Source of the DNA: Oscillibacter sp.
Lineage (GTDB): Bacteria > Bacillota > Clostridia > Oscillospirales > Oscillospiraceae
NCBI GenBank assembly: GCA_022797935.1
Contig: JAAWLO010000008.1
Location: forward strand, 1-55,243
Length of the DNA stretch: 55,243 nt
Direction of reading: 5' to 3'
Position numbers and translations under genes: made by a program
Shown: positions 1 through 55,243 of the stretch, one piece after another
Position numbering within the stretch: the stretch's first letter is position 1
Layout of the letters: every line of letters starts with the position of its first letter
Notes under the pieces: generated by a model
Databases searched by the model: none
The model's input: only the letters and a program-made list of their open reading frames with translations
What the model was told of the DNA's origin: nothing

Positions 1-236
1 TTTGCCAACCTGGAAGGCAAAATCAAGATCAGCTGAGTTTTACGACAGATTTTACGACAAATCACCGAATACACTGTGTAACGCTAAATAACAATATGCC
101 GAGAAAGTTAGGAAAACTGCTATGAATTGTTAAGATTTGATAACTTATGTAACGGTATGCGGAGTGGAGAAACAATTCCCCACCATGAAGCCTCTGGATT
201 GATGTTTTGATATCCGGTCAATTGAAACCGAAACAA
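1..236. other. Intergenic start of window, no gene supported
   Basis: No convincing coding region. A short open frame ends at a TGA at 34-36 and could be the last residues of a gene lying outside the window, but it is too short to identify. TTTTACGACA occurs twice as a direct repeat (38-47 and 50-59). The stretch is AT-richer than the genes that follow. Confidence 0.4.
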
Positions 237-268
237 GCGCCGCAGGGTTTCACTCCTGCGGCGCTTTG
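237..268. terminator. Hairpin terminator upstream of gpr
   Basis: A perfect 10-bp GC-rich stem (237-246 with 255-264, loop of 8) is followed by a short T-rich stretch. It probably ends whatever is transcribed from the left of the window. Confidence 0.6.
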
Positions 269-356
269 CTGTGCGGAAAAGCTGTCTGGGCCCGGCGGTC
301 CGAATCTGTTCGCGGAATCTCCGCATATTGGACAGTAATCCGCAAATCCTAAACTG

Positions 357-391
357 CACAGCCTCAGACCGTTTCGGTCCGCGGGGCTGTG
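357..391 (+). other. Leader hairpin before gpr
   Basis: CACAGCC (357-363) pairs with GGCTGTG (385-391), with an inner stem GACCG/CGGTC (367-371, 375-379). It lies 20 bases before the gpr ribosome binding site and has no T-run, so it looks like a leader or mRNA-stability hairpin rather than a terminator. Confidence 0.4.
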
Positions 392-421
392 AATACAGGG
401 AGACTACGCAGGAGGCATGGC

Positions 422-1318
422 ATGTTCATCAAACGCACCGACCTGGCCCTGGAGGCCCGGGAGCTCTGGCAGGAATCTACGGAGAAAACGACTCGTCTAT
501 CCGGCGTCAAAGCCACGAAAACTAAGGAGGAGGGCTACCCCGTCACCCGGGTGGACATTCTGGACCAGCGGGGAGAGGTGGCCCTGGGCAAGCCGCAGGG
601 CAGCTACCGCACAGTGGACCTCACGTCCTTCTGGCAGCGGAAAGCAGATTTCTTTGGGCGGGCCGTCCGGGCGGTGGGGGGACAGCTGAAGGCGCTCCTT
701 CCGGACAGCGGACCGGCGCTGGTGGTGGGCCTGGGCAACGCCGCCCTGACAGCCGACGCCGTGGGCCCTCTGGCCGCGGACAGCGTGCTGGTCACCCGGC
801 ATCTCATTGCCGCTATGCCGAAGCACTTCGCCGGATTCCGGCCTGTGGCGGTGTTTCGCTGCGGCGTGCTGGGCACCACCGGGGTGGAATCTGCCGAGTC
901 CGTCCGGGGACTGGTGGAGCAGGTGAAGCCCGCGCTGGTCATTGCGGTGGACGCCCTGGCCGCCCGGCGGGTGGGCCGGATGTGCACCACCGTTCAGCTC
1001 ACCGACACCGGCATTGTGCCTGGTTCCGGCGTGGGAAACCACCGGGCCGCCCTGAACCGGGAGACCCTGGGGGTACCGGTGTTCTCCGTCGGCATTCCCA
1101 CGGTGGTGGATGCCGCCACGCTGGCCGCCGACCTCCTGGAGGAGGCGGGAATCCCGGAGCTGGACGAGACCCGTCTCCGCCACAACCGCCAGCCCCTGAT
1201 GGTTACCACCCGGGATATCGACCAGCAGGTCCGGGACCTGAGCAAAGTGGTGGGCTACGGCATCAACTGGGCGCTCCAGGACTTGGAGATTGAGGAGATC
1301 AACGCCCTGCTCTCCTGA
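422..1318 (+). CDS. gpr: GPR spore germination protease
   Basis: Endoprotease that degrades small acid-soluble spore proteins at germination; made in the forespore as a zymogen. The 298-residue product begins with the family's RTDLALEA segment (residues 5-12). The core carries VVGLGN (101-106) with Asp112, and IAVDALA around Asp177; two aspartates in these segments are the known catalytic pair. The C-terminal part has the PGSGVGN and SVGIPTVVDAATL blocks. I chose ATG 422 because GGAGG (411-415) sits 6 nt upstream and the homologous N-terminus starts here; an upstream in-frame ATG at 389 would add 11 unrelated residues. No neighbour overlaps. Forespore control (sigma G) is expected, but I found no clean promoter match. 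Confidence 0.95.
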   Translation: MFIKRTDLALEARELWQESTEKTTRLSGVKATKTKEEGYPVTRVDILDQRGEVALGKPQGSYRTVDLTSFWQRKADFFGRAVRAVGGQLKALLPDSGPALVVGLGNAALTADAVGPLAADSVLVTRHLIAAMPKHFAGFRPVAVFRCGVLGTTGVESAESVRGLVEQVKPALVIAVDALAARRVGRMCTTVQLTDTGIVPGSGVGNHRAALNRETLGVPVFSVGIPTVVDAATLAADLLEEAGIPELDETRLRHNRQPLMVTTRDIDQQVRDLSKVVGYGINWALQDLEIEEINALLS

Positions 1319-1417
1319 TTTCCGGGGCGAAACCGCCGGACGTCTGGAAAAAAGGCTGGAAATGCGGGGAGGGCTGTGGTAAACTGTCAGCAAATCACTT
1401 GAGGAGGCATCCGTTTT

Positions 1418-2593
1418 ATGGATTACGCAAAGGAATCCCTGCGTCTGCATTACCAGTGGAAGGGCAAGCTGGAGGTCACGCCCCGGGCGGCGGTGGACAG
1501 CCGGGAGGCCCTCTCCCTGGCCTATACCCCCGGCGTGGCACAGCCTTGCCTGGAGATTCAGAAGGACCCGGAGAAGAGCTTTGAGCTTACCCGCCGGTGG
1601 AACACCGTGGCCGTGGTTACCGACGGAAGCGCCGTCCTGGGTCTGGGAGACATCGGACCCGAGGCTGGTATGCCGGTGATGGAAGGCAAATGCGTGCTGT
1701 TTAAGGTGTTCGGAGGCGTGGATGCAATCCCCCTGTGCGTCCGCAGCCAGGATGTGGACGAAATTGTCCGCACGGTGGCCCTGCTGGCCGGGTCCTTCGG
1801 CGGTGTGAACCTGGAGGACATTTCCGCTCCCCGCTGCTTTGAAATCGAGGCCCGGCTGAAGGAACAGTGCGACATTCCCATCTTCCATGACGACCAGCAC
1901 GGAACCGCCGTCATCACCCTGGCAGGCCTGACCAACGCGCTGAAGGTGGTGGGGAAAACGCTGGAGGAGGTCCGCATTGTCCTCAACGGCGCCGGGGCGG
2001 CCGCCATTGCCATTACCCGGCTGCTCCTCTCCGCCGGAGCCCGGCATGTTACTCTCTGTGACCGCCGGGGCGCCATTTACCAGGGCCGCGGCGAGGGGAT
2101 GAACGCCGCCAAGCAACAGATTGCCGCGCTGACGAATCTGGAACGCCAAGCCGGTTCCCTGGCGGACCTGCTGGCGGGGGCAGATGTATTTATCGGCGTC
2201 TCCGCCCCGGGCGCGGTGACCCCGGACATGGTGCGGACCATGAACCGGGCCCCCATTCTCTTCGCCTGCGCCAATCCCACTCCGGAGATTTTTCCCGACG
2301 AGGCCAAGGCCGGCGGTGCGGCGGTGGTGGCCACAGGCCGCAGCGACTTTCCCAACCAGATCAACAACGTCCTGGCCTTCCCGGGCATTTTCCGGGGCGC
2401 GCTGGACGTCCGGGCCAGCGACATTAACGATGAGATGAAGGTGGCCGCCGCTCACGCGCTGGCGGGCTTGATTTCCGAGGAGGAGCTTTCTGCGGAGTAC
2501 ATTATTCCCAAGGCCTTTGACGCCCGGGTGGGGACCGCCGTGGCGGAAGCCGTGGCCCAGGCTGCCCGGAAATCCGGCGTGGCGCGGCTGTGA
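1418..2593 (+). CDS. NAD(P)-dependent malic enzyme
   Basis: Oxidative decarboxylation of malate to pyruvate and CO2. The 391-residue length fits the short bacterial malic enzymes without a phosphotransacetylase domain. Visible features are YTPGVA (36-41, catalytic Tyr), Lys91 in MEGKCVLFK, the metal-binding LEDISAP (132-138) and FHDDQHGTA (156-164), and the Rossmann GAGAAA (191-196). The C-terminal SNP/ANP loop is present as CANPTPEIFPDEA. The RBS GAGGAGG precedes the ATG by about 10 nt. Its stop overlaps the GTG of the next gene by 4 nt, so the two are translationally coupled. Cofactor preference cannot be read safely. Confidence 0.93.
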   Translation: MDYAKESLRLHYQWKGKLEVTPRAAVDSREALSLAYTPGVAQPCLEIQKDPEKSFELTRRWNTVAVVTDGSAVLGLGDIGPEAGMPVMEGKCVLFKVFGGVDAIPLCVRSQDVDEIVRTVALLAGSFGGVNLEDISAPRCFEIEARLKEQCDIPIFHDDQHGTAVITLAGLTNALKVVGKTLEEVRIVLNGAGAAAIAITRLLLSAGARHVTLCDRRGAIYQGRGEGMNAAKQQIAALTNLERQAGSLADLLAGADVFIGVSAPGAVTPDMVRTMNRAPILFACANPTPEIFPDEAKAGGAAVVATGRSDFPNQINNVLAFPGIFRGALDVRASDINDEMKVAAAHALAGLISEEELSAEYIIPKAFDARVGTAVAEAVAQAARKSGVARL

Positions 2594-3399
2594 CTCCCAG
2601 CGGAATCGATTGGAGCCGGAAACGGCTCTTCCTCCTGGACATGGACGGCACCCTCTATCTGGGGGACCGGCTCTTTCAGGGGGCGGGGGAATTCCTGGAA
2701 CGAATCCGGCAGCTGGGCGGACGGTATCTCTTTGTAACCAACAATTCGTCCCGAGGCGTGAGGGCCTATGTGGAGCGGCTGCGGCGGCTGGGCCTCCCGG
2801 CGGCGGAAGAGGATTTTCTGACCTCCGTGGACGCCGCCGTGTGGTATCTCCGGGCCAACGGGTTTGAGAAAGCGCTGATTTACGCCTCCGGCACCGCCAG
2901 CTTCCGGGACCAGCTGCGCCAAGCGGGATTTCGGGTCACGGAACGGCGGGAACCGGGAATTTCCGTGCTGCTCCAGGGCTTTGACACCGAACTGACCTTC
3001 CGGAAGCTGGAGGATGCCTGCATCCTTCTGGGGGACGCCGGGGTCATCTTCCTGGCGACGAATCCGGACTGGGTGTGTCCCACGGAGTGGGGCGCGGTGC
3101 CGGACTGTGGGTCGGTCTGCGAGATGCTTTACCGGGCCGCCGGACGCCGTCCCCGGTTTCTGGGCAAGCCGGAGCCGGACATGGCTCTGCTGGCTATGGA
3201 GCGCTGGGGCTGTGGGCCGGAGGAGACCGTGCTCATTGGGGACCGGATTTACACCGATATTGCCTGCGGCGTTCGGGCGGGAATCGACACCGCCTTTGTT
3301 CTCTCCGGCGAAGGCGTGCCGGAGGACATCCAGCGCTATGGCGTCCAGCCGGCGGAGACCTGCCGGGATATCCAGGAGATTCTGGAGAAATTGGGCTGA
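2590..3399 (+). CDS. HAD-IIA family phosphatase (NagD-like)
   Basis: Haloacid-dehalogenase phosphatase of subclass IIA, 269 residues. Motif I is DMDGTLY (17-23), motif II is in VTNNSSRG, the motif III lysine is in LGKPEPDM, and motif IV is IGDRIYTDI. Family members hydrolyse small phosphates such as p-nitrophenyl phosphate, NMP or 2-phosphoglycolate; the natural substrate here is unknown. It starts at GTG inside the malic enzyme stop (GTGA overlap), so it is co-translated. A strong bidirectional terminator follows at 3511-3543. The operon partner suggests a metabolite-repair or housekeeping role, but that is only inference. Confidence 0.88.
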   Translation: MTPSGIDWSRKRLFLLDMDGTLYLGDRLFQGAGEFLERIRQLGGRYLFVTNNSSRGVRAYVERLRRLGLPAAEEDFLTSVDAAVWYLRANGFEKALIYASGTASFRDQLRQAGFRVTERREPGISVLLQGFDTELTFRKLEDACILLGDAGVIFLATNPDWVCPTEWGAVPDCGSVCEMLYRAAGRRPRFLGKPEPDMALLAMERWGCGPEETVLIGDRIYTDIACGVRAGIDTAFVLSGEGVPEDIQRYGVQPAETCRDIQEILEKLG

Positions 3400-3510
3400 G
3401 CAGGCCCTCCGCCTGCGGAAGAACGGAAGCAATTCCGCCATCCGCTGTTCGGGAGGCTGAAAAGTTCTGGGAAACTTGCTCAGCTTGCAGAAAATGCGTT
3501 GATAAAAGCC

Positions 3511-3546
3511 GGAAAGGGACCGCGCCCAGCGCGGTCCCTTTCCTTT
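3511..3546. terminator. Bidirectional terminator between HAD phosphatase and galT
   Basis: A perfect 15-bp stem (3511-3525 with 3529-3543) with a 3-nt loop lies between convergent genes. T- and A-rich arm ends allow it to work on both strands. Confidence 0.85.
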
Positions 3547-3571
3547 GCGGATGATGGGGCATGCGGAGTTC

Positions 3572-5065
3572 TTACCGGACAGATTCCAGGAACCGGAGGA
3601 AGGCCGCCTGGCCCTCGGGATTCCGCTTATAGACTCCGGCGTGCTCCAGAACCTCGGCGAAAACCAGTCCCGTTTCCTTTTGGACGATTTCCAGAGCGTT
3701 GTCCGCCGTGATGGTATACCGTTTCGCAAATGCTTCCGCCCATTCGGCGTGCTTGGCCGTGAGCTCGCTGGCGCGGAGGTCCTTGCCGCCGCTGAGGCAG
3801 TCCGCCACCGCCGACAACTCCTCCTTCAGCCGGGCGGGGAGAACCGCCAGGCCCATCACCTCAATCAGGCCGATATTCTCCTTCTTGATGTGGTGAAGCT
3901 CGTCGTGGGGATGATAGAGGCCCAGGGGATACTGCTCGGTAGTCAAATTGTTCCGCAGGACCAGATCCAGCTCGTACTTCGCGCCCCGCCGCCGGGCGAT
4001 GGGGGTGATGGTGTTGTGAGGCACGCCCTCAGTCTCGGCGAAGATGACCGCCGTCTCGTCGGTATAGTCCCGCCAGTGCGTCAGCACCCGGTCCGCCAGC
4101 TTTATGAGCCGTTCCGGGTCTTCGGAGGCAATCCGTACCACCGACATGGGCCATTTCACAATTCCCGCCTCCACATCCTCGAAGCCGGGGAAGGTGAAAG
4201 CTGTCTCCACTGGGGCCTTCTCCATGGCGAAGGAATAACGGCCGCCTTGGAAATGGTCGTGGGCCAGAATGGAGCCGCCCACAATGGGCAGGTCGGCGTT
4301 GGAGCCCACAAAGTAATGGGGGAATTGTCCCACAAAGTCCAGGAGCTTGCCGAAACAGGCCCGGTCAATCTTCATGGGGGTGTGGACCCGGTTGAAGCAG
4401 ATGCAGTGCTCATTATAATAGACATACGGAGAATACTGGAGAAACCAGGGAGAGCCATTGATGGTAATGGGAATGACCCGGTGGTTCTGCCGGGCGGGGT
4501 GGTTGACCCGGCCGGCGTAGCCCTCGTTCTCCGCGCAGAGAAGGCAGCGGGGATAATCCGAGGCGGGAAGGTCCCGGGCGGCGGCGATGGCCTTGGGGTC
4601 CTTCTCCGGCTTGGAGAGGTTGATGGTGATGTCCAGGTCACCGTATTCTGTGGGGGCCTTCCACTGCATGTCCTTGGCAATGCGGTCCCGGCGGATGTAA
4701 TTCGTGTCCTGGCTGAACTGGTAGTACCAATCCGTAGCCGCCTGGGAGCTCTGGGCGTACAGCGCCTGGAATCTGGAGACCACCTGAGCGGGCCGGGGCG
4801 TCAGGCGGCCCAGGAGTTCCGTGTCAAAGAGGTCCCGGTAGACCACGGAATTTTCTTCCAGCACGCCCCGGGCGTGGGCGTCGTCCAGCAGTTCTTCCAG
4901 CACGGGAGCCAGGGAGATTTCTCCCCAATCTTGATTGACTTCCGTATAATGGTCGATTTTCAATACATCTAGTATCGTGTTTACCGCCCAAATGACCTCG
5001 TTTTCCGCAATCAGGCCCGTTTGCAGGGCGTAATGCACCAGCTTGGATACCGCTTCGTTGACCAT
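3572..5065 (-). CDS. galT: Galactose-1-phosphate uridylyltransferase, class II
   Basis: Leloir pathway: UDP-glucose plus galactose-1-P gives UDP-galactose plus glucose-1-P. The 497-residue length and sequence match the class II (Firmicute) GalT family, which differs from E. coli GalT. The active-site region is ILAHDHFQGG, with HDH at 269-271; a CLLC pair (174-177) lies in the nucleotide-binding half. The start ATG has GAGGGGAA upstream. It lies 24 nt downstream of galK on the same strand, giving a galKT operon. No galE or galactose transporter is in the window. It is read toward the shared terminator at 3511-3546. Confidence 0.95.
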   Translation of the reverse strand: MVNEAVSKLVHYALQTGLIAENEVIWAVNTILDVLKIDHYTEVNQDWGEISLAPVLEELLDDAHARGVLEENSVVYRDLFDTELLGRLTPRPAQVVSRFQALYAQSSQAATDWYYQFSQDTNYIRRDRIAKDMQWKAPTEYGDLDITINLSKPEKDPKAIAAARDLPASDYPRCLLCAENEGYAGRVNHPARQNHRVIPITINGSPWFLQYSPYVYYNEHCICFNRVHTPMKIDRACFGKLLDFVGQFPHYFVGSNADLPIVGGSILAHDHFQGGRYSFAMEKAPVETAFTFPGFEDVEAGIVKWPMSVVRIASEDPERLIKLADRVLTHWRDYTDETAVIFAETEGVPHNTITPIARRRGAKYELDLVLRNNLTTEQYPLGLYHPHDELHHIKKENIGLIEVMGLAVLPARLKEELSAVADCLSGGKDLRASELTAKHAEWAEAFAKRYTITADNALEIVQKETGLVFAEVLEHAGVYKRNPEGQAAFLRFLESVR

Positions 5066-5089
5066 ACTGTTTCCCCTCTCTTTTCTGTG

Positions 5090-6373
5090 TTACGCCACAA
5101 CCACACAGCCGCCCTGGGGACGGATGCGCAGAACGTGGCAGCGTCCGGAACCCAGAACGGCCTCCATCCCGGTCCGGAAGGACTCCAGCCGTTCCTGGGG
5201 CACAAAGGCCTGAATGGTCCCGGCGAAGCCGCCGCCGTGGACCCGGACCGCGCCGGTACCCTCCAGCAGTTCCTGAGCCAGTGCCAGCGCCAGGGGGATG
5301 GCCTGTTGGCGGGGGTCCGCCGTGGACCAGGTGTTTTGCAGGTGGAGGGAGGAGGAGAGGCCGGAGGCGTTCAGCAGTGCCAGGAAGGCCGGGAAATCCC
5401 CTCGCTCCAAAGCCTCCGCCTCCTGAACGGCCCGGCGGTCGTCGTCGTAAAAATGCAGGGCCCGCAGAACAGCCCGGTCGCCGCAGGCCTTCCGCAGGGC
5501 GGGCAGGGCGGCGCGGAAGTCCGCCTCCGGCACCTCCCGGAGAACGGTTTTTCCGAAGTGAGCCGCCACTTGCCCCATCTCCTGGGTGATGGCGGCGTAA
5601 TCGTCCGTCAGGTCGCCGTGGCTGGAGCCGGTGTCCAGGATGCACAGGGCGTGGCCGGAGCGGGCGAAGTCGTAGCCCGGCTGGCGCATCACCGGGGCGG
5701 CGGGCTCGGCGAAGTCAATGGCTACAGCGCCGCCGATGGAGGAGCCCATCTGGTCCATCAGGCCGCAGGGTTTGCCGAAGTAGACATTCTCCGCATACTG
5801 GCCGGTTTTGGCTAGGGCTGTCGCGTCCATCTTTCCGTCCAGGAAGAAGTGATTGAAGATGTTGCCGATCAGAATCTCGTAGGCGGCGGAGGAGGACAGG
5901 CCGGAGCCGGAGAGAACGCTGGAAACGGCGTAGGCGTCAAAGCCCCCCAGGGGGGAGCCGGTCTCCTCCCGCAGCTTTGCCGCCACGCCCCGGACCAGGG
6001 CGGCGGAGGTGTTGACCTCTTCCGGCTTGGGGCTCAGGTCCGTCAGCTCCACTTCAAGCGGGGAGTACCCCTCGGAGTGAATGCGGATGCGGTTCAGGCC
6101 GTTTGGCGCGGCGCAGGCCAGCATATCCATGTCCACGCTGGCGCAGAGGACGTGGCCCCGCTGGTGGTCGGTGTGGTTGCCGCCCAGCTCCGTGCGGCCG
6201 GGACCGCTGAACAGCGCAGCAGGACCGGCGGGGGCATAGGTATCCCGCAGGGCTTGGACAGTGTGGATGGCCCGGGCCCGGGCCGGTTCCAGGGCCGCCG
6301 GGGTGTAAAGTTCGGACAGCGCGCCGTCGCACTGGCCGCGCTCCAGAGCCTGGAGCAGTTCGGTGGAATTCAT
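5090..6373 (-). CDS. galK: Galactokinase
   Basis: GHMP-family kinase that phosphorylates galactose at C1. The 427-residue protein has the galactokinase signature GPGRTELGGNHTDH (57-70), the ATP-binding GSGLSSSAA (156-164) and the MDQMGSSIGG segment. The ATG is preceded by AAAGGAGG. It is the first gene of the galKT pair, with a good promoter at 6404-6432 that overlaps the end of the upstream dipeptidase gene. Confidence 0.95.
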   Translation of the reverse strand: MNSTELLQALERGQCDGALSELYTPAALEPARARAIHTVQALRDTYAPAGPAALFSGPGRTELGGNHTDHQRGHVLCASVDMDMLACAAPNGLNRIRIHSEGYSPLEVELTDLSPKPEEVNTSAALVRGVAAKLREETGSPLGGFDAYAVSSVLSGSGLSSSAAYEILIGNIFNHFFLDGKMDATALAKTGQYAENVYFGKPCGLMDQMGSSIGGAVAIDFAEPAAPVMRQPGYDFARSGHALCILDTGSSHGDLTDDYAAITQEMGQVAAHFGKTVLREVPEADFRAALPALRKACGDRAVLRALHFYDDDRRAVQEAEALERGDFPAFLALLNASGLSSSLHLQNTWSTADPRQQAIPLALALAQELLEGTGAVRVHGGGFAGTIQAFVPQERLESFRTGMEAVLGSGRCHVLRIRPQGGCVVVA

Positions 6374-6403
6374 AGCTGCCGCCTCCTTTTGTCAGTTGCC
6401 TAT

Positions 6404-6432
6404 AGTATAGAGAATGTTGTCCCAAAATTCAA
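6404..6432 (-). promoter_or_regulatory. Predicted sigma-A promoter of galKT
   Basis: Minus-strand TTGAAT (6427-6432), 17-nt spacer, TATACT (6404-6409), about 30 nt upstream of the galK ATG. No operator repeat was recognised beside it. Confidence 0.65.
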
Positions 6433-7418
6433 TCCTTACTTTTCGCCGTTCCGCCCAGTACCCGCAGAAAATTTCCCCGGGCAATGGCCTCCCGTTCCGC
6501 TAGGTTCATGCCCAAGTCCTCCAGGCAGGCGAAAAAGCCGGGGACCTCCTCCCAGTCCTCCAGGCCTGGAATCGCGTCGTTGCCCGGACTGCCCATGAAG
6601 CCGCAGAAATCGAAGCCGCAGGCCACGTGCTCCACCCCCATGACCTCTGCCATATGGGCGGCGTGCAGGGCTAGAGTCCGGACGGTCCGCTTGTCCGGGT
6701 CCTGGTGGACGAAGCCATTGTACGCGTTCAGTCCTACGACGCCGCCGGTGTCCCGAATGGCCCGGAGCTGTTCATCCGTGAGGTTCCGGGGGTGCGGACA
6801 GAGGGCATGGCAGTTGGAGTGGGAGGCCACCGCCGGTCCCCGAATCTGGTCCAGAGCCTGCCAGAAGCTGGTCTCGTTGAGGTGGGACAGGTCGGGGAGG
6901 ATGTTCCGGTCCTCCATCCGCCGCAGGGCTTGACGGCCCAGGGGCGTGAGTCCCTTGCCAGGGTCCTGGGCGGCTCCCGCGGCAAACTGGTTTTCCTCGT
7001 TCCAGGTCAGCATGCCCAGCCGGAGGCCCCAGTCTGCCAGCCGGTCGATTTCCTCCGGACGGTTCCCCAGACCGGCCATGCCCTCTATGGCCAGGAAGGC
7101 GTAAAGGCGTCCGGCTTCCCGGGCGGCTTCCGCCTCCTGGGCGGTGGAGACCACCTCCAGCCAGGGACACTCCGCCAGTTCCGCCTGGGCGCAGGACAAC
7201 ATGATTTCCAGCCGCCGGGATTCCTCTTCCCGGCCGGGGACCTCCTCCCAGAAGGTGTGGCCGCCGTCGCCCCGGCCATACCAGAGGGCCAGGACCAGTC
7301 CCTCTATGCCGCCCTGGCGGAGGCGGTCCCGGTGCCGCCGCTCCAGCACATGGGTTTCGCCCGCCAGGCGGCGGCGGGTCACGTCGTAAAAAAGGTCGGA
7401 ATGTCCGTCAAAAACCAT
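6429..7418 (-). CDS. Membrane-dipeptidase-like metallopeptidase (M19)
   Basis: Renal-dipeptidase family zinc enzyme, 329 residues, expected to cleave dipeptides, including D-residue or dehydropeptide substrates. The first metal ligands are in FDGHSD (H6, D8). Further conserved pieces are DLSHLNE, the SHSNCHAL block and the C-terminal GFDFCGF. I prefer ATG 7418, with AAGGAG 9 nt upstream, over the in-frame TTG at 7424, where the spacing would be only 3 nt. No signal peptide is seen, so it is probably cytoplasmic. It has its own promoter at 7484-7512. Confidence 0.88.
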   Translation of the reverse strand: MVFDGHSDLFYDVTRRRLAGETHVLERRHRDRLRQGGIEGLVLALWYGRGDGGHTFWEEVPGREEESRRLEIMLSCAQAELAECPWLEVVSTAQEAEAAREAGRLYAFLAIEGMAGLGNRPEEIDRLADWGLRLGMLTWNEENQFAAGAAQDPGKGLTPLGRQALRRMEDRNILPDLSHLNETSFWQALDQIRGPAVASHSNCHALCPHPRNLTDEQLRAIRDTGGVVGLNAYNGFVHQDPDKRTVRTLALHAAHMAEVMGVEHVACGFDFCGFMGSPGNDAIPGLEDWEEVPGFFACLEDLGMNLAEREAIARGNFLRVLGGTAKSKD

Positions 7419-7483
7419 ACGCAAAGACTCCTTTTAATGCCGGCAGGGCCGGGGATAGAGGGCAGATCCCCTCTGCGGCTTCC

Positions 7484-7512
7484 ATTATACCAATCTGCCG
7501 GGCTGTGCGCAA
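7484..7512 (-). promoter_or_regulatory. Predicted sigma-A promoter of the M19 dipeptidase
   Basis: Minus-strand TTGCGC (7507-7512), 17-nt spacer, TATAAT (7484-7489). It lies back to back with the hemerythrin promoter. Confidence 0.7.
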
Positions 7513-7528
7513 GAGAAACCGGTCCCCC

Positions 7529-7557
7529 TTGACCTCGGGATGAAGGCGTTCTATAAT
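7529..7557 (+). promoter_or_regulatory. Predicted sigma-A promoter of bacteriohemerythrin
   Basis: TTGACC (7529-7534), 17-nt spacer, TATAAT (7552-7557), 43 nt before the start codon. Confidence 0.75.
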
Positions 7558-7600
7558 AGGGGAGTATAATATCGGGGGCACCCCCAAAGGAGAGAGTGAC

Positions 7601-7999
7601 ATGAAATACGAACTGACAAAGGAACTGGAGACTGGCAATGCTGTCATTGACCGGGAACACAGGGAACTGTTTGCGGCGGTGAACCGTTTGCTGGACTCCT
7701 GCAGCAAGGGGCAGGGCCGTGCCTCCATGGAGCCTGCCATTCAGTTTTTGATTACTTATGTAGAGAAGCACTTCGGCCATGAAGAGCAGCTGCAGCAGGA
7801 GAACGGCTACCCCGGCATGCCCGCCCACAAAGCCTTCCACGCAGGCTATAAAAAGACTCTGCGGGAGATTGCGGCAGAGATTCCGGCGGCGGGACCCACG
7901 GTGGCGGACCTGGGGAAGCTGAACCGGCATGTGGCGGTGCTGGTTAACCACATTCGGGTGGAGGACAAGAAGCTGAGCGCCTTTCTGAAGCAGAAGTAA
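7601..7999 (+). CDS. Bacteriohemerythrin
   Basis: Four-helix di-iron oxygen-binding protein, 132 residues, the usual single-domain length. All ligands are present: H20, H57, E61, H76, H80, H117 and D122, in IDREHREL, HFGHEE, MPAHKAFH and NHIRVED. In anaerobes such proteins are thought to bind or scavenge O2 or to sense it; the exact role here is not shown. The start has AAAGGAGA upstream and a near-consensus promoter at 7529-7557. A terminator at 8070-8108 makes this a monocistronic unit. Confidence 0.93.
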   Translation: MKYELTKELETGNAVIDREHRELFAAVNRLLDSCSKGQGRASMEPAIQFLITYVEKHFGHEEQLQQENGYPGMPAHKAFHAGYKKTLREIAAEIPAAGPTVADLGKLNRHVAVLVNHIRVEDKKLSAFLKQK

Positions 8000-8069
8000 G
8001 TTTCCAGTGGCCGGCTATGCGTTTTAAGGCGGCTGAAAAACTGAGTACGGCATCCGGCGAAAAAAACGT

Positions 8070-8108
8070 GCCCCCACACGGAGAACGGTTTCCGGGTGGG
8101 GGCTTTTT
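8070..8108 (+). terminator. Rho-independent terminator after bacteriohemerythrin
   Basis: GCCCCCAC (8070-8077) pairs with GTGGGGGC (8096-8103), followed by TTTTT. Confidence 0.85.
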
Positions 8109-8223
8109 GGCGGAACAGGAAGAATCGGAGGGCCTCAGGCCGGTATTGGCGGAATTTCCAGATTCGAACAGAAAAATGGAAAGAGTTTCGTCGGTGAATT
8201 CCGACATTTTTCCCGGGAGAACC

Positions 8224-8252
8224 TTGCTATTTTCCGCGGAATTCGCTATAAT
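8224..8252 (+). promoter_or_regulatory. Predicted sigma-A promoter of the acetyltransferase
   Basis: TTGCTA (8224-8229), 17-nt spacer, TATAAT (8247-8252), 60 nt before the ATG. Confidence 0.65.
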
Positions 8253-8312
8253 AAAAGCAGAAATGCAGGGGACCTCTGCGGGGCGTCCGCTGCGGCAAGG
8301 AGATGTGTTTGT

Positions 8313-8834
8313 ATGGAGGCCTTTCATCTGCGGCCCTGGCGGGCGGAGGACGCGGCAGAGGTTGCCGCCGCAGCCAACAACCCCCGGATAGCGGCCAATC
8401 TGCGCAATGTGTTTCCCCATCCCTACACGCTGGCGGATGCGGAATGGTATGTCCACGACTGTCTGGAGAAAGGCGAAGCCCGCCAGCTGACCCGCGCCAT
8501 TGTGGCCGGCGGCAGAGTGGCGGGCAGCATCGGAGTGTTTGTGCAGGACGACATCCTGGAGAAGTCCGCAGAACTGGGCTACTGGCTGGCGGAGGCGTAT
8601 TGGGGCCAGGGAATCATGACGGAGGCCGTGAAGCAGCTCTGCCGGGAAGCCTTCGGCCGCTTTGCGGTTGTCCGGATTTTTGCCCAGCCCTTTGAAGAGA
8701 ACCAGGGCTCCCGCCGGGTGCTGGAAAAGGCCGGTTTTACCTGGGAGGGAACCATGCGCAATGGCGTGTTCAAGAATGGGCGGGTGCAGTCCTTCTGCAT
8801 GTACGGCCTGCTGCGGGAAGAGGCGGGCCTGTAG
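8313..8834 (+). CDS. GNAT acetyltransferase, RimJ/RimL type
   Basis: 173-residue N-acetyltransferase of the class that acetylates ribosomal-protein N-termini or small amines and antibiotics. It begins with the typical LRPWRAEDA strand, has ELGYWLAEAYWGQGIMTEA as the acetyl-CoA pyrophosphate loop (Q/GxxGxG/A type), and ends with the NQGSRRVLEKAGF helix followed by the HEG/GxMRN strand. The substrate cannot be predicted. It is convergent with ruvX, with only 7 nt between the two genes. Confidence 0.9.
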   Translation: MEAFHLRPWRAEDAAEVAAAANNPRIAANLRNVFPHPYTLADAEWYVHDCLEKGEARQLTRAIVAGGRVAGSIGVFVQDDILEKSAELGYWLAEAYWGQGIMTEAVKQLCREAFGRFAVVRIFAQPFEENQGSRRVLEKAGFTWEGTMRNGVFKNGRVQSFCMYGLLREEAGL

Positions 8835-8841
8835 GGCGGCG

Positions 8842-9261
8842 TCAGGACCGGCTTCGGCGAAACGTCAGATAGCCTTCCAGAATCAGGGATGCCGCCACGG
8901 CGTCCACCGTCTTCTTCCGCTGCCGGCCGTTCTTTCCGGCTTGCAGAAGAATCTGGTGGGCGTCAATGGTAGTCCGCCGCTCGTCCCAGAGGATGACCGG
9001 CAGGTCCGTCTGCTGGCGGAGCAGGTCCGCCAGAGCCTCGGCCCGTTCCGCGCGGGGACCCAGGGTGCCGTTCATGTTTTTCGGATAGCCCAATACCAGT
9101 TCCTCCGCTCCGTGCTCCTGGGCCAGGGCGGCAATCTGTTCCGCCACGGCCTCAGGGCGGTAGGCTGTGATGGTGGTGGTGAAGCCCGCCAGAAGGCCGG
9201 TGGGGTCGGAGACGGCAATGCCGGTGTGGGCGTCACCATAGTCAATGGCCAAAACGCGCAT
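8842..9261 (-). CDS. ruvX: RuvX/YqgF Holliday-junction resolvase-like nuclease
   Basis: 139-residue RNase H-fold protein. The N-terminal AIDYGDAHTGIAVSDP holds the first catalytic aspartate (D7), LGYPKNMNGT is the family hallmark, and LWDERRTT gives the second acidic cluster. Known roles are pre-16S rRNA 5'-end processing and Holliday-junction resolution; the first is best supported in E. coli. The ATG has a weak GAGG upstream. It follows the exonuclease gene by 84 nt on the same strand. Confidence 0.93.
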   Translation of the reverse strand: MRVLAIDYGDAHTGIAVSDPTGLLAGFTTTITAYRPEAVAEQIAALAQEHGAEELVLGYPKNMNGTLGPRAERAEALADLLRQQTDLPVILWDERRTTIDAHQILLQAGKNGRQRKKTVDAVAASLILEGYLTFRRSRS

Positions 9262-9345
9262 GATGGTCCTCGCTTTCTTCCGGCGCAGTCCGCCGGGGTG
9301 AAGTTGTTTGGTCTGAGGCGGGGGGAGAAGCTGTCCCGCTGATGC

Positions 9346-10302
9346 CTATTGATTCATCCGCAGTCCGCCCTTTTTCCGGCGGCGCTTGCTGGCAGGAGGA
9401 TTGCAGAAATAGGTGCTGCCCTGAAGGGCGATTTCATAGGCCTGGGATACCTCCGGCGTGATATTGGGCACGGAGCGCCGGGCAACCCAGCTGCCGTCCT
9501 CTCTTTGGGCCAGGGTCAGGCGGCAGAGAAAGCGCCCGTGCTTCGGACAGATGAAGGCGGAAAAATATTGCTGCGGCTGAAGACTGTGCCGGGATTGGGC
9601 AAACCGCCAGTGGGTCACATGGGCGGACTTGCCGCAGACGGGACAGGTGGGTTTGCGGCTGTCGGAGTCGTTCAGCGCGGCGTTGGAACCGGCGAAGGGC
9701 CCCAGGCGCTGGCGGGCCTGCCGGGGAAAGGCCCATGGGGAAAAGCGGGGGTCCCGGGGCTGCTGAAGGATGTTCTGGGCCTGGAGGGACTCTGGAGTGA
9801 GCCATTCACAGAGGATGGCGGTATACATGGCGTCATACAGGGCGTTGTGGAACACGAAGACGTCCGGGATGCCGCAGTATTCCACGGCCCGGTGCAGGGC
9901 CACCTGCTGAGCGGTGCCGACCAGGGCGGAAAAGGCCAGCTGAATGTTATAGGTCTTCTCCATAGAAAAGCGGGGCAGCTTCCAATAGGCGCAGTTTCGC
10001 TCCAGGGCCTTGAAATCATCCCCGCCGCCCCAGGCGGCAAACACCGTCTCCTCCCCGCACCAGTTCCGGAACCGGGCCAGCGCGGCGGGAAAGTTGAGAT
10101 TGGAGCGGAGGGAATCGTTCAGGTCCGGCAGAGCCCGGGCGCCCGGGTCGAATTTCTTGTGTATGGCAGGCTTGATGTAAACGCTGAAGGAGTCCACCAT
10201 CGGCCCGCCCAGCCGTGTGACGCGGATTGCGCCGATTTGCAGAATTTCATCCAGCTGTCTTTTGTCATATCCTCGGTTCCATTCAAAGTCCAAAATAATC
10301 AT
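9346..10302 (-). CDS. DEDD-family 3'-5' exonuclease with zinc ribbon
   Basis: 318-residue protein of the RNase T/Pol III epsilon exonuclease superfamily. Exo I is DFEWN (residues 4-8), the middle part carries VFAAWGGGDD with the second acidic site, and Exo III is VFHNALYDAMYTA. The C-terminal third has a CPVC...ICPKHG cysteine set that probably binds zinc, followed by a basic tail (KRRRKKGG). The substrate, DNA or RNA, is unknown. The start ATG has only a weak RBS. It is divergent from thiN. Confidence 0.85.
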   Translation of the reverse strand: MIILDFEWNRGYDKRQLDEILQIGAIRVTRLGGPMVDSFSVYIKPAIHKKFDPGARALPDLNDSLRSNLNFPAALARFRNWCGEETVFAAWGGGDDFKALERNCAYWKLPRFSMEKTYNIQLAFSALVGTAQQVALHRAVEYCGIPDVFVFHNALYDAMYTAILCEWLTPESLQAQNILQQPRDPRFSPWAFPRQARQRLGPFAGSNAALNDSDSRKPTCPVCGKSAHVTHWRFAQSRHSLQPQQYFSAFICPKHGRFLCRLTLAQREDGSWVARRSVPNITPEVSQAYEIALQGSTYFCNPPASKRRRKKGGLRMNQ

Positions 10303-10457
10303 ACCGTCACTTCATTTCCTTTTATTACCTCTATTGTATTGGCTTTTCCGCTTTTCGTCAAGGACCGGAGCCGTCTTTTTTCCGCCAAAACCCCGATATT
10401 TCCTGCTTTTTGGCGTTTTTTCCAAAAATTTTCAAAGAAACCCAAAGGAGAAGGGTG

Positions 10458-11087
10458 ATGAAACGCTGCTTTATTTTCGCGGCCGGAAGTTTTTATGGTC
10501 TTCGGGAGCGGCCGCTTCCCGGCGATTTGGTCATAGCCGCCGATGGCGGTTACGAAATCTGCCGCCGGACCGGTGTGGTTCCGGACCTGCTGCTGGGGGA
10601 TTTTGACTCTCTGGAGAGCCTGCCGGACGGCATCCCGGCCCGCCGCCTTCCGGTGGAGAAAGACGACACGGATACCCTGGCCGCTGTGCGGACGGCTCTG
10701 GACCAGGGCTGCGGAGAAATTTATCTCTACGGCGGCACCGGTGGCAAACGCCTGGACCACACCCTGGCCAATTTCCAGACGCTGCGGTTTCTCCGCCGCC
10801 GGGGAGCCCGGGGCTGGATGTACGGCGACGATTTTGTCTGGACGGTTTTGGAAAATGAGTCCCTGACCATTGCCCGGACGGTGAGAGAGGGCCTGCTGTC
10901 GGTGTTTTGCCTGGGGGACCGGGCGGAGGGCGTTTGGGAAGGCGGCGTGCAGTATCCCCTGCGGGACGCGGTGCTGACGCCGGATTTCCCCATAGGAGTT
11001 AGCAACCACATTCTGGATGCCCAGGCGCAGGTGGCGGTAAGAAAGGGGGTGTTGGCAGTGGGTTGGGAGCTGCCGGCCAGCGGGTAG
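10458..11087 (+). CDS. thiN: Thiamine pyrophosphokinase
   Basis: Converts thiamine plus ATP to thiamine pyrophosphate. 209 residues, normal length. IAADGGYEICRRTGVVPDL, GDFDSL and EKDDTDTLAAV are the conserved ATP/Mg blocks, and GGTGGKRLDHTLAN is the thiamine-binding segment. I chose ATG 10458, preceded by AAAGGAGAAGG; an upstream in-frame start at 10410 would add 16 residues not seen in the family. In most Firmicutes thiN lies with rsgA-rpe; here it stands alone. Confidence 0.93.
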   Translation: MKRCFIFAAGSFYGLRERPLPGDLVIAADGGYEICRRTGVVPDLLLGDFDSLESLPDGIPARRLPVEKDDTDTLAAVRTALDQGCGEIYLYGGTGGKRLDHTLANFQTLRFLRRRGARGWMYGDDFVWTVLENESLTIARTVREGLLSVFCLGDRAEGVWEGGVQYPLRDAVLTPDFPIGVSNHILDAQAQVAVRKGVLAVGWELPASG

Positions 11088-11355
11088 GCCGGCGGAAGGG
11101 GGACTGGATATTTCTAACAATTCCTCTGCCGTTTTTTGGCGAATTTGCTGGTTTTCGCTCATTCCTTCCAAAACCGGCTGGTTTCCCTGGTTTCTTTGGC
11201 TGGACACAGTTGTTCCTTTTGCAAAAGATTATTCTGGTTTTTTCTCGGTTTCTCGGTTTTTCCGGCAGTTTTTTTCCGGAAACAGATGCCGCTTTGCCTT
11301 CTGCCCGCCGCGGACGTTCTTCCTGAGATAAAATAGCGATATCACAAAAGTGAGG
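11088..11355. other. T-rich intergenic region upstream of molybdenum hydroxylase genes
   Basis: About 270 nt between thiN and the predicted hydroxylase promoter. It is pyrimidine-rich on the plus strand with many TTTT and TTCC runs and short weak hairpins such as AAACC/GGTTT (11171-11175, 11180-11184). No gene, riboswitch or clear terminator was recognised. Confidence 0.4.
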
Positions 11356-11384
11356 TTGCGCGGCGAAAAATCTTCATGTATAAT
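11356..11384 (+). promoter_or_regulatory. Predicted sigma-A promoter of the one-chain xanthine dehydrogenase
   Basis: TTGCGC (11356-11361), 17-nt spacer, TATAAT (11379-11384), giving a leader of about 75 nt before the ATG at 11465. Confidence 0.7.
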
Positions 11385-11464
11385 GAACAATAACGGGAAG
11401 GTTGACCTTTCTGAAAAAACAGAACCGTGGGACCGAGGGCGGGCACGGGGGCAAGGAGAAATTT

Positions 11465-14014
11465 ATGGCAGTATTTACCGTAAACGGCAAAACCGTGACT
11501 GTGGAGAAAAATCAGAAACTGATCCGCTTCCTGCGGGATGAGCTGCGTCTGACTTCCGTGAAGGATGGATGCAGCGAAGGCGCCTGCGGCACCTGCACGG
11601 TGCTGATTGACGGCAAGCCTACCAGAGCCTGCATCCCCCAAACGGACAAGATGGAGGGCAAGACTATCCTCACGGTGGAGGGCCTGACGGAGTTTGAGCA
11701 GAAGGTCTTTACATATGCCTTTGGCCAAGCCGGTGCGGTTCAGTGCGGATTCTGCATCCCCGGTATGGTCATGTGCGCCAAGGCCCTGCTGGACGAGAAC
11801 CAGAACCCCACGCGGGAAGAGGCCGCGTTCGCCATCCGCAACAACATCTGCCGCTGCACTGGCTACGTGAAGATTATCGACGCCATCCTTCTGGCGGCGG
11901 AGCTGCTTCGCGCCGGTGAGGTGCCCCAGGCCCCATCGGACTGGTCCCTGGGTGCGCGGGTATCCCGGGTGGATGTGGAAGAGAAGGTCACCGGCACCGG
12001 CGTTTATACGGACGACATGGAGCTGGAGGGCATGATTTACGGCAGCGCTGTCCGCTCTCAGTATCCCCGGGCCCGGGTGCTGGCGATTCACACCGAGGAA
12101 GCCAAGGCGCTGCCCGGCGTTGTGGGTGTCTTCACCGCCGCCGACATTCCCGGCGACAACAAAGTGGGCCACCTCATCCATGACTGGGACACCATGATTG
12201 CGGTGGGCGATATCACCCACTACCTGGGCGACGCCATCTGCCTGGTGGCCGCTGAAACGCCGGAGATTCTGGCCCAGGCTAAAGCCCTGGTGAAGGTGGA
12301 CTACGAGGAGCTGCCCATGGTCCGCAATCCCCAGGAGGCCCGGCTGCCGGACGCGCCCCTGGTCCACAAGTCTGGAAACCTGCTGGCCCACAAGCACATC
12401 CAGCGGGGCAATCCGGCGGAGGCCATTGCCCGCTCGAAGTATGTGCTGACGCAGCACTTTACCACCCCCTGGACGGAACACGCTTTCCTGGAACCGGAGT
12501 GCGCCGTGGCGCTTCCCGACGGGGACGGCGTGAAGGTCTATACCAGCGACCAGCATGTCTACGATACCCAGAAGGAAACCATGGTCATGCTGGGAATGCC
12601 CCCGGAGCAGGTGAAGATTGAGAACTGCCTGGTGGGCGGCGGCTTCGGCGGCAAGGAGGATGTCACCGTTCAGCATCAGGCGGCCCTCATTGCCTACCTG
12701 ACCAAGCGGCCGGTAAAGGTGAAGCTCACCCGGGCAGAAAGCCTGCTGATTCACCCCAAGCGCCATCCCATGGAGATGGAGTTCTCCCTGGGCTGCGACG
12801 AGAACGGCATCATCCAGGGCGTGGCCGCCGAGGTTATCTCCGATACCGGCGCTTACGCCTCCCTGGGCGGGCCGGTTCTGGAGCGTGCCTGCACCCATGC
12901 CGCTGGTCCCTACAACTATCAGAACTTTGAGATTGACGGGTACGCGTACTACACCAACAATCCCCCTGCCGGAGCCTTCCGGGGCTTTGGCGTGACCCAG
13001 ACCTGCTTCTGCATTGAGACCCTGCTGAACCAGATGGCGGACCTGGTGGGAATCAGCCCTTGGGAAATCCGCTACCGCAATGCCATCCGGCCCGGCCAGG
13101 AGCTGCCCAACGGCCAGATCGCGGATGCCTCCACCGGACTGGTGGAGACCCTGGAGGCGGTGAAACCCTACTATGACGCCGCGCCCTACGCCGGAATTGC
13201 CTGCGCCATGAAGAACGCGGGCCTGGGCGTGGGAATTCCCGACACGGGCCGGGTCCGCCTGGTGGTGGAGGACGGAAAGGTCCACATCCGGGCAGGCGCA
13301 TCCTGCATTGGCCAGGGCCTGGGCACCGTACTGGTGCAGATGGTCTGCGACCAGACGGGGGTTGCCCGGGAAGACGTAGTCTATGAGCGATCCAATACCT
13401 TCAAGGCGCCGGACTCCGGCGTGTCTTCCGGTTCCCGGCAGACGGTGTTCACCGGCGAGGCCTGCCGCCGGGCTTGCCAGGGCCTGCGGGAAGCCCTGGA
13501 AACCCAGAGCCTTTCCGCGCTGGAGGGCCAGGAGTACTATGGAGAATACTTGGGCAAGACGGACCCCTTGGGCGCGGATGTGCCGAATCCCATCAGCCAC
13601 GTGGCTTACGGCTACGCCACTCAGGTCTGCATCCTGGATGAGGCCGGAAAGGTGAAGCAGATCATTGCTGCCCATGATGTGGGCAAGGCGGTGAATCCCC
13701 TCTCCATTGAGGGCCAGATTGAAGGCGGCGTCGTGATGTCCCTGGGCTATGCCCTGACGGAGCGCTACCCCCTGGAGGACTGCAAGCCCACGGCGAAATT
13801 CGGTACCTTGGGCCTGTTCCGGGCCAACCAGGTGCCGGAGATTGTGCCCCTTATCGTGGAGAAGGAGGGCCTGGACATGGCCTGCGGCGCCATCGGCATT
13901 GGCGAGATCACGTCCATCCCCACGGCGCCAGCCATTTCGGACGCCTACTTCCGCTATGACGGCAAACTCCGCACCGCGCTGCCCCTGGAGGGAACGCCTT
14001 ACAGCAAAAAGTGA
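11465..14014 (+). CDS. Selenium-dependent xanthine dehydrogenase family enzyme (fused 2Fe-2S and Mo domains)
   Basis: 849-residue one-chain molybdenum hydroxylase. Residues 1-150 are two 2Fe-2S modules (plant type: C36, C41, C44, C56; helical: C94, C97, C129, C131). From about 165 on is the molybdopterin-binding catalytic part, with GGGFGGKED, the GAFRGFGVTQ block and the C-terminal GIGEITSIP holding the catalytic Glu. There is no FAD domain. This fused architecture and sequence match the family (TIGR03311) found in Clostridia and linked to labile selenium; selenium use here is inferred. Known or proposed substrates are xanthine and related purines. The start was set by AAGGAG 6 nt before the ATG. 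A mocA-like gene lies just downstream in opposite orientation. Confidence 0.92.
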   Translation: MAVFTVNGKTVTVEKNQKLIRFLRDELRLTSVKDGCSEGACGTCTVLIDGKPTRACIPQTDKMEGKTILTVEGLTEFEQKVFTYAFGQAGAVQCGFCIPGMVMCAKALLDENQNPTREEAAFAIRNNICRCTGYVKIIDAILLAAELLRAGEVPQAPSDWSLGARVSRVDVEEKVTGTGVYTDDMELEGMIYGSAVRSQYPRARVLAIHTEEAKALPGVVGVFTAADIPGDNKVGHLIHDWDTMIAVGDITHYLGDAICLVAAETPEILAQAKALVKVDYEELPMVRNPQEARLPDAPLVHKSGNLLAHKHIQRGNPAEAIARSKYVLTQHFTTPWTEHAFLEPECAVALPDGDGVKVYTSDQHVYDTQKETMVMLGMPPEQVKIENCLVGGGFGGKEDVTVQHQAALIAYLTKRPVKVKLTRAESLLIHPKRHPMEMEFSLGCDENGIIQGVAAEVISDTGAYASLGGPVLERACTHAAGPYNYQNFEIDGYAYYTNNPPAGAFRGFGVTQTCFCIETLLNQMADLVGISPWEIRYRNAIRPGQELPNGQIADASTGLVETLEAVKPYYDAAPYAGIACAMKNAGLGVGIPDTGRVRLVVEDGKVHIRAGASCIGQGLGTVLVQMVCDQTGVAREDVVYERSNTFKAPDSGVSSGSRQTVFTGEACRRACQGLREALETQSLSALEGQEYYGEYLGKTDPLGADVPNPISHVAYGYATQVCILDEAGKVKQIIAAHDVGKAVNPLSIEGQIEGGVVMSLGYALTERYPLEDCKPTAKFGTLGLFRANQVPEIVPLIVEKEGLDMACGAIGIGEITSIPTAPAISDAYFRYDGKLRTALPLEGTPYSKK

Positions 14015-14064
14015 TGACGGCAGCAGGACAGAGTTGAAAAAAGGGACGGTTTCCCGCCCCGCAG

Positions 14065-14159
14065 CCTGCTGGAGCGTTTGCTCCAGCAGGCGAATGTTGC
14101 CGGGTCTTCCCGACCCGGGAGACAGCGGTGTTCCGCCGCTGGGAACGCGCGCATGTTCC
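14065..14159. repeat. Cluster of four consecutive hairpins between convergent genes
   Basis: Four inverted repeats follow one another: 14065-14075/14080-14090 (11 bp, perfect), 14100-14106/14112-14118 (7 bp), 14123-14128/14136-14141 (6 bp) and 14143-14147/14155-14159 (5 bp). They separate the convergent hydroxylase and mocA-like genes and probably serve as a transcription barrier, although no T-run follows. Confidence 0.55.
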
Positions 14160-14172
14160 TGCCGTTGGTCTG

Positions 14173-14754
14173 TCAGACCTCTTGCTTCAGCTTTTGCATG
14201 GCTTCCGGGGTGTCTACGTCCGTCAGCTCTTCCGCCGGAATTTCCAGCAGAACCAGATCCTCCTCGTGGCGGCGGATGACGGTGTTTCCCCCGTGGTCCT
14301 CTTCCAGGGCCAGCAGTTCCGGGAAGAACCGGGCGGGGAACAGGCAGGGGTTGCCCCGGACGCCGCTGTGGGCCAGGGCGGCAATTTTATCCGGCCGGGC
14401 CTTCCAGAACTGGACCAGATCCGCCACGCTCTCCTGCCGGAGAAGGGGCTGGTCGCTGACCAGGAAGAGAACGCCGTGACAGTCCAGCAGCTCCTTCAGG
14501 CCCAGGGAGATGGTGTGGCTGATGCCGTAATCCGGATGGGGGTTGCGGAGGGCGGTAAAGTAGAATTCCTCCGCCAGCGTCATGATTTCCGGATACTGGG
14601 TTACCACCACAACCCGGTCAAATTCCCCGGTGGGGACTGCTTCCAGCGCCCGGCGGATGAGACTCCGGCCCTGAAGCTCGGCGGCCAGCTTGTTTTCCCC
14701 GAAGCGTCTGGCGTTTCCTGCCGCCATGACTACACAGCCTAATTTCAAATCCAT
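14173..14754 (-). CDS. mocA: MocA-like molybdopterin nucleotidyltransferase
   Basis: Transfers CMP (MocA) or GMP (MobA) to molybdopterin; the MocA group makes the cytosine dinucleotide cofactor used by xanthine-dehydrogenase-type enzymes. The 193-residue protein starts with VVMAAGNARRFGENKL, the nucleotide-binding loop (about 9-23), has SDQPLL for metal binding and a terminal DVDTPEA block. The flanking Mo hydroxylases support the cytidylyltransferase reading. I chose ATG 14754 with AGGAGA upstream; an upstream start at 14829 would add 25 unrelated residues. It is divergent from the xdhABC operon. Confidence 0.87.
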   Translation of the reverse strand: MDLKLGCVVMAAGNARRFGENKLAAELQGRSLIRRALEAVPTGEFDRVVVVTQYPEIMTLAEEFYFTALRNPHPDYGISHTISLGLKELLDCHGVLFLVSDQPLLRQESVADLVQFWKARPDKIAALAHSGVRGNPCLFPARFFPELLALEEDHGGNTVIRRHEEDLVLLEIPAEELTDVDTPEAMQKLKQEV

Positions 14755-14843
14755 CAACGTATCTCCTATCTCCAAACTTCTGTCTGAACATAGGCATAGT
14801 ATATCCTGTTTTCTGAAATTACGCAACAAAAAGGAGGCACCCT

Positions 14844-17138
14844 ATGAGCAAAAGCGTCGGCAAGAGCGCGATCCGGGTGGACGCCTACGAAAAGGCTTCC
14901 GGCCGGGCCAAATATATGGACGACCTGTGCGGCCGCGAGGCGCTGATCGCGAAAATCTGCCATTCCACCATTGCCCACGGCTACGTAAAAGCGGTGGATA
15001 CCACAGCGGCGGAGGCCATCCCCGGCGTCGTGAAAATTCTGACCTGCTTTGACGTTCCGGATATCCCATTCGCCACGGCAGGCCACCCCTGGTCCACAGA
15101 CCCCAGCCATCAGGACGTGGCGGACCGAAAACTCCTGAACCAGCATGTGCGGTATTACGGCGACGACGTGGCCGTGGTTCTGGCGGAGAATGAAGTGGCC
15201 GCCGCCCAGGCGGTCCGGGCGCTGAAGGTGGAGTATGAGGAACTGCCCTTTGTCCTGGACCCCCAGGAGGCCATGAAGGACGGCGCGCCCCAGCTTCACG
15301 AGAAGTATCCGAATAACATTCTGGCCCATTCCAGTGTCCAGCGGGGCGACTACGAGTCCGCCCGGCAGGAGCCTGGTCTCATCAAAGTGGAGGGCTGGTA
15401 TGACACCCCCACGGTGCAGCATTGCCATTTGGAAAACCACGGCTGCTTTGCCTATGAGGAGGCGGGCCGGGTTGTGGTGGTCAGCTCCACCCAGATTCCA
15501 CACATTGTCCGCCGCATTGTCGGGCAGGCTCTGGGGCGGCCCTGGGGACAGATTCGTCTCATCAAGCCCTATATCGGCGGCGGCTTCGGCAATAAGCAGG
15601 ATGCGCTTTATGAGCCCCTGTGCGCTTGGTGCACCACGCAGGTGGGGGGCCGGCTGGTGAAGCTGGAGTGCACCCGGGAGGAAACCTTCGTGTCCAACCG
15701 GGTCCGTCACGCGGTCCGCACCCACCTGATCTCCTATGTCCGGCCTGACGGAACGATTGTGGCCCGGAAGTTCGAGTCCTTCTCCAATCAGGGAGGCTAT
15801 GCCTCTCACGGTCACAGCATCAATGCCAAGGGCATGAACACGACGCCGCAGCTCTATCCCTGTGCCAACGTGGAATGCGACAGCTGGACGGTATATACCA
15901 ACATTCCCGTCGGCGGCGCCATGCGGGGCTACGGCATTCCCCAGGCCATGTTCGCCGCAGAGAGCCACGCCGACGACATCTGCAGGACTCTGGGAATTTC
16001 TCCCCTGGAGTTCCGCCGGAAGAATCTGATGCCCGTGGGCTTCACGGATGGCTTCACCAAGAACGAACTCTATCACGATACCTTTAACCAGTGCATGGAC
16101 AAGGGTATTGCGATGATGGATTATCTCCGGAAGTACGAGGATTATAAAAATCAGACCGGTCCCGTCCGCCGGGGCGTGGGTCTGGCGGTGTTCTGGTACA
16201 ATACGGCTGTGTGGCCCATCTCGGTGGAGACCTCCTCCTGCCGGATGGTGCTGAACCAGGACGGTTCTCTCCAGTTCCAGACCGGCGAGACGGAAATCGG
16301 ACAGGGCTGTGATACCGCGTATTCCCAGATGGTGGCGGACGCCGTGGGTGTTCCCCTCAGCGATGTCCATGTGGTTTCCACCCAGGATACCGATATCACC
16401 CCCTTCGGCACCGGCGCGTATGCCTCCCGTCAGACCTATATCGGGGGCTTCAGCATCATCCAGACAGGGCAGGCTCTGCGGGAACGCATTCTGAATGTGG
16501 CCCACGAGCAGACCCGGATGCCGGTCAGCAATCTGGACCTGGTGGACGGGCAGATTGTCCGCAAGAGCGACGGACGGGTCCTGAAGTCCCTGGGCGAACT
16601 GGCGACGGAGTGCCTGTACTCCACGGAGCACAGCCAGCACATCACTGCGGAGACCACTGCTCAGATCAAGAGCAATGCTTACTCCTTCGGCTGCTCAGTC
16701 GTGGAGGTGGAAGTGGATATCCCCATGTGCAAGGTAGAGTTGGTGAAGATGGTGAACGTTCACGACTGCGGACGGCTCATCAACCCCGCCCTGGCGGAGG
16801 CCCAGGTTCACGGCGGCATGTCCATGGCCATCGGCTACGGCCTCAGCGAGGAGCTGAAGTTTGACCCGAAGACCGGCAAGCCCCTGAACAACAATTTCCT
16901 GGACTACAAGCTCTCCACTATGCTGGATCATCCCACGCTGGAGGCGGCTTTCGTGGAGAACCCGGAGCCCACGTCGCCCTTCGGCACCAAGTCCCTGGGG
17001 GAACCCCCGGCCTGTTCCGGTGCGCCGGCTATCCGTAACGCCATTCTGAACGCCACCGGCGTCGCCATTGACGTTTGTCCCATTACGCCCCACGTCCTCT
17101 ACCGGAAGTTCCGGGAAGCGGGATTGATTGAAGAGTAA
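14844..17138 (+). CDS. xdhA: Xanthine-dehydrogenase-type hydroxylase, molybdenum subunit (first set)
   Basis: Large catalytic subunit, 764 residues, of a three-subunit Mo hydroxylase. It has the N-terminal a/b-hammerhead (RVDAYEKASGRAKYMDD), PYIGGGFGNKQD, the GGAMRGYGIPQ arginine block and the C-terminal KSLGEPP with the catalytic Glu. Hydroxylates purine or similar N-heterocycles with water as oxygen source. The RBS AAAGGAGG precedes the ATG. The next gene starts 16 nt downstream, giving an xdhABC operon that ends at 18577. Substrate specificity (hypoxanthine, xanthine, nicotinate-like) cannot be settled from sequence alone. Confidence 0.92.
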   Translation: MSKSVGKSAIRVDAYEKASGRAKYMDDLCGREALIAKICHSTIAHGYVKAVDTTAAEAIPGVVKILTCFDVPDIPFATAGHPWSTDPSHQDVADRKLLNQHVRYYGDDVAVVLAENEVAAAQAVRALKVEYEELPFVLDPQEAMKDGAPQLHEKYPNNILAHSSVQRGDYESARQEPGLIKVEGWYDTPTVQHCHLENHGCFAYEEAGRVVVVSSTQIPHIVRRIVGQALGRPWGQIRLIKPYIGGGFGNKQDALYEPLCAWCTTQVGGRLVKLECTREETFVSNRVRHAVRTHLISYVRPDGTIVARKFESFSNQGGYASHGHSINAKGMNTTPQLYPCANVECDSWTVYTNIPVGGAMRGYGIPQAMFAAESHADDICRTLGISPLEFRRKNLMPVGFTDGFTKNELYHDTFNQCMDKGIAMMDYLRKYEDYKNQTGPVRRGVGLAVFWYNTAVWPISVETSSCRMVLNQDGSLQFQTGETEIGQGCDTAYSQMVADAVGVPLSDVHVVSTQDTDITPFGTGAYASRQTYIGGFSIIQTGQALRERILNVAHEQTRMPVSNLDLVDGQIVRKSDGRVLKSLGELATECLYSTEHSQHITAETTAQIKSNAYSFGCSVVEVEVDIPMCKVELVKMVNVHDCGRLINPALAEAQVHGGMSMAIGYGLSEELKFDPKTGKPLNNNFLDYKLSTMLDHPTLEAAFVENPEPTSPFGTKSLGEPPACSGAPAIRNAILNATGVAIDVCPITPHVLYRKFREAGLIEE

Positions 17139-17153
17139 AGGAGGGAACCGCGT

Positions 17154-18035
17154 ATGTATGACATGAAAGCCCTGTATCAGGCAGCAAGTGTAGAGGACGC
17201 CGTGTCCCTCCGGATGGCCCACCCGGAAGCCCAGATTATCGCCGGAGGTTCCGACGTGCTGGTCCAGATGCGGGAGGGCAAACGGGCAGGGGCAGAGCTG
17301 ATCTCCATCCAGACTTTGGACGAGATGCGCGGCGTTTCCCTGGAAGAGGACGGGACCCTGCGGATCGGCTCCCTCACCAGCTTTTCTCACATCACTCGGG
17401 ACCCTCTGATTCAACAGTATATCAACGTCCTGGGCGAGGCCGTGGACCAGGTGGGCGGTCCCCAGATCCGGAATATCGGCACCATTGGCGGCAACACCTG
17501 CAACGGCGTCACCTCTGCGGATTCTGCCTCCACCCTCTTCGCCTGGGACGCCATTGTGGAGCTGACGGGCCCCCAGGGCATCCGCCGCCAGCCCATTGGG
17601 GAGTTCTATATTCAGGCGGGCAAGGTGGATATCCGGGAGGGTGAAATCCAGACGGCCATCCTCATCCCGAAGGAGAGCTATGCGAACTGCTTCGGCCACT
17701 ACATCAAATACGCCATGCGCAGCGCTATGGATATTGCGACCCTGGGGACCTCCGTCAACGTCCGCCTCTCCGCGGATAAGAAGACGGTGGAACGGGCCCG
17801 GGTGGCTTTCGGCGTGGCGGGTCCGGTGCCCCTGCGGGCGGTTCATGCCGAGGAATTGGCGGCGGGCCAGCCGGTGAGTCTGGAGCTGGCGGAGAAGTTT
17901 GCCCAGGCGGTGAAGGAGGACATCCATCCCCGGGACTCCTGGCGGGCGGCAAAGGATTTCCGCCTTCACATTGCGGTGGAGAGTGCCGGACGGGCCTTTA
18001 TCGAATCGGTGAAACTGGCGGGAGGTGACCTGTGA
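17154..18035 (+). CDS. xdhB: Xanthine-dehydrogenase-type hydroxylase, FAD subunit (first set)
   Basis: Medium subunit, 293 residues, passes electrons from the Fe-S subunit to NAD or another acceptor through FAD. The FAD pyrophosphate loop AGGSDVLV (30-37) and GGPQIRNIGTIGGNTCNG (about 101-118) are the standard CO-dehydrogenase-flavoprotein motifs. The C-terminal CODH_FAD_C domain follows from about 185. AAAGGAGG precedes the ATG, and the stop overlaps the next ATG by one base (TGATG). Confidence 0.93.
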   Translation: MYDMKALYQAASVEDAVSLRMAHPEAQIIAGGSDVLVQMREGKRAGAELISIQTLDEMRGVSLEEDGTLRIGSLTSFSHITRDPLIQQYINVLGEAVDQVGGPQIRNIGTIGGNTCNGVTSADSASTLFAWDAIVELTGPQGIRRQPIGEFYIQAGKVDIREGEIQTAILIPKESYANCFGHYIKYAMRSAMDIATLGTSVNVRLSADKKTVERARVAFGVAGPVPLRAVHAEELAAGQPVSLELAEKFAQAVKEDIHPRDSWRAAKDFRLHIAVESAGRAFIESVKLAGGDL

Positions 18036-18529
18036 TGCATGAGATTCAATATCAGACCGTGCGTTTCAACCTCAACGGCAAAGATGTGGAGCGTGTGGTG
18101 GATGTGCGGGCCAGCCTGACCGACATGCTGCGCAATGATTTCCGGATGACCTCCGTGAAAAAGGGCTGTGAGGTCGGTGAGTGCGGCGCGTGCAATGTGC
18201 TCATTGACGGAGAGGCCTTTAATTCCTGCATCTATCTGGCTGTTTGGGCCAATGGGAAGAAGATTCGGACGCTGGAGAGCCTTCTGGGTCCCAACGGCGA
18301 ACTCTCGGACATCCAGCAGGCCTTTGTGGACGAGGCGGCCATTCAGTGCGGCTTCTGCACCCCGGGTTTCATTCTGACGGCGGTGGAAATTCTGGAAAGC
18401 GGAAAGGAATACAGCGATGCCGAGCTGCGCAAGCTCCTCTCCGGCCACCTCTGCCGCTGCACTGGCTACGAGAACATTCTCCGTGCCGTGAAGAAGACCA
18501 TGTACAAGCGGCTGGGAAAAGACGTGTAA
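18035..18529 (+). CDS. xdhC: Xanthine-dehydrogenase-type hydroxylase, 2Fe-2S subunit (first set)
   Basis: Small subunit, 164 residues. The plant-type cluster is bound by C45, C50, C53 and C65; the helical cluster by the QCGFC and LCRC cysteines. It relays electrons from the Mo site to FAD. I chose ATG 18035, with GGAGGT 8 nt upstream, rather than the overlapping GTG at 18032. It ends the first xdhABC operon; a strong terminator follows 21 nt later. Confidence 0.94.
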   Translation: MHEIQYQTVRFNLNGKDVERVVDVRASLTDMLRNDFRMTSVKKGCEVGECGACNVLIDGEAFNSCIYLAVWANGKKIRTLESLLGPNGELSDIQQAFVDEAAIQCGFCTPGFILTAVEILESGKEYSDAELRKLLSGHLCRCTGYENILRAVKKTMYKRLGKDV

Positions 18530-18550
18530 AGGGATTTCCAACCTAAAAAG

Positions 18551-18582
18551 AAGACCTCCCGGGCTTCGGGAGGTCTTTTTTG
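18551..18582 (+). terminator. Terminator of the first xdhABC operon
   Basis: An 11-bp stem (18551-18561 with 18567-18577) with a 5-nt loop, followed by a run of six T. The opposite strand is usable for the LysE gene. Confidence 0.9.
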
Positions 18583-18587
18583 TTCCT

Positions 18588-19181
18588 TTAGTGGGGCCAG
18601 ACCAGACTGACGGCACACAGCGCCAGCGCGGCGGCGCAGGCCCAGTCCACGGCCTGCCGGTGTCCGGCGAAGAGTTTTTGCAGCGCCGTGCCGGCGAAGA
18701 GCCAAACCAGATTCGCCAGAGGTCCCGTGAAGGGGAGAAACAGCCCCACTGCCAGCAGCGGCCAGAAGGAATGGGCATAGGGCAGAACATAGGAGGCCAG
18801 GGCTATGAGGCAGAAAAGCATTACCTTCACATTGGTCAGGTTTACCAGCAGGCCGGACCAGAAACCGGGGGCCTCCGGGGCGCTTCCGGCGGGCCCGGAA
18901 GAAGAACGGAGGGTATGCCAGGCCATCCAGAGGAGATAGGCCGCGCCCACCCAGGACAGCAGGCCGGCATATTGATTCAGCACGGCGCCCAGGAACCAGG
19001 TGACCAGCACCGCCGCCATAGATACCAGAAAGAAGCCGGTGAACAATCCCCGCCATTGCCGCAGGGCGGGGCCCTTGCCATAGCGCAGAGCGGTGGAGAG
19101 GGAGCAGAGATTGGCGGGGCCGGGTGTGATGGCGCCGGTATAACAGTAGAGCAGGAAGGAGGGGAGAAGGGTCAGAGGCAT
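18588..19181 (-). CDS. LysE/RhtB-family amino acid exporter
   Basis: Inner-membrane exporter of 197 residues with about six predicted membrane segments. The first helix contains the family hallmark TPGPANL, and the AAYLLWMAWHTL helix is typical. Family members export basic or neutral amino acids. I chose ATG 19181 because homologues start with this helix; upstream in-frame starts lack a convincing RBS, though AAGGA is 11 nt upstream of the chosen one. It is divergent from a LysR gene with overlapping promoters, the classic LysE/LysG layout. Confidence 0.88.
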   Translation of the reverse strand: MPLTLLPSFLLYCYTGAITPGPANLCSLSTALRYGKGPALRQWRGLFTGFFLVSMAAVLVTWFLGAVLNQYAGLLSWVGAAYLLWMAWHTLRSSSGPAGSAPEAPGFWSGLLVNLTNVKVMLFCLIALASYVLPYAHSFWPLLAVGLFLPFTGPLANLVWLFAGTALQKLFAGHRQAVDWACAAALALCAVSLVWPH

Positions 19182-19225
19182 GGGGAACACCGTCCTTTTT
19201 TGGGATGGGTTCATCATACCAGAAA

Positions 19226-19263
19226 AGAATACATTTGAAAAGTCAAACTTTTCAATGTATACT
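19226..19263. promoter_or_regulatory. Divergent promoters with palindromic LysR operator
   Basis: Plus strand: TTGAAA (19235-19240), 17-nt spacer, TATACT (19258-19263) for lysR. Minus strand: TTGAAA (19250-19255), 18-nt spacer, TATTCT (19226-19231) for lysE. Both -35 boxes are the arms of one palindrome, TTGAAAAGT-N3-ACTTTTCAA (19235-19255), a likely LysR-type site. Confidence 0.65.
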
Positions 19264-19297
19264 ATCGATAAAATCAATGAATGAGGAGGCTCCGGCC

Positions 19298-20176
19298 ATG
19301 GAACTGAGGCATCTGCGCACCTTACAGACCATAATTGACCAGGGCAGTTACCAGCGGGCGGCGGAATGGCTGGGCTGTACGCAGTCCACAGTTACCGCCC
19401 AAATCCAGCAGTTGGAGGAGGAATTGGGGCTTCCCCTCTTTGAACGGGTGGGACGGCGAATGCTGCTGACGGAGGCGGGAGAAAAAATCCTCCCACAGGC
19501 CCGGGAATTGCTGGCAGCGGCGGACCATCTGCTGGAGTGGGGCCGAGGGGACCGGACGCCCTCCGGCACTTTGCGGGTGGACATGGCGGAAACCTTGCTG
19601 TGTTATCGGATGCAGCCGGTGATACGGGCATTTCGGGAACGGGCGCCCCAGGTGCGGCTGGTCATCCGCAGCTGCAATTGCATGCGAATCGCGGACAATG
19701 TGCGGACGGGCGCCTGTGACTTAGGGGTGGGCTATGACATGGACTGGAACCGGGAGGCCCTGGAGGTGGAATCCTTGGGTGCGTATGAAATCGTCCTGCT
19801 GGCATCGCCGGACTTTGCGGAGCCGGATTTTGTGACGCCGGGACAGCGGAAGGGCGCCTCCCTGGTAACGGACGAGCCGGACAGCATCTTCCGCCGCCGC
19901 CTGGAGGCCTACCTCCGGGAGCGGGAAATAGGACTGGATGTAACCCTGGAGCTGTGGAGCATCGAGACCATCAAGCGCTGTGTCATGAGCAACCTGGGCT
20001 TTACGTACCTGCCCCGTTTCGTAGCGGAGAAGGAACTGGCGTCAGGCTGCCTGGTGGAGCTGGAAGCGCCGGTTTCCGGTGTTCCGGCGCCGGCTCTGTG
20101 CGCATGGCGGAAAGGGAAGTGGATATCCCCGGCTATGACTTTATTTTTGGAACTTCTGCGGGACAGTTTGGCCTGA
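19298..20176 (+). CDS. LysR-family transcriptional regulator
   Basis: 292 residues: N-terminal winged helix-turn-helix (MELRHLRTLQTI, then RAAEWLGCTQSTVTAQIQQL as the recognition region, residues 1-60) and a C-terminal effector-binding domain. I chose ATG 19298, with GAGGAGG 9 nt upstream; an upstream in-frame start at 19205 would run through the promoter. The divergent LysE gene and shared palindrome suggest that it controls that exporter and itself. The effector, probably an amino acid, is not known. Confidence 0.92.
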   Translation: MELRHLRTLQTIIDQGSYQRAAEWLGCTQSTVTAQIQQLEEELGLPLFERVGRRMLLTEAGEKILPQARELLAAADHLLEWGRGDRTPSGTLRVDMAETLLCYRMQPVIRAFRERAPQVRLVIRSCNCMRIADNVRTGACDLGVGYDMDWNREALEVESLGAYEIVLLASPDFAEPDFVTPGQRKGASLVTDEPDSIFRRRLEAYLREREIGLDVTLELWSIETIKRCVMSNLGFTYLPRFVAEKELASGCLVELEAPVSGVPAPALCAWRKGKWISPAMTLFLELLRDSLA

Positions 20177-20200
20177 GGAAAGGGCTGAATCACAGAAAAT

Positions 20201-20220
20201 AGTCAGCCAAAAGGCTGACC
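20201..20220 (-). terminator. Terminator after ymxH
   Basis: GTCAGCC (20202-20208) pairs with GGCTGAC (20213-20219), loop of 4. On the minus strand the stem is followed by an ATTTT stretch. It may also stop lysR transcripts. Confidence 0.6.
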
Positions 20221-20327
20221 AAAATTCTTCGTGTTCTCCCGTTTTTCCGTTCCCGCAGAAAGGGATTCCCGTGCTGCAGTTTGCTCTGACGGGGGACCCA
20301 GGTGAAGCGGATATTACCCCAACGGGG

Positions 20328-20600
20328 TCATCGAAATTTTTTCTGACGCGGGTCCCTTCGCTGAAAGGACTTATCAATTAAAATGATGTCATTTCCAATG
20401 CGCTGAATGCAGTCCCAGGGGATGTAAAATTCCTCCCCCCGGCCAAAGAGCCCGAAAAACCGGGCGGGTCCATAAACCACAATCGCGATTACCTGCCCCT
20501 CCGGAACGCGGACGTCTACATCTGCCACCAATCCCAGGCGGCAGCCGTCGTTGATGTTGATGACCTCCTTACGCCGGAGGTCCCGCAGCCGGCATTGCAT
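20328..20600 (-). CDS. ymxH: YlmC/YmxH-family sporulation protein (PRC barrel)
   Basis: 90-residue single PRC-barrel protein of the YlmC/YmxH family, found widely in spore formers next to sigG or dap genes; its molecular role is not established. It starts MQCRLRDLRRKEVINI and carries GLVADVDVRV and IPWDCIQRIGNDIILI, all family blocks. It lies beside sigG in divergent orientation, supporting a sporulation link. Confidence 0.9.
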   Translation of the reverse strand: MQCRLRDLRRKEVININDGCRLGLVADVDVRVPEGQVIAIVVYGPARFFGLFGRGEEFYIPWDCIQRIGNDIILIDKSFQRRDPRQKKFR

Positions 20601-20696
20601 TGCCGTCCCCCCTTTCCCTGGGGAAGTTTATGTTGCCTCCGGACTGTCCTATTCCCAGGAGTCTCCAGCTGGCCCAGAATCTGACAAAAGGTCCCA

Positions 20697-20725
20697 GTAT
20701 AGGAAAAAACCCCATTGGAGATACT
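20697..20725 (+). promoter_or_regulatory. Candidate sigma-F/sigma-G promoter of sigG
   Basis: GTATA (20697-20701), 15-nt spacer, GGAGATACT (20717-20725). This fits the forespore consensus (GYATA, N15-16, GGNNANANT) and lies about 70 nt upstream of the sigG start. Confidence 0.5.
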
Positions 20726-20795
20726 GACTTTGCAGCGCCGGGAAGGAATTCCTCCCGCCGCCGCAGGACAGTATACACACGAGGGGGCGTTTTTC

Positions 20796-21566
20796 ATGCA
20801 GGGAAAAGTAGAGATTGCGGGGGTCAACACCGCCAAGCTGAAGGTATTGAAAAACGACGAGACCATGGCGCTGCTCCGCCAGACCAAAGAGGGGGACCAG
20901 GAAGCCCGGCGGAAGCTGATAGAGGGAAATCTGCGGCTGGTTCTCTCCGTCATTCAGCGTTTTTCCAGCCGGGGCGAAAATGCGGATGACCTCTTCCAGG
21001 TGGGCTGCGTGGGCCTGATTAAAGCCATTGATAACTTCGACATCAATCAGCCGGTGCGTTTTTCCACCTATGGCGTGCCCATGATTATTGGGGAAATCCG
21101 CCGTTACCTCCGGGACAACAGTGCTATCCGGGTTTCCCGTTCCATGCGGGACACGGCTTATCGGGTTCTCCAGGTCCGGGAGCGGCTCATCTCTGAGACC
21201 CAGCGGGAGCCCACGGTGGAGCAGATTGCCAAGGAGCTGGGCATTCCCCGGGAGGATGTGGTTTTCGCCATGGATGCCATTGTGGACCCGGTGTCGCTTT
21301 ATGAGCCGGTGTACTCGGACGGAGGAGACGCCTTATGCGTCATGGACCAGGTGCGGGATACGCAGAATACCGACGAGAGCTGGACAGACCGCATTGCCTT
21401 GAAGGACGCGCTGAAACGTCTGGACGACCGGGAACGGCGGATTTTGTCTCTGCGGTTCTACGAGGGGAAGACCCAGATGGAGGTCTCCGCCGAGGTGGGC
21501 ATCTCCCAGGCCCAGGTGTCCCGTCTGGAAAAAGGAGCCATCAACACCATCAAAAAGAATATTTAG
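20796..21566 (+). CDS. sigG: RNA polymerase sporulation sigma factor SigG
   Basis: Late forespore-specific sigma factor, 256 residues. The N-terminal KVEIAGVNTAKLKVLKN is diagnostic for SigG against SigF. Region 2 (GNLRLVLSVIQRF, DDLFQVGCVGLIKAIDNFD), region 3 (EPTVEQIAKELGI) and region 4 (EGKTQMEVSAEVGISQAQV) are intact. I chose ATG 20796 with GAGGGGG upstream; an upstream ATG at 20715 would add 27 residues absent from the family. Expected targets include gpr in this same window. It is followed by two hairpins. Confidence 0.96.
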   Translation: MQGKVEIAGVNTAKLKVLKNDETMALLRQTKEGDQEARRKLIEGNLRLVLSVIQRFSSRGENADDLFQVGCVGLIKAIDNFDINQPVRFSTYGVPMIIGEIRRYLRDNSAIRVSRSMRDTAYRVLQVRERLISETQREPTVEQIAKELGIPREDVVFAMDAIVDPVSLYEPVYSDGGDALCVMDQVRDTQNTDESWTDRIALKDALKRLDDRERRILSLRFYEGKTQMEVSAEVGISQAQVSRLEKGAINTIKKNI

Positions 21567-21612
21567 AAGCTGCATTCACAAGCGAAGGATGCTGGATGGA
21601 CATGCAGCTTCT
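21565..21612 (+). repeat. Inverted repeat after sigG
   Basis: AGAAGCTGCAT (21565-21575) pairs with ATGCAGCTTCT (21602-21612), a perfect 11-bp stem with a 26-nt loop, starting inside the sigG stop codon. It lies just before the terminator. Confidence 0.6.
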
Positions 21613-21619
21613 CAAGCAG

Positions 21620-21649
21620 CGGCCTCCGCCGGACACGGGGGCCGTTTTC
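21620..21649 (+). terminator. Terminator of sigG
   Basis: An 8-bp GC-rich stem with one G-T pair (21620-21627 with 21637-21644), followed by TTTT. Confidence 0.75.
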
Positions 21650-21678
21650 CTGTGATGGGCAGAAAAACAGGCGTAAGA

Positions 21679-22239
21679 CTATACCAGTGCCGGATGTGTG
21701 CTTGCAGAGCATTTTTTGTAAATTAACTCCACAATTTCCCCAATATTCTTGCAGCTTTCCAGTTTGAGGTTGGTTTTCGAAAATCCGGACGGGAAAAGCG
21801 GAATTCCGTCTCCCAGGACAACCGGCATGACATAAATATAATATTCGTCAATTAGATTCTCCTGCATAAAACAGCGAATGAGTTCTCCGCCGCCCATAAG
21901 CCAGATATTCCCTGCGTGCTTTTTGGAAAGGAAGCGGAGTATTTGCTGCCCTGTAGGGAAAGATAGAAACTGGACATTTGGATCATATTGGTGCTGCCGG
22001 CGCGTGCATACATAACAGGGCTTTTCTTCATAGGGCCATTTATCAGGAAACAGTTCCTGTTTTATCTGGCGATAGGTGTTTCCTCCAAGGATGATTGCCT
22101 CCAAGGAGCTATAGAACCGTTGATAATCCAGGTCGGGTGAGGGACTTGGGGTGTCTTCTAAAAAACGGATATCACCGTCTTTTTCAGCAATATATCCGTC
22201 TAAAGACATGGCGATATATAGAATCAGTTTGTTTTTCAT
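21679..22239 (-). CDS. RibD/dihydrofolate-reductase-like family protein
   Basis: 186-residue protein of the RibD C-terminal/DHFR-like superfamily, a group of NADPH-binding reductases of mostly unknown substrate. It begins LILYIAMSLDGYIAEKDG, has ILGGNTYRQI, IWLMGGGELIRCFM and the LGDGIPLF block. I chose ATG 22239 with AAGGAAA upstream; the longer frame adds 43 unrelated residues. Base composition is clearly AT-richer than the neighbours and codon use includes AAA and ATA-type codons, suggesting recent acquisition. No partner gene is evident. Confidence 0.85.
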   Translation of the reverse strand: MKNKLILYIAMSLDGYIAEKDGDIRFLEDTPSPSPDLDYQRFYSSLEAIILGGNTYRQIKQELFPDKWPYEEKPCYVCTRRQHQYDPNVQFLSFPTGQQILRFLSKKHAGNIWLMGGGELIRCFMQENLIDEYYIYVMPVVLGDGIPLFPSGFSKTNLKLESCKNIGEIVELIYKKCSASTHPALV

Positions 22240-22408
22240 GGTCAATTTCCTTTTTATAGACGGCTTTGCTCGGTTTGCCATCGGCTTCCGAAACAGGCGC
22301 AGCTGGTTGCTCAGATGCTGGCGGACAATACAAATCATTAAATATAGAATAAAAAATACATTTTGCAATCAAAATTGGCCGTTTTAAAGTCCCTGCACAG
22401 GCAAAGGC

Positions 22409-23608
22409 TCAGGCCCGGCGGCTCATCAGCCGCTTCATGGCCTGTTCCAGTCCCTCCGCGGACAGGTCGTACATGGGGAGCAGGTGCCCTAGCTGCCAGT
22501 GGGTCTGCCCCCAGTAGTCCGGCCGTTCCGGCATGGGTTCCGGGTTCAGCCAGACCAGATACGGATACTGCTTCCGCAGCCGTTCCAGCCATTCCAGACC
22601 GGAGGGGCCATAGGTCCGCCGTGTCCAGTCGTAGTGCCGTTCCCGCAGCTCATAGGGACTCATGGCGGCGTCTCCCACCAGGATGACTTTGTAAGCGCTG
22701 TCAAAGTCCCGAAGCAGCTGCTCGGTAGGCACCGCCGCGTTCCAGCGGAGTGCCGGACTGGTGTATACTTCGCTGTAGACGCAGTTGTGAAAATAGTAGG
22801 TGTGAAGCTCCTTGAAGTGGTTGGACTTCTGGGCGGCCTGAAACAGACGGGAACAAAGTCCTGCGTAGTACTCCATAGAGCCGCCGGAATCCATCAGCAG
22901 GATCACTTTTACGGTGTTTTTTCGAGGGTGCGTTTTCTGAATTTTCAGCAGTCCGCCGTTTTCACAGGTCTCGTGAATCGTGCCCTCCACGTCCAGCACG
23001 GTCTCACTGCCCTCCGCCTGGCTGGAGAGCTGGCGCAGCAGCCGGAAGGCCATCTGAAACTGGCGGGTATCCAGGGTGTTGTCCTTGCGGAAGTCCCGGA
23101 AGCGCCGTTCGCCTGCCACCATCATGGCCGTGCGGTACAGCCCCTGGCCGCCAATGCGGATGCCGTCCGGGTGCCAGCCGCTGTTTCCGAAGGGGGACCG
23201 GCCCTGGGTGCCCACCCAGTAGCTGCCGCCGTTGTGTTCTGCAGTCTGTTCCTTCAGCCGCTCTTCCAAAAGCTTCAAAAGCGCCTCGGCGCTCTCCTGG
23301 GAGAAGCCCGCCTGCATCAGCTCCTCCAGGGTCCGGCCCAGGGTTTCCGAGGGACGGTTGAGCCAGTTCAGCAGCTCCTCCGGCAGGTCGCCGTTCCAGG
23401 GGACGTCCCGGAAGAACTCCAGGAAGACCTGGTCAAACCGGTCGAAATCCGCCTCGCTCTTCACCAGCACCGCCCGGCACAGCTGGTAGAAGCCCGTCAG
23501 AGAGGACTGGTGCAGGCCGTGGGACAGGCCCTCCAGCAGGGTCATCCACTCGTCGGGGGTGACGTCCAGGCCCCGGCTTCGCAGGAGGTAGAAAAAAGAG
23601 AGAAACAT
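22409..23608 (-). CDS. CoxE-like von Willebrand factor A domain protein
   Basis: 399 residues. The C-terminal VWA domain has a MIDAS-like DSGGSM (240-245), and the N-terminal half is helical. It starts 5 nt after the stop of the MoxR ATPase with no good RBS of its own, so the two are translationally coupled. CoxD (MoxR AAA+) and CoxE (VWA) are known to mature the Mo-Cu site of aerobic CO dehydrogenase, and related pairs occur with other Mo hydroxylases. Its place between two hydroxylase clusters fits a maturation role, but this is inference; MoxR/VWA pairs also serve other complexes. Confidence 0.82.
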   Translation of the reverse strand: MFLSFFYLLRSRGLDVTPDEWMTLLEGLSHGLHQSSLTGFYQLCRAVLVKSEADFDRFDQVFLEFFRDVPWNGDLPEELLNWLNRPSETLGRTLEELMQAGFSQESAEALLKLLEERLKEQTAEHNGGSYWVGTQGRSPFGNSGWHPDGIRIGGQGLYRTAMMVAGERRFRDFRKDNTLDTRQFQMAFRLLRQLSSQAEGSETVLDVEGTIHETCENGGLLKIQKTHPRKNTVKVILLMDSGGSMEYYAGLCSRLFQAAQKSNHFKELHTYYFHNCVYSEVYTSPALRWNAAVPTEQLLRDFDSAYKVILVGDAAMSPYELRERHYDWTRRTYGPSGLEWLERLRKQYPYLVWLNPEPMPERPDYWGQTHWQLGHLLPMYDLSAEGLEQAMKRLMSRRA

Positions 23609-23612
23609 AGGC

Positions 23613-24422
23613 TCAGCGGGCGTCCCGCAGGGTCCGCAGGTCCTTGTCCTTCTTCAGCAGGACCCCGGCGAAGGGAAATTCCTTCTGAATCCGGGAGGGC
23701 TTCACGCCGCCTGCCGCCAGGGCCCGCAGCCAGTCCACCAGTTCGGAGGTGCTGGGCTTCTTGTCAATGCCCCGCAGCTCCCGCAGCCAGTAGAAGGCGG
23801 CCATGGCCTGCCGGAGCAGGTCCTCTTCCAGGTGGTCGAAGTGGACCCGGAGAATGCGCTCCATCTGTTCCTGGCCGGGGAACTCGATGTAGTGAAAAAT
23901 GCAGCGGCGGAGGAAGGCGTCGGGCAGCTCCTTTTCGGCGTTGGAGGTGATGATGACAATGGGCCGCTGTTTGGCCCGGATGGTCTCCCGGGTCTCCGGG
24001 ATATAGAACTCCATCTGGTCCAGCTCCCAGAGCAGGTCATTGGGAAACTCCAGGTCGGCCTTGTCGATTTCGTCAATCAGTAGGACCACCTGTTCCGGAG
24101 ATTGGAAGGCCTCGCCCAATTTTCCCAGCTTGATGTAGCGGGCGATGTCGTCTACGCCGTGGGCGCCGAACTGGCTGTCGTAGAGACGCTGAACCACGTC
24201 GTAGACGTAGAGGCCATCCTGGGCCTTGGTGGTGGATTTTACGTTCCAGATGATGAGCTGTTTCCCCAGCGCCTGGGCCACGGCCTGGGCCAGCATGGTC
24301 TTGCCGGTGCCGGGTTCCCCCTTGACCAGCAGAGGCTTTTCCAACGTCACCGCAATATTCACCGCCGACATGAGCTCGCTGGACGCCACATATTGGCCGG
24401 TACCGGAAAATGTCTTATTCAT
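23613..24422 (-). CDS. MoxR-family AAA+ ATPase (CoxD-like)
   Basis: 269-residue AAA+ chaperone-type ATPase. Walker A is GEPGTGKT (35-42), Walker B is VLLIDEID, sensor 1 is in IVIITSN, and the arginine finger region is FLRRCIFHY. I chose ATG 24422 with AAGGAAC upstream; the longer frame adds 44 unrelated residues. It forms an operon with the VWA gene. The presumed action is ATP-driven remodelling of a metalloenzyme together with the VWA protein. The likely clients in the window are the xanthine-dehydrogenase-type enzymes. Confidence 0.88.
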   Translation of the reverse strand: MNKTFSGTGQYVASSELMSAVNIAVTLEKPLLVKGEPGTGKTMLAQAVAQALGKQLIIWNVKSTTKAQDGLYVYDVVQRLYDSQFGAHGVDDIARYIKLGKLGEAFQSPEQVVLLIDEIDKADLEFPNDLLWELDQMEFYIPETRETIRAKQRPIVIITSNAEKELPDAFLRRCIFHYIEFPGQEQMERILRVHFDHLEEDLLRQAMAAFYWLRELRGIDKKPSTSELVDWLRALAAGGVKPSRIQKEFPFAGVLLKKDKDLRTLRDAR

Positions 24423-24627
24423 AGCAGTTCCTTTCGGTTGAAGATTCCCCGCGCTTTGGAAAACCGGCGGGGCCTCTATAAAGATACCAAAGCCGGGGCC
24501 TTCCCGCAAGAGGCAATTCCAGTTTTTCAAACAAGGCCTGATGAATGCCGGCAAATTTTTTTCAGCCAGCGAAATGACGAAACGGGCAGCCGTCCATCTC
24601 GGACAACGCCTGATAAGCCGGACTTGC

Positions 24628-25212
24628 TCAGTCTGTTCTTAACCAGAATGCGGGGCGAATACAGCAGCCCGCTTCTTCTGCACCTTGCGCTGCCCGTTCG
24701 ATGTATCCATCAAAAGAAACACAGCTTATAAAATAGCAGTTTCCTTCTTCCTTGTCCCAAAAGTTTCCATAGTATCGCAGCCACCAGATGCCTTTATTCT
24801 CTGCTTCGCCATTCTCATCAAGAAACCATGCTCCCTGTAATCGTGCATAAGCAGTCGTGATTGCCCCGCGCTCTTCATAACCGGCATAATCTTCTGCTTC
24901 ATCGGCGCTTAACAGAAAAATATAATCCCGGGTATTTCCGGCTGGGTTTTCTACGGTGGAAAGAAGAATTTTTTCGCGCTCTTCGGCTGAAAAAGCCAGC
25001 ATCAAAAAAGCATGATTAAGCCAGTTTCTTAAAGTGCAGTCCTGCCAGGTTATATTTTTTGAAAAATCGTGATAGGGTTTACAGTCCAACAAATATTTGC
25101 TGACGCAGAGACAGCGCTGAGGTTCTTCTTTCAAAATAATCCATTCAACCGGCTCTTTTCTCAGCCTGTCAGTTTGCGGATATTCACCCATTGTGATCGT
25201 AATTTTATTCAT
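24628..25212 (-). CDS. DUF6273 domain protein
   Basis: 194-residue protein with the pattern of the DUF6273 group: PVEWIILKE, LLDCKPYHD, WQDCTLRNWLNHAFLMLAFS, FLLSADEAEDY, a WWLRYYG block and a C-terminal CCIRPAFWL. Such domains look like a C-lectin/formylglycine-enzyme-type fold and often occur in surface or mobile proteins of gut Firmicutes; the function is unknown. No signal peptide is seen. It is AT-richer than its neighbours, like the gene at 21679-22239, suggesting a transferred gene. The start has GGAGAAAAAG upstream. Confidence 0.75.
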   Translation of the reverse strand: MNKITITMGEYPQTDRLRKEPVEWIILKEEPQRCLCVSKYLLDCKPYHDFSKNITWQDCTLRNWLNHAFLMLAFSAEEREKILLSTVENPAGNTRDYIFLLSADEAEDYAGYEERGAITTAYARLQGAWFLDENGEAENKGIWWLRYYGNFWDKEEGNCYFISCVSFDGYIERAAQGAEEAGCCIRPAFWLRTD

Positions 25213-25336
25213 AGTTTCTTTTTCTCCAAATCCCGATTTGTCAATAGATTATATCACAGCCAATATTCAACTTCAAACTGGCATCGGCAGAATCGACGGC
25301 GGGCAAGGCGCACAAAAGAGAAAAGGGACTGAAAAA

Positions 25337-25361
25337 GGAGAGTTCCAGAACGGAACTCTCC
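25337..25361 (-). terminator. Terminator of the amidohydrolase/second hydroxylase operon
   Basis: A perfect 10-bp stem (25337-25346 with 25352-25361), 5-nt loop, followed on the minus strand by TTTTT. Confidence 0.88.
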
Positions 25362-25393
25362 CTTGCTGTTGGGCTGTTTTACAGGCTGAAAGC

Positions 25394-26752
25394 TTACATA
25401 TCCAGATACTTGGCGATGACGCGGTTGGACTCCGCAGCCAGTTTTTCTTCGTCCACCGTCACCAGCCGTCCATGTTCCACCGTCACGCGGCCATTGACCA
25501 CAGTATAATCCACCGCGTCCTTGAGGCCGACGGTGCCGAACATGGACTGGGGATCGTACATAGCGCCCACCAGCTCCAGACGGTTTCCGTCCACTAGGAA
25601 GAAGTCGGCGCACTTGCCCACTTCCAGGGAGCCGATTTCTTTCTCACGGCCCAGTACCCTGGCGCCGCCCATGGTGGCGATTTTCAGCATGTCATAGCCG
25701 GAGGGGGCCTTGTCGCTGGAGTTCAGCCGGTGGAGCAGATAGGCCACCCGCAGCTCCTCCAGGAGGTTGGAGCCGTCGTTGGAGGCGGAGCCGTCCACGC
25801 CCAGGCCCACCGGGATGTCCATTTCCAGCATCTCCGGAATCCGGGCAATGCCGGAGGAGAGTTTCATGTTGGAGATGGGGCAGTGGCACACGCCGCTCTG
25901 GGTCTCCGCCAGGATTTTCAGCTCCTCGTCGTTGAAGTGGATGCCGTGGGCGTACCACACGTCGGAGCCGGTCATGCCCAGGGACTGCATGTAGGCCACC
26001 GGGCGCATGCCCGCCTTCTCCAGGGTGTAATTCTCCTCGTCGATGGTCTCGCACAGGTGGGTGTGAATGCGGACGCCCAGTTTCCGGGCTATGATGGCGC
26101 TCTCCCGGTAGAGGTCCGCCGTGACGGTGAAGGGGGAGCAGGGGGCGATGGCCACCCGGCACATGGACTGGAAGGAGGGATCGTGATAGGCCTTGACGAC
26201 TTCCTCGTAGCTGCGGAGAATCTCGTCAATGGTCTGCACCACCTCATCCGGCGGCAGGCCGCCGTCCTTGTGGGAACGGTTCAGAGCGCCCCGGGAGAGG
26301 TACATCCGCACGCCCAGCTCCTTGGCGGCCTCCGCCTGGGCACCGTAGGGGTCCCAGCCGGTGTTCTTGTGGACCAGATAGTGATGGTCGAAGACGGTGG
26401 TGCAGCCGTTTTTCATCAGCTCTCCCATGCCCGTCAGGCTGGAATAACGGATGACGTCGGGATTGACCCGCTTCCAGATTTCGAACATGGTGTTCAGCCA
26501 GTCAAAAAGCTCCTGGTTCTGGGCCTGGGGCAGATTCCGGGAGAAGAGCTGGAAGAGATGGTGGTGGGTGTTGACCAGGCCGGGATAGCAGAACATGCCG
26601 TTGGCGTCGATGACCTGGTCGGCCTCCGGCGCGTCGGGACCGATGGAGCGGATAAGGCCGTCCTCGGCGTAGAGATTGACGTTCTGATATACCCGGTCCT
26701 CGCCGTCGCAGGAGACCAGGGCGCTGATGTTCTTCACAAGCAGACGCTTCAT
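25394..26752 (-). CDS. Amidohydrolase, 8-oxoguanine deaminase-like
   Basis: 452-residue metal-dependent amidohydrolase of the AtzB/8-oxoguanine deaminase group. Metal ligands are visible in NTHHH (61-65), HTHLCE, YAHGIHF and the GVDGSASND aspartate segment. Family knowledge: members deaminate 8-oxoguanine to urate, or guanine and other aminated N-heterocycles (SsnA, hydroxydechloroatrazine hydrolase). It is the last gene of the run with the second three-subunit hydroxylase, so hydroxylation followed by deamination of one substrate is likely. I chose ATG 26752, with AAGGAGAGG upstream; the longer frame adds 16 residues. The exact substrate is not settled. Confidence 0.85.
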   Translation of the reverse strand: MKRLLVKNISALVSCDGEDRVYQNVNLYAEDGLIRSIGPDAPEADQVIDANGMFCYPGLVNTHHHLFQLFSRNLPQAQNQELFDWLNTMFEIWKRVNPDVIRYSSLTGMGELMKNGCTTVFDHHYLVHKNTGWDPYGAQAEAAKELGVRMYLSRGALNRSHKDGGLPPDEVVQTIDEILRSYEEVVKAYHDPSFQSMCRVAIAPCSPFTVTADLYRESAIIARKLGVRIHTHLCETIDEENYTLEKAGMRPVAYMQSLGMTGSDVWYAHGIHFNDEELKILAETQSGVCHCPISNMKLSSGIARIPEMLEMDIPVGLGVDGSASNDGSNLLEELRVAYLLHRLNSSDKAPSGYDMLKIATMGGARVLGREKEIGSLEVGKCADFFLVDGNRLELVGAMYDPQSMFGTVGLKDAVDYTVVNGRVTVEHGRLVTVDEEKLAAESNRVIAKYLDM

Positions 26753-26775
26753 AACAATGCCTCTCCTTTTTCGAA

Positions 26776-27267
26776 TCAATTTTGCTGCTGGGACGCGCAC
26801 AGGGATGAGAGAACGTCCGCCGCCATCTGGACGGCCTTGGTAATCTGCTCATAGCTGGCGCAGCGGCACATGTTGCCGGACAGAGCGGTTTGAATTTCCT
26901 CCCGGGTGGGGTGGGGATTCCGCTGGAGCAGGGCGTAGGAGCTGAGAATCATGCCGGGGGTGCAGAAGCCGCACTGGACCGCACCGGCGTCGACAAAGGC
27001 CTGCTGAATGGGGTGAAGGCGGCCATTTACCGCCATGCCCTCAATGGTGGTGATGGACTTGCCGTCCGCCAGGGAGGACAGATACAGGCAGGAGGTAGTC
27101 GGCACGCCGTCAATCAGGACGGTACACGCGCCGCATTCGCCTACCTCACAGCCCCGTTTGGTGCCGGTGAGGCCCAGACGGACGCGGATGGTCTCCAGAA
27201 GGGTTTCACCGTCCTCCACCGCGCCGCTCCAGGGGCGGCCATTGATCGTCATTTGAATCGTGTGCAT
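26776..27267 (-). CDS. Molybdenum hydroxylase, 2Fe-2S subunit (second set)
   Basis: 163-residue Fe-S subunit. The plant-type cluster uses C40, C45, C48 and C60; the helical cluster uses the VQCGFC and MCRC cysteines. The last motif reads CRCASYE rather than the more usual CRCTGYE. ATG 27267 lies one base after the stop of the FAD gene (TGAGATG), with GGGAGGTG upstream, so translation is coupled. Electron carrier between the Mo subunit (28152-30437) and FAD. Confidence 0.93.
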   Translation of the reverse strand: MHTIQMTINGRPWSGAVEDGETLLETIRVRLGLTGTKRGCEVGECGACTVLIDGVPTTSCLYLSSLADGKSITTIEGMAVNGRLHPIQQAFVDAGAVQCGFCTPGMILSSYALLQRNPHPTREEIQTALSGNMCRCASYEQITKAVQMAADVLSSLCASQQQN

Positions 27268-27268
27268 C

Positions 27269-28147
27269 TCAGAAAACACCTCCCGCCGTCTCATAAGCCG
27301 CCCGGAATGCCCGCTTGGCCAGGGTTCGAATTATCTGTTCGCGGTACTCCTTGGAAGCCCGCCAGGAGCTTCGGGGGGACGCGGAGCGCAGCGCCAATTC
27401 ACCAGCTTCCTCCAGGTCTGCCAGCGTGGGGCGGCGGCCAAGAAGGAAGGTCTCGGCCTCCGCTGCCCGGACGGGAGTGGGAGCCGCCACGCCCAGGGCA
27501 ATGGCCGCCTTGCTGACCGTGCCGTCCTCCGCCAGTTCGCAGACGGCGGCGCAGCCAATCAGGGCCAGGTCCATGGCCTTCCGGGTGCTGAATTTGAGGT
27601 AGCAGTCCCCGTGGCGGGGGGAGGCGGCAGGGGGGAGCTCCAGATGGAGCAGCAATTCCGTGCTCTCCCGTTTGACGCGGCCGGGGCCGCTGTAGAAATC
27701 CGTGATGGGGACCCGCCGGGTTCCGGCGGCGCTTTGGAGCACCAGAACGGCGTCCAGGGCGAAGAGCCCCGGGGCGCTGTCGGCAGAGGTAGCCCCGTTG
27801 CAGACGTTGCCGCCGATAGTAGCCCGGTTTTGAATCTGCGGACCGCCCATAGCCAGGGCGGCGGTGCGCAGCATGGGGGCCCGGACGGCAGCCTCCGGGC
27901 TGGCGGCCAGCTGGGTAAAGGTGGTGCGGGCGCCGATTTCCAGGACGCCGTCCTCCCGCAGGCGGATGCCCTCCAGTTCCGGAAGCTTCTCCAGGCTCAT
28001 CAGGCGCAGGTTTTCCAGCTTTTTGTTGCGCATGGCTACCAGCACGTCCGTTCCTCCGGCCAGAGGTCTGGCGTCGGGGTGGGCGGACAGGAAGGCCAGC
28101 GCTTCCTCCAGCGTCTGGGGAATATACAGTTCCGATACGGAATACAC
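27269..28147 (-). CDS. Molybdenum hydroxylase, FAD subunit (second set)
   Basis: 292 residues with the FAD motifs LAGGTDVLVAM and GGPQIQNRATIGGNVCNG. I chose GTG 28147, just after the stop of the upstream Mo subunit and with AAGGAAGGGG upstream. A longer frame from 28183 would overlap the Mo-subunit gene by 32 nt and add 12 residues not typical of the family. Middle gene of the second three-subunit set; gene order is Mo, FAD, Fe-S as in the first set. Confidence 0.9.
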   Translation of the reverse strand: MYSVSELYIPQTLEEALAFLSAHPDARPLAGGTDVLVAMRNKKLENLRLMSLEKLPELEGIRLREDGVLEIGARTTFTQLAASPEAAVRAPMLRTAALAMGGPQIQNRATIGGNVCNGATSADSAPGLFALDAVLVLQSAAGTRRVPITDFYSGPGRVKRESTELLLHLELPPAASPRHGDCYLKFSTRKAMDLALIGCAAVCELAEDGTVSKAAIALGVAAPTPVRAAEAETFLLGRRPTLADLEEAGELALRSASPRSSWRASKEYREQIIRTLAKRAFRAAYETAGGVF

Positions 28148-28151
28148 AGCG

Positions 28152-30437
28152 TCACACCCCTTCCTTGTTCCGGCCCTGCGCAATGGCCGCGTAAACCCGC
28201 TCCGGCGTCAGGGGATTGGCGTGAATGGGGATTCCCAGGGCGTCGTACACCGCGTTCTGAATGGCGGCGGCGGGGGAGATGTTGGGCGGTTCGCCCAGGC
28301 TCTTGTTTCCATAGGCGGAGGTGGGCTCGCAGGTATCCACAAAATGGGTATCCAATGGCGGGATATCCGCAAAGGTGGGAATCTTGTAGTCCAGCAGGGT
28401 GTCATTGTGTACCCGTCCGGTTTTGGGGTCAATGAGAATCTGCTCCATGGTGCTGAAGCCGAAGCTCATGATGCTGCCGCCGTCCAGCTGGCCCGCGGAG
28501 GTCAGGGGATTGATGCGGACGCCGCAGTCCATACAGACCACCAGCTTCTGGACCTCCAGCTTGCCGGTTTCCGTGTCCACGGCCACAATGGCAAAGGCGG
28601 CGGCGTAGTTCAGGGCGTTGTCCGTGGGAATGTAGCCCACTTCATGGCAGCAGGTGCCGCCCTCGGTCAGGTGGTATACCAGCTCTTCCGCTACTTTCCG
28701 GAGATCCGCCAGTTCCCGTCCGGTCTCCCGTTCGATTACCTTGCCCATTCGGGTGTCCAGCTCTCCGGCAGGACGTTCCAGCATCTTGGAAGCCCGCTCC
28801 AACAGCTGGGCCTTGCATTTCAGGGCGGCCTGCTTGACGGCGTTGCCCGTCACATAGGTCTGACGGGAGGCATAAGCCCCGGCGTCAAAGGGACAGAGGT
28901 CGGTGTCGCCCTCCACCACCGTCACCCAGTCCAGGGGAATGCCCAGGGCCTCTGCGGCAATCTGGGCCATAGCAGTATCCGCCCCCTGACCGATTTCGGT
29001 GCAGTTGATGAAGAGGGTGGCGCTGGCGTCGTCCTGAACCATGACCCGTGCGCCGGAAAGTTCCACGCTGTGAGGGAAGACGCAGGAGTTGTAGGAGCTC
29101 AGCGCCATTCCGATGCCGTACTTGACAGGTCCGTCGTCCTTCGGCGGGTTTTTGCGGAATTCTTCGTAGCCAATGCGCCGCAGGCCCTCGTCGATGACCT
29201 GGGGAAGACCGCAGCTGTAGACTTCACCGGCGGCGTAATTCCGCTTGTCGCCCAGCTTGTAGAGGTTTTTCCGGCGGAACTCCAGCGGGTCCATGCCAAC
29301 GGTGCGGGCCACATGGTCCATGTGGGACTCGTTGGCAATGCAGTACTGCGGGATGCCGTAGCCCCGCATGGCGGCGGCAATGAGGATATTGGAATAGACC
29401 GTCCGGCCCCAGAAGCGCATGTTGGGGCAGGGATAGAGGCTGTCGCACTGACCGAACTGGTTCAGGATGACCGAGTGACCATGAGAGGCATAAGCGCCGG
29501 TATTCTGGACCACCACGATATCCCGGGCCACCAGCTTGCCGTCCTTGTCCACGCCGGTGCGGAATTTGAAACGAGTGCCGTGGCGGGTGCGGGTGCAGGC
29601 CAGATTTTCTTCCCGGGTCAGCTCCAGCATGACGGGGCAGCCGCATGCTTGCGCCAGGACGCAGTTGATCTGCTCATAAACCGGCTCCTGCTTGCCGCCG
29701 AAGCCGCCGCCGACGGTGAGCTTGACAATGCGGATCATCCGCCGGTCCAGGCCGAGGATGTAGGCCAGACGCTCCCGCATGATGCTGGGCACCTGATTGG
29801 AGACGTAAACCGTGAGCCGCCCGGTTCCGGGGTCCGGAACCACGACGGAGATGTGGGGTTCGATCTGGGCGTGGGTGACGATGGGGCTGTCGTATTCGTC
29901 TTCCACCACGAAGGCAGCGCTCTTCAGCGCCCCCTCCAGGTCGCCGAATTCCTGAACGATCTCCCCGGCCAGGTTGCCGGAGCCCTCATGAATCTCCATG
30001 GCGTTCTCCGCCAGGGATTCCTCGGGCGTCAGATAAAAGGGCAGCTCCTCATATTCGACCTCAATGAGGGCCAGCGCCTGTTCGGCAATTTCCCGGGTCT
30101 CTGCCGCCACTGCCGCCACAGGGTCTCCCACGTAACGGACATGGGTCTCCAGAATCAGAGAGTCCAGAGGGGAGTCAAAGGGCAGAGGATGACCGCAGGT
30201 GGTGTGAGGAATGTGGGGCACGTCTTCGGCGGTCAGAACGCAGTGAACGCCGGGCAGAGCCTTGGCCTTGGAGACGTCTATGCGCTTGACCAGGGCGTGG
30301 GCGTAGGGACTGCGGAGAATCTTGCCCTGCAGCAGATGCTCGAACTTCATATCACCGACGTAGACCGCCCGTCCGGTAACTTTGTCATAAGCGTCCAGCC
30401 TTTTGGCGGAGACGCCGACAACGGAATGCTGTGTCAA
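28152..30437 (-). CDS. Molybdenum hydroxylase, molybdenum subunit (second set)
   Basis: 761-residue catalytic subunit. It has the RLDAYDKVTGRAVYVGDM start, VGGGFGGKQEP, AAAMRGYGIPQ and the C-terminal KSLGEPP with the catalytic Glu. The start codon is TTG (30437), with AAGGAGGG 8 nt upstream. It resembles the first xdhA throughout but is clearly divergent, so it is not a recent duplicate and may act on a different purine or N-heterocycle. It heads a run ending with the 8-oxoguanine-deaminase-like gene. A leader hairpin lies just upstream at 30457-30477. Confidence 0.91.
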   Translation of the reverse strand: MTQHSVVGVSAKRLDAYDKVTGRAVYVGDMKFEHLLQGKILRSPYAHALVKRIDVSKAKALPGVHCVLTAEDVPHIPHTTCGHPLPFDSPLDSLILETHVRYVGDPVAAVAAETREIAEQALALIEVEYEELPFYLTPEESLAENAMEIHEGSGNLAGEIVQEFGDLEGALKSAAFVVEDEYDSPIVTHAQIEPHISVVVPDPGTGRLTVYVSNQVPSIMRERLAYILGLDRRMIRIVKLTVGGGFGGKQEPVYEQINCVLAQACGCPVMLELTREENLACTRTRHGTRFKFRTGVDKDGKLVARDIVVVQNTGAYASHGHSVILNQFGQCDSLYPCPNMRFWGRTVYSNILIAAAMRGYGIPQYCIANESHMDHVARTVGMDPLEFRRKNLYKLGDKRNYAAGEVYSCGLPQVIDEGLRRIGYEEFRKNPPKDDGPVKYGIGMALSSYNSCVFPHSVELSGARVMVQDDASATLFINCTEIGQGADTAMAQIAAEALGIPLDWVTVVEGDTDLCPFDAGAYASRQTYVTGNAVKQAALKCKAQLLERASKMLERPAGELDTRMGKVIERETGRELADLRKVAEELVYHLTEGGTCCHEVGYIPTDNALNYAAAFAIVAVDTETGKLEVQKLVVCMDCGVRINPLTSAGQLDGGSIMSFGFSTMEQILIDPKTGRVHNDTLLDYKIPTFADIPPLDTHFVDTCEPTSAYGNKSLGEPPNISPAAAIQNAVYDALGIPIHANPLTPERVYAAIAQGRNKEGV

Positions 30438-30456
30438 TTTGGGTACCCTCCTTTCC

Positions 30457-30477
30457 GCCGGCAGTTCGGACGCCGGC
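30457..30477 (-). other. Leader hairpin before the second hydroxylase operon
   Basis: GCCGGC (30457-30462) pairs with GCCGGC (30472-30477), immediately upstream of the SD of the TTG-started Mo subunit. It may affect translation initiation. Confidence 0.4.
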
Positions 30478-30503
30478 GTGTGCAGTTGCTGGAAAATGCC
30501 AGG

Positions 30504-30536
30504 CTCCTTCCCGGTCCCCCTGGGACCGGGAAGGAG
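30504..30536 (-). terminator. Strong hairpin between permease and hydroxylase genes
   Basis: A perfect 15-bp stem (30504-30518 with 30522-30536) with a 3-nt loop. On the minus strand it follows the permease stop by 7 nt; only a short T-stretch follows, so it may terminate partially or stabilise the upstream mRNA. Confidence 0.7.
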
Positions 30537-30543
30537 GGGGATG

Positions 30544-32049
30544 TCAGCCGCCGGATGCGCCTCGGGAGGCCATTTCCGCGGCGGCAGCCTCCAGAGCAGC
30601 CTGCTCCTGGGCAGCCAGAGCCGCTTCCACCTTCAAATCCTCTTCTTCCTTGGGCAGAAGCGCGTTGAGAACGATAACGAGGATGGCGCAGGGGATGATG
30701 CCGCAGCCGCCAATGATCAGCTGGAGGAAGCCCGGCAGGCCGGCGGAGGCGGCGGCGTCGCTGCCAATGCCGTAGCCAAGGCCGATGGCGGTGGCGACGA
30801 TAACATTGGCCCGGGCGGTGAAACCGCCCTTGGAAATCAGGGAGAAACCGCTGCAGAGGATCTGGCCGAACATGAGCACTGTAGCGCCGCCCAGCACAGA
30901 GTTGGGCATGATGGAGACCACGGCGGAGAGCTTGGGCAGGAAGCCGCACAGGCACAGGAAGATGGCGCCGGTGGCAACGGTCATGCGGTTGACAACCTTG
31001 GTCATGTTCACCAGACCCACGTTGGTGGCGTAGGTGGTGTTGGGGAGCACGCCCAGCACGGCGGCGGCGCTGGAGCCCAGAGCGTCGCAGAAGAGACCGC
31101 CGGTCATCTCGCGGTCCGTCACGTGCCGGCCCAGGCCGATTTCCGTGATGGCGTTGAGGCTGGCCATGCTCTCAATGGTCATGGAGGCATAAATCAGGCA
31201 GATGGGGATGATGGCCCGGATGTCGAATTTCAGTCCGACGGGGAACAGCTTCGGCAGGGAGAACCAGGAGGCGTCCGCCACAGAGGACCAGTTGACGGCC
31301 CAGGAGGCGGTGACCTGAGAGACGGCGCCCGCTGCGTCCACCACTTCCACGGTGGTGGGCATGGTGGCGGTCATGATGGCGGCGGCGATATAGCCGGCAA
31401 TGATGCCGATCAGCACGCCGCAGCTCTTGACCATACCCTTGCCGAACCGGTCCAGAACCAGGCTGATGGTAAACACGAGGATGCCCAGGAACAGGTTGGG
31501 GGCGGAGCCGTAGTCCGCCGCGCCGGAGCCTCCGGCGAAGCTGTTCATGGCGACGGGAACCAGAGAGATGCCCACGGCAGTCAGCACGGTGCCGATAACC
31601 AGGGGCGGGAAGAGCTTTTTAATCCGCTGGTAGAAGACGGCAATGACGATTTCCACCAGACCGCCCAGCAGTGTGGCACCCAGGATAGTGGAATAAGCCT
31701 CTACGCCGCCGCCTACCAGAACGGCGACGCTGATATTCAGTCCAATGTAACCGGCGGCGCAGCCCATGACAATGGGCAGTTTCGCACCGAATTTCCACAC
31801 GGGGTAAAGCTGGAGCAGCGTGGTCAGGCCGGCGATGAGCATGGCGTTTTGCAGAATCATAATCAGCAGCGGACTGCCGGCCTCGATTCCGCAGAAGGCA
31901 CAGATAATCAGCGGAGCGGTGACATTGCCCACGAGCATGACCAGCACGTGCTGCATGCCCAGGGGAAGCGCAATTCGCAGCGGAAGAGTGCCGTCCAGGG
32001 TATAAGGTGTGCCCTGCTTTTTCGTTTTTGTGCTCTCGTTCACAATCAT
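30544..32049 (-). CDS. NCS2-family xanthine/uracil permease
   Basis: 501-residue membrane transporter with about 14 predicted helices. The PxxxxMGxxxxY-like and NTTYATNVGLV segments, plus IYASMTIESMASLNAITE in the substrate helix, place it in the nucleobase-cation symporter 2 family (PbuX/UraA/UapA type). It probably imports xanthine, urate or a related purine. The C-terminal tail is long and Glu/Ala-rich. It lies 28 nt downstream of the DUF1638 gene, and all three genes from 34264 to 30544 run together, physically linking purine uptake to corrinoid activation. No purine riboswitch was seen. Confidence 0.93.
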   Translation of the reverse strand: MIVNESTKTKKQGTPYTLDGTLPLRIALPLGMQHVLVMLVGNVTAPLIICAFCGIEAGSPLLIMILQNAMLIAGLTTLLQLYPVWKFGAKLPIVMGCAAGYIGLNISVAVLVGGGVEAYSTILGATLLGGLVEIVIAVFYQRIKKLFPPLVIGTVLTAVGISLVPVAMNSFAGGSGAADYGSAPNLFLGILVFTISLVLDRFGKGMVKSCGVLIGIIAGYIAAAIMTATMPTTVEVVDAAGAVSQVTASWAVNWSSVADASWFSLPKLFPVGLKFDIRAIIPICLIYASMTIESMASLNAITEIGLGRHVTDREMTGGLFCDALGSSAAAVLGVLPNTTYATNVGLVNMTKVVNRMTVATGAIFLCLCGFLPKLSAVVSIMPNSVLGGATVLMFGQILCSGFSLISKGGFTARANVIVATAIGLGYGIGSDAAASAGLPGFLQLIIGGCGIIPCAILVIVLNALLPKEEEDLKVEAALAAQEQAALEAAAAEMASRGASGG

Positions 32050-32077
32050 TTCCCCCTCTAGTAAATTTGTGGATCGC

Positions 32078-32746
32078 TTATATGTTCACCGGTCCGGGGA
32101 AGAAAGACTCCTCGTCCAGCCGGCCGCCGGGAGGAACGACGATGAATTCGCCGTCCCATGGACCAGAAAACAGCTTGCAAAGTGCCCGGAAGGTTCCGCC
32201 GCAGGCCGTATACTCCAAATCCAGAATCTCTGCCGTCTCCTGGGCAATCGGGAGGAAGGCCTCCGCCGGCACCGCGCCGGTATCCAGAAAACTGACATAA
32301 CGGTAGTTGCGCACCATGGCGCGGCACATGCGCCGGGCCTTGGCCTCCCCATAGCGGGCGAGGCAGCGGTCATAGTCCTTCAGAAGACCGCTCCGCTCCT
32401 CCAGAAAACCGGGGGAGGCATAAAGCGTGCGGATATCCACCTGGCCGGGGTCTCCCGGCTGAAAACTGCGGAAGAGGTGGATGCAGTCGGCGAAACGGGG
32501 CAGCACCAGGGCGGCGCCCCGGGCCTCCAGACCAACCGGCGCGTTGCCGCACTGGGCAAACGCCAGCAGAATCTGTTCCGCCTCAATTTGGTCAATGTGG
32601 GACTGAAGGCCGGCGCGAAGCCGGTCCGGGTAATTGTGGAGCTCCCGTTCCACCCAGATCACGTCACAGTCCAGCGCCGTTTCCGCCAGAGCGGCGCGAA
32701 TTTCATGGGCCAGCATTTCGCAGGCCAGTACTACGGTTTTTTTCAT
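32078..32746 (-). CDS. DUF1638 family protein
   Basis: 222 residues, matching DUF1638: it starts KKTVVLACEMLAHEI and has AFAQCGNAPVGLEA, ALVLPRFADCIHLF and a YTACGGTFRALCKLF block. Several Cys/His residues could bind metal or a corrinoid. The biochemical role is unknown; from general knowledge, DUF1638 genes are often near corrinoid methyltransferases. Here the ATG is 3 nt after the stop of the corrinoid activator, so they are coupled, and the purine permease follows. Confidence 0.83.
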   Translation of the reverse strand: MKKTVVLACEMLAHEIRAALAETALDCDVIWVERELHNYPDRLRAGLQSHIDQIEAEQILLAFAQCGNAPVGLEARGAALVLPRFADCIHLFRSFQPGDPGQVDIRTLYASPGFLEERSGLLKDYDRCLARYGEAKARRMCRAMVRNYRYVSFLDTGAVPAEAFLPIAQETAEILDLEYTACGGTFRALCKLFSGPWDGEFIVVPPGGRLDEESFFPGPVNI

Positions 32747-32749
32747 AGG

Positions 32750-34264
32750 TCAGAACAGCATGGCCTCCACATAGCGTTTCTTGAAATAGGCGTCAGTGCT
32801 CAGGTCAATGGCCCGGACTGCCTGGGCGATGTCCTGAGCCTCGGTGAGCCGGGCGGTGTTTTGCAGGATGTTTCCTGCTCCTGCTCCGGCGGCGTTGCCG
32901 ATAGCCGTGGTCCGGCCCGCCAGGTCCGGCGGAATCAGTCCAATGGCCTGGGCGGAGGAGACATTCAGGTAACTGCCGAAGCCGCCGCACAGAATGATTT
33001 GGTCCAGGGCGTCGTAAGAGAGGCCGCAGTGGCGCAGAAGAACATCCATGCCGCCGCGGATTGCGCCCTTGGCCAGCTGGAATTGGCGGATGTCTTTCTG
33101 CGTCACAAAGACGCCGCTGTCCCCCAGAGGGGCTTTGCCGCCGAAGGAGGCGGCCATGCGTCCCCGTTTATCCAGGACACCCGTCTCCAGGAAGGCCGCC
33201 ACGGCGTCCACCAGACCGGAGCCGCACAGGCCTGCCGCCGGTGCGTCGTCCACGGTGCCATAGCGGATTTGCCCGTCTTCGGTCCACACGGTGGAAATCG
33301 CGCCGCTCTGGGCGCTCATGCCCGCAGAGATACCGGACCCTTCAAAGGCCGGTCCCGCTGCGGTGGAGGTGCCGATCATCCCATCCGGGGTGCGCAGAAC
33401 CATTTCGCCATTGGTGCCAATGTCCACCAGCAGGAGATTTTTGCTGCTGGAGGCAATGCCGCTGGAGAGAACGCTGCAGGTGATGTCCGCGCCTACATAG
33501 GCGGAGATGCACCGGGGCAGATAGGCCCGCAGGCCGGGGAAGCGGGGCAGGTCCAGGGAATGCCAGTCTCCGAAGACGGACTGGGGCGTAAAGGGCGCCA
33601 TTGCCAGGGAACGGGGTTCCAGCCCCGCCAAAAGGTGCAGCATGGTGGTGTTGCCGGTGACGCACAGACCGCTGAGCGCCTCCGTGCCAATACCGGCCTT
33701 TTCGCAGAGGGCGTACAGGAGCGCATCCAGCTGTCCCCGGATGGCGTCCTGCAAAGGGGTCACGGTGTGTTCGTTGCAGTAGGCAATCCGGGAGAGGACA
33801 TCCGCGCCATAGGACCGCTGGCTGTTAAGAGAGCCCTGCACGGCTATGGGTGTGTTCCCAGTCCGGGAGAACAGGTATCCCACCACCGTGGTGGTGCCAA
33901 TGTCCACTGCCACGCCGTAGCCGCCGTCGTAAATGGGGGCCGGCGGCAGAGGGTCCGCCCGGTAGTCGGCGAGAATCCGGTCGGTTCCGCCGGACAGCGT
34001 GCGCAGGGAGCAGTCCCCCTCCACCACCGTGAAGCAGGCCAGACGCTGCCCCTGGGGAGCGCCGTCCAGCATCTGCCGTTCCCGTTCGCTCATGGCGGAG
34101 AGCTGCCCCTGGGCCCACACGCGGCATTTTCCGCAGCTGTGCTGCCCGCCGCAGGGCAGGGATAGCTCCACTCCCGCGGCGTGGAGGGCCTCCGCCAAGG
34201 TCATGCCGGGACTGGCCGGGACCTGAGAGAGCCGTCCGTTGTGGTCTATGGTTACGGTTGCCAT
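32750..34264 (-). CDS. Corrinoid-activating ferredoxin/ASKHA protein (RamA/RACo-like)
   Basis: 504 residues. The N-terminal 2Fe-2S domain (about 1-85) has C38, C44, C47 and C77; the C-terminal ASKHA-fold part (DUF4445 type) has DIGTTTVVG (121-129), DIGTNGE and GGFGSYLN. Members use ATP to reduce inactive Co(II) corrinoid proteins to Co(I), as RACo does for the acetyl-CoA-pathway corrinoid protein. The RBS AAGGAGG is strong. It is the first gene of the run with DUF1638 and the NCS2 permease, divergent from TetR. The corrinoid protein at 36616-37320 is the obvious client. Confidence 0.9.
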   Translation of the reverse strand: MATVTIDHNGRLSQVPASPGMTLAEALHAAGVELSLPCGGQHSCGKCRVWAQGQLSAMSERERQMLDGAPQGQRLACFTVVEGDCSLRTLSGGTDRILADYRADPLPPAPIYDGGYGVAVDIGTTTVVGYLFSRTGNTPIAVQGSLNSQRSYGADVLSRIAYCNEHTVTPLQDAIRGQLDALLYALCEKAGIGTEALSGLCVTGNTTMLHLLAGLEPRSLAMAPFTPQSVFGDWHSLDLPRFPGLRAYLPRCISAYVGADITCSVLSSGIASSSKNLLLVDIGTNGEMVLRTPDGMIGTSTAAGPAFEGSGISAGMSAQSGAISTVWTEDGQIRYGTVDDAPAAGLCGSGLVDAVAAFLETGVLDKRGRMAASFGGKAPLGDSGVFVTQKDIRQFQLAKGAIRGGMDVLLRHCGLSYDALDQIILCGGFGSYLNVSSAQAIGLIPPDLAGRTTAIGNAAGAGAGNILQNTARLTEAQDIAQAVRAIDLSTDAYFKKRYVEAMLF

Positions 34265-34303
34265 CGTGTCTGCCTCCTTGGGACGAAATCTTTGTTTTTG
34301 CTG

Positions 34304-34333
34304 TTGCGAATTGTTCAGACCTTGTGCTATAAT
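34304..34333 (+). promoter_or_regulatory. Predicted sigma-A promoter of the TetR gene
   Basis: TTGCGA (34304-34309), 18-nt spacer, TATAAT (34328-34333), about 50 nt before the ATG. The TTTGTACG palindrome found at 37405 and 37689 is not repeated here. Confidence 0.65.
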
Positions 34334-34383
34334 AAAAAGATAAGCGCCGTGAAAAGGCTTGAAACGGAAAGGAATTGCAGGTA

Positions 34384-35010
34384 ATGGAACACGAGGAAAG
34401 ACAGCTGTCCAACAGCATGAGAGACCGAATTATGGAAGCAACCATGGATGTTGTCTATGAGAAGAAAATCAGCGGAACCTCTCTGCGGGGCATCGCCAAC
34501 GAAGCGGGCATCCTGCCCTCCAACATCCAATATTACTTCCGAACAAAGAAAGAGCTGTTTGTCTCCCTGCTGACCAGCGTGCTCTCCGAAATCCGCGCGG
34601 GGCGGAAAGAGATGCTGGACCAGTGCGGAGACACGCTGGCGGACAAGCTGAATGTCTTCTTCCGGCAGAAACGGGAGACCATCTCTCATAAAAAGAAATA
34701 CGAGGCCATCCAGGTGGACTTCTGGGTCCAGGGGCTTGCGGACGAGGATATCCACGCCTATTTCCGTTCCTCTTACGAAGGCTGGCGGCGGGACATCCAG
34801 GCCATTCTGGAAGAGCGCTGCCCGGATTTGGACCCGGTGCGGAAGCAGTACATCCCTTATCTCATGGTGTCCATGATGCTGGGAGCCGCCATGCAGTATT
34901 ACATTGAGGATTCCATGGACCTGGACCCGTATTTCTCCACTTGCCTGGAAGCGGTACTCCGCACAATTGAGGATACCCCCGGCAACACCGGGAACGCTCC
35001 GGTCGCCTGA
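34384..35010 (+). CDS. TetR/AcrR-family transcriptional regulator
   Basis: 208 residues. The N-terminal helix-turn-helix is ISGTSLRGIANEAGILPSNI followed by YYFRTKKELF (about 25-60); the C-terminal ligand domain is helical. I chose ATG 34384, about 11 nt after AAAGGA; the TTG at 34375 would have too short a spacing. It sits between the corrinoid-activator/permease run and the methyltransferase operon, so it is the best candidate for binding the two TTTGTACG-type palindromes. The inducer is presumably the methylated substrate, but this is inference. Confidence 0.9.
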   Translation: MEHEERQLSNSMRDRIMEATMDVVYEKKISGTSLRGIANEAGILPSNIQYYFRTKKELFVSLLTSVLSEIRAGRKEMLDQCGDTLADKLNVFFRQKRETISHKKKYEAIQVDFWVQGLADEDIHAYFRSSYEGWRRDIQAILEERCPDLDPVRKQYIPYLMVSMMLGAAMQYYIEDSMDLDPYFSTCLEAVLRTIEDTPGNTGNAPVA

Positions 35011-35032
35011 TGTTCCGAAAAAAAGCAGAGGA

Positions 35033-35129
35033 CTGCCACACCTGCCCGAACTGTGTGCCCGAACTGTGTGCTCTGGCGAAACGCCGGAGCTGTATGATCG
35101 AACTGTGTGATCGAACGGTGGTGTGACAG
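35033..35129. repeat. Nested inverted and tandem repeats between tetR and methyltransferase genes
   Basis: An outer imperfect stem (35033-35042 with 35120-35129, one mismatch) encloses two 13-bp tandem copies (35045-35057, 35058-35070, identical), an inner hairpin CTCTGGCG/CGCCGGAG (35071-35078, 35082-35089) and two related 13-mers (35096-35108, 35109-35121). All contain CGAAC-type cores. It is the intergenic region of convergent genes; it may act as a two-way terminator. Confidence 0.6.
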
Positions 35130-35170
35130 CCCTTGCGGTGCTGAAAACCAGACGGTCTTTGTTTACTTGC

Positions 35171-36616
35171 TTACAGGATGATGGTCCTTCTGCCGTTGGA
35201 GACCTTACCCATGTAGCACTCGCCGAAGGCCTTGTCCAGAGGCATACCCAGGTCGATCAGCTCATTGCGAACCCGGTTGAACAGCTCGATGTAGTTGTCC
35301 TTGGGCTGCTGCTTCTGAAGATCGAAGCACTCGCTGATGGGCAGACCCTTGTCGGGGCTGGTGAGCTTTTCCTCGTACTTGGGCAGAATCTTCTTGGCCA
35401 GTTCATTGGCCTCTTTCCGGGTCATGCCGGCGCAGCTCTTGAAGACGTCGCCGCTCCACCAGCATTCCACGGGAGTGATGTAGTCGGTATACCGGCCGCC
35501 GGCGGAACGGGGCTGGGTGGTCTTGGACGCGCCGGAGACGCAGTGGTTCATCAGGCCGACAGCGGCTTCATACATGAACATCTCGGTGCAGGGACCAGCG
35601 GTCTCGTTGACGATCTTGTTGCGCATGAAGCTGGTGTTGCGGCTGATGGCCTGGATGGAAACGCTGTTGGCCCAGACAGCCTTGCGGCCGCAGTTGCCGA
35701 AGAGCTGGATGTCATAGACGTAGCTGGAGGTATAGTCAGACTGCATGATGGTGGGAATCAGCAGGTCATTGGCCACGCAGGCCAGAGCCGCGCCCTCGGG
35801 GGGACCGGCATAGCCGCCGATGTAGCTGAACGCGCCCACGCGGAGCTTGTGGCCGTAGTTGAGGCCCTGAATGATCCGGTGGAAGTTGGAGAAGGTGCAC
35901 TTGAGTTCCACGGGGCACAGGCTCATGGTCACGTTGCCGCGGCCCGCCACCACGGGAGCGCCGCCGAGATGACCGTACTCCGTTACCGCGCCGGCGACGC
36001 CGGTGCAGGCCATGCCGGGACGGCCGGCACGCCACAGGGCCTCCTGCTTCAGGTGGCTCTCATAGTTGCCCATGAGGGTCTCATAGGGAGTGCCGCTGCG
36101 GAAGGTACGGCCAAAGACCGTGGCCAGGGTGGGACCGTGAAGCACATCTACCAGCTTGGGGTGCTTGACAATGCCCTGAACCAGGGGGAGGTAATTCTCC
36201 TCGCTGCAGACAATGCCCAGGGAGGAAGCCACCAGAGGCTTGTAGGGATCCTCCGGCCGCCGGGGCTTCATGATGACCTGATCCTGACCCTCGCCCAGGA
36301 TGTTGACATCCTGATAGTCGCGGATCGTGGCCAGGAGCTCATCCTCGGTAATCTTGATGACGCGCTCCGTGTCCTCGCAGTACATGCCCAGCTCCAGCGC
36401 CAGCTCCCAGCCGGCCTTGAAGAAGGTATCGGCCAGGTCGTCGTCGCAGTTGATGGGATTGTCCACGTCCAGCGTGTTCTGAAGATTGTACTTCTTCAGG
36501 ATGCCCTTGATGGTCTTGGGAATGATTTTGGTATCCCATTCCTTCATGGGGATGACGGGACCCTGATACGCTTTATCCAGGCTGTCCAGCAGCCGCTGCA
36601 CTTTGATATTATACAT
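35171..36616 (-). CDS. MtmB-family methyltransferase lacking pyrrolysine
   Basis: 481 residues. The sequence follows the monomethylamine:corrinoid methyltransferase family (MtmB): EWDTKIIP, the FKAGWELALELGMYCEDTER block, AGRPGM (197-202), IGGYAG, AGPCTEMFMYEAA and a C-terminal ISECFDL. In archaeal MtmB the active-site pyrrolysine (UAG, residue 202) follows AGRPGMGV; here the aligned residue is Thr205, codon ACC at 36002-36004, and there is no in-frame stop. About 20 extra residues follow at the C-terminus. Expected role: transfer of a methyl group from an unknown N-methyl substrate to the corrinoid protein next door. The ATG overlaps that gene's stop by one base. Confidence 0.87.
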   Translation of the reverse strand: MYNIKVQRLLDSLDKAYQGPVIPMKEWDTKIIPKTIKGILKKYNLQNTLDVDNPINCDDDLADTFFKAGWELALELGMYCEDTERVIKITEDELLATIRDYQDVNILGEGQDQVIMKPRRPEDPYKPLVASSLGIVCSEENYLPLVQGIVKHPKLVDVLHGPTLATVFGRTFRSGTPYETLMGNYESHLKQEALWRAGRPGMACTGVAGAVTEYGHLGGAPVVAGRGNVTMSLCPVELKCTFSNFHRIIQGLNYGHKLRVGAFSYIGGYAGPPEGAALACVANDLLIPTIMQSDYTSSYVYDIQLFGNCGRKAVWANSVSIQAISRNTSFMRNKIVNETAGPCTEMFMYEAAVGLMNHCVSGASKTTQPRSAGGRYTDYITPVECWWSGDVFKSCAGMTRKEANELAKKILPKYEEKLTSPDKGLPISECFDLQKQQPKDNYIELFNRVRNELIDLGMPLDKAFGECYMGKVSNGRRTIIL

Positions 36617-37320
36617 CAGGCGACAACCTCCTCAGAGTCTACCAGCAGGGTCTCGCCCTGGCCGGGCTTACCCTCGGCGACAAGCTTCTTGCACATTTCC
36701 ACGCAGTCGAAGGCAGTACGGCTCCAGCCGTCGGCCCCCATCTTCTGGGCGAATTCCGGGGTTACCGGGCCGCCGCCCACGATAAAGTGGTATTTGTCGC
36801 GGTTGCCGGTGTCCTTGATGTACTGGAGGGTATCCTGGAGGTAGGGCAGGGAAGTGGTGAGAAGAGTGGAAACGCCAATGATGTCGGCGTTGACCTCTTT
36901 GGCCTTCTCGATGAAGGTCTTGACCTCCACGTCGATGCCAAGGTCCACCACCTCGAAACCGTTGACTGCCAGCAGGGCGCTGACCACGTTCTTGCCGATA
37001 TCGTGCACGTCGCCCTTGGCCTGACCCAGAACGACCACGCCCTTTTTGGAGGCGGCAGCGTCCTCGCTGCTCATGTTCTCGAAGATGATTTCGATAACGG
37101 CGCTCATGGCGTCGCCGGCCAGGACCAGCTCCGGCAGGAAGGCTTCGCCCGCAGAATACTGCGCGCTGACCACGTCCATACCGGCAGAAGCTCCTTCGTT
37201 CAACACAGTCAGGGGCGGGATTCCGGCCGCCAGCGCTTCCTTGACGGCCTCCACCGCATCGTCCTCTTCACCCTCGGCTACCAGCGCTGCGAGCTTTTTC
37301 AAAATCTCGTCGTTTGCCAT
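36616..37320 (-). CDS. Methyltransferase corrinoid protein (MtmC/MttC-like)
   Basis: 234 residues. The N-terminal helical cap (1-90) is of the methionine-synthase B12-binding type. The B12 domain has the base-off motif DVHDIG (104-109) with H106 as lower cobalt ligand, VSTLLTTS and a GGGPVTPEFAQ loop. It carries the methyl group between the MtmB-like protein (next gene, 1-nt overlap) and the MtaA-like acceptor enzyme (divergent gene at 37776). The RBS AAGGGGGA is good. The promoter and operator lie at 37405-37459. Confidence 0.95.
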   Translation of the reverse strand: MANDEILKKLAALVAEGEEDDAVEAVKEALAAGIPPLTVLNEGASAGMDVVSAQYSAGEAFLPELVLAGDAMSAVIEIIFENMSSEDAAASKKGVVVLGQAKGDVHDIGKNVVSALLAVNGFEVVDLGIDVEVKTFIEKAKEVNADIIGVSTLLTTSLPYLQDTLQYIKDTGNRDKYHFIVGGGPVTPEFAQKMGADGWSRTAFDCVEMCKKLVAEGKPGQGETLLVDSEEVVA

Positions 37321-37404
37321 TCTTCTATGTCCCCCTTATTTTTGATTTACGGTCTTCCCAATCTTGCGCGGTCCCACCGTGATTCAGAAGGGTGAGACGT
37401 GAAA

Positions 37405-37422
37405 ACTGTACGACCGTATGAA
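37405..37422. promoter_or_regulatory. Palindromic operator of the methyltransferase operon
   Basis: ACTGTACG (37405-37412), N2, CGTATGAA (37415-37422): it matches 12 of 16 arm positions of the perfect palindrome at 37689-37706. It lies 8 nt downstream of the -10 box, at the expected transcription start. Confidence 0.6.
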
Positions 37423-37430
37423 CTGGTATT

Positions 37431-37459
37431 ACCATATCAACTTTTTTCCAGTCTGTCAA
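37431..37459 (-). promoter_or_regulatory. Predicted sigma-A promoter of the corrinoid/MtmB-like operon
   Basis: Minus-strand TTGACA (37454-37459), 17-nt spacer, TATGGT (37431-37436), giving a leader of about 100 nt. Confidence 0.7.
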
Positions 37460-37494
37460 CTGCCGCTGGCGGCGGCTTCTGAAGCAAAATTGGA

Positions 37495-37578
37495 TTGAAG
37501 TGCAAAAATTCCTCTGTAAAATTGTGACAGCTTACAAATTTTGCCCTCCGGCGGAATGAGCCAGGAGGGCTATTTTCG
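37495..37578 (+). other. Possible short transcript or leader in the divergent region
   Basis: TTGAAG (37495-37500), 16-nt spacer, TAAAAT (37517-37522) is followed by a hairpin GCCCTCC/GGAGGGC (37543-37549, 37564-37570) and a TATTTT stretch. Read together this is a promoter-terminator pair for an RNA of about 45-50 nt. No similarity to a known RNA was recognised. Confidence 0.3.
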
Positions 37579-37613
37579 TTAGAACTGGATAAAAGCACCA
37601 ATTCCGGCCAAGT

Positions 37614-37637
37614 ATTTTCGCGCTTTTAAACGAAAAT
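37614..37637. repeat. Inverted repeat upstream of the MtaA-like promoter
   Basis: ATTTTCG (37614-37620) and CGAAAAT (37631-37637), 7-bp arms 10 nt apart, just upstream of the -35 at 37650. It could be an activator site. Confidence 0.35.
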
Positions 37638-37649
37638 GCTCGAAAGGGC

Positions 37650-37678
37650 TTGCACCCTTTTGTGTATTATGGTAATAT
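37650..37678 (+). promoter_or_regulatory. Predicted sigma-A promoter of the MtaA-like gene
   Basis: TTGCAC (37650-37655), 17-nt spacer, TAATAT (37673-37678). Confidence 0.6.
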
Positions 37679-37688
37679 GATAATGGAA

Positions 37689-37706
37689 TTTGTACGGGCG
37701 TACAAA
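37689..37706. promoter_or_regulatory. Perfect palindromic operator of the MtaA-like gene
   Basis: TTTGTACG-N2-CGTACAAA, 8-bp perfect arms, 10 nt downstream of the -10 box. This is the size and symmetry of a TetR-family site, and the position fits repression. Confidence 0.7.
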
Positions 37707-37775
37707 CAAAAAGACGCAGCCGCCGCAGAGAAGCGGAAGGACAGACGTCCTGTGCCATCATGAAGGAGGATTTCA

Positions 37776-38837
37776 ATGATGAAGCCGAAAATGAACATGC
37801 GCGAGTGGAAAGAGACCGTGATTCACACCCCCTATAAGAAAGGCGCTCCGGTGCTGTCGTTCCCGGTGGTGCAGCTGATGGACATTACGGTGCAGCAGCT
37901 GATCAGCTCCAGCGATTTGCAGGCCGAGGGCATGAAAAAGGTGGCGGACCGCTGCCCGTCCCTGGCGTCCCTGAGCATGATGGACCTGACCGTGGAGGCG
38001 GAGTGCTTTGGGGCGGAAGTGCGCTTTGCGGACAATGAGATTCCCGCAACCATTGGCGCGGTGGTCCGCAGTGTGGACGATGCCAATGCGCTGGCGGTTC
38101 CCCCGGTGGGCGCGGGCCGGACGCAGACTTATATTGACGCCGCCCGGAAGGCCAGTGAGTTGATTACGGACCGTCCGGTCTTTGCTGGAATTATTGGGCC
38201 GTTCACCCTGGCGGGCCGTTTGATCGGCATTACCCAGATTATGAAGGCCGTGAAGAAGAACCCGGAGATGGTCCATATCACCCTGCGCAAGGCCACGGAG
38301 TTCATCATTGCCTACGCCAAGGCCTACAAGGAACAGACAGGAGTCAATGGCTTTGTCATGGCAGAGCCTATGACGGGCCTCATCAGCCCCAAGATGGCGG
38401 AAGTCTTCTCCGAGCCCTACTCCAAGGAAGTGATTGACGCCGTGCAGGATGAGGAATTCATTGTCATCTACCACAACTGCGGCAACGAGGTGGTGTCGCA
38501 GGCGGAGTCCATTTTCCGTCTGGGCGCGGAGGGCTATCATTTCGGCAATGTGGTGAACATGCTGGACATTCTGCCCAAGATGCCCGCCGACTCCCTGGTC
38601 ATGGGCAACATTGATCCCTCCGGCTACTTCTACAGCAAGGGCCCGGAGGATATGCGCGGCGCGGTGCGGGAACTGCTGGAACAGTGCGCTTACTATCCCA
38701 ACTTCGTGATCTCCTCCGGCTGCGACATTGCGCCGGTGGCGAAGTGGGAGAACATTGACGCGTTCTATGAGGAGATTGCGGCGTTCTATGAGGCGCATAA
38801 AATCTCCGGCGGCCGGCTGAAGGCCCCGCTGATTTGA
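37776..38837 (+). CDS. MtaA-like methylcobamide methyltransferase (UroD fold)
   Basis: 353 residues of the uroporphyrinogen-decarboxylase/MtaA family. The zinc ligands of methylcobamide:thiol methyltransferases are all present: H233-x-C235 (in IYHNCGN) and C316 (in SSGCDI). True UroD lacks this set. In methanogens the acceptor is coenzyme M; in Clostridia related proteins probably pass the methyl to tetrahydrofolate or another thiol. AAGGAGGA precedes ATG 37776; ATG 37779 is equally possible. It is divergent from the corrinoid/MtmB-like operon and shares its palindrome. A terminator follows at 38855-38878. Confidence 0.9.
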   Translation: MMKPKMNMREWKETVIHTPYKKGAPVLSFPVVQLMDITVQQLISSSDLQAEGMKKVADRCPSLASLSMMDLTVEAECFGAEVRFADNEIPATIGAVVRSVDDANALAVPPVGAGRTQTYIDAARKASELITDRPVFAGIIGPFTLAGRLIGITQIMKAVKKNPEMVHITLRKATEFIIAYAKAYKEQTGVNGFVMAEPMTGLISPKMAEVFSEPYSKEVIDAVQDEEFIVIYHNCGNEVVSQAESIFRLGAEGYHFGNVVNMLDILPKMPADSLVMGNIDPSGYFYSKGPEDMRGAVRELLEQCAYYPNFVISSGCDIAPVAKWENIDAFYEEIAAFYEAHKISGGRLKAPLI

Positions 38838-38854
38838 TTTGATATGAGTTTTTG

Positions 38855-38878
38855 GGAGAGCTCCGAAAGGGGCTCTCC
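38855..38878 (+). terminator. Terminator of the MtaA-like gene
   Basis: A 10-bp stem with one G-T pair (38855-38864 with 38869-38878) capped by a GAAA tetraloop, followed by TGTTGTTTG. Confidence 0.75.
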
Positions 38879-38918
38879 TGTTGTTTGGGGATGTTCCGTG
38901 AGAAGAAAGAAAACAATG

Positions 38919-38947
38919 CCCCGCCCGTCAAACAGCGACAGGCGGGG
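38919..38947 (-). terminator. Terminator of bactofilin
   Basis: CCCCGCC (38919-38925) pairs with GGCGGGG (38941-38947); on the minus strand a T-rich run follows. Confidence 0.75.
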
Positions 38948-38953
38948 ACGATT

Positions 38954-39460
38954 TCAGTTGGCGTTTTCTTTTTTCTCCGTTTTTTCAGATGATTCCGGTT
39001 TTGGGGTGCTGCTCTTGTCTGGTTTGGGGAGGGGCTTCTTCGCCTGAACCATGGTGGTTCTGCCATTGAGGCAGCCGCCGTTTTCAATGACGAAGGAAAC
39101 CGTGGTCACGTCACCCTCGATGGTACCCGTCCGTTCCAGCTGAACATGGTCATGGGAGAGAACGCTGCCCTCCACCCGTCCGGCGATGCGGATGACGTCC
39201 GCCTCCACAGGGCCCTTGACTTTGCCGGTGGCGGTGATGCTGACGTAGCCCTTCAGAATGACTTCGCCCTCCACGGTGCCGTCAATCTGCACCACGCCCT
39301 CACCGCTGACCTTGCCGGTGACAAGTACGTCCTTGGCAATGACGGTGTTGCTGTGGGAATCTGGAGGAAGGTCGGGGAGATCCTCGGTCTGCTGCTGAAC
39401 GGTCTCGGTCTGGGGTTCCAACGATGCGGGGGATTTTGACTGTCCGCCAAAAAATGCCAT
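38954..39460 (-). CDS. Bactofilin (polymer-forming cytoskeletal protein)
   Basis: 168 residues. The central right-handed beta-helix domain (about 40-140) shows the repeated short G-x-V/I strands (VTGKVSGEGVVQIDGTVEGEV and similar), with disordered, Pro/Lys-rich ends, as usual for bactofilins. They self-assemble into filaments that organise cell-wall or spore-shape proteins. I chose ATG 39460 with GAGGTG upstream; the GTG three codons earlier lacks an RBS. It has no membrane segment. No partner peptidase is adjacent. Confidence 0.9.
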   Translation of the reverse strand: MAFFGGQSKSPASLEPQTETVQQQTEDLPDLPPDSHSNTVIAKDVLVTGKVSGEGVVQIDGTVEGEVILKGYVSITATGKVKGPVEADVIRIAGRVEGSVLSHDHVQLERTGTIEGDVTTVSFVIENGGCLNGRTTMVQAKKPLPKPDKSSTPKPESSEKTEKKENAN

Positions 39461-39539
39461 TTCCTTCACCTCATATGCTAGGATAGATCCATTCTAACAC
39501 AACTTTTTCCAAATTACAAGTTTTTGCATGAAAAGACGG

Positions 39540-39566
39540 CTGGCGGAATAAACGAAAATCCGCCGG
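39540..39566 (-). terminator. Terminator of the YkvI-like gene
   Basis: GGCGGA (39542-39547) pairs with TCCGCC (39559-39564), extended by two outer pairs; a TCTTTT stretch follows on the minus strand. Confidence 0.6.
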
Positions 39567-39585
39567 TTCCCTTGTAGGGGGAGGC

Positions 39586-40704
39586 CTATTCCCCCCGCAT
39601 ACCGGCCAGACGGCGGACCCGTCTCCGCCGTGGAAGCGGGGTTCCGGCGCGGCGGAGCATATGCACCCCCACCGTCAGCATGGGCAGAGCAAAGAGAAAG
39701 AGCGCACCCCAGCAAAGAGCGCCGTAGCCTCCTGCAATGAGTTCGGTCAGGCCGAAGGCGGAGACGCCAGCGCCTGCGGCGGCGGCCGCCAGAGTGAGAA
39801 GAGGCCGGAAGGCCGTGCCTCCCCGGAAGAGGGCTTTTTCCAAGCGGTCTTCCATGGCTTTGATGAAGCCTGCGCCGGTTTCCACCAGAGTGCCGAAGAG
39901 CACCAGCTGAAATAAGGCTTTCAGCCAGGGCAGGTCCAGATGGGAAAAGATGACGGCCACAGGCGTCTCGGCAGCCACGGCGTCAGGCAGAGCACAGCCC
40001 ATGGCCAGGAGCAGCAGAAGCGCGGGCACCGCCCCCAGCAGTCCTGCCAGTACGCCGCAGAGTGCCGCCTCCCTCCGGGTTTCCAGATTCCGGAGGGTAT
40101 AGAGGACCATGGAGACGCAGAAGAGATTGTAGGAGGCATAGCGCAGGCCGCTGCCCAGCCAGCCGGGGAGGATTTCTCCCAGCGCCAGTTCCGCGCGGAT
40201 GGCGTCCCCAAAGCGGAGAAAGACGGCAAAGAGAAAGAGAAGGTAGACGGCATAGAGCAGATAGGACCAGAGGGAGAGGGCCTTTTCCATGGCCTCTGTG
40301 CCTTCCAGCACCAGAAAGACGATGCCGCCGGAGAGTACGCCCACGCCTGCCCAGGCAGGCAGTCCCAGCTGAGCGGCCATAGCCCCGGCAGTGGCGTTGA
40401 CCACACCGAGGACGATCAGGAGCATGGCGTAAAAACAGATGTCGTACAGCAGTCCGGCCCGGCCCAGCAGGCGTTTCATCAAAGAGCCATAGTCGTAGGT
40501 CCGAAAAGTCTGAACAAAGGAGAAGGTGACTGCGCACACGAGGGCCCAGGCGGCTGCCGCCGCGCCGAGAGCCAGCAGACCGCCCAGCAGGCCGTGGACG
40601 CCGAAATAGCGGGCGATTTCCGCGCCGGTGCCGTAGCCGCCGCCAATGAGGATGGATTGGAATACCAGGCCGGGGGTAAGGTACCGGGTCCATGCTTGTT
40701 TCAT
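39586..40704 (-). CDS. YkvI-like membrane transporter
   Basis: 372 residues with about ten predicted membrane helices. FQSILIGGGYGTGAEIARYFG in the first helix is the broken-helix pattern of LeuT-fold permeases, and overall it resembles the YkvI group (COG3949), which is related to spore-germination and amino acid permeases. No substrate is known. I chose ATG 40704 with AAAGGA upstream; the longer frame adds 41 residues of poor quality. It is divergent from the LysM-GH18 gene, so a germination-related role is possible but unproven. Confidence 0.8.
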   Translation of the reverse strand: MKQAWTRYLTPGLVFQSILIGGGYGTGAEIARYFGVHGLLGGLLALGAAAAAWALVCAVTFSFVQTFRTYDYGSLMKRLLGRAGLLYDICFYAMLLIVLGVVNATAGAMAAQLGLPAWAGVGVLSGGIVFLVLEGTEAMEKALSLWSYLLYAVYLLFLFAVFLRFGDAIRAELALGEILPGWLGSGLRYASYNLFCVSMVLYTLRNLETRREAALCGVLAGLLGAVPALLLLLAMGCALPDAVAAETPVAVIFSHLDLPWLKALFQLVLFGTLVETGAGFIKAMEDRLEKALFRGGTAFRPLLTLAAAAAGAGVSAFGLTELIAGGYGALCWGALFLFALPMLTVGVHMLRRAGTPLPRRRRVRRLAGMRGE

Positions 40705-40838
40705 CGTCAAATTCCTTTCCGGCCGCCGGAGGCGGGTTTGCTCCCAGTATATGGCCGGAACAGCCGGAAGCATGCCGGAAAAATTTGGCGTATACGGGAC
40801 GGCCCGGGCCGCATAGGGTTCCCTCAAGAGGTGATGCT

Positions 40839-42113
40839 ATGACGATTCATGTGGTAAGGGCGGGGGAGACGGTGACGTCGATTGCCCAGAGCTACGGTGT
40901 GGCGCCCCAGCGTCTGGCGGCGGACAATGCCGTGCCTGCCAGCGGCGCTCTGGCCGTAGGACAGACCCTGGTGGTTCGCTTTCCCCGGCAGATGCACGCT
41001 GTGACAGCGGGGGAGACCCTGGCGGGGATTGCGGAGCAGTACGGAACCACCGTCCGGCAGCTGTGGCGGAGCAACTGGGAATTGGGGGGCAGCGATGCCC
41101 TGGAGGCGGGGCAGCTGCTGGCGGTGTCCAATTTTGAGGAGCGGCTTGGCTCCGGCGTGTTCAACGGCTATGCCTATCCTTTCATCCAGCCGGAACTTCT
41201 GGCGGAGCAGCTGCCGTTTCTCTCCACTATGGCTCCTTTTACTTATGGCATCAACGCAAATGGCGGTCTGCTTCCCTTGGCGGATGAGGAGATGGTGGAA
41301 GCGGCCCAAATCCGGGGAACCAGCCCGGTGATGCACCTGTCCACACTGACGGAGGCCGGACAGTTTGACACCAGCCGGGCGGAAGCGGTGCTGACGGATT
41401 TTGAGATGCAGGGACGGCTGATGGCAGAGGTCCTGCAAACCATTCTGCGGAAGGGATTTGTGGGATTGGATGTGGACTTTGAGTACCTGCCGGGGCAGCT
41501 GGCGGAGGCCTATGCCGCCTTTCTGGACCGTCTGCGGCAGCTGTTGGAGCCCCAGGGACGGTTTCTCTGGGCGGCGTTGGCCCCTAAAACCAGTACCCGC
41601 CAGCGGGGCCTGCTGTACGAGGGACACAGTTACTCCGCTGTGGCGGCGGCGGTGGACGGGGTGCTGCTGATGACCTATGAGTGGGGCTATACCTACGGCC
41701 CGCCCATGGCGGTGGCCCCGCTGCCCAATGTCCGGGCGGTGCTGGACTACGCCGTCACGGAGATGCCGCCGGAAAAAATCTTTCTGGGAGTGCCGAACTA
41801 CGGATATGACTGGCCGCTGCCCTTTGTGCAGGGGACCACCCGGGCCCAGTCCATTTCCAACCAGCGGGCCATTGAGCTGGCGGTGGAATACGGCGCGGAG
41901 ATCCAGTACGATGAGACGGCCCAATCACCCTTTTTCCGCTATACCGCCGCCAATGGAACCGTCCACGAAGTCTGGTTTGAAGATGCCCGAAGCATGGAAG
42001 CCAAGCTGCGCCTGATTGCGGAGTACGGATTTCGGGGGGCGGGATTCTGGAACCTGATGCGGCCTTTTTCCCAGACGTGGCTGGTACTGGACGGCCTCTA
42101 CGAAATCGAATAA
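40839..42113 (+). CDS. LysM-GH18 spore peptidoglycan hydrolase (SleL/YaaH-like)
   Basis: 424 residues: two LysM repeats (about 3-47 and 52-96) and a glycoside hydrolase 18 domain (about 105-424). The catalytic motif is LDVDFE with D211, D213 and E215. Family members such as SleL/YaaH are N-acetylglucosaminidases that act on spore cortex during germination. There is no signal peptide, as for SleL, which is delivered to the forespore surface from the mother cell. I chose ATG 40839 with GAGGTG upstream. Mother-cell (sigma E) expression is expected from family knowledge; no clear promoter was seen. Confidence 0.92.
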   Translation: MTIHVVRAGETVTSIAQSYGVAPQRLAADNAVPASGALAVGQTLVVRFPRQMHAVTAGETLAGIAEQYGTTVRQLWRSNWELGGSDALEAGQLLAVSNFEERLGSGVFNGYAYPFIQPELLAEQLPFLSTMAPFTYGINANGGLLPLADEEMVEAAQIRGTSPVMHLSTLTEAGQFDTSRAEAVLTDFEMQGRLMAEVLQTILRKGFVGLDVDFEYLPGQLAEAYAAFLDRLRQLLEPQGRFLWAALAPKTSTRQRGLLYEGHSYSAVAAAVDGVLLMTYEWGYTYGPPMAVAPLPNVRAVLDYAVTEMPPEKIFLGVPNYGYDWPLPFVQGTTRAQSISNQRAIELAVEYGAEIQYDETAQSPFFRYTAANGTVHEVWFEDARSMEAKLRLIAEYGFRGAGFWNLMRPFSQTWLVLDGLYEIE

Positions 42114-42116
42114 AAA

Positions 42117-42143
42117 GGAGACCCAGCTTGAAACTGGATCTCC
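42117..42143 (-). terminator. Terminator of purB
   Basis: A 10-bp stem with one mismatch (42117-42126 with 42134-42143), 7-nt loop. On the minus strand it is followed by TTTTT. It may also serve the convergent GH18 gene. Confidence 0.75.
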
Positions 42144-42158
42144 CAATGTGCGCAGATA

Positions 42159-43580
42159 TCAGACATGGATGTCAGGTGTTTCTTCGCCGTCCGCTTCCGC
42201 CAGAAGCGGGGCAATGTCCTCCAGAAACGCCTCCACCTGCGCGGCACAGCGGCCCGTGTAGCGTTTCGGTTCCAGCACTGCTTCCAATTCTGCTTCCGTC
42301 AGGACGAAAGCGGGTTCCTTGGCCAGACGGGCCAGCAGGTCGCAGGGCTCGCCCTCCTTCATCCGGGCCGTGGCCGCCATGGAGCAGGTGCGGATGATTT
42401 CGTGGAGCTCCTGCCGGTCTCCGCCCCGTTTGACGCCCTCCATCATCAGATTTTCCGTGGCAATGAAGGGGAGATATTCCCGCACGGTCCGGTCCACGAT
42501 CTTTTCGTTGACGTGGAGCCCGTCGGTGACATTCCGGGCCAGGCGCAGAACGGCGTCGGCACAGAGGAAGCCCTCCGGCATGGAGAGGCGCCGGTTGGCG
42601 GAGTCGTCCAGGGTCCGTTCCAGCCACTGGACAGAGGCCGTCATAGGGGCGTTCAGGGCGTCGGCCATCAGATAGCGGGACAGGGAGCAGATGCGCTCGC
42701 AGCGCATGGGATTGCGTTTGTAAGCCATAGCCGAGGAACCAATCTGATGTTTTTCAAACGGTTCCTCCACCTGCCGGTCATGCTGAAGAAGACGGATGTC
42801 GTTTGCCATCCGGTAAGCGCTCTGGGCAATGGCGCTGAGGCAGTTGAGAATGCGGCTGTCCACCTTCCGGGGGTAGGTCTGGCCGCAGACGGCGAAGGTT
42901 TTGTCAAAGCCGAATTCCCCAGCGATCTGCCGATTCATCTCGTCAATTTTGGCCCCGTCGCCCTCGAAGAGGTCCAGGAAGCTGGCCTCGGTGCCGGTGG
43001 TGCCCCGGCAGCCCAGGAATTTCAGGTTCTCCAGTACAAAGTCCAGCTCCTCCAGGTCCGACAGGAAATCCTGCATCCAGAGGGTGGCCCGCTTGCCCAC
43101 AGTGACCAGCTGGGCGGGCTGGTAGTGGGTGTAACCCAGGGTGGGGGTGGCCGCGTACTGCCGGGCAAACTTCGCCAGGTTGGCCAGCAGGGCCAGCAGG
43201 CCCTTGCGGAGATAGCGCAGGCCCTCCCGGTAGAGAATCAGGTCCGCGTTGTCGGTGACGTAGCAGCTGGTGGCCCCCAGATGGATGATGCCGGCGGCGG
43301 AGGGGGCTGCTTTGCCGTAGGCGTAGACATGAGCCATGACATCGTGGCGGACTTCTTTTTCCCGGGCCGCAGCCAGGTCGAAGTCGATGTCGGTGACATG
43401 GGCCTCCAGCTCCGCCACCTGTCCCGCCGTCACGGGCAGGCCTAGATTATGTTCCGCCCGGGCCAGGGCTGCCCAGAGTTTCCGCCAGGTCTGAATCCGC
43501 TTTTCAGCAGAAAAGAGATTCAGCATGAAGTCCGACGCGTAGCGGGAGGAGAGGGGGGATTCGTAGCGGTCTTTCGGCAT
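42159..43580 (-). CDS. purB: Adenylosuccinate lyase
   Basis: 473 residues. Catalyses fumarate release in AMP synthesis and in the SAICAR step. The family signature GSSAMAYKRNP is intact, with GATSCYVTDN and THYQPAQLVTVGKR carrying the catalytic His residues. I chose ATG 43580 with GAAAGG upstream; the longer frame adds 65 residues. It lies downstream of purA and a small membrane protein gene on the same strand, so the two AMP-branch enzymes probably form an operon. Confidence 0.96.
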   Translation of the reverse strand: MPKDRYESPLSSRYASDFMLNLFSAEKRIQTWRKLWAALARAEHNLGLPVTAGQVAELEAHVTDIDFDLAAAREKEVRHDVMAHVYAYGKAAPSAAGIIHLGATSCYVTDNADLILYREGLRYLRKGLLALLANLAKFARQYAATPTLGYTHYQPAQLVTVGKRATLWMQDFLSDLEELDFVLENLKFLGCRGTTGTEASFLDLFEGDGAKIDEMNRQIAGEFGFDKTFAVCGQTYPRKVDSRILNCLSAIAQSAYRMANDIRLLQHDRQVEEPFEKHQIGSSAMAYKRNPMRCERICSLSRYLMADALNAPMTASVQWLERTLDDSANRRLSMPEGFLCADAVLRLARNVTDGLHVNEKIVDRTVREYLPFIATENLMMEGVKRGGDRQELHEIIRTCSMAATARMKEGEPCDLLARLAKEPAFVLTEAELEAVLEPKRYTGRCAAQVEAFLEDIAPLLAEADGEETPDIHV

Positions 43581-43603
43581 AAGAATCAACCTTTCTTTTG
43601 GAA

Positions 43604-43632
43604 GGCGGGGAGACATGGAATGTCTCCCCGCC
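43604..43632 (-). other. Hairpin between small membrane protein and purB genes
   Basis: A perfect 12-bp stem (43604-43615 with 43621-43632), 5-nt loop. On the minus strand it is followed by only a short T-stretch, so it may be a partial terminator or mRNA-processing site setting the purA/purB ratio. Confidence 0.6.
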
Positions 43633-43659
43633 CGGGTTTTGGAGAAGCGGCAGAGGGTA

Positions 43660-43848
43660 TCAAGCCGCCGGTAAAGCGCTGAAAACGGTGAACAGCCACA
43701 GGCAGAACGCCAGCCCGAACAGGGACAGCGCCGCACACTCCACACCGGCGGGGCGGCGCTCCGACGCCTTCGCAATCAGGCTGTAGAGCAAAAACGGTCC
43801 GGCAATGGCGCCCAGCATAGAGAGAACTCCGCAGGTAGCGAAAAGCAT
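43660..43848 (-). CDS. Small two-helix membrane protein in the purA-purB interval
   Basis: 62 residues with two hydrophobic stretches (about 3-25 and 40-60) separated by a short charged loop (KASERRPAG). No family recognised. It is kept because GAGGGAGGA lies 8 nt before the ATG, inside the end of purA, and it fills the gap between purA and purB. It could be a lineage-specific membrane protein; a link to purine synthesis is not implied. Confidence 0.6.
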   Translation of the reverse strand: MLFATCGVLSMLGAIAGPFLLYSLIAKASERRPAGVECAALSLFGLAFCLWLFTVFSALPAA

Positions 43849-43863
43849 ACAGTCCGTCCTCCC

Positions 43864-45138
43864 TCAGCGGATGATGATGGCATCCCTCTCCGGTCCCACG
43901 GACACATAGCCGATATGGCAGCCGATCTCCCGCTCGACGTACTCCACGTACTTCCGCGCCGCCTCCGGCAGGTCCTCCCAGGTCCGCACGCCGGAGATGT
44001 CGCACTTCCAGCCGGGCAGAGACTCCTCCACCGGCTTGGCCTCCGCCAGCAGGGCGGGGAAGGGGAAGCGGTCCGTCTGCTGGCTGCCCAGCTCATAGCG
44101 GACGCAGACGGGAATCTGGTCCAGGTAGCTCAGCACATCCAGCTTGGTCAGAGCGATGTTGGTGGCTCCCTGGCACTGGACGCCGTAGCGGGTGGCCACA
44201 AGGTCAATGGGACCCACCCGGCGGGGCCGTCCGGTTTTGGCGCCGTATTCCGCGCCGGCCTCCCGGAGCTTGTCCGCTTTCTCGCCGAACCATTCGCAGG
44301 TAAAGGGGCCCTCGCCCACGCAGGAGGAGTAGGCTTTCACCACGCCGATCACCTCGTCAATCCGGGCGGAGGGCAGGCCGGAACCCACCGGGGCATAGGC
44401 CGCCACGGCGTTGGAGGAGGTGGTGTAGGGATAGATGCCGTAATCCAGGTCCCGCAGAGCGCCCAGCTGTGCCTCAAACAGAATGCGTTTGTTCTCTCTC
44501 TGAGCCTGCCGGAGGAAAGCGCCGGTATCCCGGATGTAGGGGCTGATTTTCTCACCGTAGTCCGCCACCCAGTCCATCAGCTGGTCAATGGTGTAGGGCT
44601 CAGCGCCGTACACGTTGGTCAGAGTCAAATTTTTCCATTCCAGCAGGTCTTCCAGATGGGAGCGAAGCTGCTTGGGATAGAGGAGCTCCCCGGCCAGAAC
44701 CGTCTTTTTTTGAAATTTATCAGAGTAGAAAGGGGCGATGCCCTGCTTGGTGGAGCCGTATTTCTTGTCCTTCAGACGGGCTTCCTCCAGGCCGTCCAGG
44801 TCCCGGTGCCAGGGCAGGAGAAGGGACGCCCGGTCGCTGATTTTCAGGTTGTCCGGCGTCACGGCCACGCCCTTGGCGGCCACGTCCTGAATCTCGTTCC
44901 AAAGGCTCTCGCAGTCCAGGGCCACGCCGTTGCCCAGGATGTTGACCACGCCGTCCCGGAAGATGCCGGAGGGCAGCAGATGGAGGGCAAACTTTCCCTT
45001 TTCATTGACCACCGTGTGTCCGGCGTTGCCGCCGCCCTGATAGCGAACCACTACGTCGTAATCCTGGGTAATCAGGTCCACCATGCGGCCTTTTCCTTCG
45101 TCGCCCCAGTTGATCCCGACGATTGCACAATTTGACAT
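43864..45138 (-). CDS. purA: Adenylosuccinate synthetase
   Basis: 424 residues. GTP-dependent condensation of IMP with aspartate. The N-terminal GINWGDEGKGRMVDL is the P-loop signature; Asp13-type and GNAGHT residues follow, and the RVGPIDLVATRYG and TKLDVL blocks are present. GGGGAGG precedes the ATG. The long, structured leader (45139-45276) is described separately. First gene of the purA-purB unit. Confidence 0.96.
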   Translation of the reverse strand: MSNCAIVGINWGDEGKGRMVDLITQDYDVVVRYQGGGNAGHTVVNEKGKFALHLLPSGIFRDGVVNILGNGVALDCESLWNEIQDVAAKGVAVTPDNLKISDRASLLLPWHRDLDGLEEARLKDKKYGSTKQGIAPFYSDKFQKKTVLAGELLYPKQLRSHLEDLLEWKNLTLTNVYGAEPYTIDQLMDWVADYGEKISPYIRDTGAFLRQAQRENKRILFEAQLGALRDLDYGIYPYTTSSNAVAAYAPVGSGLPSARIDEVIGVVKAYSSCVGEGPFTCEWFGEKADKLREAGAEYGAKTGRPRRVGPIDLVATRYGVQCQGATNIALTKLDVLSYLDQIPVCVRYELGSQQTDRFPFPALLAEAKPVEESLPGWKCDISGVRTWEDLPEAARKYVEYVEREIGCHIGYVSVGPERDAIIIR

Positions 45139-45147
45139 AAAGAAAAA

Positions 45148-45182
45148 CCTCCCCGCAATACCGCCGGCGAAGGAGGCCGGCG
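45148..45182 (-). promoter_or_regulatory. Structured leader of purA with SD-complementary loop
   Basis: A hairpin with perfect 7-bp arms (CGCCGGC 45162-45168, GCCGGCG 45176-45182) has the minus-strand loop CTCCTTC, complementary to the SD GGGGAGG (45148-45154) 8 nt further on. Pairing would hide the SD. A second hairpin (45217-45222/45228-45233) lies upstream in the leader. I do not recognise a known riboswitch. Confidence 0.4.
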
Positions 45183-45276
45183 TACCGCTTTTACGGCCAG
45201 CGGCGGACCGGTAATCGGGACCCTGCAGGTCCCACAGCGCGGCGGAACAGGCGGACCTGAACCGTCAACCTTGCTT

Positions 45277-45305
45277 ATTATACCGGCACTTTCCCCATAA
45301 GTAAA
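45277..45305 (-). promoter_or_regulatory. Predicted sigma-A promoter of purA
   Basis: Minus-strand TTTACT (45300-45305), 17-nt spacer, TATAAT (45277-45282), giving a leader of about 130 nt. Confidence 0.7.
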
Positions 45306-45360
45306 GCAAAAACCACAATCTTACGAATTTTTTTACAAATTTTCTGCAGGCGGCAAAGGA

Positions 45361-45396
45361 AAAGGGCCGTCCCCGGCGGCCAGGGGACGGCCTTTT
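45361..45396. terminator. Bidirectional terminator
   Basis: GGCCGTCCCC (45365-45374) pairs with GGGGACGGCC (45383-45392), 8-nt loop, flanked by A- and T-rich ends. It stops the minus-strand run that ends with the 91-residue gene. Confidence 0.85.
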
Positions 45397-45397
45397 C

Positions 45398-45673
45398 TCA
45401 GGTGACGGAGAACCGCTTTGTGACGGAAGAGGAGACATAGCGCTGGTAAATCTCAGGCCGCTCAGCCTTCAGGGCTTTGGTGTCCAGGCGGGTGGAGGTG
45501 TACGCTTTCCAGCTCACCTTATAGTGGGCAGTCTCCACCTGCTCCACACCGCGGGCCTCCAGCTCGGCCTTGATTTCCGCTTCAATGGCTTCTGACTCCT
45601 GTTTCAGTTCCTCCATGGCGTGGCGCTGCCTGCGAAGCTGTGCCAGCTTCTCGTCCATCTGCAAATTGTCCAT
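45398..45673 (-). CDS. Small coiled-coil protein resembling the tail of YqaJ-type phage recombinases
   Basis: 91 residues. Residues 1-42 are a charged coiled coil (Glu/Lys/Arg-rich). The second half, with VSWKAYTSTRLDTKALKAE and a final TKRFSV, resembles the C-terminal segment seen in YqaJ-type recombinases and related phage proteins of Firmicutes (recognised from memory, not searched). There is no nuclease domain. A good RBS (GGGAGGGG) and a terminator at 45361-45396 support a real gene. It may be a domesticated phage fragment. Confidence 0.55.
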   Translation of the reverse strand: MDNLQMDEKLAQLRRQRHAMEELKQESEAIEAEIKAELEARGVEQVETAHYKVSWKAYTSTRLDTKALKAERPEIYQRYVSSSVTKRFSVT

Positions 45674-45772
45674 AGGCCCCTCCCATAGGTTAATCTGGAA
45701 AAGTCTATGCTGCCCATGACGGGAATATGACAGCTGCGCGTCATGAACCGAGCGGACGGGATGAGCGCCGGG

Positions 45773-46066
45773 TTAAAGATGGTGGTCCCGCAGGAGCCGC
45801 TTGGCCTGTTCCCACAGTTCGTCGCTGACGGTCTGCACCACCGCCACCTTCCGTACCAGTTCCGGCAGGGCGGCGGTGAGCGCCGCCTCAATCAAAGTCT
45901 CGTTGGTCAGATCCGCCGAGGGACACCCGGCGCACTGGCCCAGCAGTTTTACATACAGTACGCCGTCTTCCAGCCGGTCCACGGCGATTTCGCCCCCGTG
46001 GGCCCGAAGGGCGGGGCGTACCTTCTCGTCCAGCACGGCCTCCAGACGCTTGTAATCTTCAAGCAT
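45773..46066 (-). CDS. NifU C-terminal-domain protein
   Basis: 97 residues, a stand-alone NifU_C domain (Nfu type) with the CxxC pair C45 and C48 in QCAGCPSADLTNETL. Such proteins carry or transfer 4Fe-4S or 2Fe-2S clusters. It starts inside the end of the ATPase gene (8-nt overlap), with AGGAGG upstream, so it is coupled to the MoxR/VWA module. The start was set at ATG 46066; a longer frame reads through the ATPase gene. Confidence 0.88.
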   Translation of the reverse strand: MLEDYKRLEAVLDEKVRPALRAHGGEIAVDRLEDGVLYVKLLGQCAGCPSADLTNETLIEAALTAALPELVRKVAVVQTVSDELWEQAKRLLRDHHL

Positions 46067-47597
46067 GGGTTTCCTCCTGCTCCGTTTCCGCCGCCTGGGC
46101 GGTTTTGATTTTTTCCCGGATGCGGCGGTGCGCGTCGTCAAACAGCAGCTCTTGATTGTGGCGGAAATAGGCGTCACAGCCGAACTGCTCCACAAACCAG
46201 CTGGTGTCTGCCCGGGCGGTAAGCTCCGTAACGAAAATCACCAGCTCCTGTCCCTGTCCGAAGGCCTCCTCCAGAAAGCGGAACGCATGGTTCATCTGCC
46301 GTCCGGCCTCCTGGGCCTGCGCGGTTCGCTTTTCCACCTCCAGGCCGAACCAGTTCCGAACCGCGTCCAGGGACTCCTCGGGACCATGCAGCCCCTCTGC
46401 GGCCAGGCTCTGGCGGTAACGCTCCAATGCACCGCCCTCCCGCAGGGAGAGAATCTGCCGCTCCTTGTCCAGCTGGCCCGCCTGCTGAAGGCGCTTGCGT
46501 TCCTCCAGATTCCTGTGGGACAGGGCGTCCAGCGTTTCCAGAGGATTTCCGCCGGCGGAGAGCGCCTCCTTGAAGACCGTCAGGGCGGCGTGAAGACCGC
46601 TGCACAAAGCGTCCTGACGCCGGACCTCCCGGGTGGTTTCCGACAGCCGGGAGAGCAGCAGGCCCATGACGGACAGCTTTTCGTCAAAGGGCGCGGCCCG
46701 CAGAGAGGACACGGCGGCAGGGGGCACGGAACCCTGAAGAATTTCGTCCACCTGGTAGAGCCTGCGGTACTTGTTGTACAGGTCCAGGTAGTTGGCGAAG
46801 TCCCGGGCGACGCGGGGCAGCTGAATGTACTGGCCCACCACGTCCCGGTCTGCCTGGAGACCCAGGGTCTCATAGGCCGCCAGCAGTTCGCTCAAATCTT
46901 CCCAGCCCCGGGCGGTGGCGAACTGAATGCCCTCCGCCGTGGTTTCCACCCGGTAGAAATTCTCCTTTTTGATGTCCAGATAGGAGGTCACCGCCCCGTG
47001 GAGGCCCTTTTTGCCGGCGTATTCCTTCCAGACGGCGTAATCCTCCTGCACGTCAATGCGTTTCACCCGGTCCAGAGTCACCACGTCGAAATCCCGGACG
47101 GAGCGGTTGTACTCCGGCGGATTTCCGGCGGCGGCAATGAGCCAGCCCTCCGGCAGGCGCTGGTTGCCGAAGGTTTTGCACTGGAGGAACTGCAGCATCA
47201 TGGGAGCCAGGGTCTCCGAGACACAGTTGATCTCGTCCAGAAAGAGAATACCCTCCCGCAGGCCGGTGTCCTCCATCAGCCGGTAAACCGAGGCCAGGAT
47301 TTCGCTCATGGTGTACTCGGTGACGGAGAATTCCTCCCCGCCGTAAATCCGCTTTTCGATAAAGGGCAGGCCCACGGCGCTCTGGCGGGTGTGGTGGGTG
47401 ATGGTGTAGGCCACCAGTCCCACACCGGTCTCGGCGGCAATTTGCTCCATAATCTGGGTCTTGCCCACGCCTGGGGGCCCCATCAGCAGCACGGGCCGCT
47501 GGCGGATGGGGGGAATGAGGTACGCGCCGCAGGCGTCCTTGGCCAGGTAGGCCCGGAGGGTGTTGGTGATTTCCTGTTTGGCCTGTTTGATGTTCAT
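46059..47597 (-). CDS. MoxR-like AAA+ ATPase (second module)
   Basis: 512 residues. The N-terminal AAA+ domain has Walker A GPPGVGKT (40-47), Walker B ILFLDEIN and sensor region AAAGNPPEYN; the C-terminal 230 residues are mostly helical with no recognised domain. It differs from the CoxD-like ATPase at 23613 in length and sequence. It lies in one minus-strand run with a VWA/DUF2201 protein upstream and a NifU-domain protein downstream, a layout that suggests a metal-site or protein-remodelling role. The target is unknown. Confidence 0.88.
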   Translation of the reverse strand: MNIKQAKQEITNTLRAYLAKDACGAYLIPPIRQRPVLLMGPPGVGKTQIMEQIAAETGVGLVAYTITHHTRQSAVGLPFIEKRIYGGEEFSVTEYTMSEILASVYRLMEDTGLREGILFLDEINCVSETLAPMMLQFLQCKTFGNQRLPEGWLIAAAGNPPEYNRSVRDFDVVTLDRVKRIDVQEDYAVWKEYAGKKGLHGAVTSYLDIKKENFYRVETTAEGIQFATARGWEDLSELLAAYETLGLQADRDVVGQYIQLPRVARDFANYLDLYNKYRRLYQVDEILQGSVPPAAVSSLRAAPFDEKLSVMGLLLSRLSETTREVRRQDALCSGLHAALTVFKEALSAGGNPLETLDALSHRNLEERKRLQQAGQLDKERQILSLREGGALERYRQSLAAEGLHGPEESLDAVRNWFGLEVEKRTAQAQEAGRQMNHAFRFLEEAFGQGQELVIFVTELTARADTSWFVEQFGCDAYFRHNQELLFDDAHRRIREKIKTAQAAETEQEETHA

Positions 47598-47797
47598 GGA
47601 GTCTGCTCCTCCTGCTGTTTTTGAGACGGATTCGGTATCAGGGAGAAGAGGCTGGAGAAAATGACGCAGCCCAGGGCGGCACAGAGCGTGTGGTTTCCGC
47701 CGTCTCCGAAGAGGGTAACGCCCAGGAATAGGGCCGCCGCCAGGAGCAGGCCGCCTCGGGAGATGTTCAGCAGAATCTGGATCGTGTGATGTTTCAT
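47594..47797 (-). CDS. Small membrane protein in the MoxR/VWA module
   Basis: 67 residues with two hydrophobic segments (about 7-28 and 36-54) and a polar Gln/Glu tail. No family recognised. I chose ATG 47797 because AGGAGGT lies 7 nt upstream. Its stop overlaps the ATG of the ATPase gene by 4 nt, so it is translated with it. It could anchor the module at the membrane, which is speculation. Confidence 0.65.
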   Translation of the reverse strand: MKHHTIQILLNISRGGLLLAAALFLGVTLFGDGGNHTLCAALGCVIFSSLFSLIPNPSQKQQEEQTP

Positions 47798-47817
47798 AAA
47801 AAGACCTCCTAAAGACT

Positions 47818-49143
47818 TCAAAGCTCCGGCAGCTCGCTCAGGTCAAGCTCTTCCGGCAATTCCGCCGCCGCCCGGTTCAAATCCGGCGGCTCCAGCACAA
47901 GCCGGATGGCCCAGGGGGGTGTCTTCACGCTCAGCGGCGGTTCCCCCAGGAGAATGAACGCCGTCTCGTAAGGCGTCCGCTTCTCCGGGTAAATACCCAT
48001 GCCGTCCGTAAAATACAGCAGGCCCCGGAGACTGGAAAAGACCCCTTCCGCCTGAAGCTTCGCCACATAGTCAAAGACCGGGCGGAAGTCCGTGGCGCTG
48101 CCGCCGATGAGCTGGAAGTGCTCCATGTAGGTCCGCAGCTCCTCCAGGTCACGGATGGCGGTGTCGGCGCGGATTTGATCGTCGCATTGGAGAATGCGGA
48201 TGTTGACCTTCCGCGTAAAGCTTCCGGCGCTCCGCAGCACGGCATAGGTGCAGGCCAGGAACTCCCGCACCAGCTGGCCGGAGGTGGACATGGAGGTGTC
48301 CACGGCAATGACGAAATCCTCAATCCGGGTTTCCTCCCGGGTCTCCGGGGGCTCCACCAGGGGCAGATTCCCGTAGAGCCGGAGGCCGTAGGCATAGAAG
48401 CCGTAATCAAAGGCGTCCCCGTCCACCCCGGCCACCTCCCGGGGGGCGGCAAAGCGCCGGAGGAAGGCCCGGTAGTCCACGTCCTCCCGCACAGCTGCCC
48501 GGACCTGTTCCAGGACAGCCTCGCCGCCGGTGCTCTTTCCCGCGAGAACGGTTTCCATGCCTGTTTGGGTCCTGCTGGCGAGATTCTGCCACTTCTGGTC
48601 CTGTTCCTGGTTGTGTTCCGGGTCCCAGAGTCCGTGGTCGTCCGCCAGGAAAAGCCGCTGAAGCTGGGCGGTTTCGAACTCCGACAGGTCCTGCCGCAGA
48701 AGCTGGCGGTAAATGCCCTCCGCTGTCAGCACAGGCATCTCCCGGCGGCATTGGCCCCAGAATTTCCGCCGGGCGGGAACGGAGGCGGCGTACAGGCAGG
48801 GGTAGTCCAGATCCTCCAGAATACTCTCAACCGCCGCGTCGCAGGCCAGGTCCCAGAGAGCCGGAATCTTCCCCTGTTTTTTGCCCAAATGGCGGAGCAT
48901 ACAGTGGAGAACGGTGTGGAGGAAGGCCCGGTTCACCAGCGTTGGACTGCGGAGAAAGCGTTCGGAGAGCCAGGAACCGTCGTAGTAAAGGGTTTCGCCG
49001 TCCGTGGCCAGGGAGAGGGTAATGCCGCCGCCGGGCTGAAGGTCCAGAGCGCAGAGGGCGGCGTCCAGATAGGGCAGGCTCATGTAGAGCTCATTGCGGG
49101 CCGAGAGCAGAATGTCCCGGCCAATGCCGCTGAAATCTCCCAT
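47818..49143 (-). CDS. VWA-like protein with DUF2201 putative metallopeptidase domain
   Basis: 441 residues. The N-terminal domain resembles DUF2201 (COG3864), with H76, H80 and H85 in FLHTVLHCMLRH, a possible zinc site. The C-terminal VWA-like domain begins at VIAVDTSMSTSG, with a DxSxS MIDAS. Proteins of this kind occur beside MoxR ATPases and are thought to act with them. The RBS AAGGGAG is good. A gap of 23 nt separates it from the leucine-rich protein gene upstream. Confidence 0.87.
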   Translation of the reverse strand: MGDFSGIGRDILLSARNELYMSLPYLDAALCALDLQPGGGITLSLATDGETLYYDGSWLSERFLRSPTLVNRAFLHTVLHCMLRHLGKKQGKIPALWDLACDAAVESILEDLDYPCLYAASVPARRKFWGQCRREMPVLTAEGIYRQLLRQDLSEFETAQLQRLFLADDHGLWDPEHNQEQDQKWQNLASRTQTGMETVLAGKSTGGEAVLEQVRAAVREDVDYRAFLRRFAAPREVAGVDGDAFDYGFYAYGLRLYGNLPLVEPPETREETRIEDFVIAVDTSMSTSGQLVREFLACTYAVLRSAGSFTRKVNIRILQCDDQIRADTAIRDLEELRTYMEHFQLIGGSATDFRPVFDYVAKLQAEGVFSSLRGLLYFTDGMGIYPEKRTPYETAFILLGEPPLSVKTPPWAIRLVLEPPDLNRAAAELPEELDLSELPEL

Positions 49144-49166
49144 AAAACAACTCCCTTTGTACGAAT

Positions 49167-50144
49167 TCAGAGTGCGAAGCGGTTTGCCGTGTCCACAAGT
49201 CCCCGTTTGTGCTGTTCCTCAAGCAGTACGGCCAGGGCCGCCGTATTTCCCAGTTCCCGGGCCTGTCCGCAGGCCGCCGACAGAGTTTTTTGGTCCGGCG
49301 GAATCCAGTCCAGCAGAAGACGGAGTCCTGTTCCGTCCCGCTCCTCCAGAAGGAGGCGGAAAGCGTCCTCCAGATGGTCCTGAAGATAGAGGCGGTAACT
49401 GGCGGCGGCCTCCGGAGATAGTTCCTCTGGACAGCGCAGACGGTACCAGGCCAGACGCAGGGCGGCGGATTCGTCGTGTTCCGTGGCCAGAAAATCCTGC
49501 CAGAGGGCATCATAGTCCGGAAGGTGAAGCCGTTTTTGCCGGAAGCAGTGGTGGTAGGGATAGCCTGCGCCGGAGATGAAGTAGTCAAAATGATGGGCGG
49601 GACAATTTTCTTCGTAGAGCTCCACATATTCCGGAAACAGCAGCCGGACCCGCCGCTCACCGGGACCTTCCAGAATGACTTCCAGTTCCCGGGACAGCTC
49701 TCCGGCGAAATAGGCCAGGGATTCACCTGCCTCCCCGCCGGTACGGATGAGGTGGAGCGTGTCCAGCTGGCGGCAGTTCATCAGCACGCCGCCGCCCCAG
49801 CGAAGGGGGGTATCATAAATACGAAGCGTTTTTAAAGTTGAACAATTTAACAAAGCGTAATCATCAAGGGCCCGTAATTCTGCGGGAAGGGTCAAATCTG
49901 TCAGCTGCCGGTTATCCCAGACAGCGCCATTTCCCGCGCCGCAGGTGACCAGAAGGGTTTCGCCCGGCGGTTCCGGTCTGTCCGGCGCCAGGGCCCGGCT
50001 GCCCAAGGCGGTAACCGGCAGACCGAAGAGCCGGTCCGGCAGCGCCGCCCGGGAGTCGCAGGTAACGGCCTGCAGAATGGTCACGCCGGTTTCTTCCCGG
50101 CGGATGGTCAGTTTCCAATTACTGATGCCGCTGACGGTCTCCAC
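49167..50144 (-). CDS. Leucine-rich-repeat-like protein, first gene of the MoxR/VWA module
   Basis: 325 residues. The first half has BspA-like leucine-rich repeat strands (LTDLTLPAELRALDDYALLNC, LKTLRIYDTPL), the second half is helical, with repeated LLLEE-type blocks. No signal peptide, so probably cytoplasmic, and no catalytic motif. I chose GTG 50144, with AAAAGGAG 9 nt upstream; a TTG 12 codons earlier has no RBS. It probably is a protein-interaction partner of the module, by position only. Confidence 0.65.
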   Translation of the reverse strand: METVSGISNWKLTIRREETGVTILQAVTCDSRAALPDRLFGLPVTALGSRALAPDRPEPPGETLLVTCGAGNGAVWDNRQLTDLTLPAELRALDDYALLNCSTLKTLRIYDTPLRWGGGVLMNCRQLDTLHLIRTGGEAGESLAYFAGELSRELEVILEGPGERRVRLLFPEYVELYEENCPAHHFDYFISGAGYPYHHCFRQKRLHLPDYDALWQDFLATEHDESAALRLAWYRLRCPEELSPEAAASYRLYLQDHLEDAFRLLLEERDGTGLRLLLDWIPPDQKTLSAACGQARELGNTAALAVLLEEQHKRGLVDTANRFAL

Positions 50145-50205
50145 AGTGCTCCGCTCCTTTTTCTCAGTAGTATGCCGCAATGTTCGGAATTCACCAGGCG
50201 GACGG

Positions 50206-50237
50206 CAGAAGACAGACCGCAGCGGGTCTGCCTTCTG
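50206..50237 (-). terminator. Hairpin after the TudS-TrmB fusion gene
   Basis: A 13-bp stem with one mismatch (50206-50218 with 50225-50237), just downstream of the stop codon on the minus strand. There is no T-run, so terminator function is uncertain. Confidence 0.4.
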
Positions 50238-50249
50238 TGGATACCGGCT

Positions 50250-51845
50250 TTACAGTTCCGGATGAAAGAAATAGGGCCCGCAGGTTTCTTCGTGTGTATG
50301 GGCATAGGTCCAGGTGAAGTCCTTGTCTACCAGATAGACGTCATGCAGGTCCTGGAAAAAGTCCTCCGCCAGCGGAAGCTCCACCGGCTTGACATAGGGC
50401 ATATCATTCCACTTGCCCTCATAAAAGAGGTAGACGGTTCCGGCAGGCAAATCCGCCAGAGCTTTCTGGGCCTCCCCGCCCTCCAGACAGGGGAGCAGTT
50501 TCCAGGAGAACAGGTGCCAGAGATAATTGTGTTCTCCCAGTACATATTTGCCCAGGGCCGCCTCCGGCACACCGTCTGCGAAGGCGTCCAGCCACTGGTT
50601 CTTCACAGCCCGGAAGGTCGTGGGGAAGGGTTCCTCCCAGTCTGTCATGGTGCCCACACACCGGTTGATGGGCTGACCCAGGCTGTGAAATTTGGCCTCG
50701 TAGTCCGTCATGACGCCGGTGGGACCGTTTTCATGCAGATTGCGGGTAACCTCCGACAGCTGAAAGCCGAACCGGGGCAGCTCCTCCACGGAGAACTCGA
50801 AGAGAGGCTGGTTGTCCGTCTTGAAGTGGATTTCCCCGCCGGGCTTCAGCACCTGCCGGTAGAGCTTCAGGAAATTTCCGTGGGTGAGCCGCCGTTTGGC
50901 GTGGCGTCCGCTGGGCCAGGGGTCACAGAAGTTGATATAGATCCGGTCCACCTCGCCGGAAGCGAAGAAGCAGGGCAGCTGGTCTGCGTTGGCGCTGATG
51001 AACCAGACATTGGTCAGCCCCGCCGCCACGCAGCGCTCCATAGCCACCACCATGGCGTCAGGCACGACCTCCACCGCCACAAAGAGCACATCCGGCTGAG
51101 CGGCGGCGGTTCCGGCGGTGAAACGGCCCTTGCCGCAGCCCAGCTCCAGGTGAAGTTCCCGGGCCTGGGGCATCCGTGTTCGCCACTGACCGGCGAGATC
51201 GTAAGGATTTTGAATCAGACGGTCGCCGCAGCGCTCCATCCGGGGAATCAGATTTTTCTTTTTACGCATCCGCATAAGGCGGCATCCTCCTGCACATGAC
51301 CGGCTTTCCCGCCGGCCTTTTCTAGCTTGTATGTTTTTAGCGGCGTCTTCAGGACCCCGTACCCCTAGAACCGGAATCCTGTACCCTGCCAGCCGCTGGG
51401 TAATGGCCTCCAGGAAAAGCCCCTTTCCCGGGACCTCGCTGTTCCGGTCCGATGTGGTATCTGCGCCGCAGCTGGGGGAGCGGTTGACGCCCACGCTGCC
51501 CACAATCTGGAACCCATGACGGCGGTATTCGTCAATCTGCCAAACCGTTTGTTCTGCCAGAGCCTCCAGGCGCCCCCTGCAGGGAGACCGATCCAGGGCA
51601 TGGCGGATGCGGGTATTTTCCACCGTCACAGGCCGGTCCGCGCCCTGAACGTCTCCCCGGTCCAGCCCCAGACAGCAGAGCTCCGGGCAGGGCATCTGGA
51701 CAAGACCCACCTTCGCGTTCAACAGGATTTGCAGGGCCTCCTGAAATGCCGCAGGGCAGACGGCAGTTCCGTCGGAGATGGCGTTCTGATTCAGAAGACA
51801 ATGGGCCAGGAAAATGACACGCTGGCTTCTTCCGTCGCAAAACAT
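50250..51845 (-). CDS. Fusion of TudS-like desulfidase and tRNA (guanine-N7) methyltransferase
   Basis: 531 residues in one uninterrupted frame. Residues 1-170 are TudS/DUF523-like, with three Cys suited to bind a 4Fe-4S cluster: C16 (HCLLN), C53 (MPCPE) and C126 (SPSCG). Residues 191-410 are TrmB: SAM site LELGCGKGRF (234-243) and the CDPWPSGRHAKRRL block (307-320), which makes m7G46 in tRNA. Residues 410-531 are an extra domain (LWHLFSW, VDKDFTWTYAHTHE) that I recognise only loosely (DUF4275-like). ATG 51845 has AGGAGG upstream. ATG at residue 191 (51275) also has a good RBS (GGAGG 51286-51290), so TrmB may be made separately. Confidence 0.82.
   Translation of the reverse strand: MFCDGRSQRVIFLAHCLLNQNAISDGTAVCPAAFQEALQILLNAKVGLVQMPCPELCCLGLDRGDVQGADRPVTVENTRIRHALDRSPCRGRLEALAEQTVWQIDEYRRHGFQIVGSVGVNRSPSCGADTTSDRNSEVPGKGLFLEAITQRLAGYRIPVLGVRGPEDAAKNIQARKGRRESRSCAGGCRLMRMRKKKNLIPRMERCGDRLIQNPYDLAGQWRTRMPQARELHLELGCGKGRFTAGTAAAQPDVLFVAVEVVPDAMVVAMERCVAAGLTNVWFISANADQLPCFFASGEVDRIYINFCDPWPSGRHAKRRLTHGNFLKLYRQVLKPGGEIHFKTDNQPLFEFSVEELPRFGFQLSEVTRNLHENGPTGVMTDYEAKFHSLGQPINRCVGTMTDWEEPFPTTFRAVKNQWLDAFADGVPEAALGKYVLGEHNYLWHLFSWKLLPCLEGGEAQKALADLPAGTVYLFYEGKWNDMPYVKPVELPLAEDFFQDLHDVYLVDKDFTWTYAHTHEETCGPYFFHPEL
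51273..51290 (-). promoter_or_regulatory. Internal ribosome binding site for a separate TrmB start
   Basis: GGAGG (51286-51290) lies 10 nt before an in-frame ATG (51273-51275) at the start of the TrmB domain. A short stem CCGGC/GCCGG lies just upstream. Confidence 0.55.
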
Positions 51846-51937
51846 GTAGTTGACCTCCTGTTTGCTCTTGCCCGGCAGACCGGGGAAATTGGAAAAGCCG
51901 CCGGCCAAAGGACAGTTTGACAGGCGGCCTCCGGGGT

Positions 51938-52789
51938 TTAGGCCCGGGAAATCTGCTGGTCCAAGAATCCGATTACGTCCGCTATGGCGCCGTCCTTGGC
52001 GTGGGAAACGATCCGCACGCCGCAGGCCCGGACGGCCTCCGAGCAGTTTTCCGGCGCGAAGCCCTGCGCTGCTGCGGTGAGCATGGAGATGTCGTTGGTC
52101 TCGTCGCCCACGCAGTAGACGTTTTCCATGGAAATCCCCAGGCGTGCTGCCAGCCGCCGGACCATGCCGCCTTTGTTGGCGCCCTTGACGGTCATTTCGA
52201 GAAGGTTCACGGCGGAGAAAATCAACTCATATTCCCCAGCCCAGCCCTGTTCTTCTGCAATGACCAGGGCTTGGTTCAGAATGGTGCGGTCTGCTTCAAA
52301 CAGCAGCTTTCCCAAGGGGAGGGGGACCTCCAGAAGGGAATCCGCCTTGGTGGTTTCGGCCTTGGTGATGTGCTCATGGAGGTAAGTAATGGCGTTGGGC
52401 TGGACAGCGTGAATGACGTTGTCAATGTGATAGGCCTCCGCCGCCATTTCCGGGAACCGGTCCAACAGAACCTGTCCCCGCTCCCGCGCCTGTTCATCCA
52501 GCATGGCGGTCTCCAGGTAGTGGTTTTCAGCAAAGTCGTAAAGGGCCGCGCCGTTGCAGACCACGCCGGGGGCGTTCATGGGCACTTGTTCCGCGAACTG
52601 GATAAACGCCGCAAGGGCCCGGCCGGTGGCAATGGCGAAGCGTCCGCCCTCGGCCATGAAGTATTCCAAAGCCTGCCGGTTCCGCTCTGGCAGCGGCGGC
52701 GTGGGCACACCGGCCCGGAGGGCCTCCTCCGTATAAAGCAGCGTGTTGTCAAAATCGCTGGCCAACAGGATTCCTTGAAATTTGTTCAT
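51938..52789 (-). CDS. Cof-type HAD-IIB phosphatase
   Basis: 283 residues. Motif I is LLASDFDNTLLYT (8-20), motif II is FAIATGRAL, and motif IV is CVGDETNDISML, with a cap domain between. The NKGGMVRRLAARLGI segment is the lysine-containing motif III of the Cof family, which hydrolyses sugar phosphates, flavin or PLP precursors. The substrate is unknown. It lies 40 nt after ricT on the same strand. Confidence 0.9.
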   Translation of the reverse strand: MNKFQGILLASDFDNTLLYTEEALRAGVPTPPLPERNRQALEYFMAEGGRFAIATGRALAAFIQFAEQVPMNAPGVVCNGAALYDFAENHYLETAMLDEQARERGQVLLDRFPEMAAEAYHIDNVIHAVQPNAITYLHEHITKAETTKADSLLEVPLPLGKLLFEADRTILNQALVIAEEQGWAGEYELIFSAVNLLEMTVKGANKGGMVRRLAARLGISMENVYCVGDETNDISMLTAAAQGFAPENCSEAVRACGVRIVSHAKDGAIADVIGFLDQQISRA

Positions 52790-52829
52790 CTGCTTCCTCT
52801 TCTCTCAAAAAACACGTTAAACAACCGCT

Positions 52830-54005
52830 TCAGTTTTTGGGGGGCTCCTTATTCCACCGGCGTCCCCGGTAGGGAGGACGGCGGCGTTTACCCTCGTTAT
52901 CCGGACGGCCCTCTTTGGCTTGGCTTTGCGGCTTGGGGGGATGGGGCTGCTGCTTTTTCGGCGGAGGAGACGCCGCGCCATCGGGGCGGGGCGTGTTTTT
53001 CCGGCGGGTGCCCCGGTGACGGGGACGCGGTTTGCCGCCGTCGGCCCCCATTTTTTCCCGCCGGGGGGCGTCTTCCAGGTTGTTATTCAGATAGAAGGGC
53101 GCGGCGAAGACCGGCTGAAGCAGCTCTTCCTCCTCGTGCTCCTCCACATAGCGGGCAGTACGCTCCGGAATTTCAATGCCCTCCCGGCTGCCCTTGCCGC
53201 TGCGGAGAATCTTGATTTCACAGGCGCGGTAGGTTTTTGGGTTTTCCGGGGCACTGTCCAGACTGACCTTCACCCGTTCCCGCAGGAGTTCAATGCCCTT
53301 CACATTGCCGGGACCGTCGGGAGTCTGAACGAAGGACTCCAGCTTAGGCATCCGCTTGGCGGCGTCCTCGTAAGCGTTCTGTTCGTATTTCAGGCAACAC
53401 ATCAGCCTCCCGCAGGTGCCGGAGATTTTCGTGGGATTCAGGCTGAGGTTCTGTGTTTTTGCCATCTTGATAGAGACGGGTACAAAACCGTCCAGGAACT
53501 GGGAACAGCAGAAGGGCCGCCCGCAGATGCCAAGACCGCCGATCATTTTGGCCTCATCCCGAACGCCGATCTGCCGCAGCTCAATACGGGCCCGGAATAC
53601 GGAGGCCAGATCCCGCACCAGTTCCCGGAAGTCCACGCGTCCGTCGGCGGTGAAATAGAAGACGATTTTGTTGCTGTCGAAACCGGCGGAGACGCTGACC
53701 AGCTTCATGTCCAGACCGTGGTCAGCGATTTTGCCCTCGCAGATGCCGAAGGCGTCCCGTTCCTTCTTGCGGTTGTACTCCACGACCCGGTAATCGTTCT
53801 CCGTAGCCAGGCGAACGATGGGATTCAAGGGTTTTACAATGGCCGCATCTTCCACGGCGTGGTTGCCCTGGATGCAGGAGGCGAACTCCAGCCCCTGGGC
53901 GGTCTGTACGATTACATGGTCTCCTGTGCGGACCTGGATGCCGCGGGGGTCAAAAAAATAAGTTTTGCTTCCGTTGCGGAAGCGGACGCTGATGACTTCG
54001 GTCAA
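52830..54005 (-). CDS. ricT: RicT/YaaT PSP1-domain protein
   Basis: 391 residues. The PSP1 domain (about 1-265) has the two Cys sets GICGRPFCC and GTCGRLMCC that take part in 4Fe-4S binding in the RicA-RicF-RicT complex. In Bacillus this complex promotes RNase Y-mediated mRNA maturation and is needed for sporulation, competence and biofilm formation. The C-terminal 110 residues are a basic Pro/Arg/Lys-rich tail (RRPPYRGRRW), longer than in Bacillus. The start is TTG 54005, overlapping the holB stop (TTGA), with GGAGGG upstream. Confidence 0.94.
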   Translation of the reverse strand: MTEVISVRFRNGSKTYFFDPRGIQVRTGDHVIVQTAQGLEFASCIQGNHAVEDAAIVKPLNPIVRLATENDYRVVEYNRKKERDAFGICEGKIADHGLDMKLVSVSAGFDSNKIVFYFTADGRVDFRELVRDLASVFRARIELRQIGVRDEAKMIGGLGICGRPFCCSQFLDGFVPVSIKMAKTQNLSLNPTKISGTCGRLMCCLKYEQNAYEDAAKRMPKLESFVQTPDGPGNVKGIELLRERVKVSLDSAPENPKTYRACEIKILRSGKGSREGIEIPERTARYVEEHEEEELLQPVFAAPFYLNNNLEDAPRREKMGADGGKPRPRHRGTRRKNTPRPDGAASPPPKKQQPHPPKPQSQAKEGRPDNEGKRRRPPYRGRRWNKEPPKN

Positions 54006-54841
54006 AGGATTCCCTCCAATTCAGCGGCCAGGGCGCCCAACACATGGCCGGGGCCTACGTTGTAGCCGCATTCCTGATGATATTTTTGCAGCGTTTCAAT
54101 GATACGCATGAGCTGTGATTTGGTAAGGGCCTGCCCCAGGCGTTCCGCCAGCTCCCGGTTTTCGGGGCCCGGCAGGTGACCGCAGCGGAGAAACAGGGCC
54201 TGAGAAACCAGAGTCCGGCTGGTCTCCAGCAGGCCGGCCAGAGCTTCCCGCGTGAGTTTTTGTCTCTCCAGCCGGGCGGCCAGTTCCACCAGTCCCCCCG
54301 GCTTTTTCTGGATTAGGGTCCGGCAGAGAAGGTCCTCCCCATCGCCCCCGGCAGAGGGCAGAGCGGGGCGGAGTTTTAATTCCACACACCGGGACCGCAG
54401 AGTCTGAAGTACCACGGCCGGATTTTCGGCACAGAAGAGGAAGGCGGCATAAGGCGGTCCCTCCTCCACCAGTTTCAGCAGGAGGTTTTGTCCTTGTTCG
54501 CTCAGCAGGGCGCAGTCGGGAAAGAGATAAACCTTCCGGCGGCCCTCATTGGGGCGGATATAGGCGTCTTTCCGAATGTCCCGCAAGACGTCCACGGCAA
54601 TCAGCTTGTGTTCACTGTCCTGCACGGTGATAACGTCAGGATGGATATCCTCCTGTACTTTCCGGCAGGCGAGGCAGGCGCCGCAGGGGCGGCTTTCTGC
54701 GGAACCGGTGCACTGATGAGCGGCGGCGGCAAAGCGGGCGGCGGCGAGGCGGTCGCCTGTTCCGGTGAGGAGAAGAGCGTGGGAGAGGGTTCCGCGGGCG
54801 GCGGCGGCACGGATACGGGGGAGGATTGGCTCAAAGGGCAT
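54002..54841 (-). CDS. holB: DNA polymerase III subunit delta'
   Basis: 279 residues of the clamp-loader delta' subunit. The Cys-rich zinc module is CGACLACRK, and HPDVITVQD, IRKDAYIRPNEGRRKVYLF and the SRCVELKL region follow the HolB family. Delta' lacks a working ATP site, and no classic Walker A is seen. I chose ATG 54841 with AAAGGAG upstream. It overlaps ricT by 4 nt, as in many Firmicutes, where the neighbours are tmk-holB-ricT. Confidence 0.93.
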   Translation of the reverse strand: MPFEPILPRIRAAAARGTLSHALLLTGTGDRLAAARFAAAAHQCTGSAESRPCGACLACRKVQEDIHPDVITVQDSEHKLIAVDVLRDIRKDAYIRPNEGRRKVYLFPDCALLSEQGQNLLLKLVEEGPPYAAFLFCAENPAVVLQTLRSRCVELKLRPALPSAGGDGEDLLCRTLIQKKPGGLVELAARLERQKLTREALAGLLETSRTLVSQALFLRCGHLPGPENRELAERLGQALTKSQLMRIIETLQKYHQECGYNVGPGHVLGALAAELEGIL

Positions 54842-55243
54842 AGCGGAGCTCCTTTCGCTCTTTTCCAAGAGGGGAGAGAGTTTCTATATAATTACTATAC
54901 CACAGGTTTGGGGAAAAAGAAAATAAAATTTTTTGGGATGATGGGAGAGGGGAGCCTTCGAACGAAAGAGGGGGTTCCCTCTTCGAGGGGGGACTGGGTT
55001 TTTCCCCGCAGGGGAACGGTGGTCTTTTTCTTCGAATAGGGAGATTTTGCTTTTTTCCCCGAAGGGGGAAGGTTGTACTTGCCCTGACGGGCGTGGGAAT
55101 GGCAGCCAGGATTCTGGCTGGTTCAATGCAGCACCGTCGCGGCAGGACGATTCCCGGCCCCTGCCGGGGCCGCCAATCGTGCCGCATCCTCGAAAGCGGC
55201 TTGCTGCATCCGCCACAGGCGGCGCTGCGCCGCTTTCCCCCCA
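54842..55243. other. Intergenic region at the right end, no gene supported
   Basis: About 400 nt upstream of holB. It begins AT-rich, then becomes purine-rich with several GGGG and TTTT blocks (about 54940-55070), and ends GC-rich with short stems such as CGGCCCC/GGGGCCG (about 55153-55171). Frames through it are low-complexity (Pro/Arg-rich) and have no RBS or known domain. No tRNA or other RNA was recognised. Confidence 0.5.

Follow-up and report, generated by a model that had tools for sequence, protein, structure and literature searches.

The stretch of DNA analysed here, hereafter the window, comprises 55,243 nt of contig JAAWLO010000008.1 from an Oscillibacter sp. assembly (GCA_022797935.1; genome G000 below). 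It carries a gene for a 481-residue pyrrolysine-free homologue of the monomethylamine methyltransferase MtmB (35171..36616, minus strand, with the start codon at 36616 and the stop at 35171), for which we propose the role of an N-methylpurine:corrinoid methyltransferase. Residues 10-458 of the product match positions 4-450 of the 450-position Pfam profile PF05369 (E 2.5e-73; score 247.9 bits, cut-off 25), a full-length match well above the gathering score that bears out the family membership claimed in an earlier note on this DNA. PF05369 is the sole Pfam match at E <= 0.001, the MTTB profile not being matched, and assignment to the MttB superfamily (COG5598, PF06253) or to another family was rejected on this ground. 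No NCBIfam model matched the protein at E <= 0.001. The only convincing solved relatives are the entries for Methanosarcina barkeri MtmB1 (1l2q, 1tv2; ~1e-46), and the AGRPGM segment and AGPCTEM block are common to the two proteins, as the earlier note had described. In the phmmer comparison with the PDB, T205 of AGRPGMACTGV stands opposite the X of AGRPGMGVXGPE in M. barkeri MtmB1 (1l2q, E 8.8e-47). In a 46-row MAFFT alignment, residue 205 of the window protein likewise shares a column with M. barkeri residue 202 (Pyl202), so both comparisons confirm that Thr205 (ACC, 36002-36004) occupies the pyrrolysine position. The terminal TAA is the only stop codon of the gene, and no in-frame TAG is present at the residue-202 position, in agreement with the earlier claim that an in-frame stop is absent.

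The gene is accompanied by the parts of a corrinoid methyltransferase system. Immediately upstream, with its stop codon overlapping the MtmB-like start by one base, lies the gene for the cognate corrinoid protein (36616..37320, minus strand; 234 aa; PF02310/PF02607), which has a DVHDIG cobalt-ligand motif at residue 104 and scores 193 bits against TIGR02370, under that model's cut-off of 215.3. A 504-residue RACo-type reductive activator of corrinoid proteins is encoded at 32750..34264 (minus strand; PF14574, 1e-65; PF17651, 1.2e-40), and none of the NCBIfam activator models matched it at cut-off. A DUF1638 gene (32078..32746, minus strand; PF07796, 5.5e-29) lies 3 bp from the RACo gene and recurs in several related loci. 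On the plus strand, at 37776..38837, is a divergent methyltransferase of the URO-D family (MtaA/MtbA/CmuA-like; PF01208, 2.8e-47), our proposed methyl acceptor enzyme; it scores 102.5 bits against mtaA_cmuA, under the cut-off of 235.4, and contains an HxC...C motif formed by H233, C235 and C316. The three components expected of such a system are thus found together by profile matches, as the earlier note had said: a DxHxxG corrinoid protein in the same operon and, nearby, an activator (32750-34264) and an acceptor-type methyltransferase (37776-38837) whose acceptor role is predicted.

Reading leftward after the corrinoid-MtmB pair and a divergent TetR-family gene, the order is RACo, DUF1638, NCS2 permease, XdhA-, XdhB- and XdhC-like subunits, and amidohydrolase; the gaps in the run from RACo to amidohydrolase are 3, 28 and 106 bp, followed by overlaps. 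The permease (30544..32049, minus strand; PF00860, 3.5e-68) is of the xanthine/urate type. It scores 348.7 bits against TIGR03173, under the cut-off of 414.15, and its best PDB relative is a uric acid-xanthine permease (7.8e-36). The molybdenum hydroxylase consists of an XdhA-like large subunit (28152..30437, minus strand; NF043082, 818.3 bits, cut-off 780), an XdhB-like FAD subunit (27269..28183, minus strand; PF00941, PF03450) and an XdhC-like 2Fe-2S subunit (26776..27294, minus strand; PF01799, PF00111). The amidohydrolase (25394..26800, minus strand) is of the 8-oxoguanine deaminase type (NF006055, 535.9 bits, cut-off 532), and its PDB relatives include 3hpa ('amidohydrolase', 9e-122) and 7ww2 ('8-oxoguanine deaminase / hydroxydechloroatrazine ethylaminohydrolase', 7.4e-110). 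The earlier note mentioned neither these purine-catabolic neighbours nor the minus strand of the MtmB-like gene.

Relatives were sought in 84,980 genomes, one per species, by exact peptide patterns, a scan that is not exhaustive. It returned at least 11 orthologous loci in Clostridia and Spirochaetes with 78-96% identity to the window protein, from metagenome-assembled genomes (MAGs) labelled Clostridia, Eubacteriales, Clostridiales, Oscillospiraceae, Hungateiclostridiaceae, Lachnospiraceae, Equihabitans, Spirochaetaceae and Treponema. We refer to the window protein and 11 orthologues (12 rows) as clade A, and to a sister clade of 9 rows, which have 39-43% identity with the window protein, as clade B. 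Matches shorter than 420 aa (e.g. L039, L064, L075, L078-L086) and two artefact read-throughs (TAG versions of L066 and L016) were left out before counting, leaving the 46 rows of the alignment. The pyrrolysine column holds Thr in all 12 clade-A rows, Ser (3), Ala (3), Pro (2) or Thr (1) in clade B, Met in L028, Gly in L015, and Leu (10), Met (4), Ile (4) or Val (1) in 19 other non-pyrrolysine rows; the four pyrrolysine rows all have X. Within this alignment Thr is a mark of clade A, shared with one clade-B row, and is not typical of non-pyrrolysine MtmBs generally. Since Thr is present in 12/12 rows, Thr205 is fixed in the clade and no sequencing error, and a pyrrolysine enzyme whose TAG had mutated in a single genome was rejected for the same reason. 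Other positions have changed as well. M. barkeri E229, Q333 and Y335 are invariant in the four pyrrolysine rows and are replaced in clade A by Met or Gln, Ile and Asn, respectively; E259 is Gly in clade A and still Glu in clade B. We take all four residues to lie near pyrrolysine or the active site in 1l2q. A further set (W70, Y185, H246, R259, Y301, N337, R370 and W386) is fixed in clades A and B and not in the other rows, and may line the pocket.

In an IQ-TREE phylogeny of the 46 rows, clade A, clade B and L028 are joined at 100/100, and the pyrrolysine rows (100/100) and the 19 others stand apart from this group. The tree tool flagged the joining of L028 with clade B as a possible long-branch effect. 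Clostridia and Spirochaetes are intermingled within both clades, which points to spread by horizontal transfer, or to misbinned contigs. Contamination of one bin was rejected as the source of the arrangement, since a Clostridia MAG (L002) has a very similar one, with all five purine genes at 77-86%. Clades A and B occur together in 9 of the 12 genomes, the exceptions being G000 and G387, with A alone, and G394, with A and the distant L015. Among 99 relatives of the window's genome, the MtmB-like gene was found in that genome only, so a recent gain is likely there. Of 291 genomes in the class, only the window's own had PF05369; around other carriers, themselves counted, it was found in 4/145, 4/295, 5/58 (4 over cut-off) and 8/198 genomes. 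A whole-genome search of 11 carriers yielded 24 MtmB matches; one of them, in G392, is a true pyrrolysine gene (TAG). Within the MtmB family, clade A is a genuine and conserved branch that lacks pyrrolysine.

The distribution of pyrrolysyl-tRNA synthetase was examined with the PylS model TIGR02367. No match was found in the window's own genome, whose assembly is 84% complete, and matches above the curated cut-off are absent from 11 of the 12 clade-A genomes, the window's own included. PylS exceeded the cut-off in 3 of 14 genomes searched (G392, G836 and G861), the ones that carry a TAG-bearing MtmB. Matches that are weak and fall below the cut-off occur in 5 of the 11 clade-A genomes and in 12 of 14 control genomes; as the controls have them too, they are probably other synthetases.

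The TetR-family regulator (34375..35010, plus strand; PF00440, 1.6e-7) has a homologue of 78% identity beside the MtmB-like gene in L002, and homologues of 30-35% identity beside clade B in L042, L045, L009/L052 and L012/L053 (all by tblastn). A candidate operator is the perfect palindrome TTGTACGGGCGTACAA at 37690..37705, ahead of the URO-D-type gene. A second copy of this palindrome (TTGTACGNNCGTACAA where perfect), with three mismatches, lies at 37406..37421 ahead of the corrinoid gene, just past the promoter-like hexamers of the corrinoid-MtmB operon (37459-37431). At least two palindrome sites arose in 14 of 100 whole-window shuffles. L002 has two copies of this motif ahead of its corrinoid gene (0 of 100 shuffles), and in eight other clade-A upstream regions the palindrome is poor, with 3-6 mismatches. 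Its recurrence in the window and L002 suggests control by TetR through this putative operator. An Rfam scan of the window gave no riboswitch at the gathering threshold. Across the 13 sources scanned, cobalamin riboswitches lie ahead of the corrinoid-MtmB genes in L008 and L053, and the sole further Rfam match at threshold is a second cobalamin riboswitch in L008.

We compared the surroundings of MtmB-like genes by counting XDH subunits, amidohydrolase and NCS2 permease within 10 kb (tblastn, 1e-8). Such purine genes are present at all 12 clade-A and all 9 clade-B places and at L015 (1/1, a single adjoining deaminase-like gene). L028 has none of the five counted genes (0/1) and is adjoined by an NCS1 cytosine/purine permease detected with Pfam. 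None was found at 18 other MtmB places (15 non-pyrrolysine, 3 pyrrolysine), of which nine have at least 15 kb of flank (0/9) and some others lie on short contigs. With L015 excluded from both sides, and with the several MtmBs of G936 and of G905 counted as one place each, clade A, clade B and L028 together give 21/22 against 0/18 for the MtmB controls (Fisher p 1.7e-10), or 15/22 against 0/18 when at least two purine genes are required (p 5.9e-6); these p values are too small, since A and B share one region in G388, G389, G392 and G395 and the places are not all independent, and the direction is plain. Six MttB matches occur in 4 of the 12 genomes, and with the two of G394 taken as one place, purine genes are near 0 of 5 MttB places, two of which have only 1-2 kb of flank. 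Three of these places have more than 17 kb, and the idea that purine genes are a general trait of corrinoid methyltransferases in these genomes was rejected on this count.

The association extends to gene order. Using gene calls made in this analysis and allowing gaps of up to 400 bp, a purine gene lies in the same co-directional run as the MtmB-like gene at 9 of 12 clade-A and 9 of 9 clade-B places (18/21 in total), as in L008, where the run reads corrinoid, MtmB, XdhB, XdhC, amidohydrolase. Only the window, L002 and L050 depart from this pattern; in the window it is RACo, not the corrinoid-MtmB pair, that shares a run with DUF1638, the permease, XdhABC and the deaminase. The link is made by the permease only in G395 and at the clade-B places of G385, G386 and G390. 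The XDHs near clade A are of differing kinds and the transporters vary (NCS2 in the window, a Bmp ABC transporter in L055), so the purine theme recurs with different parts. The XdhA-like proteins beside clade A score 818 bits in the window and 809-886 in four relatives, compared with 1194 for the canonical protein of L042. The window protein barely exceeds the cut-off, so its substrate may be something other than xanthine. Near clade B, L052 has SsnA, YgfK and a selenium-dependent XDH above cut-off, and L050 has YgeY and YgfK above cut-off downstream, with carbamate kinase by subfamily model only. Genes of these kinds are described as parts of the anaerobic (reductive) uric acid pathway in the available excerpt of PMC12507026. 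SsnA exceeds its cut-off in 9 of 12 clade-A genomes, the window's own included (541.6 bits, cut-off 455.5; G000:C149, outside the window), compared with 1 of 14 control genomes. The conserved purine-catabolic context, shown directly by the five downstream genes in the window, is the strongest clue to the substrate.

From the family, the residue, its fixation as Thr, the absence of PylS above cut-off from 11 of 12 genomes, the neighbourhood and the phylogeny, we infer a function, and we consider it fairly probable that the protein is a corrinoid-dependent, pyrrolysine-free N-demethylase of a methylated purine that feeds anaerobic purine catabolism. Candidate substrates would be methylxanthines, methylated 8-oxopurines and guanines methylated on the ring, for example 7-methylguanine; the context says purine, not which one. 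The base would be imported by the NCS2 permease, or by other transporters in relatives. The MtmB-like enzyme would then bind it in a predicted TIM barrel and hand its methyl group to the Co(I) of the corrinoid protein encoded alongside, from which the URO-D-type protein would pass it to a carrier. Cobalt that becomes inactivated would be re-reduced by RACo. Finally, the amidohydrolase and the molybdenum hydroxylase would deaminate the demethylated purine and oxidise or reduce it, and it would enter anaerobic purine breakdown. A search for CdhC/AcsB gave no match in the window's own assembly (84% complete), and CdhC is present in only 3 of 12 genomes, for which reason a Wood-Ljungdahl acceptor was rejected as a general rule.

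The chemistry of the first transfer bears on the choice of substrate. Methyl transfer to Co(I) requires a nitrogen able to leave, and a methyl group on a neutral lactam nitrogen is poorly donated, which counts against the N-methylpurine reading. A methylated purine such as 7-methylguanine could, on chemical grounds, be activated by charge or protonation on its imidazole ring. With such a ring nitrogen already a good leaving group, a pyrrolysine adduct would be unneeded and Thr205 could stand in its place. In MtmB, pyrrolysine is thought to activate methylamine via an adduct, according to the accessible portions of PMC2933860 and PMC9842639, and the substrates of MtqB and of non-pyrrolysine MttBs are described in the available part of PMC13044021 as already quaternary. 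The substrate is probably something other than free monomethylamine, we infer, as the earlier note had also proposed.

Two alternatives deserve weighing, each of which we regard as unlikely. Methylamine could still be the methyl donor if the amidohydrolase freed it from an exocyclic N-methyl group of a modified guanine or adenine and the MtmB-like protein demethylated it without pyrrolysine. The resemblance of the amidohydrolase to 8-oxoguanine deaminase and hydroxydechloroatrazine ethylaminohydrolase fits this idea, as do the N2,N2-dimethylguanine hydrolases of the AtzB/8-oxoguanine deaminase cluster, which release dimethylamine (PMC13054789, available excerpt), and the weak activity on methylamine of MtqB, a non-pyrrolysine MtmB homologue (PMC13044021, available excerpt). 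It is at odds with the replacement in clade A of Pyl202, E229, Q333 and Y335 alike, and of E259 by Gly, and with 4 of 9 clade-B places, where a permease is present but neither a deaminase nor an XDH gene of the window's type lies within 10 kb.

It is similarly improbable that the enzyme acts on choline, tetramethylammonium or another small quaternary or methylated amine, as MtqB does, and that the purine genes adjoin through a shared role in nitrogen scavenging. Tetramethylammonium and choline are the substrates of the only non-pyrrolysine MtmB homologue of demonstrated function, as far as the available text of PMC13044021 goes. The window's own genome also has an MttB with a corrinoid protein, an activator and URO-D relatives nearby, and a set of this composition is typical of quaternary-amine use. 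Shared scavenging does not readily account for a purine association that is specific to these clades (0/18 other MtmB places, 0/5 MttB places), or for the recurrence of different XDHs and transporters with the clade in two phyla. Least likely, and in our view very improbable, is a non-purine N-methyl heterocycle, for instance trigonelline (N-methylnicotinate), hydroxylated by the XDH-like enzyme: quaternary pyridinium is a good methyl donor, and the XdhA-like protein is an outlier (818 versus 1194 bits for the canonical one) whose PDB relatives include nicotinate dehydrogenase (3hrd), but the permease belongs to the xanthine/uric acid type, the amidohydrolase exceeds the 8-oxoguanine deaminase cut-off, and clade-B relatives in L052 and L050 have the uricolytic genes SsnA, YgfK and YgeY close by.

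The window protein shares features with several known systems. It belongs to the same Pfam family as M. barkeri MtmB (1l2q/1nth) over nearly its full length and shares with it the AGRPGM and AGPCTEM sequences, a corrinoid partner and an activator. It differs in having Thr for Pyl202, no TAG, changes at the E229, E259, Q333 and Y335 positions, a purine neighbourhood, and a genome without a PylS match. The N-demethylases of Pseudomonas putida CBB5 (NdmA and relatives) carry out the task proposed here, stepwise N-demethylation of methylxanthines, but they are oxygen-dependent Rieske enzymes whose chemistry differs from that of a corrinoid system. The non-pyrrolysine MttB superfamily (MtgB, MtcB, MtyB and others), as far as the partial sources show, offers the parallel of pyrrolysine-free corrinoid demethylation of activated N-methyl groups, in a different protein family (PF06253 gives no match to the window protein at E <= 0.001). 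Some genes of the reductive anaerobic uric acid pathway (XdhD, YgfK, SsnA, HyuA, YgeW/X/Y; PMC12507026) lie near relatives, and SsnA is in the window's own genome; that pathway differs in that the available excerpt of its description contains no methyltransferase step and the paper's text no mention of corrinoid.

A functional precedent is MtqB of Methanococcoides methylutens Q3c (PMC13044021, available excerpt), a non-pyrrolysine MtmB homologue with a cognate corrinoid protein. It differs in being a methanogen enzyme for tetramethylammonium and choline, and is compared here by its published description, not by sequence. The same excerpt calls non-pyrrolysine MtmB homologues outside the pyrrolysine and MtqB-like clades of unknown function. 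The earlier note's statement that non-pyrrolysine MtmBs are hardly described is out of date following the 2026 report of MtqB, and no link to purines appears among the literature matches listed. Searches on corrinoid or anaerobic demethylation of methylxanthines, caffeine, theobromine and 7-methylguanine gave no such pathway among the matches listed, which are mainly open-access and leave its absence unproven; those on xanthine dehydrogenase, corrinoid protein and purine gave none linking non-pyrrolysine MtmB to purines among the matches listed, where the one title was an acetogen genome paper (PMC4791908).

More speculatively, the system may be an anaerobic counterpart of Ndm, in which regiospecific pyrrolysine-free MtmB paralogues each remove a single methyl group from polymethylated purines, joining cobalamin-dependent methylotrophy to purine fermentation in a form spread horizontally among Clostridia and Spirochaetes. 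In this broader and rather tentative reading the paralogues would be those of clades A and B, which 9 of 12 genomes have together, and perhaps that of L028, and the polymethylated purines might be plant methylxanthines or RNA-derived methylguanines. The substrate prediction is specific and directly testable. If it is correct, the window encodes an enzyme for oxygen-free purine N-demethylation, of which there is none among the literature matches listed. It would give a function to a clade of non-pyrrolysine MtmB homologues and explain why pyrrolysine is dispensable there, the substrate being already activated, and bacteria of this kind would be possible sinks of caffeine-type compounds and modified nucleobases.

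The XdhA-like large subunits encoded beside clade A (the window's pyrrolysine-free MtmB and its 11 orthologues) score 809–886 bits on the XdhA model (window 28152–30437 and loci L002, L003, L055 and L051), versus 1194 bits for the canonical XdhA of locus L042. On these scores, the clade A-adjacent subunits possibly belong to a separate subfamily that acts on a substrate of its own. Genes for a CoxE-type VWA protein and a MoxR-type ATPase (window 22409–24554) lie downstream of the window's XDH-deaminase operon, separated from it by one DUF6273 gene, and may encode molybdenum hydroxylase maturation factors.

URO-D-type methyltransferases of approximately 452 residues are encoded adjoining or near the clade A MtmB gene in several relatives (L003:11487–12845, L009:7881–9236, L004:7833 and L007:9400). 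The C-terminal stretch of the L009 protein weakly matches thioredoxin-like families, with scores under their cut-offs, and might hint at a thiol as methyl acceptor. URO-D relatives, together with a corrinoid protein and a RACo-type activator, are also found near the MttB homologue of the window's own genome (L103; G000:C116:13395–14825). None of the purine genes (XDH subunits, 8-oxoguanine-deaminase-like amidohydrolase, NCS2 permease) is present within 10 kb of this homologue.

A third MtmB lineage, with 41% identity and methionine at the pyrrolysine site (L040:5683–8434, genome G390), is adjoined by an NCS1 cytosine/purine-type permease; that contig yielded no relative of the corrinoid protein encoded in the window. 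Separately, genome G905, which came from the Spirochaete phylum search, carries a tandem run of three MtmB homologues (L094, contig C87) among eight MtmB matches in total, some of them fragments. At L047 (G394:C72), a distant MtmB with approximately 31% identity and glycine at the pyrrolysine site precedes an amidohydrolase. The score of this amidohydrolase on the 8-oxoguanine deaminase model is 561, and it shares 68% identity with the amidohydrolase of the window. This pairing may represent a second link between MtmB and purines.
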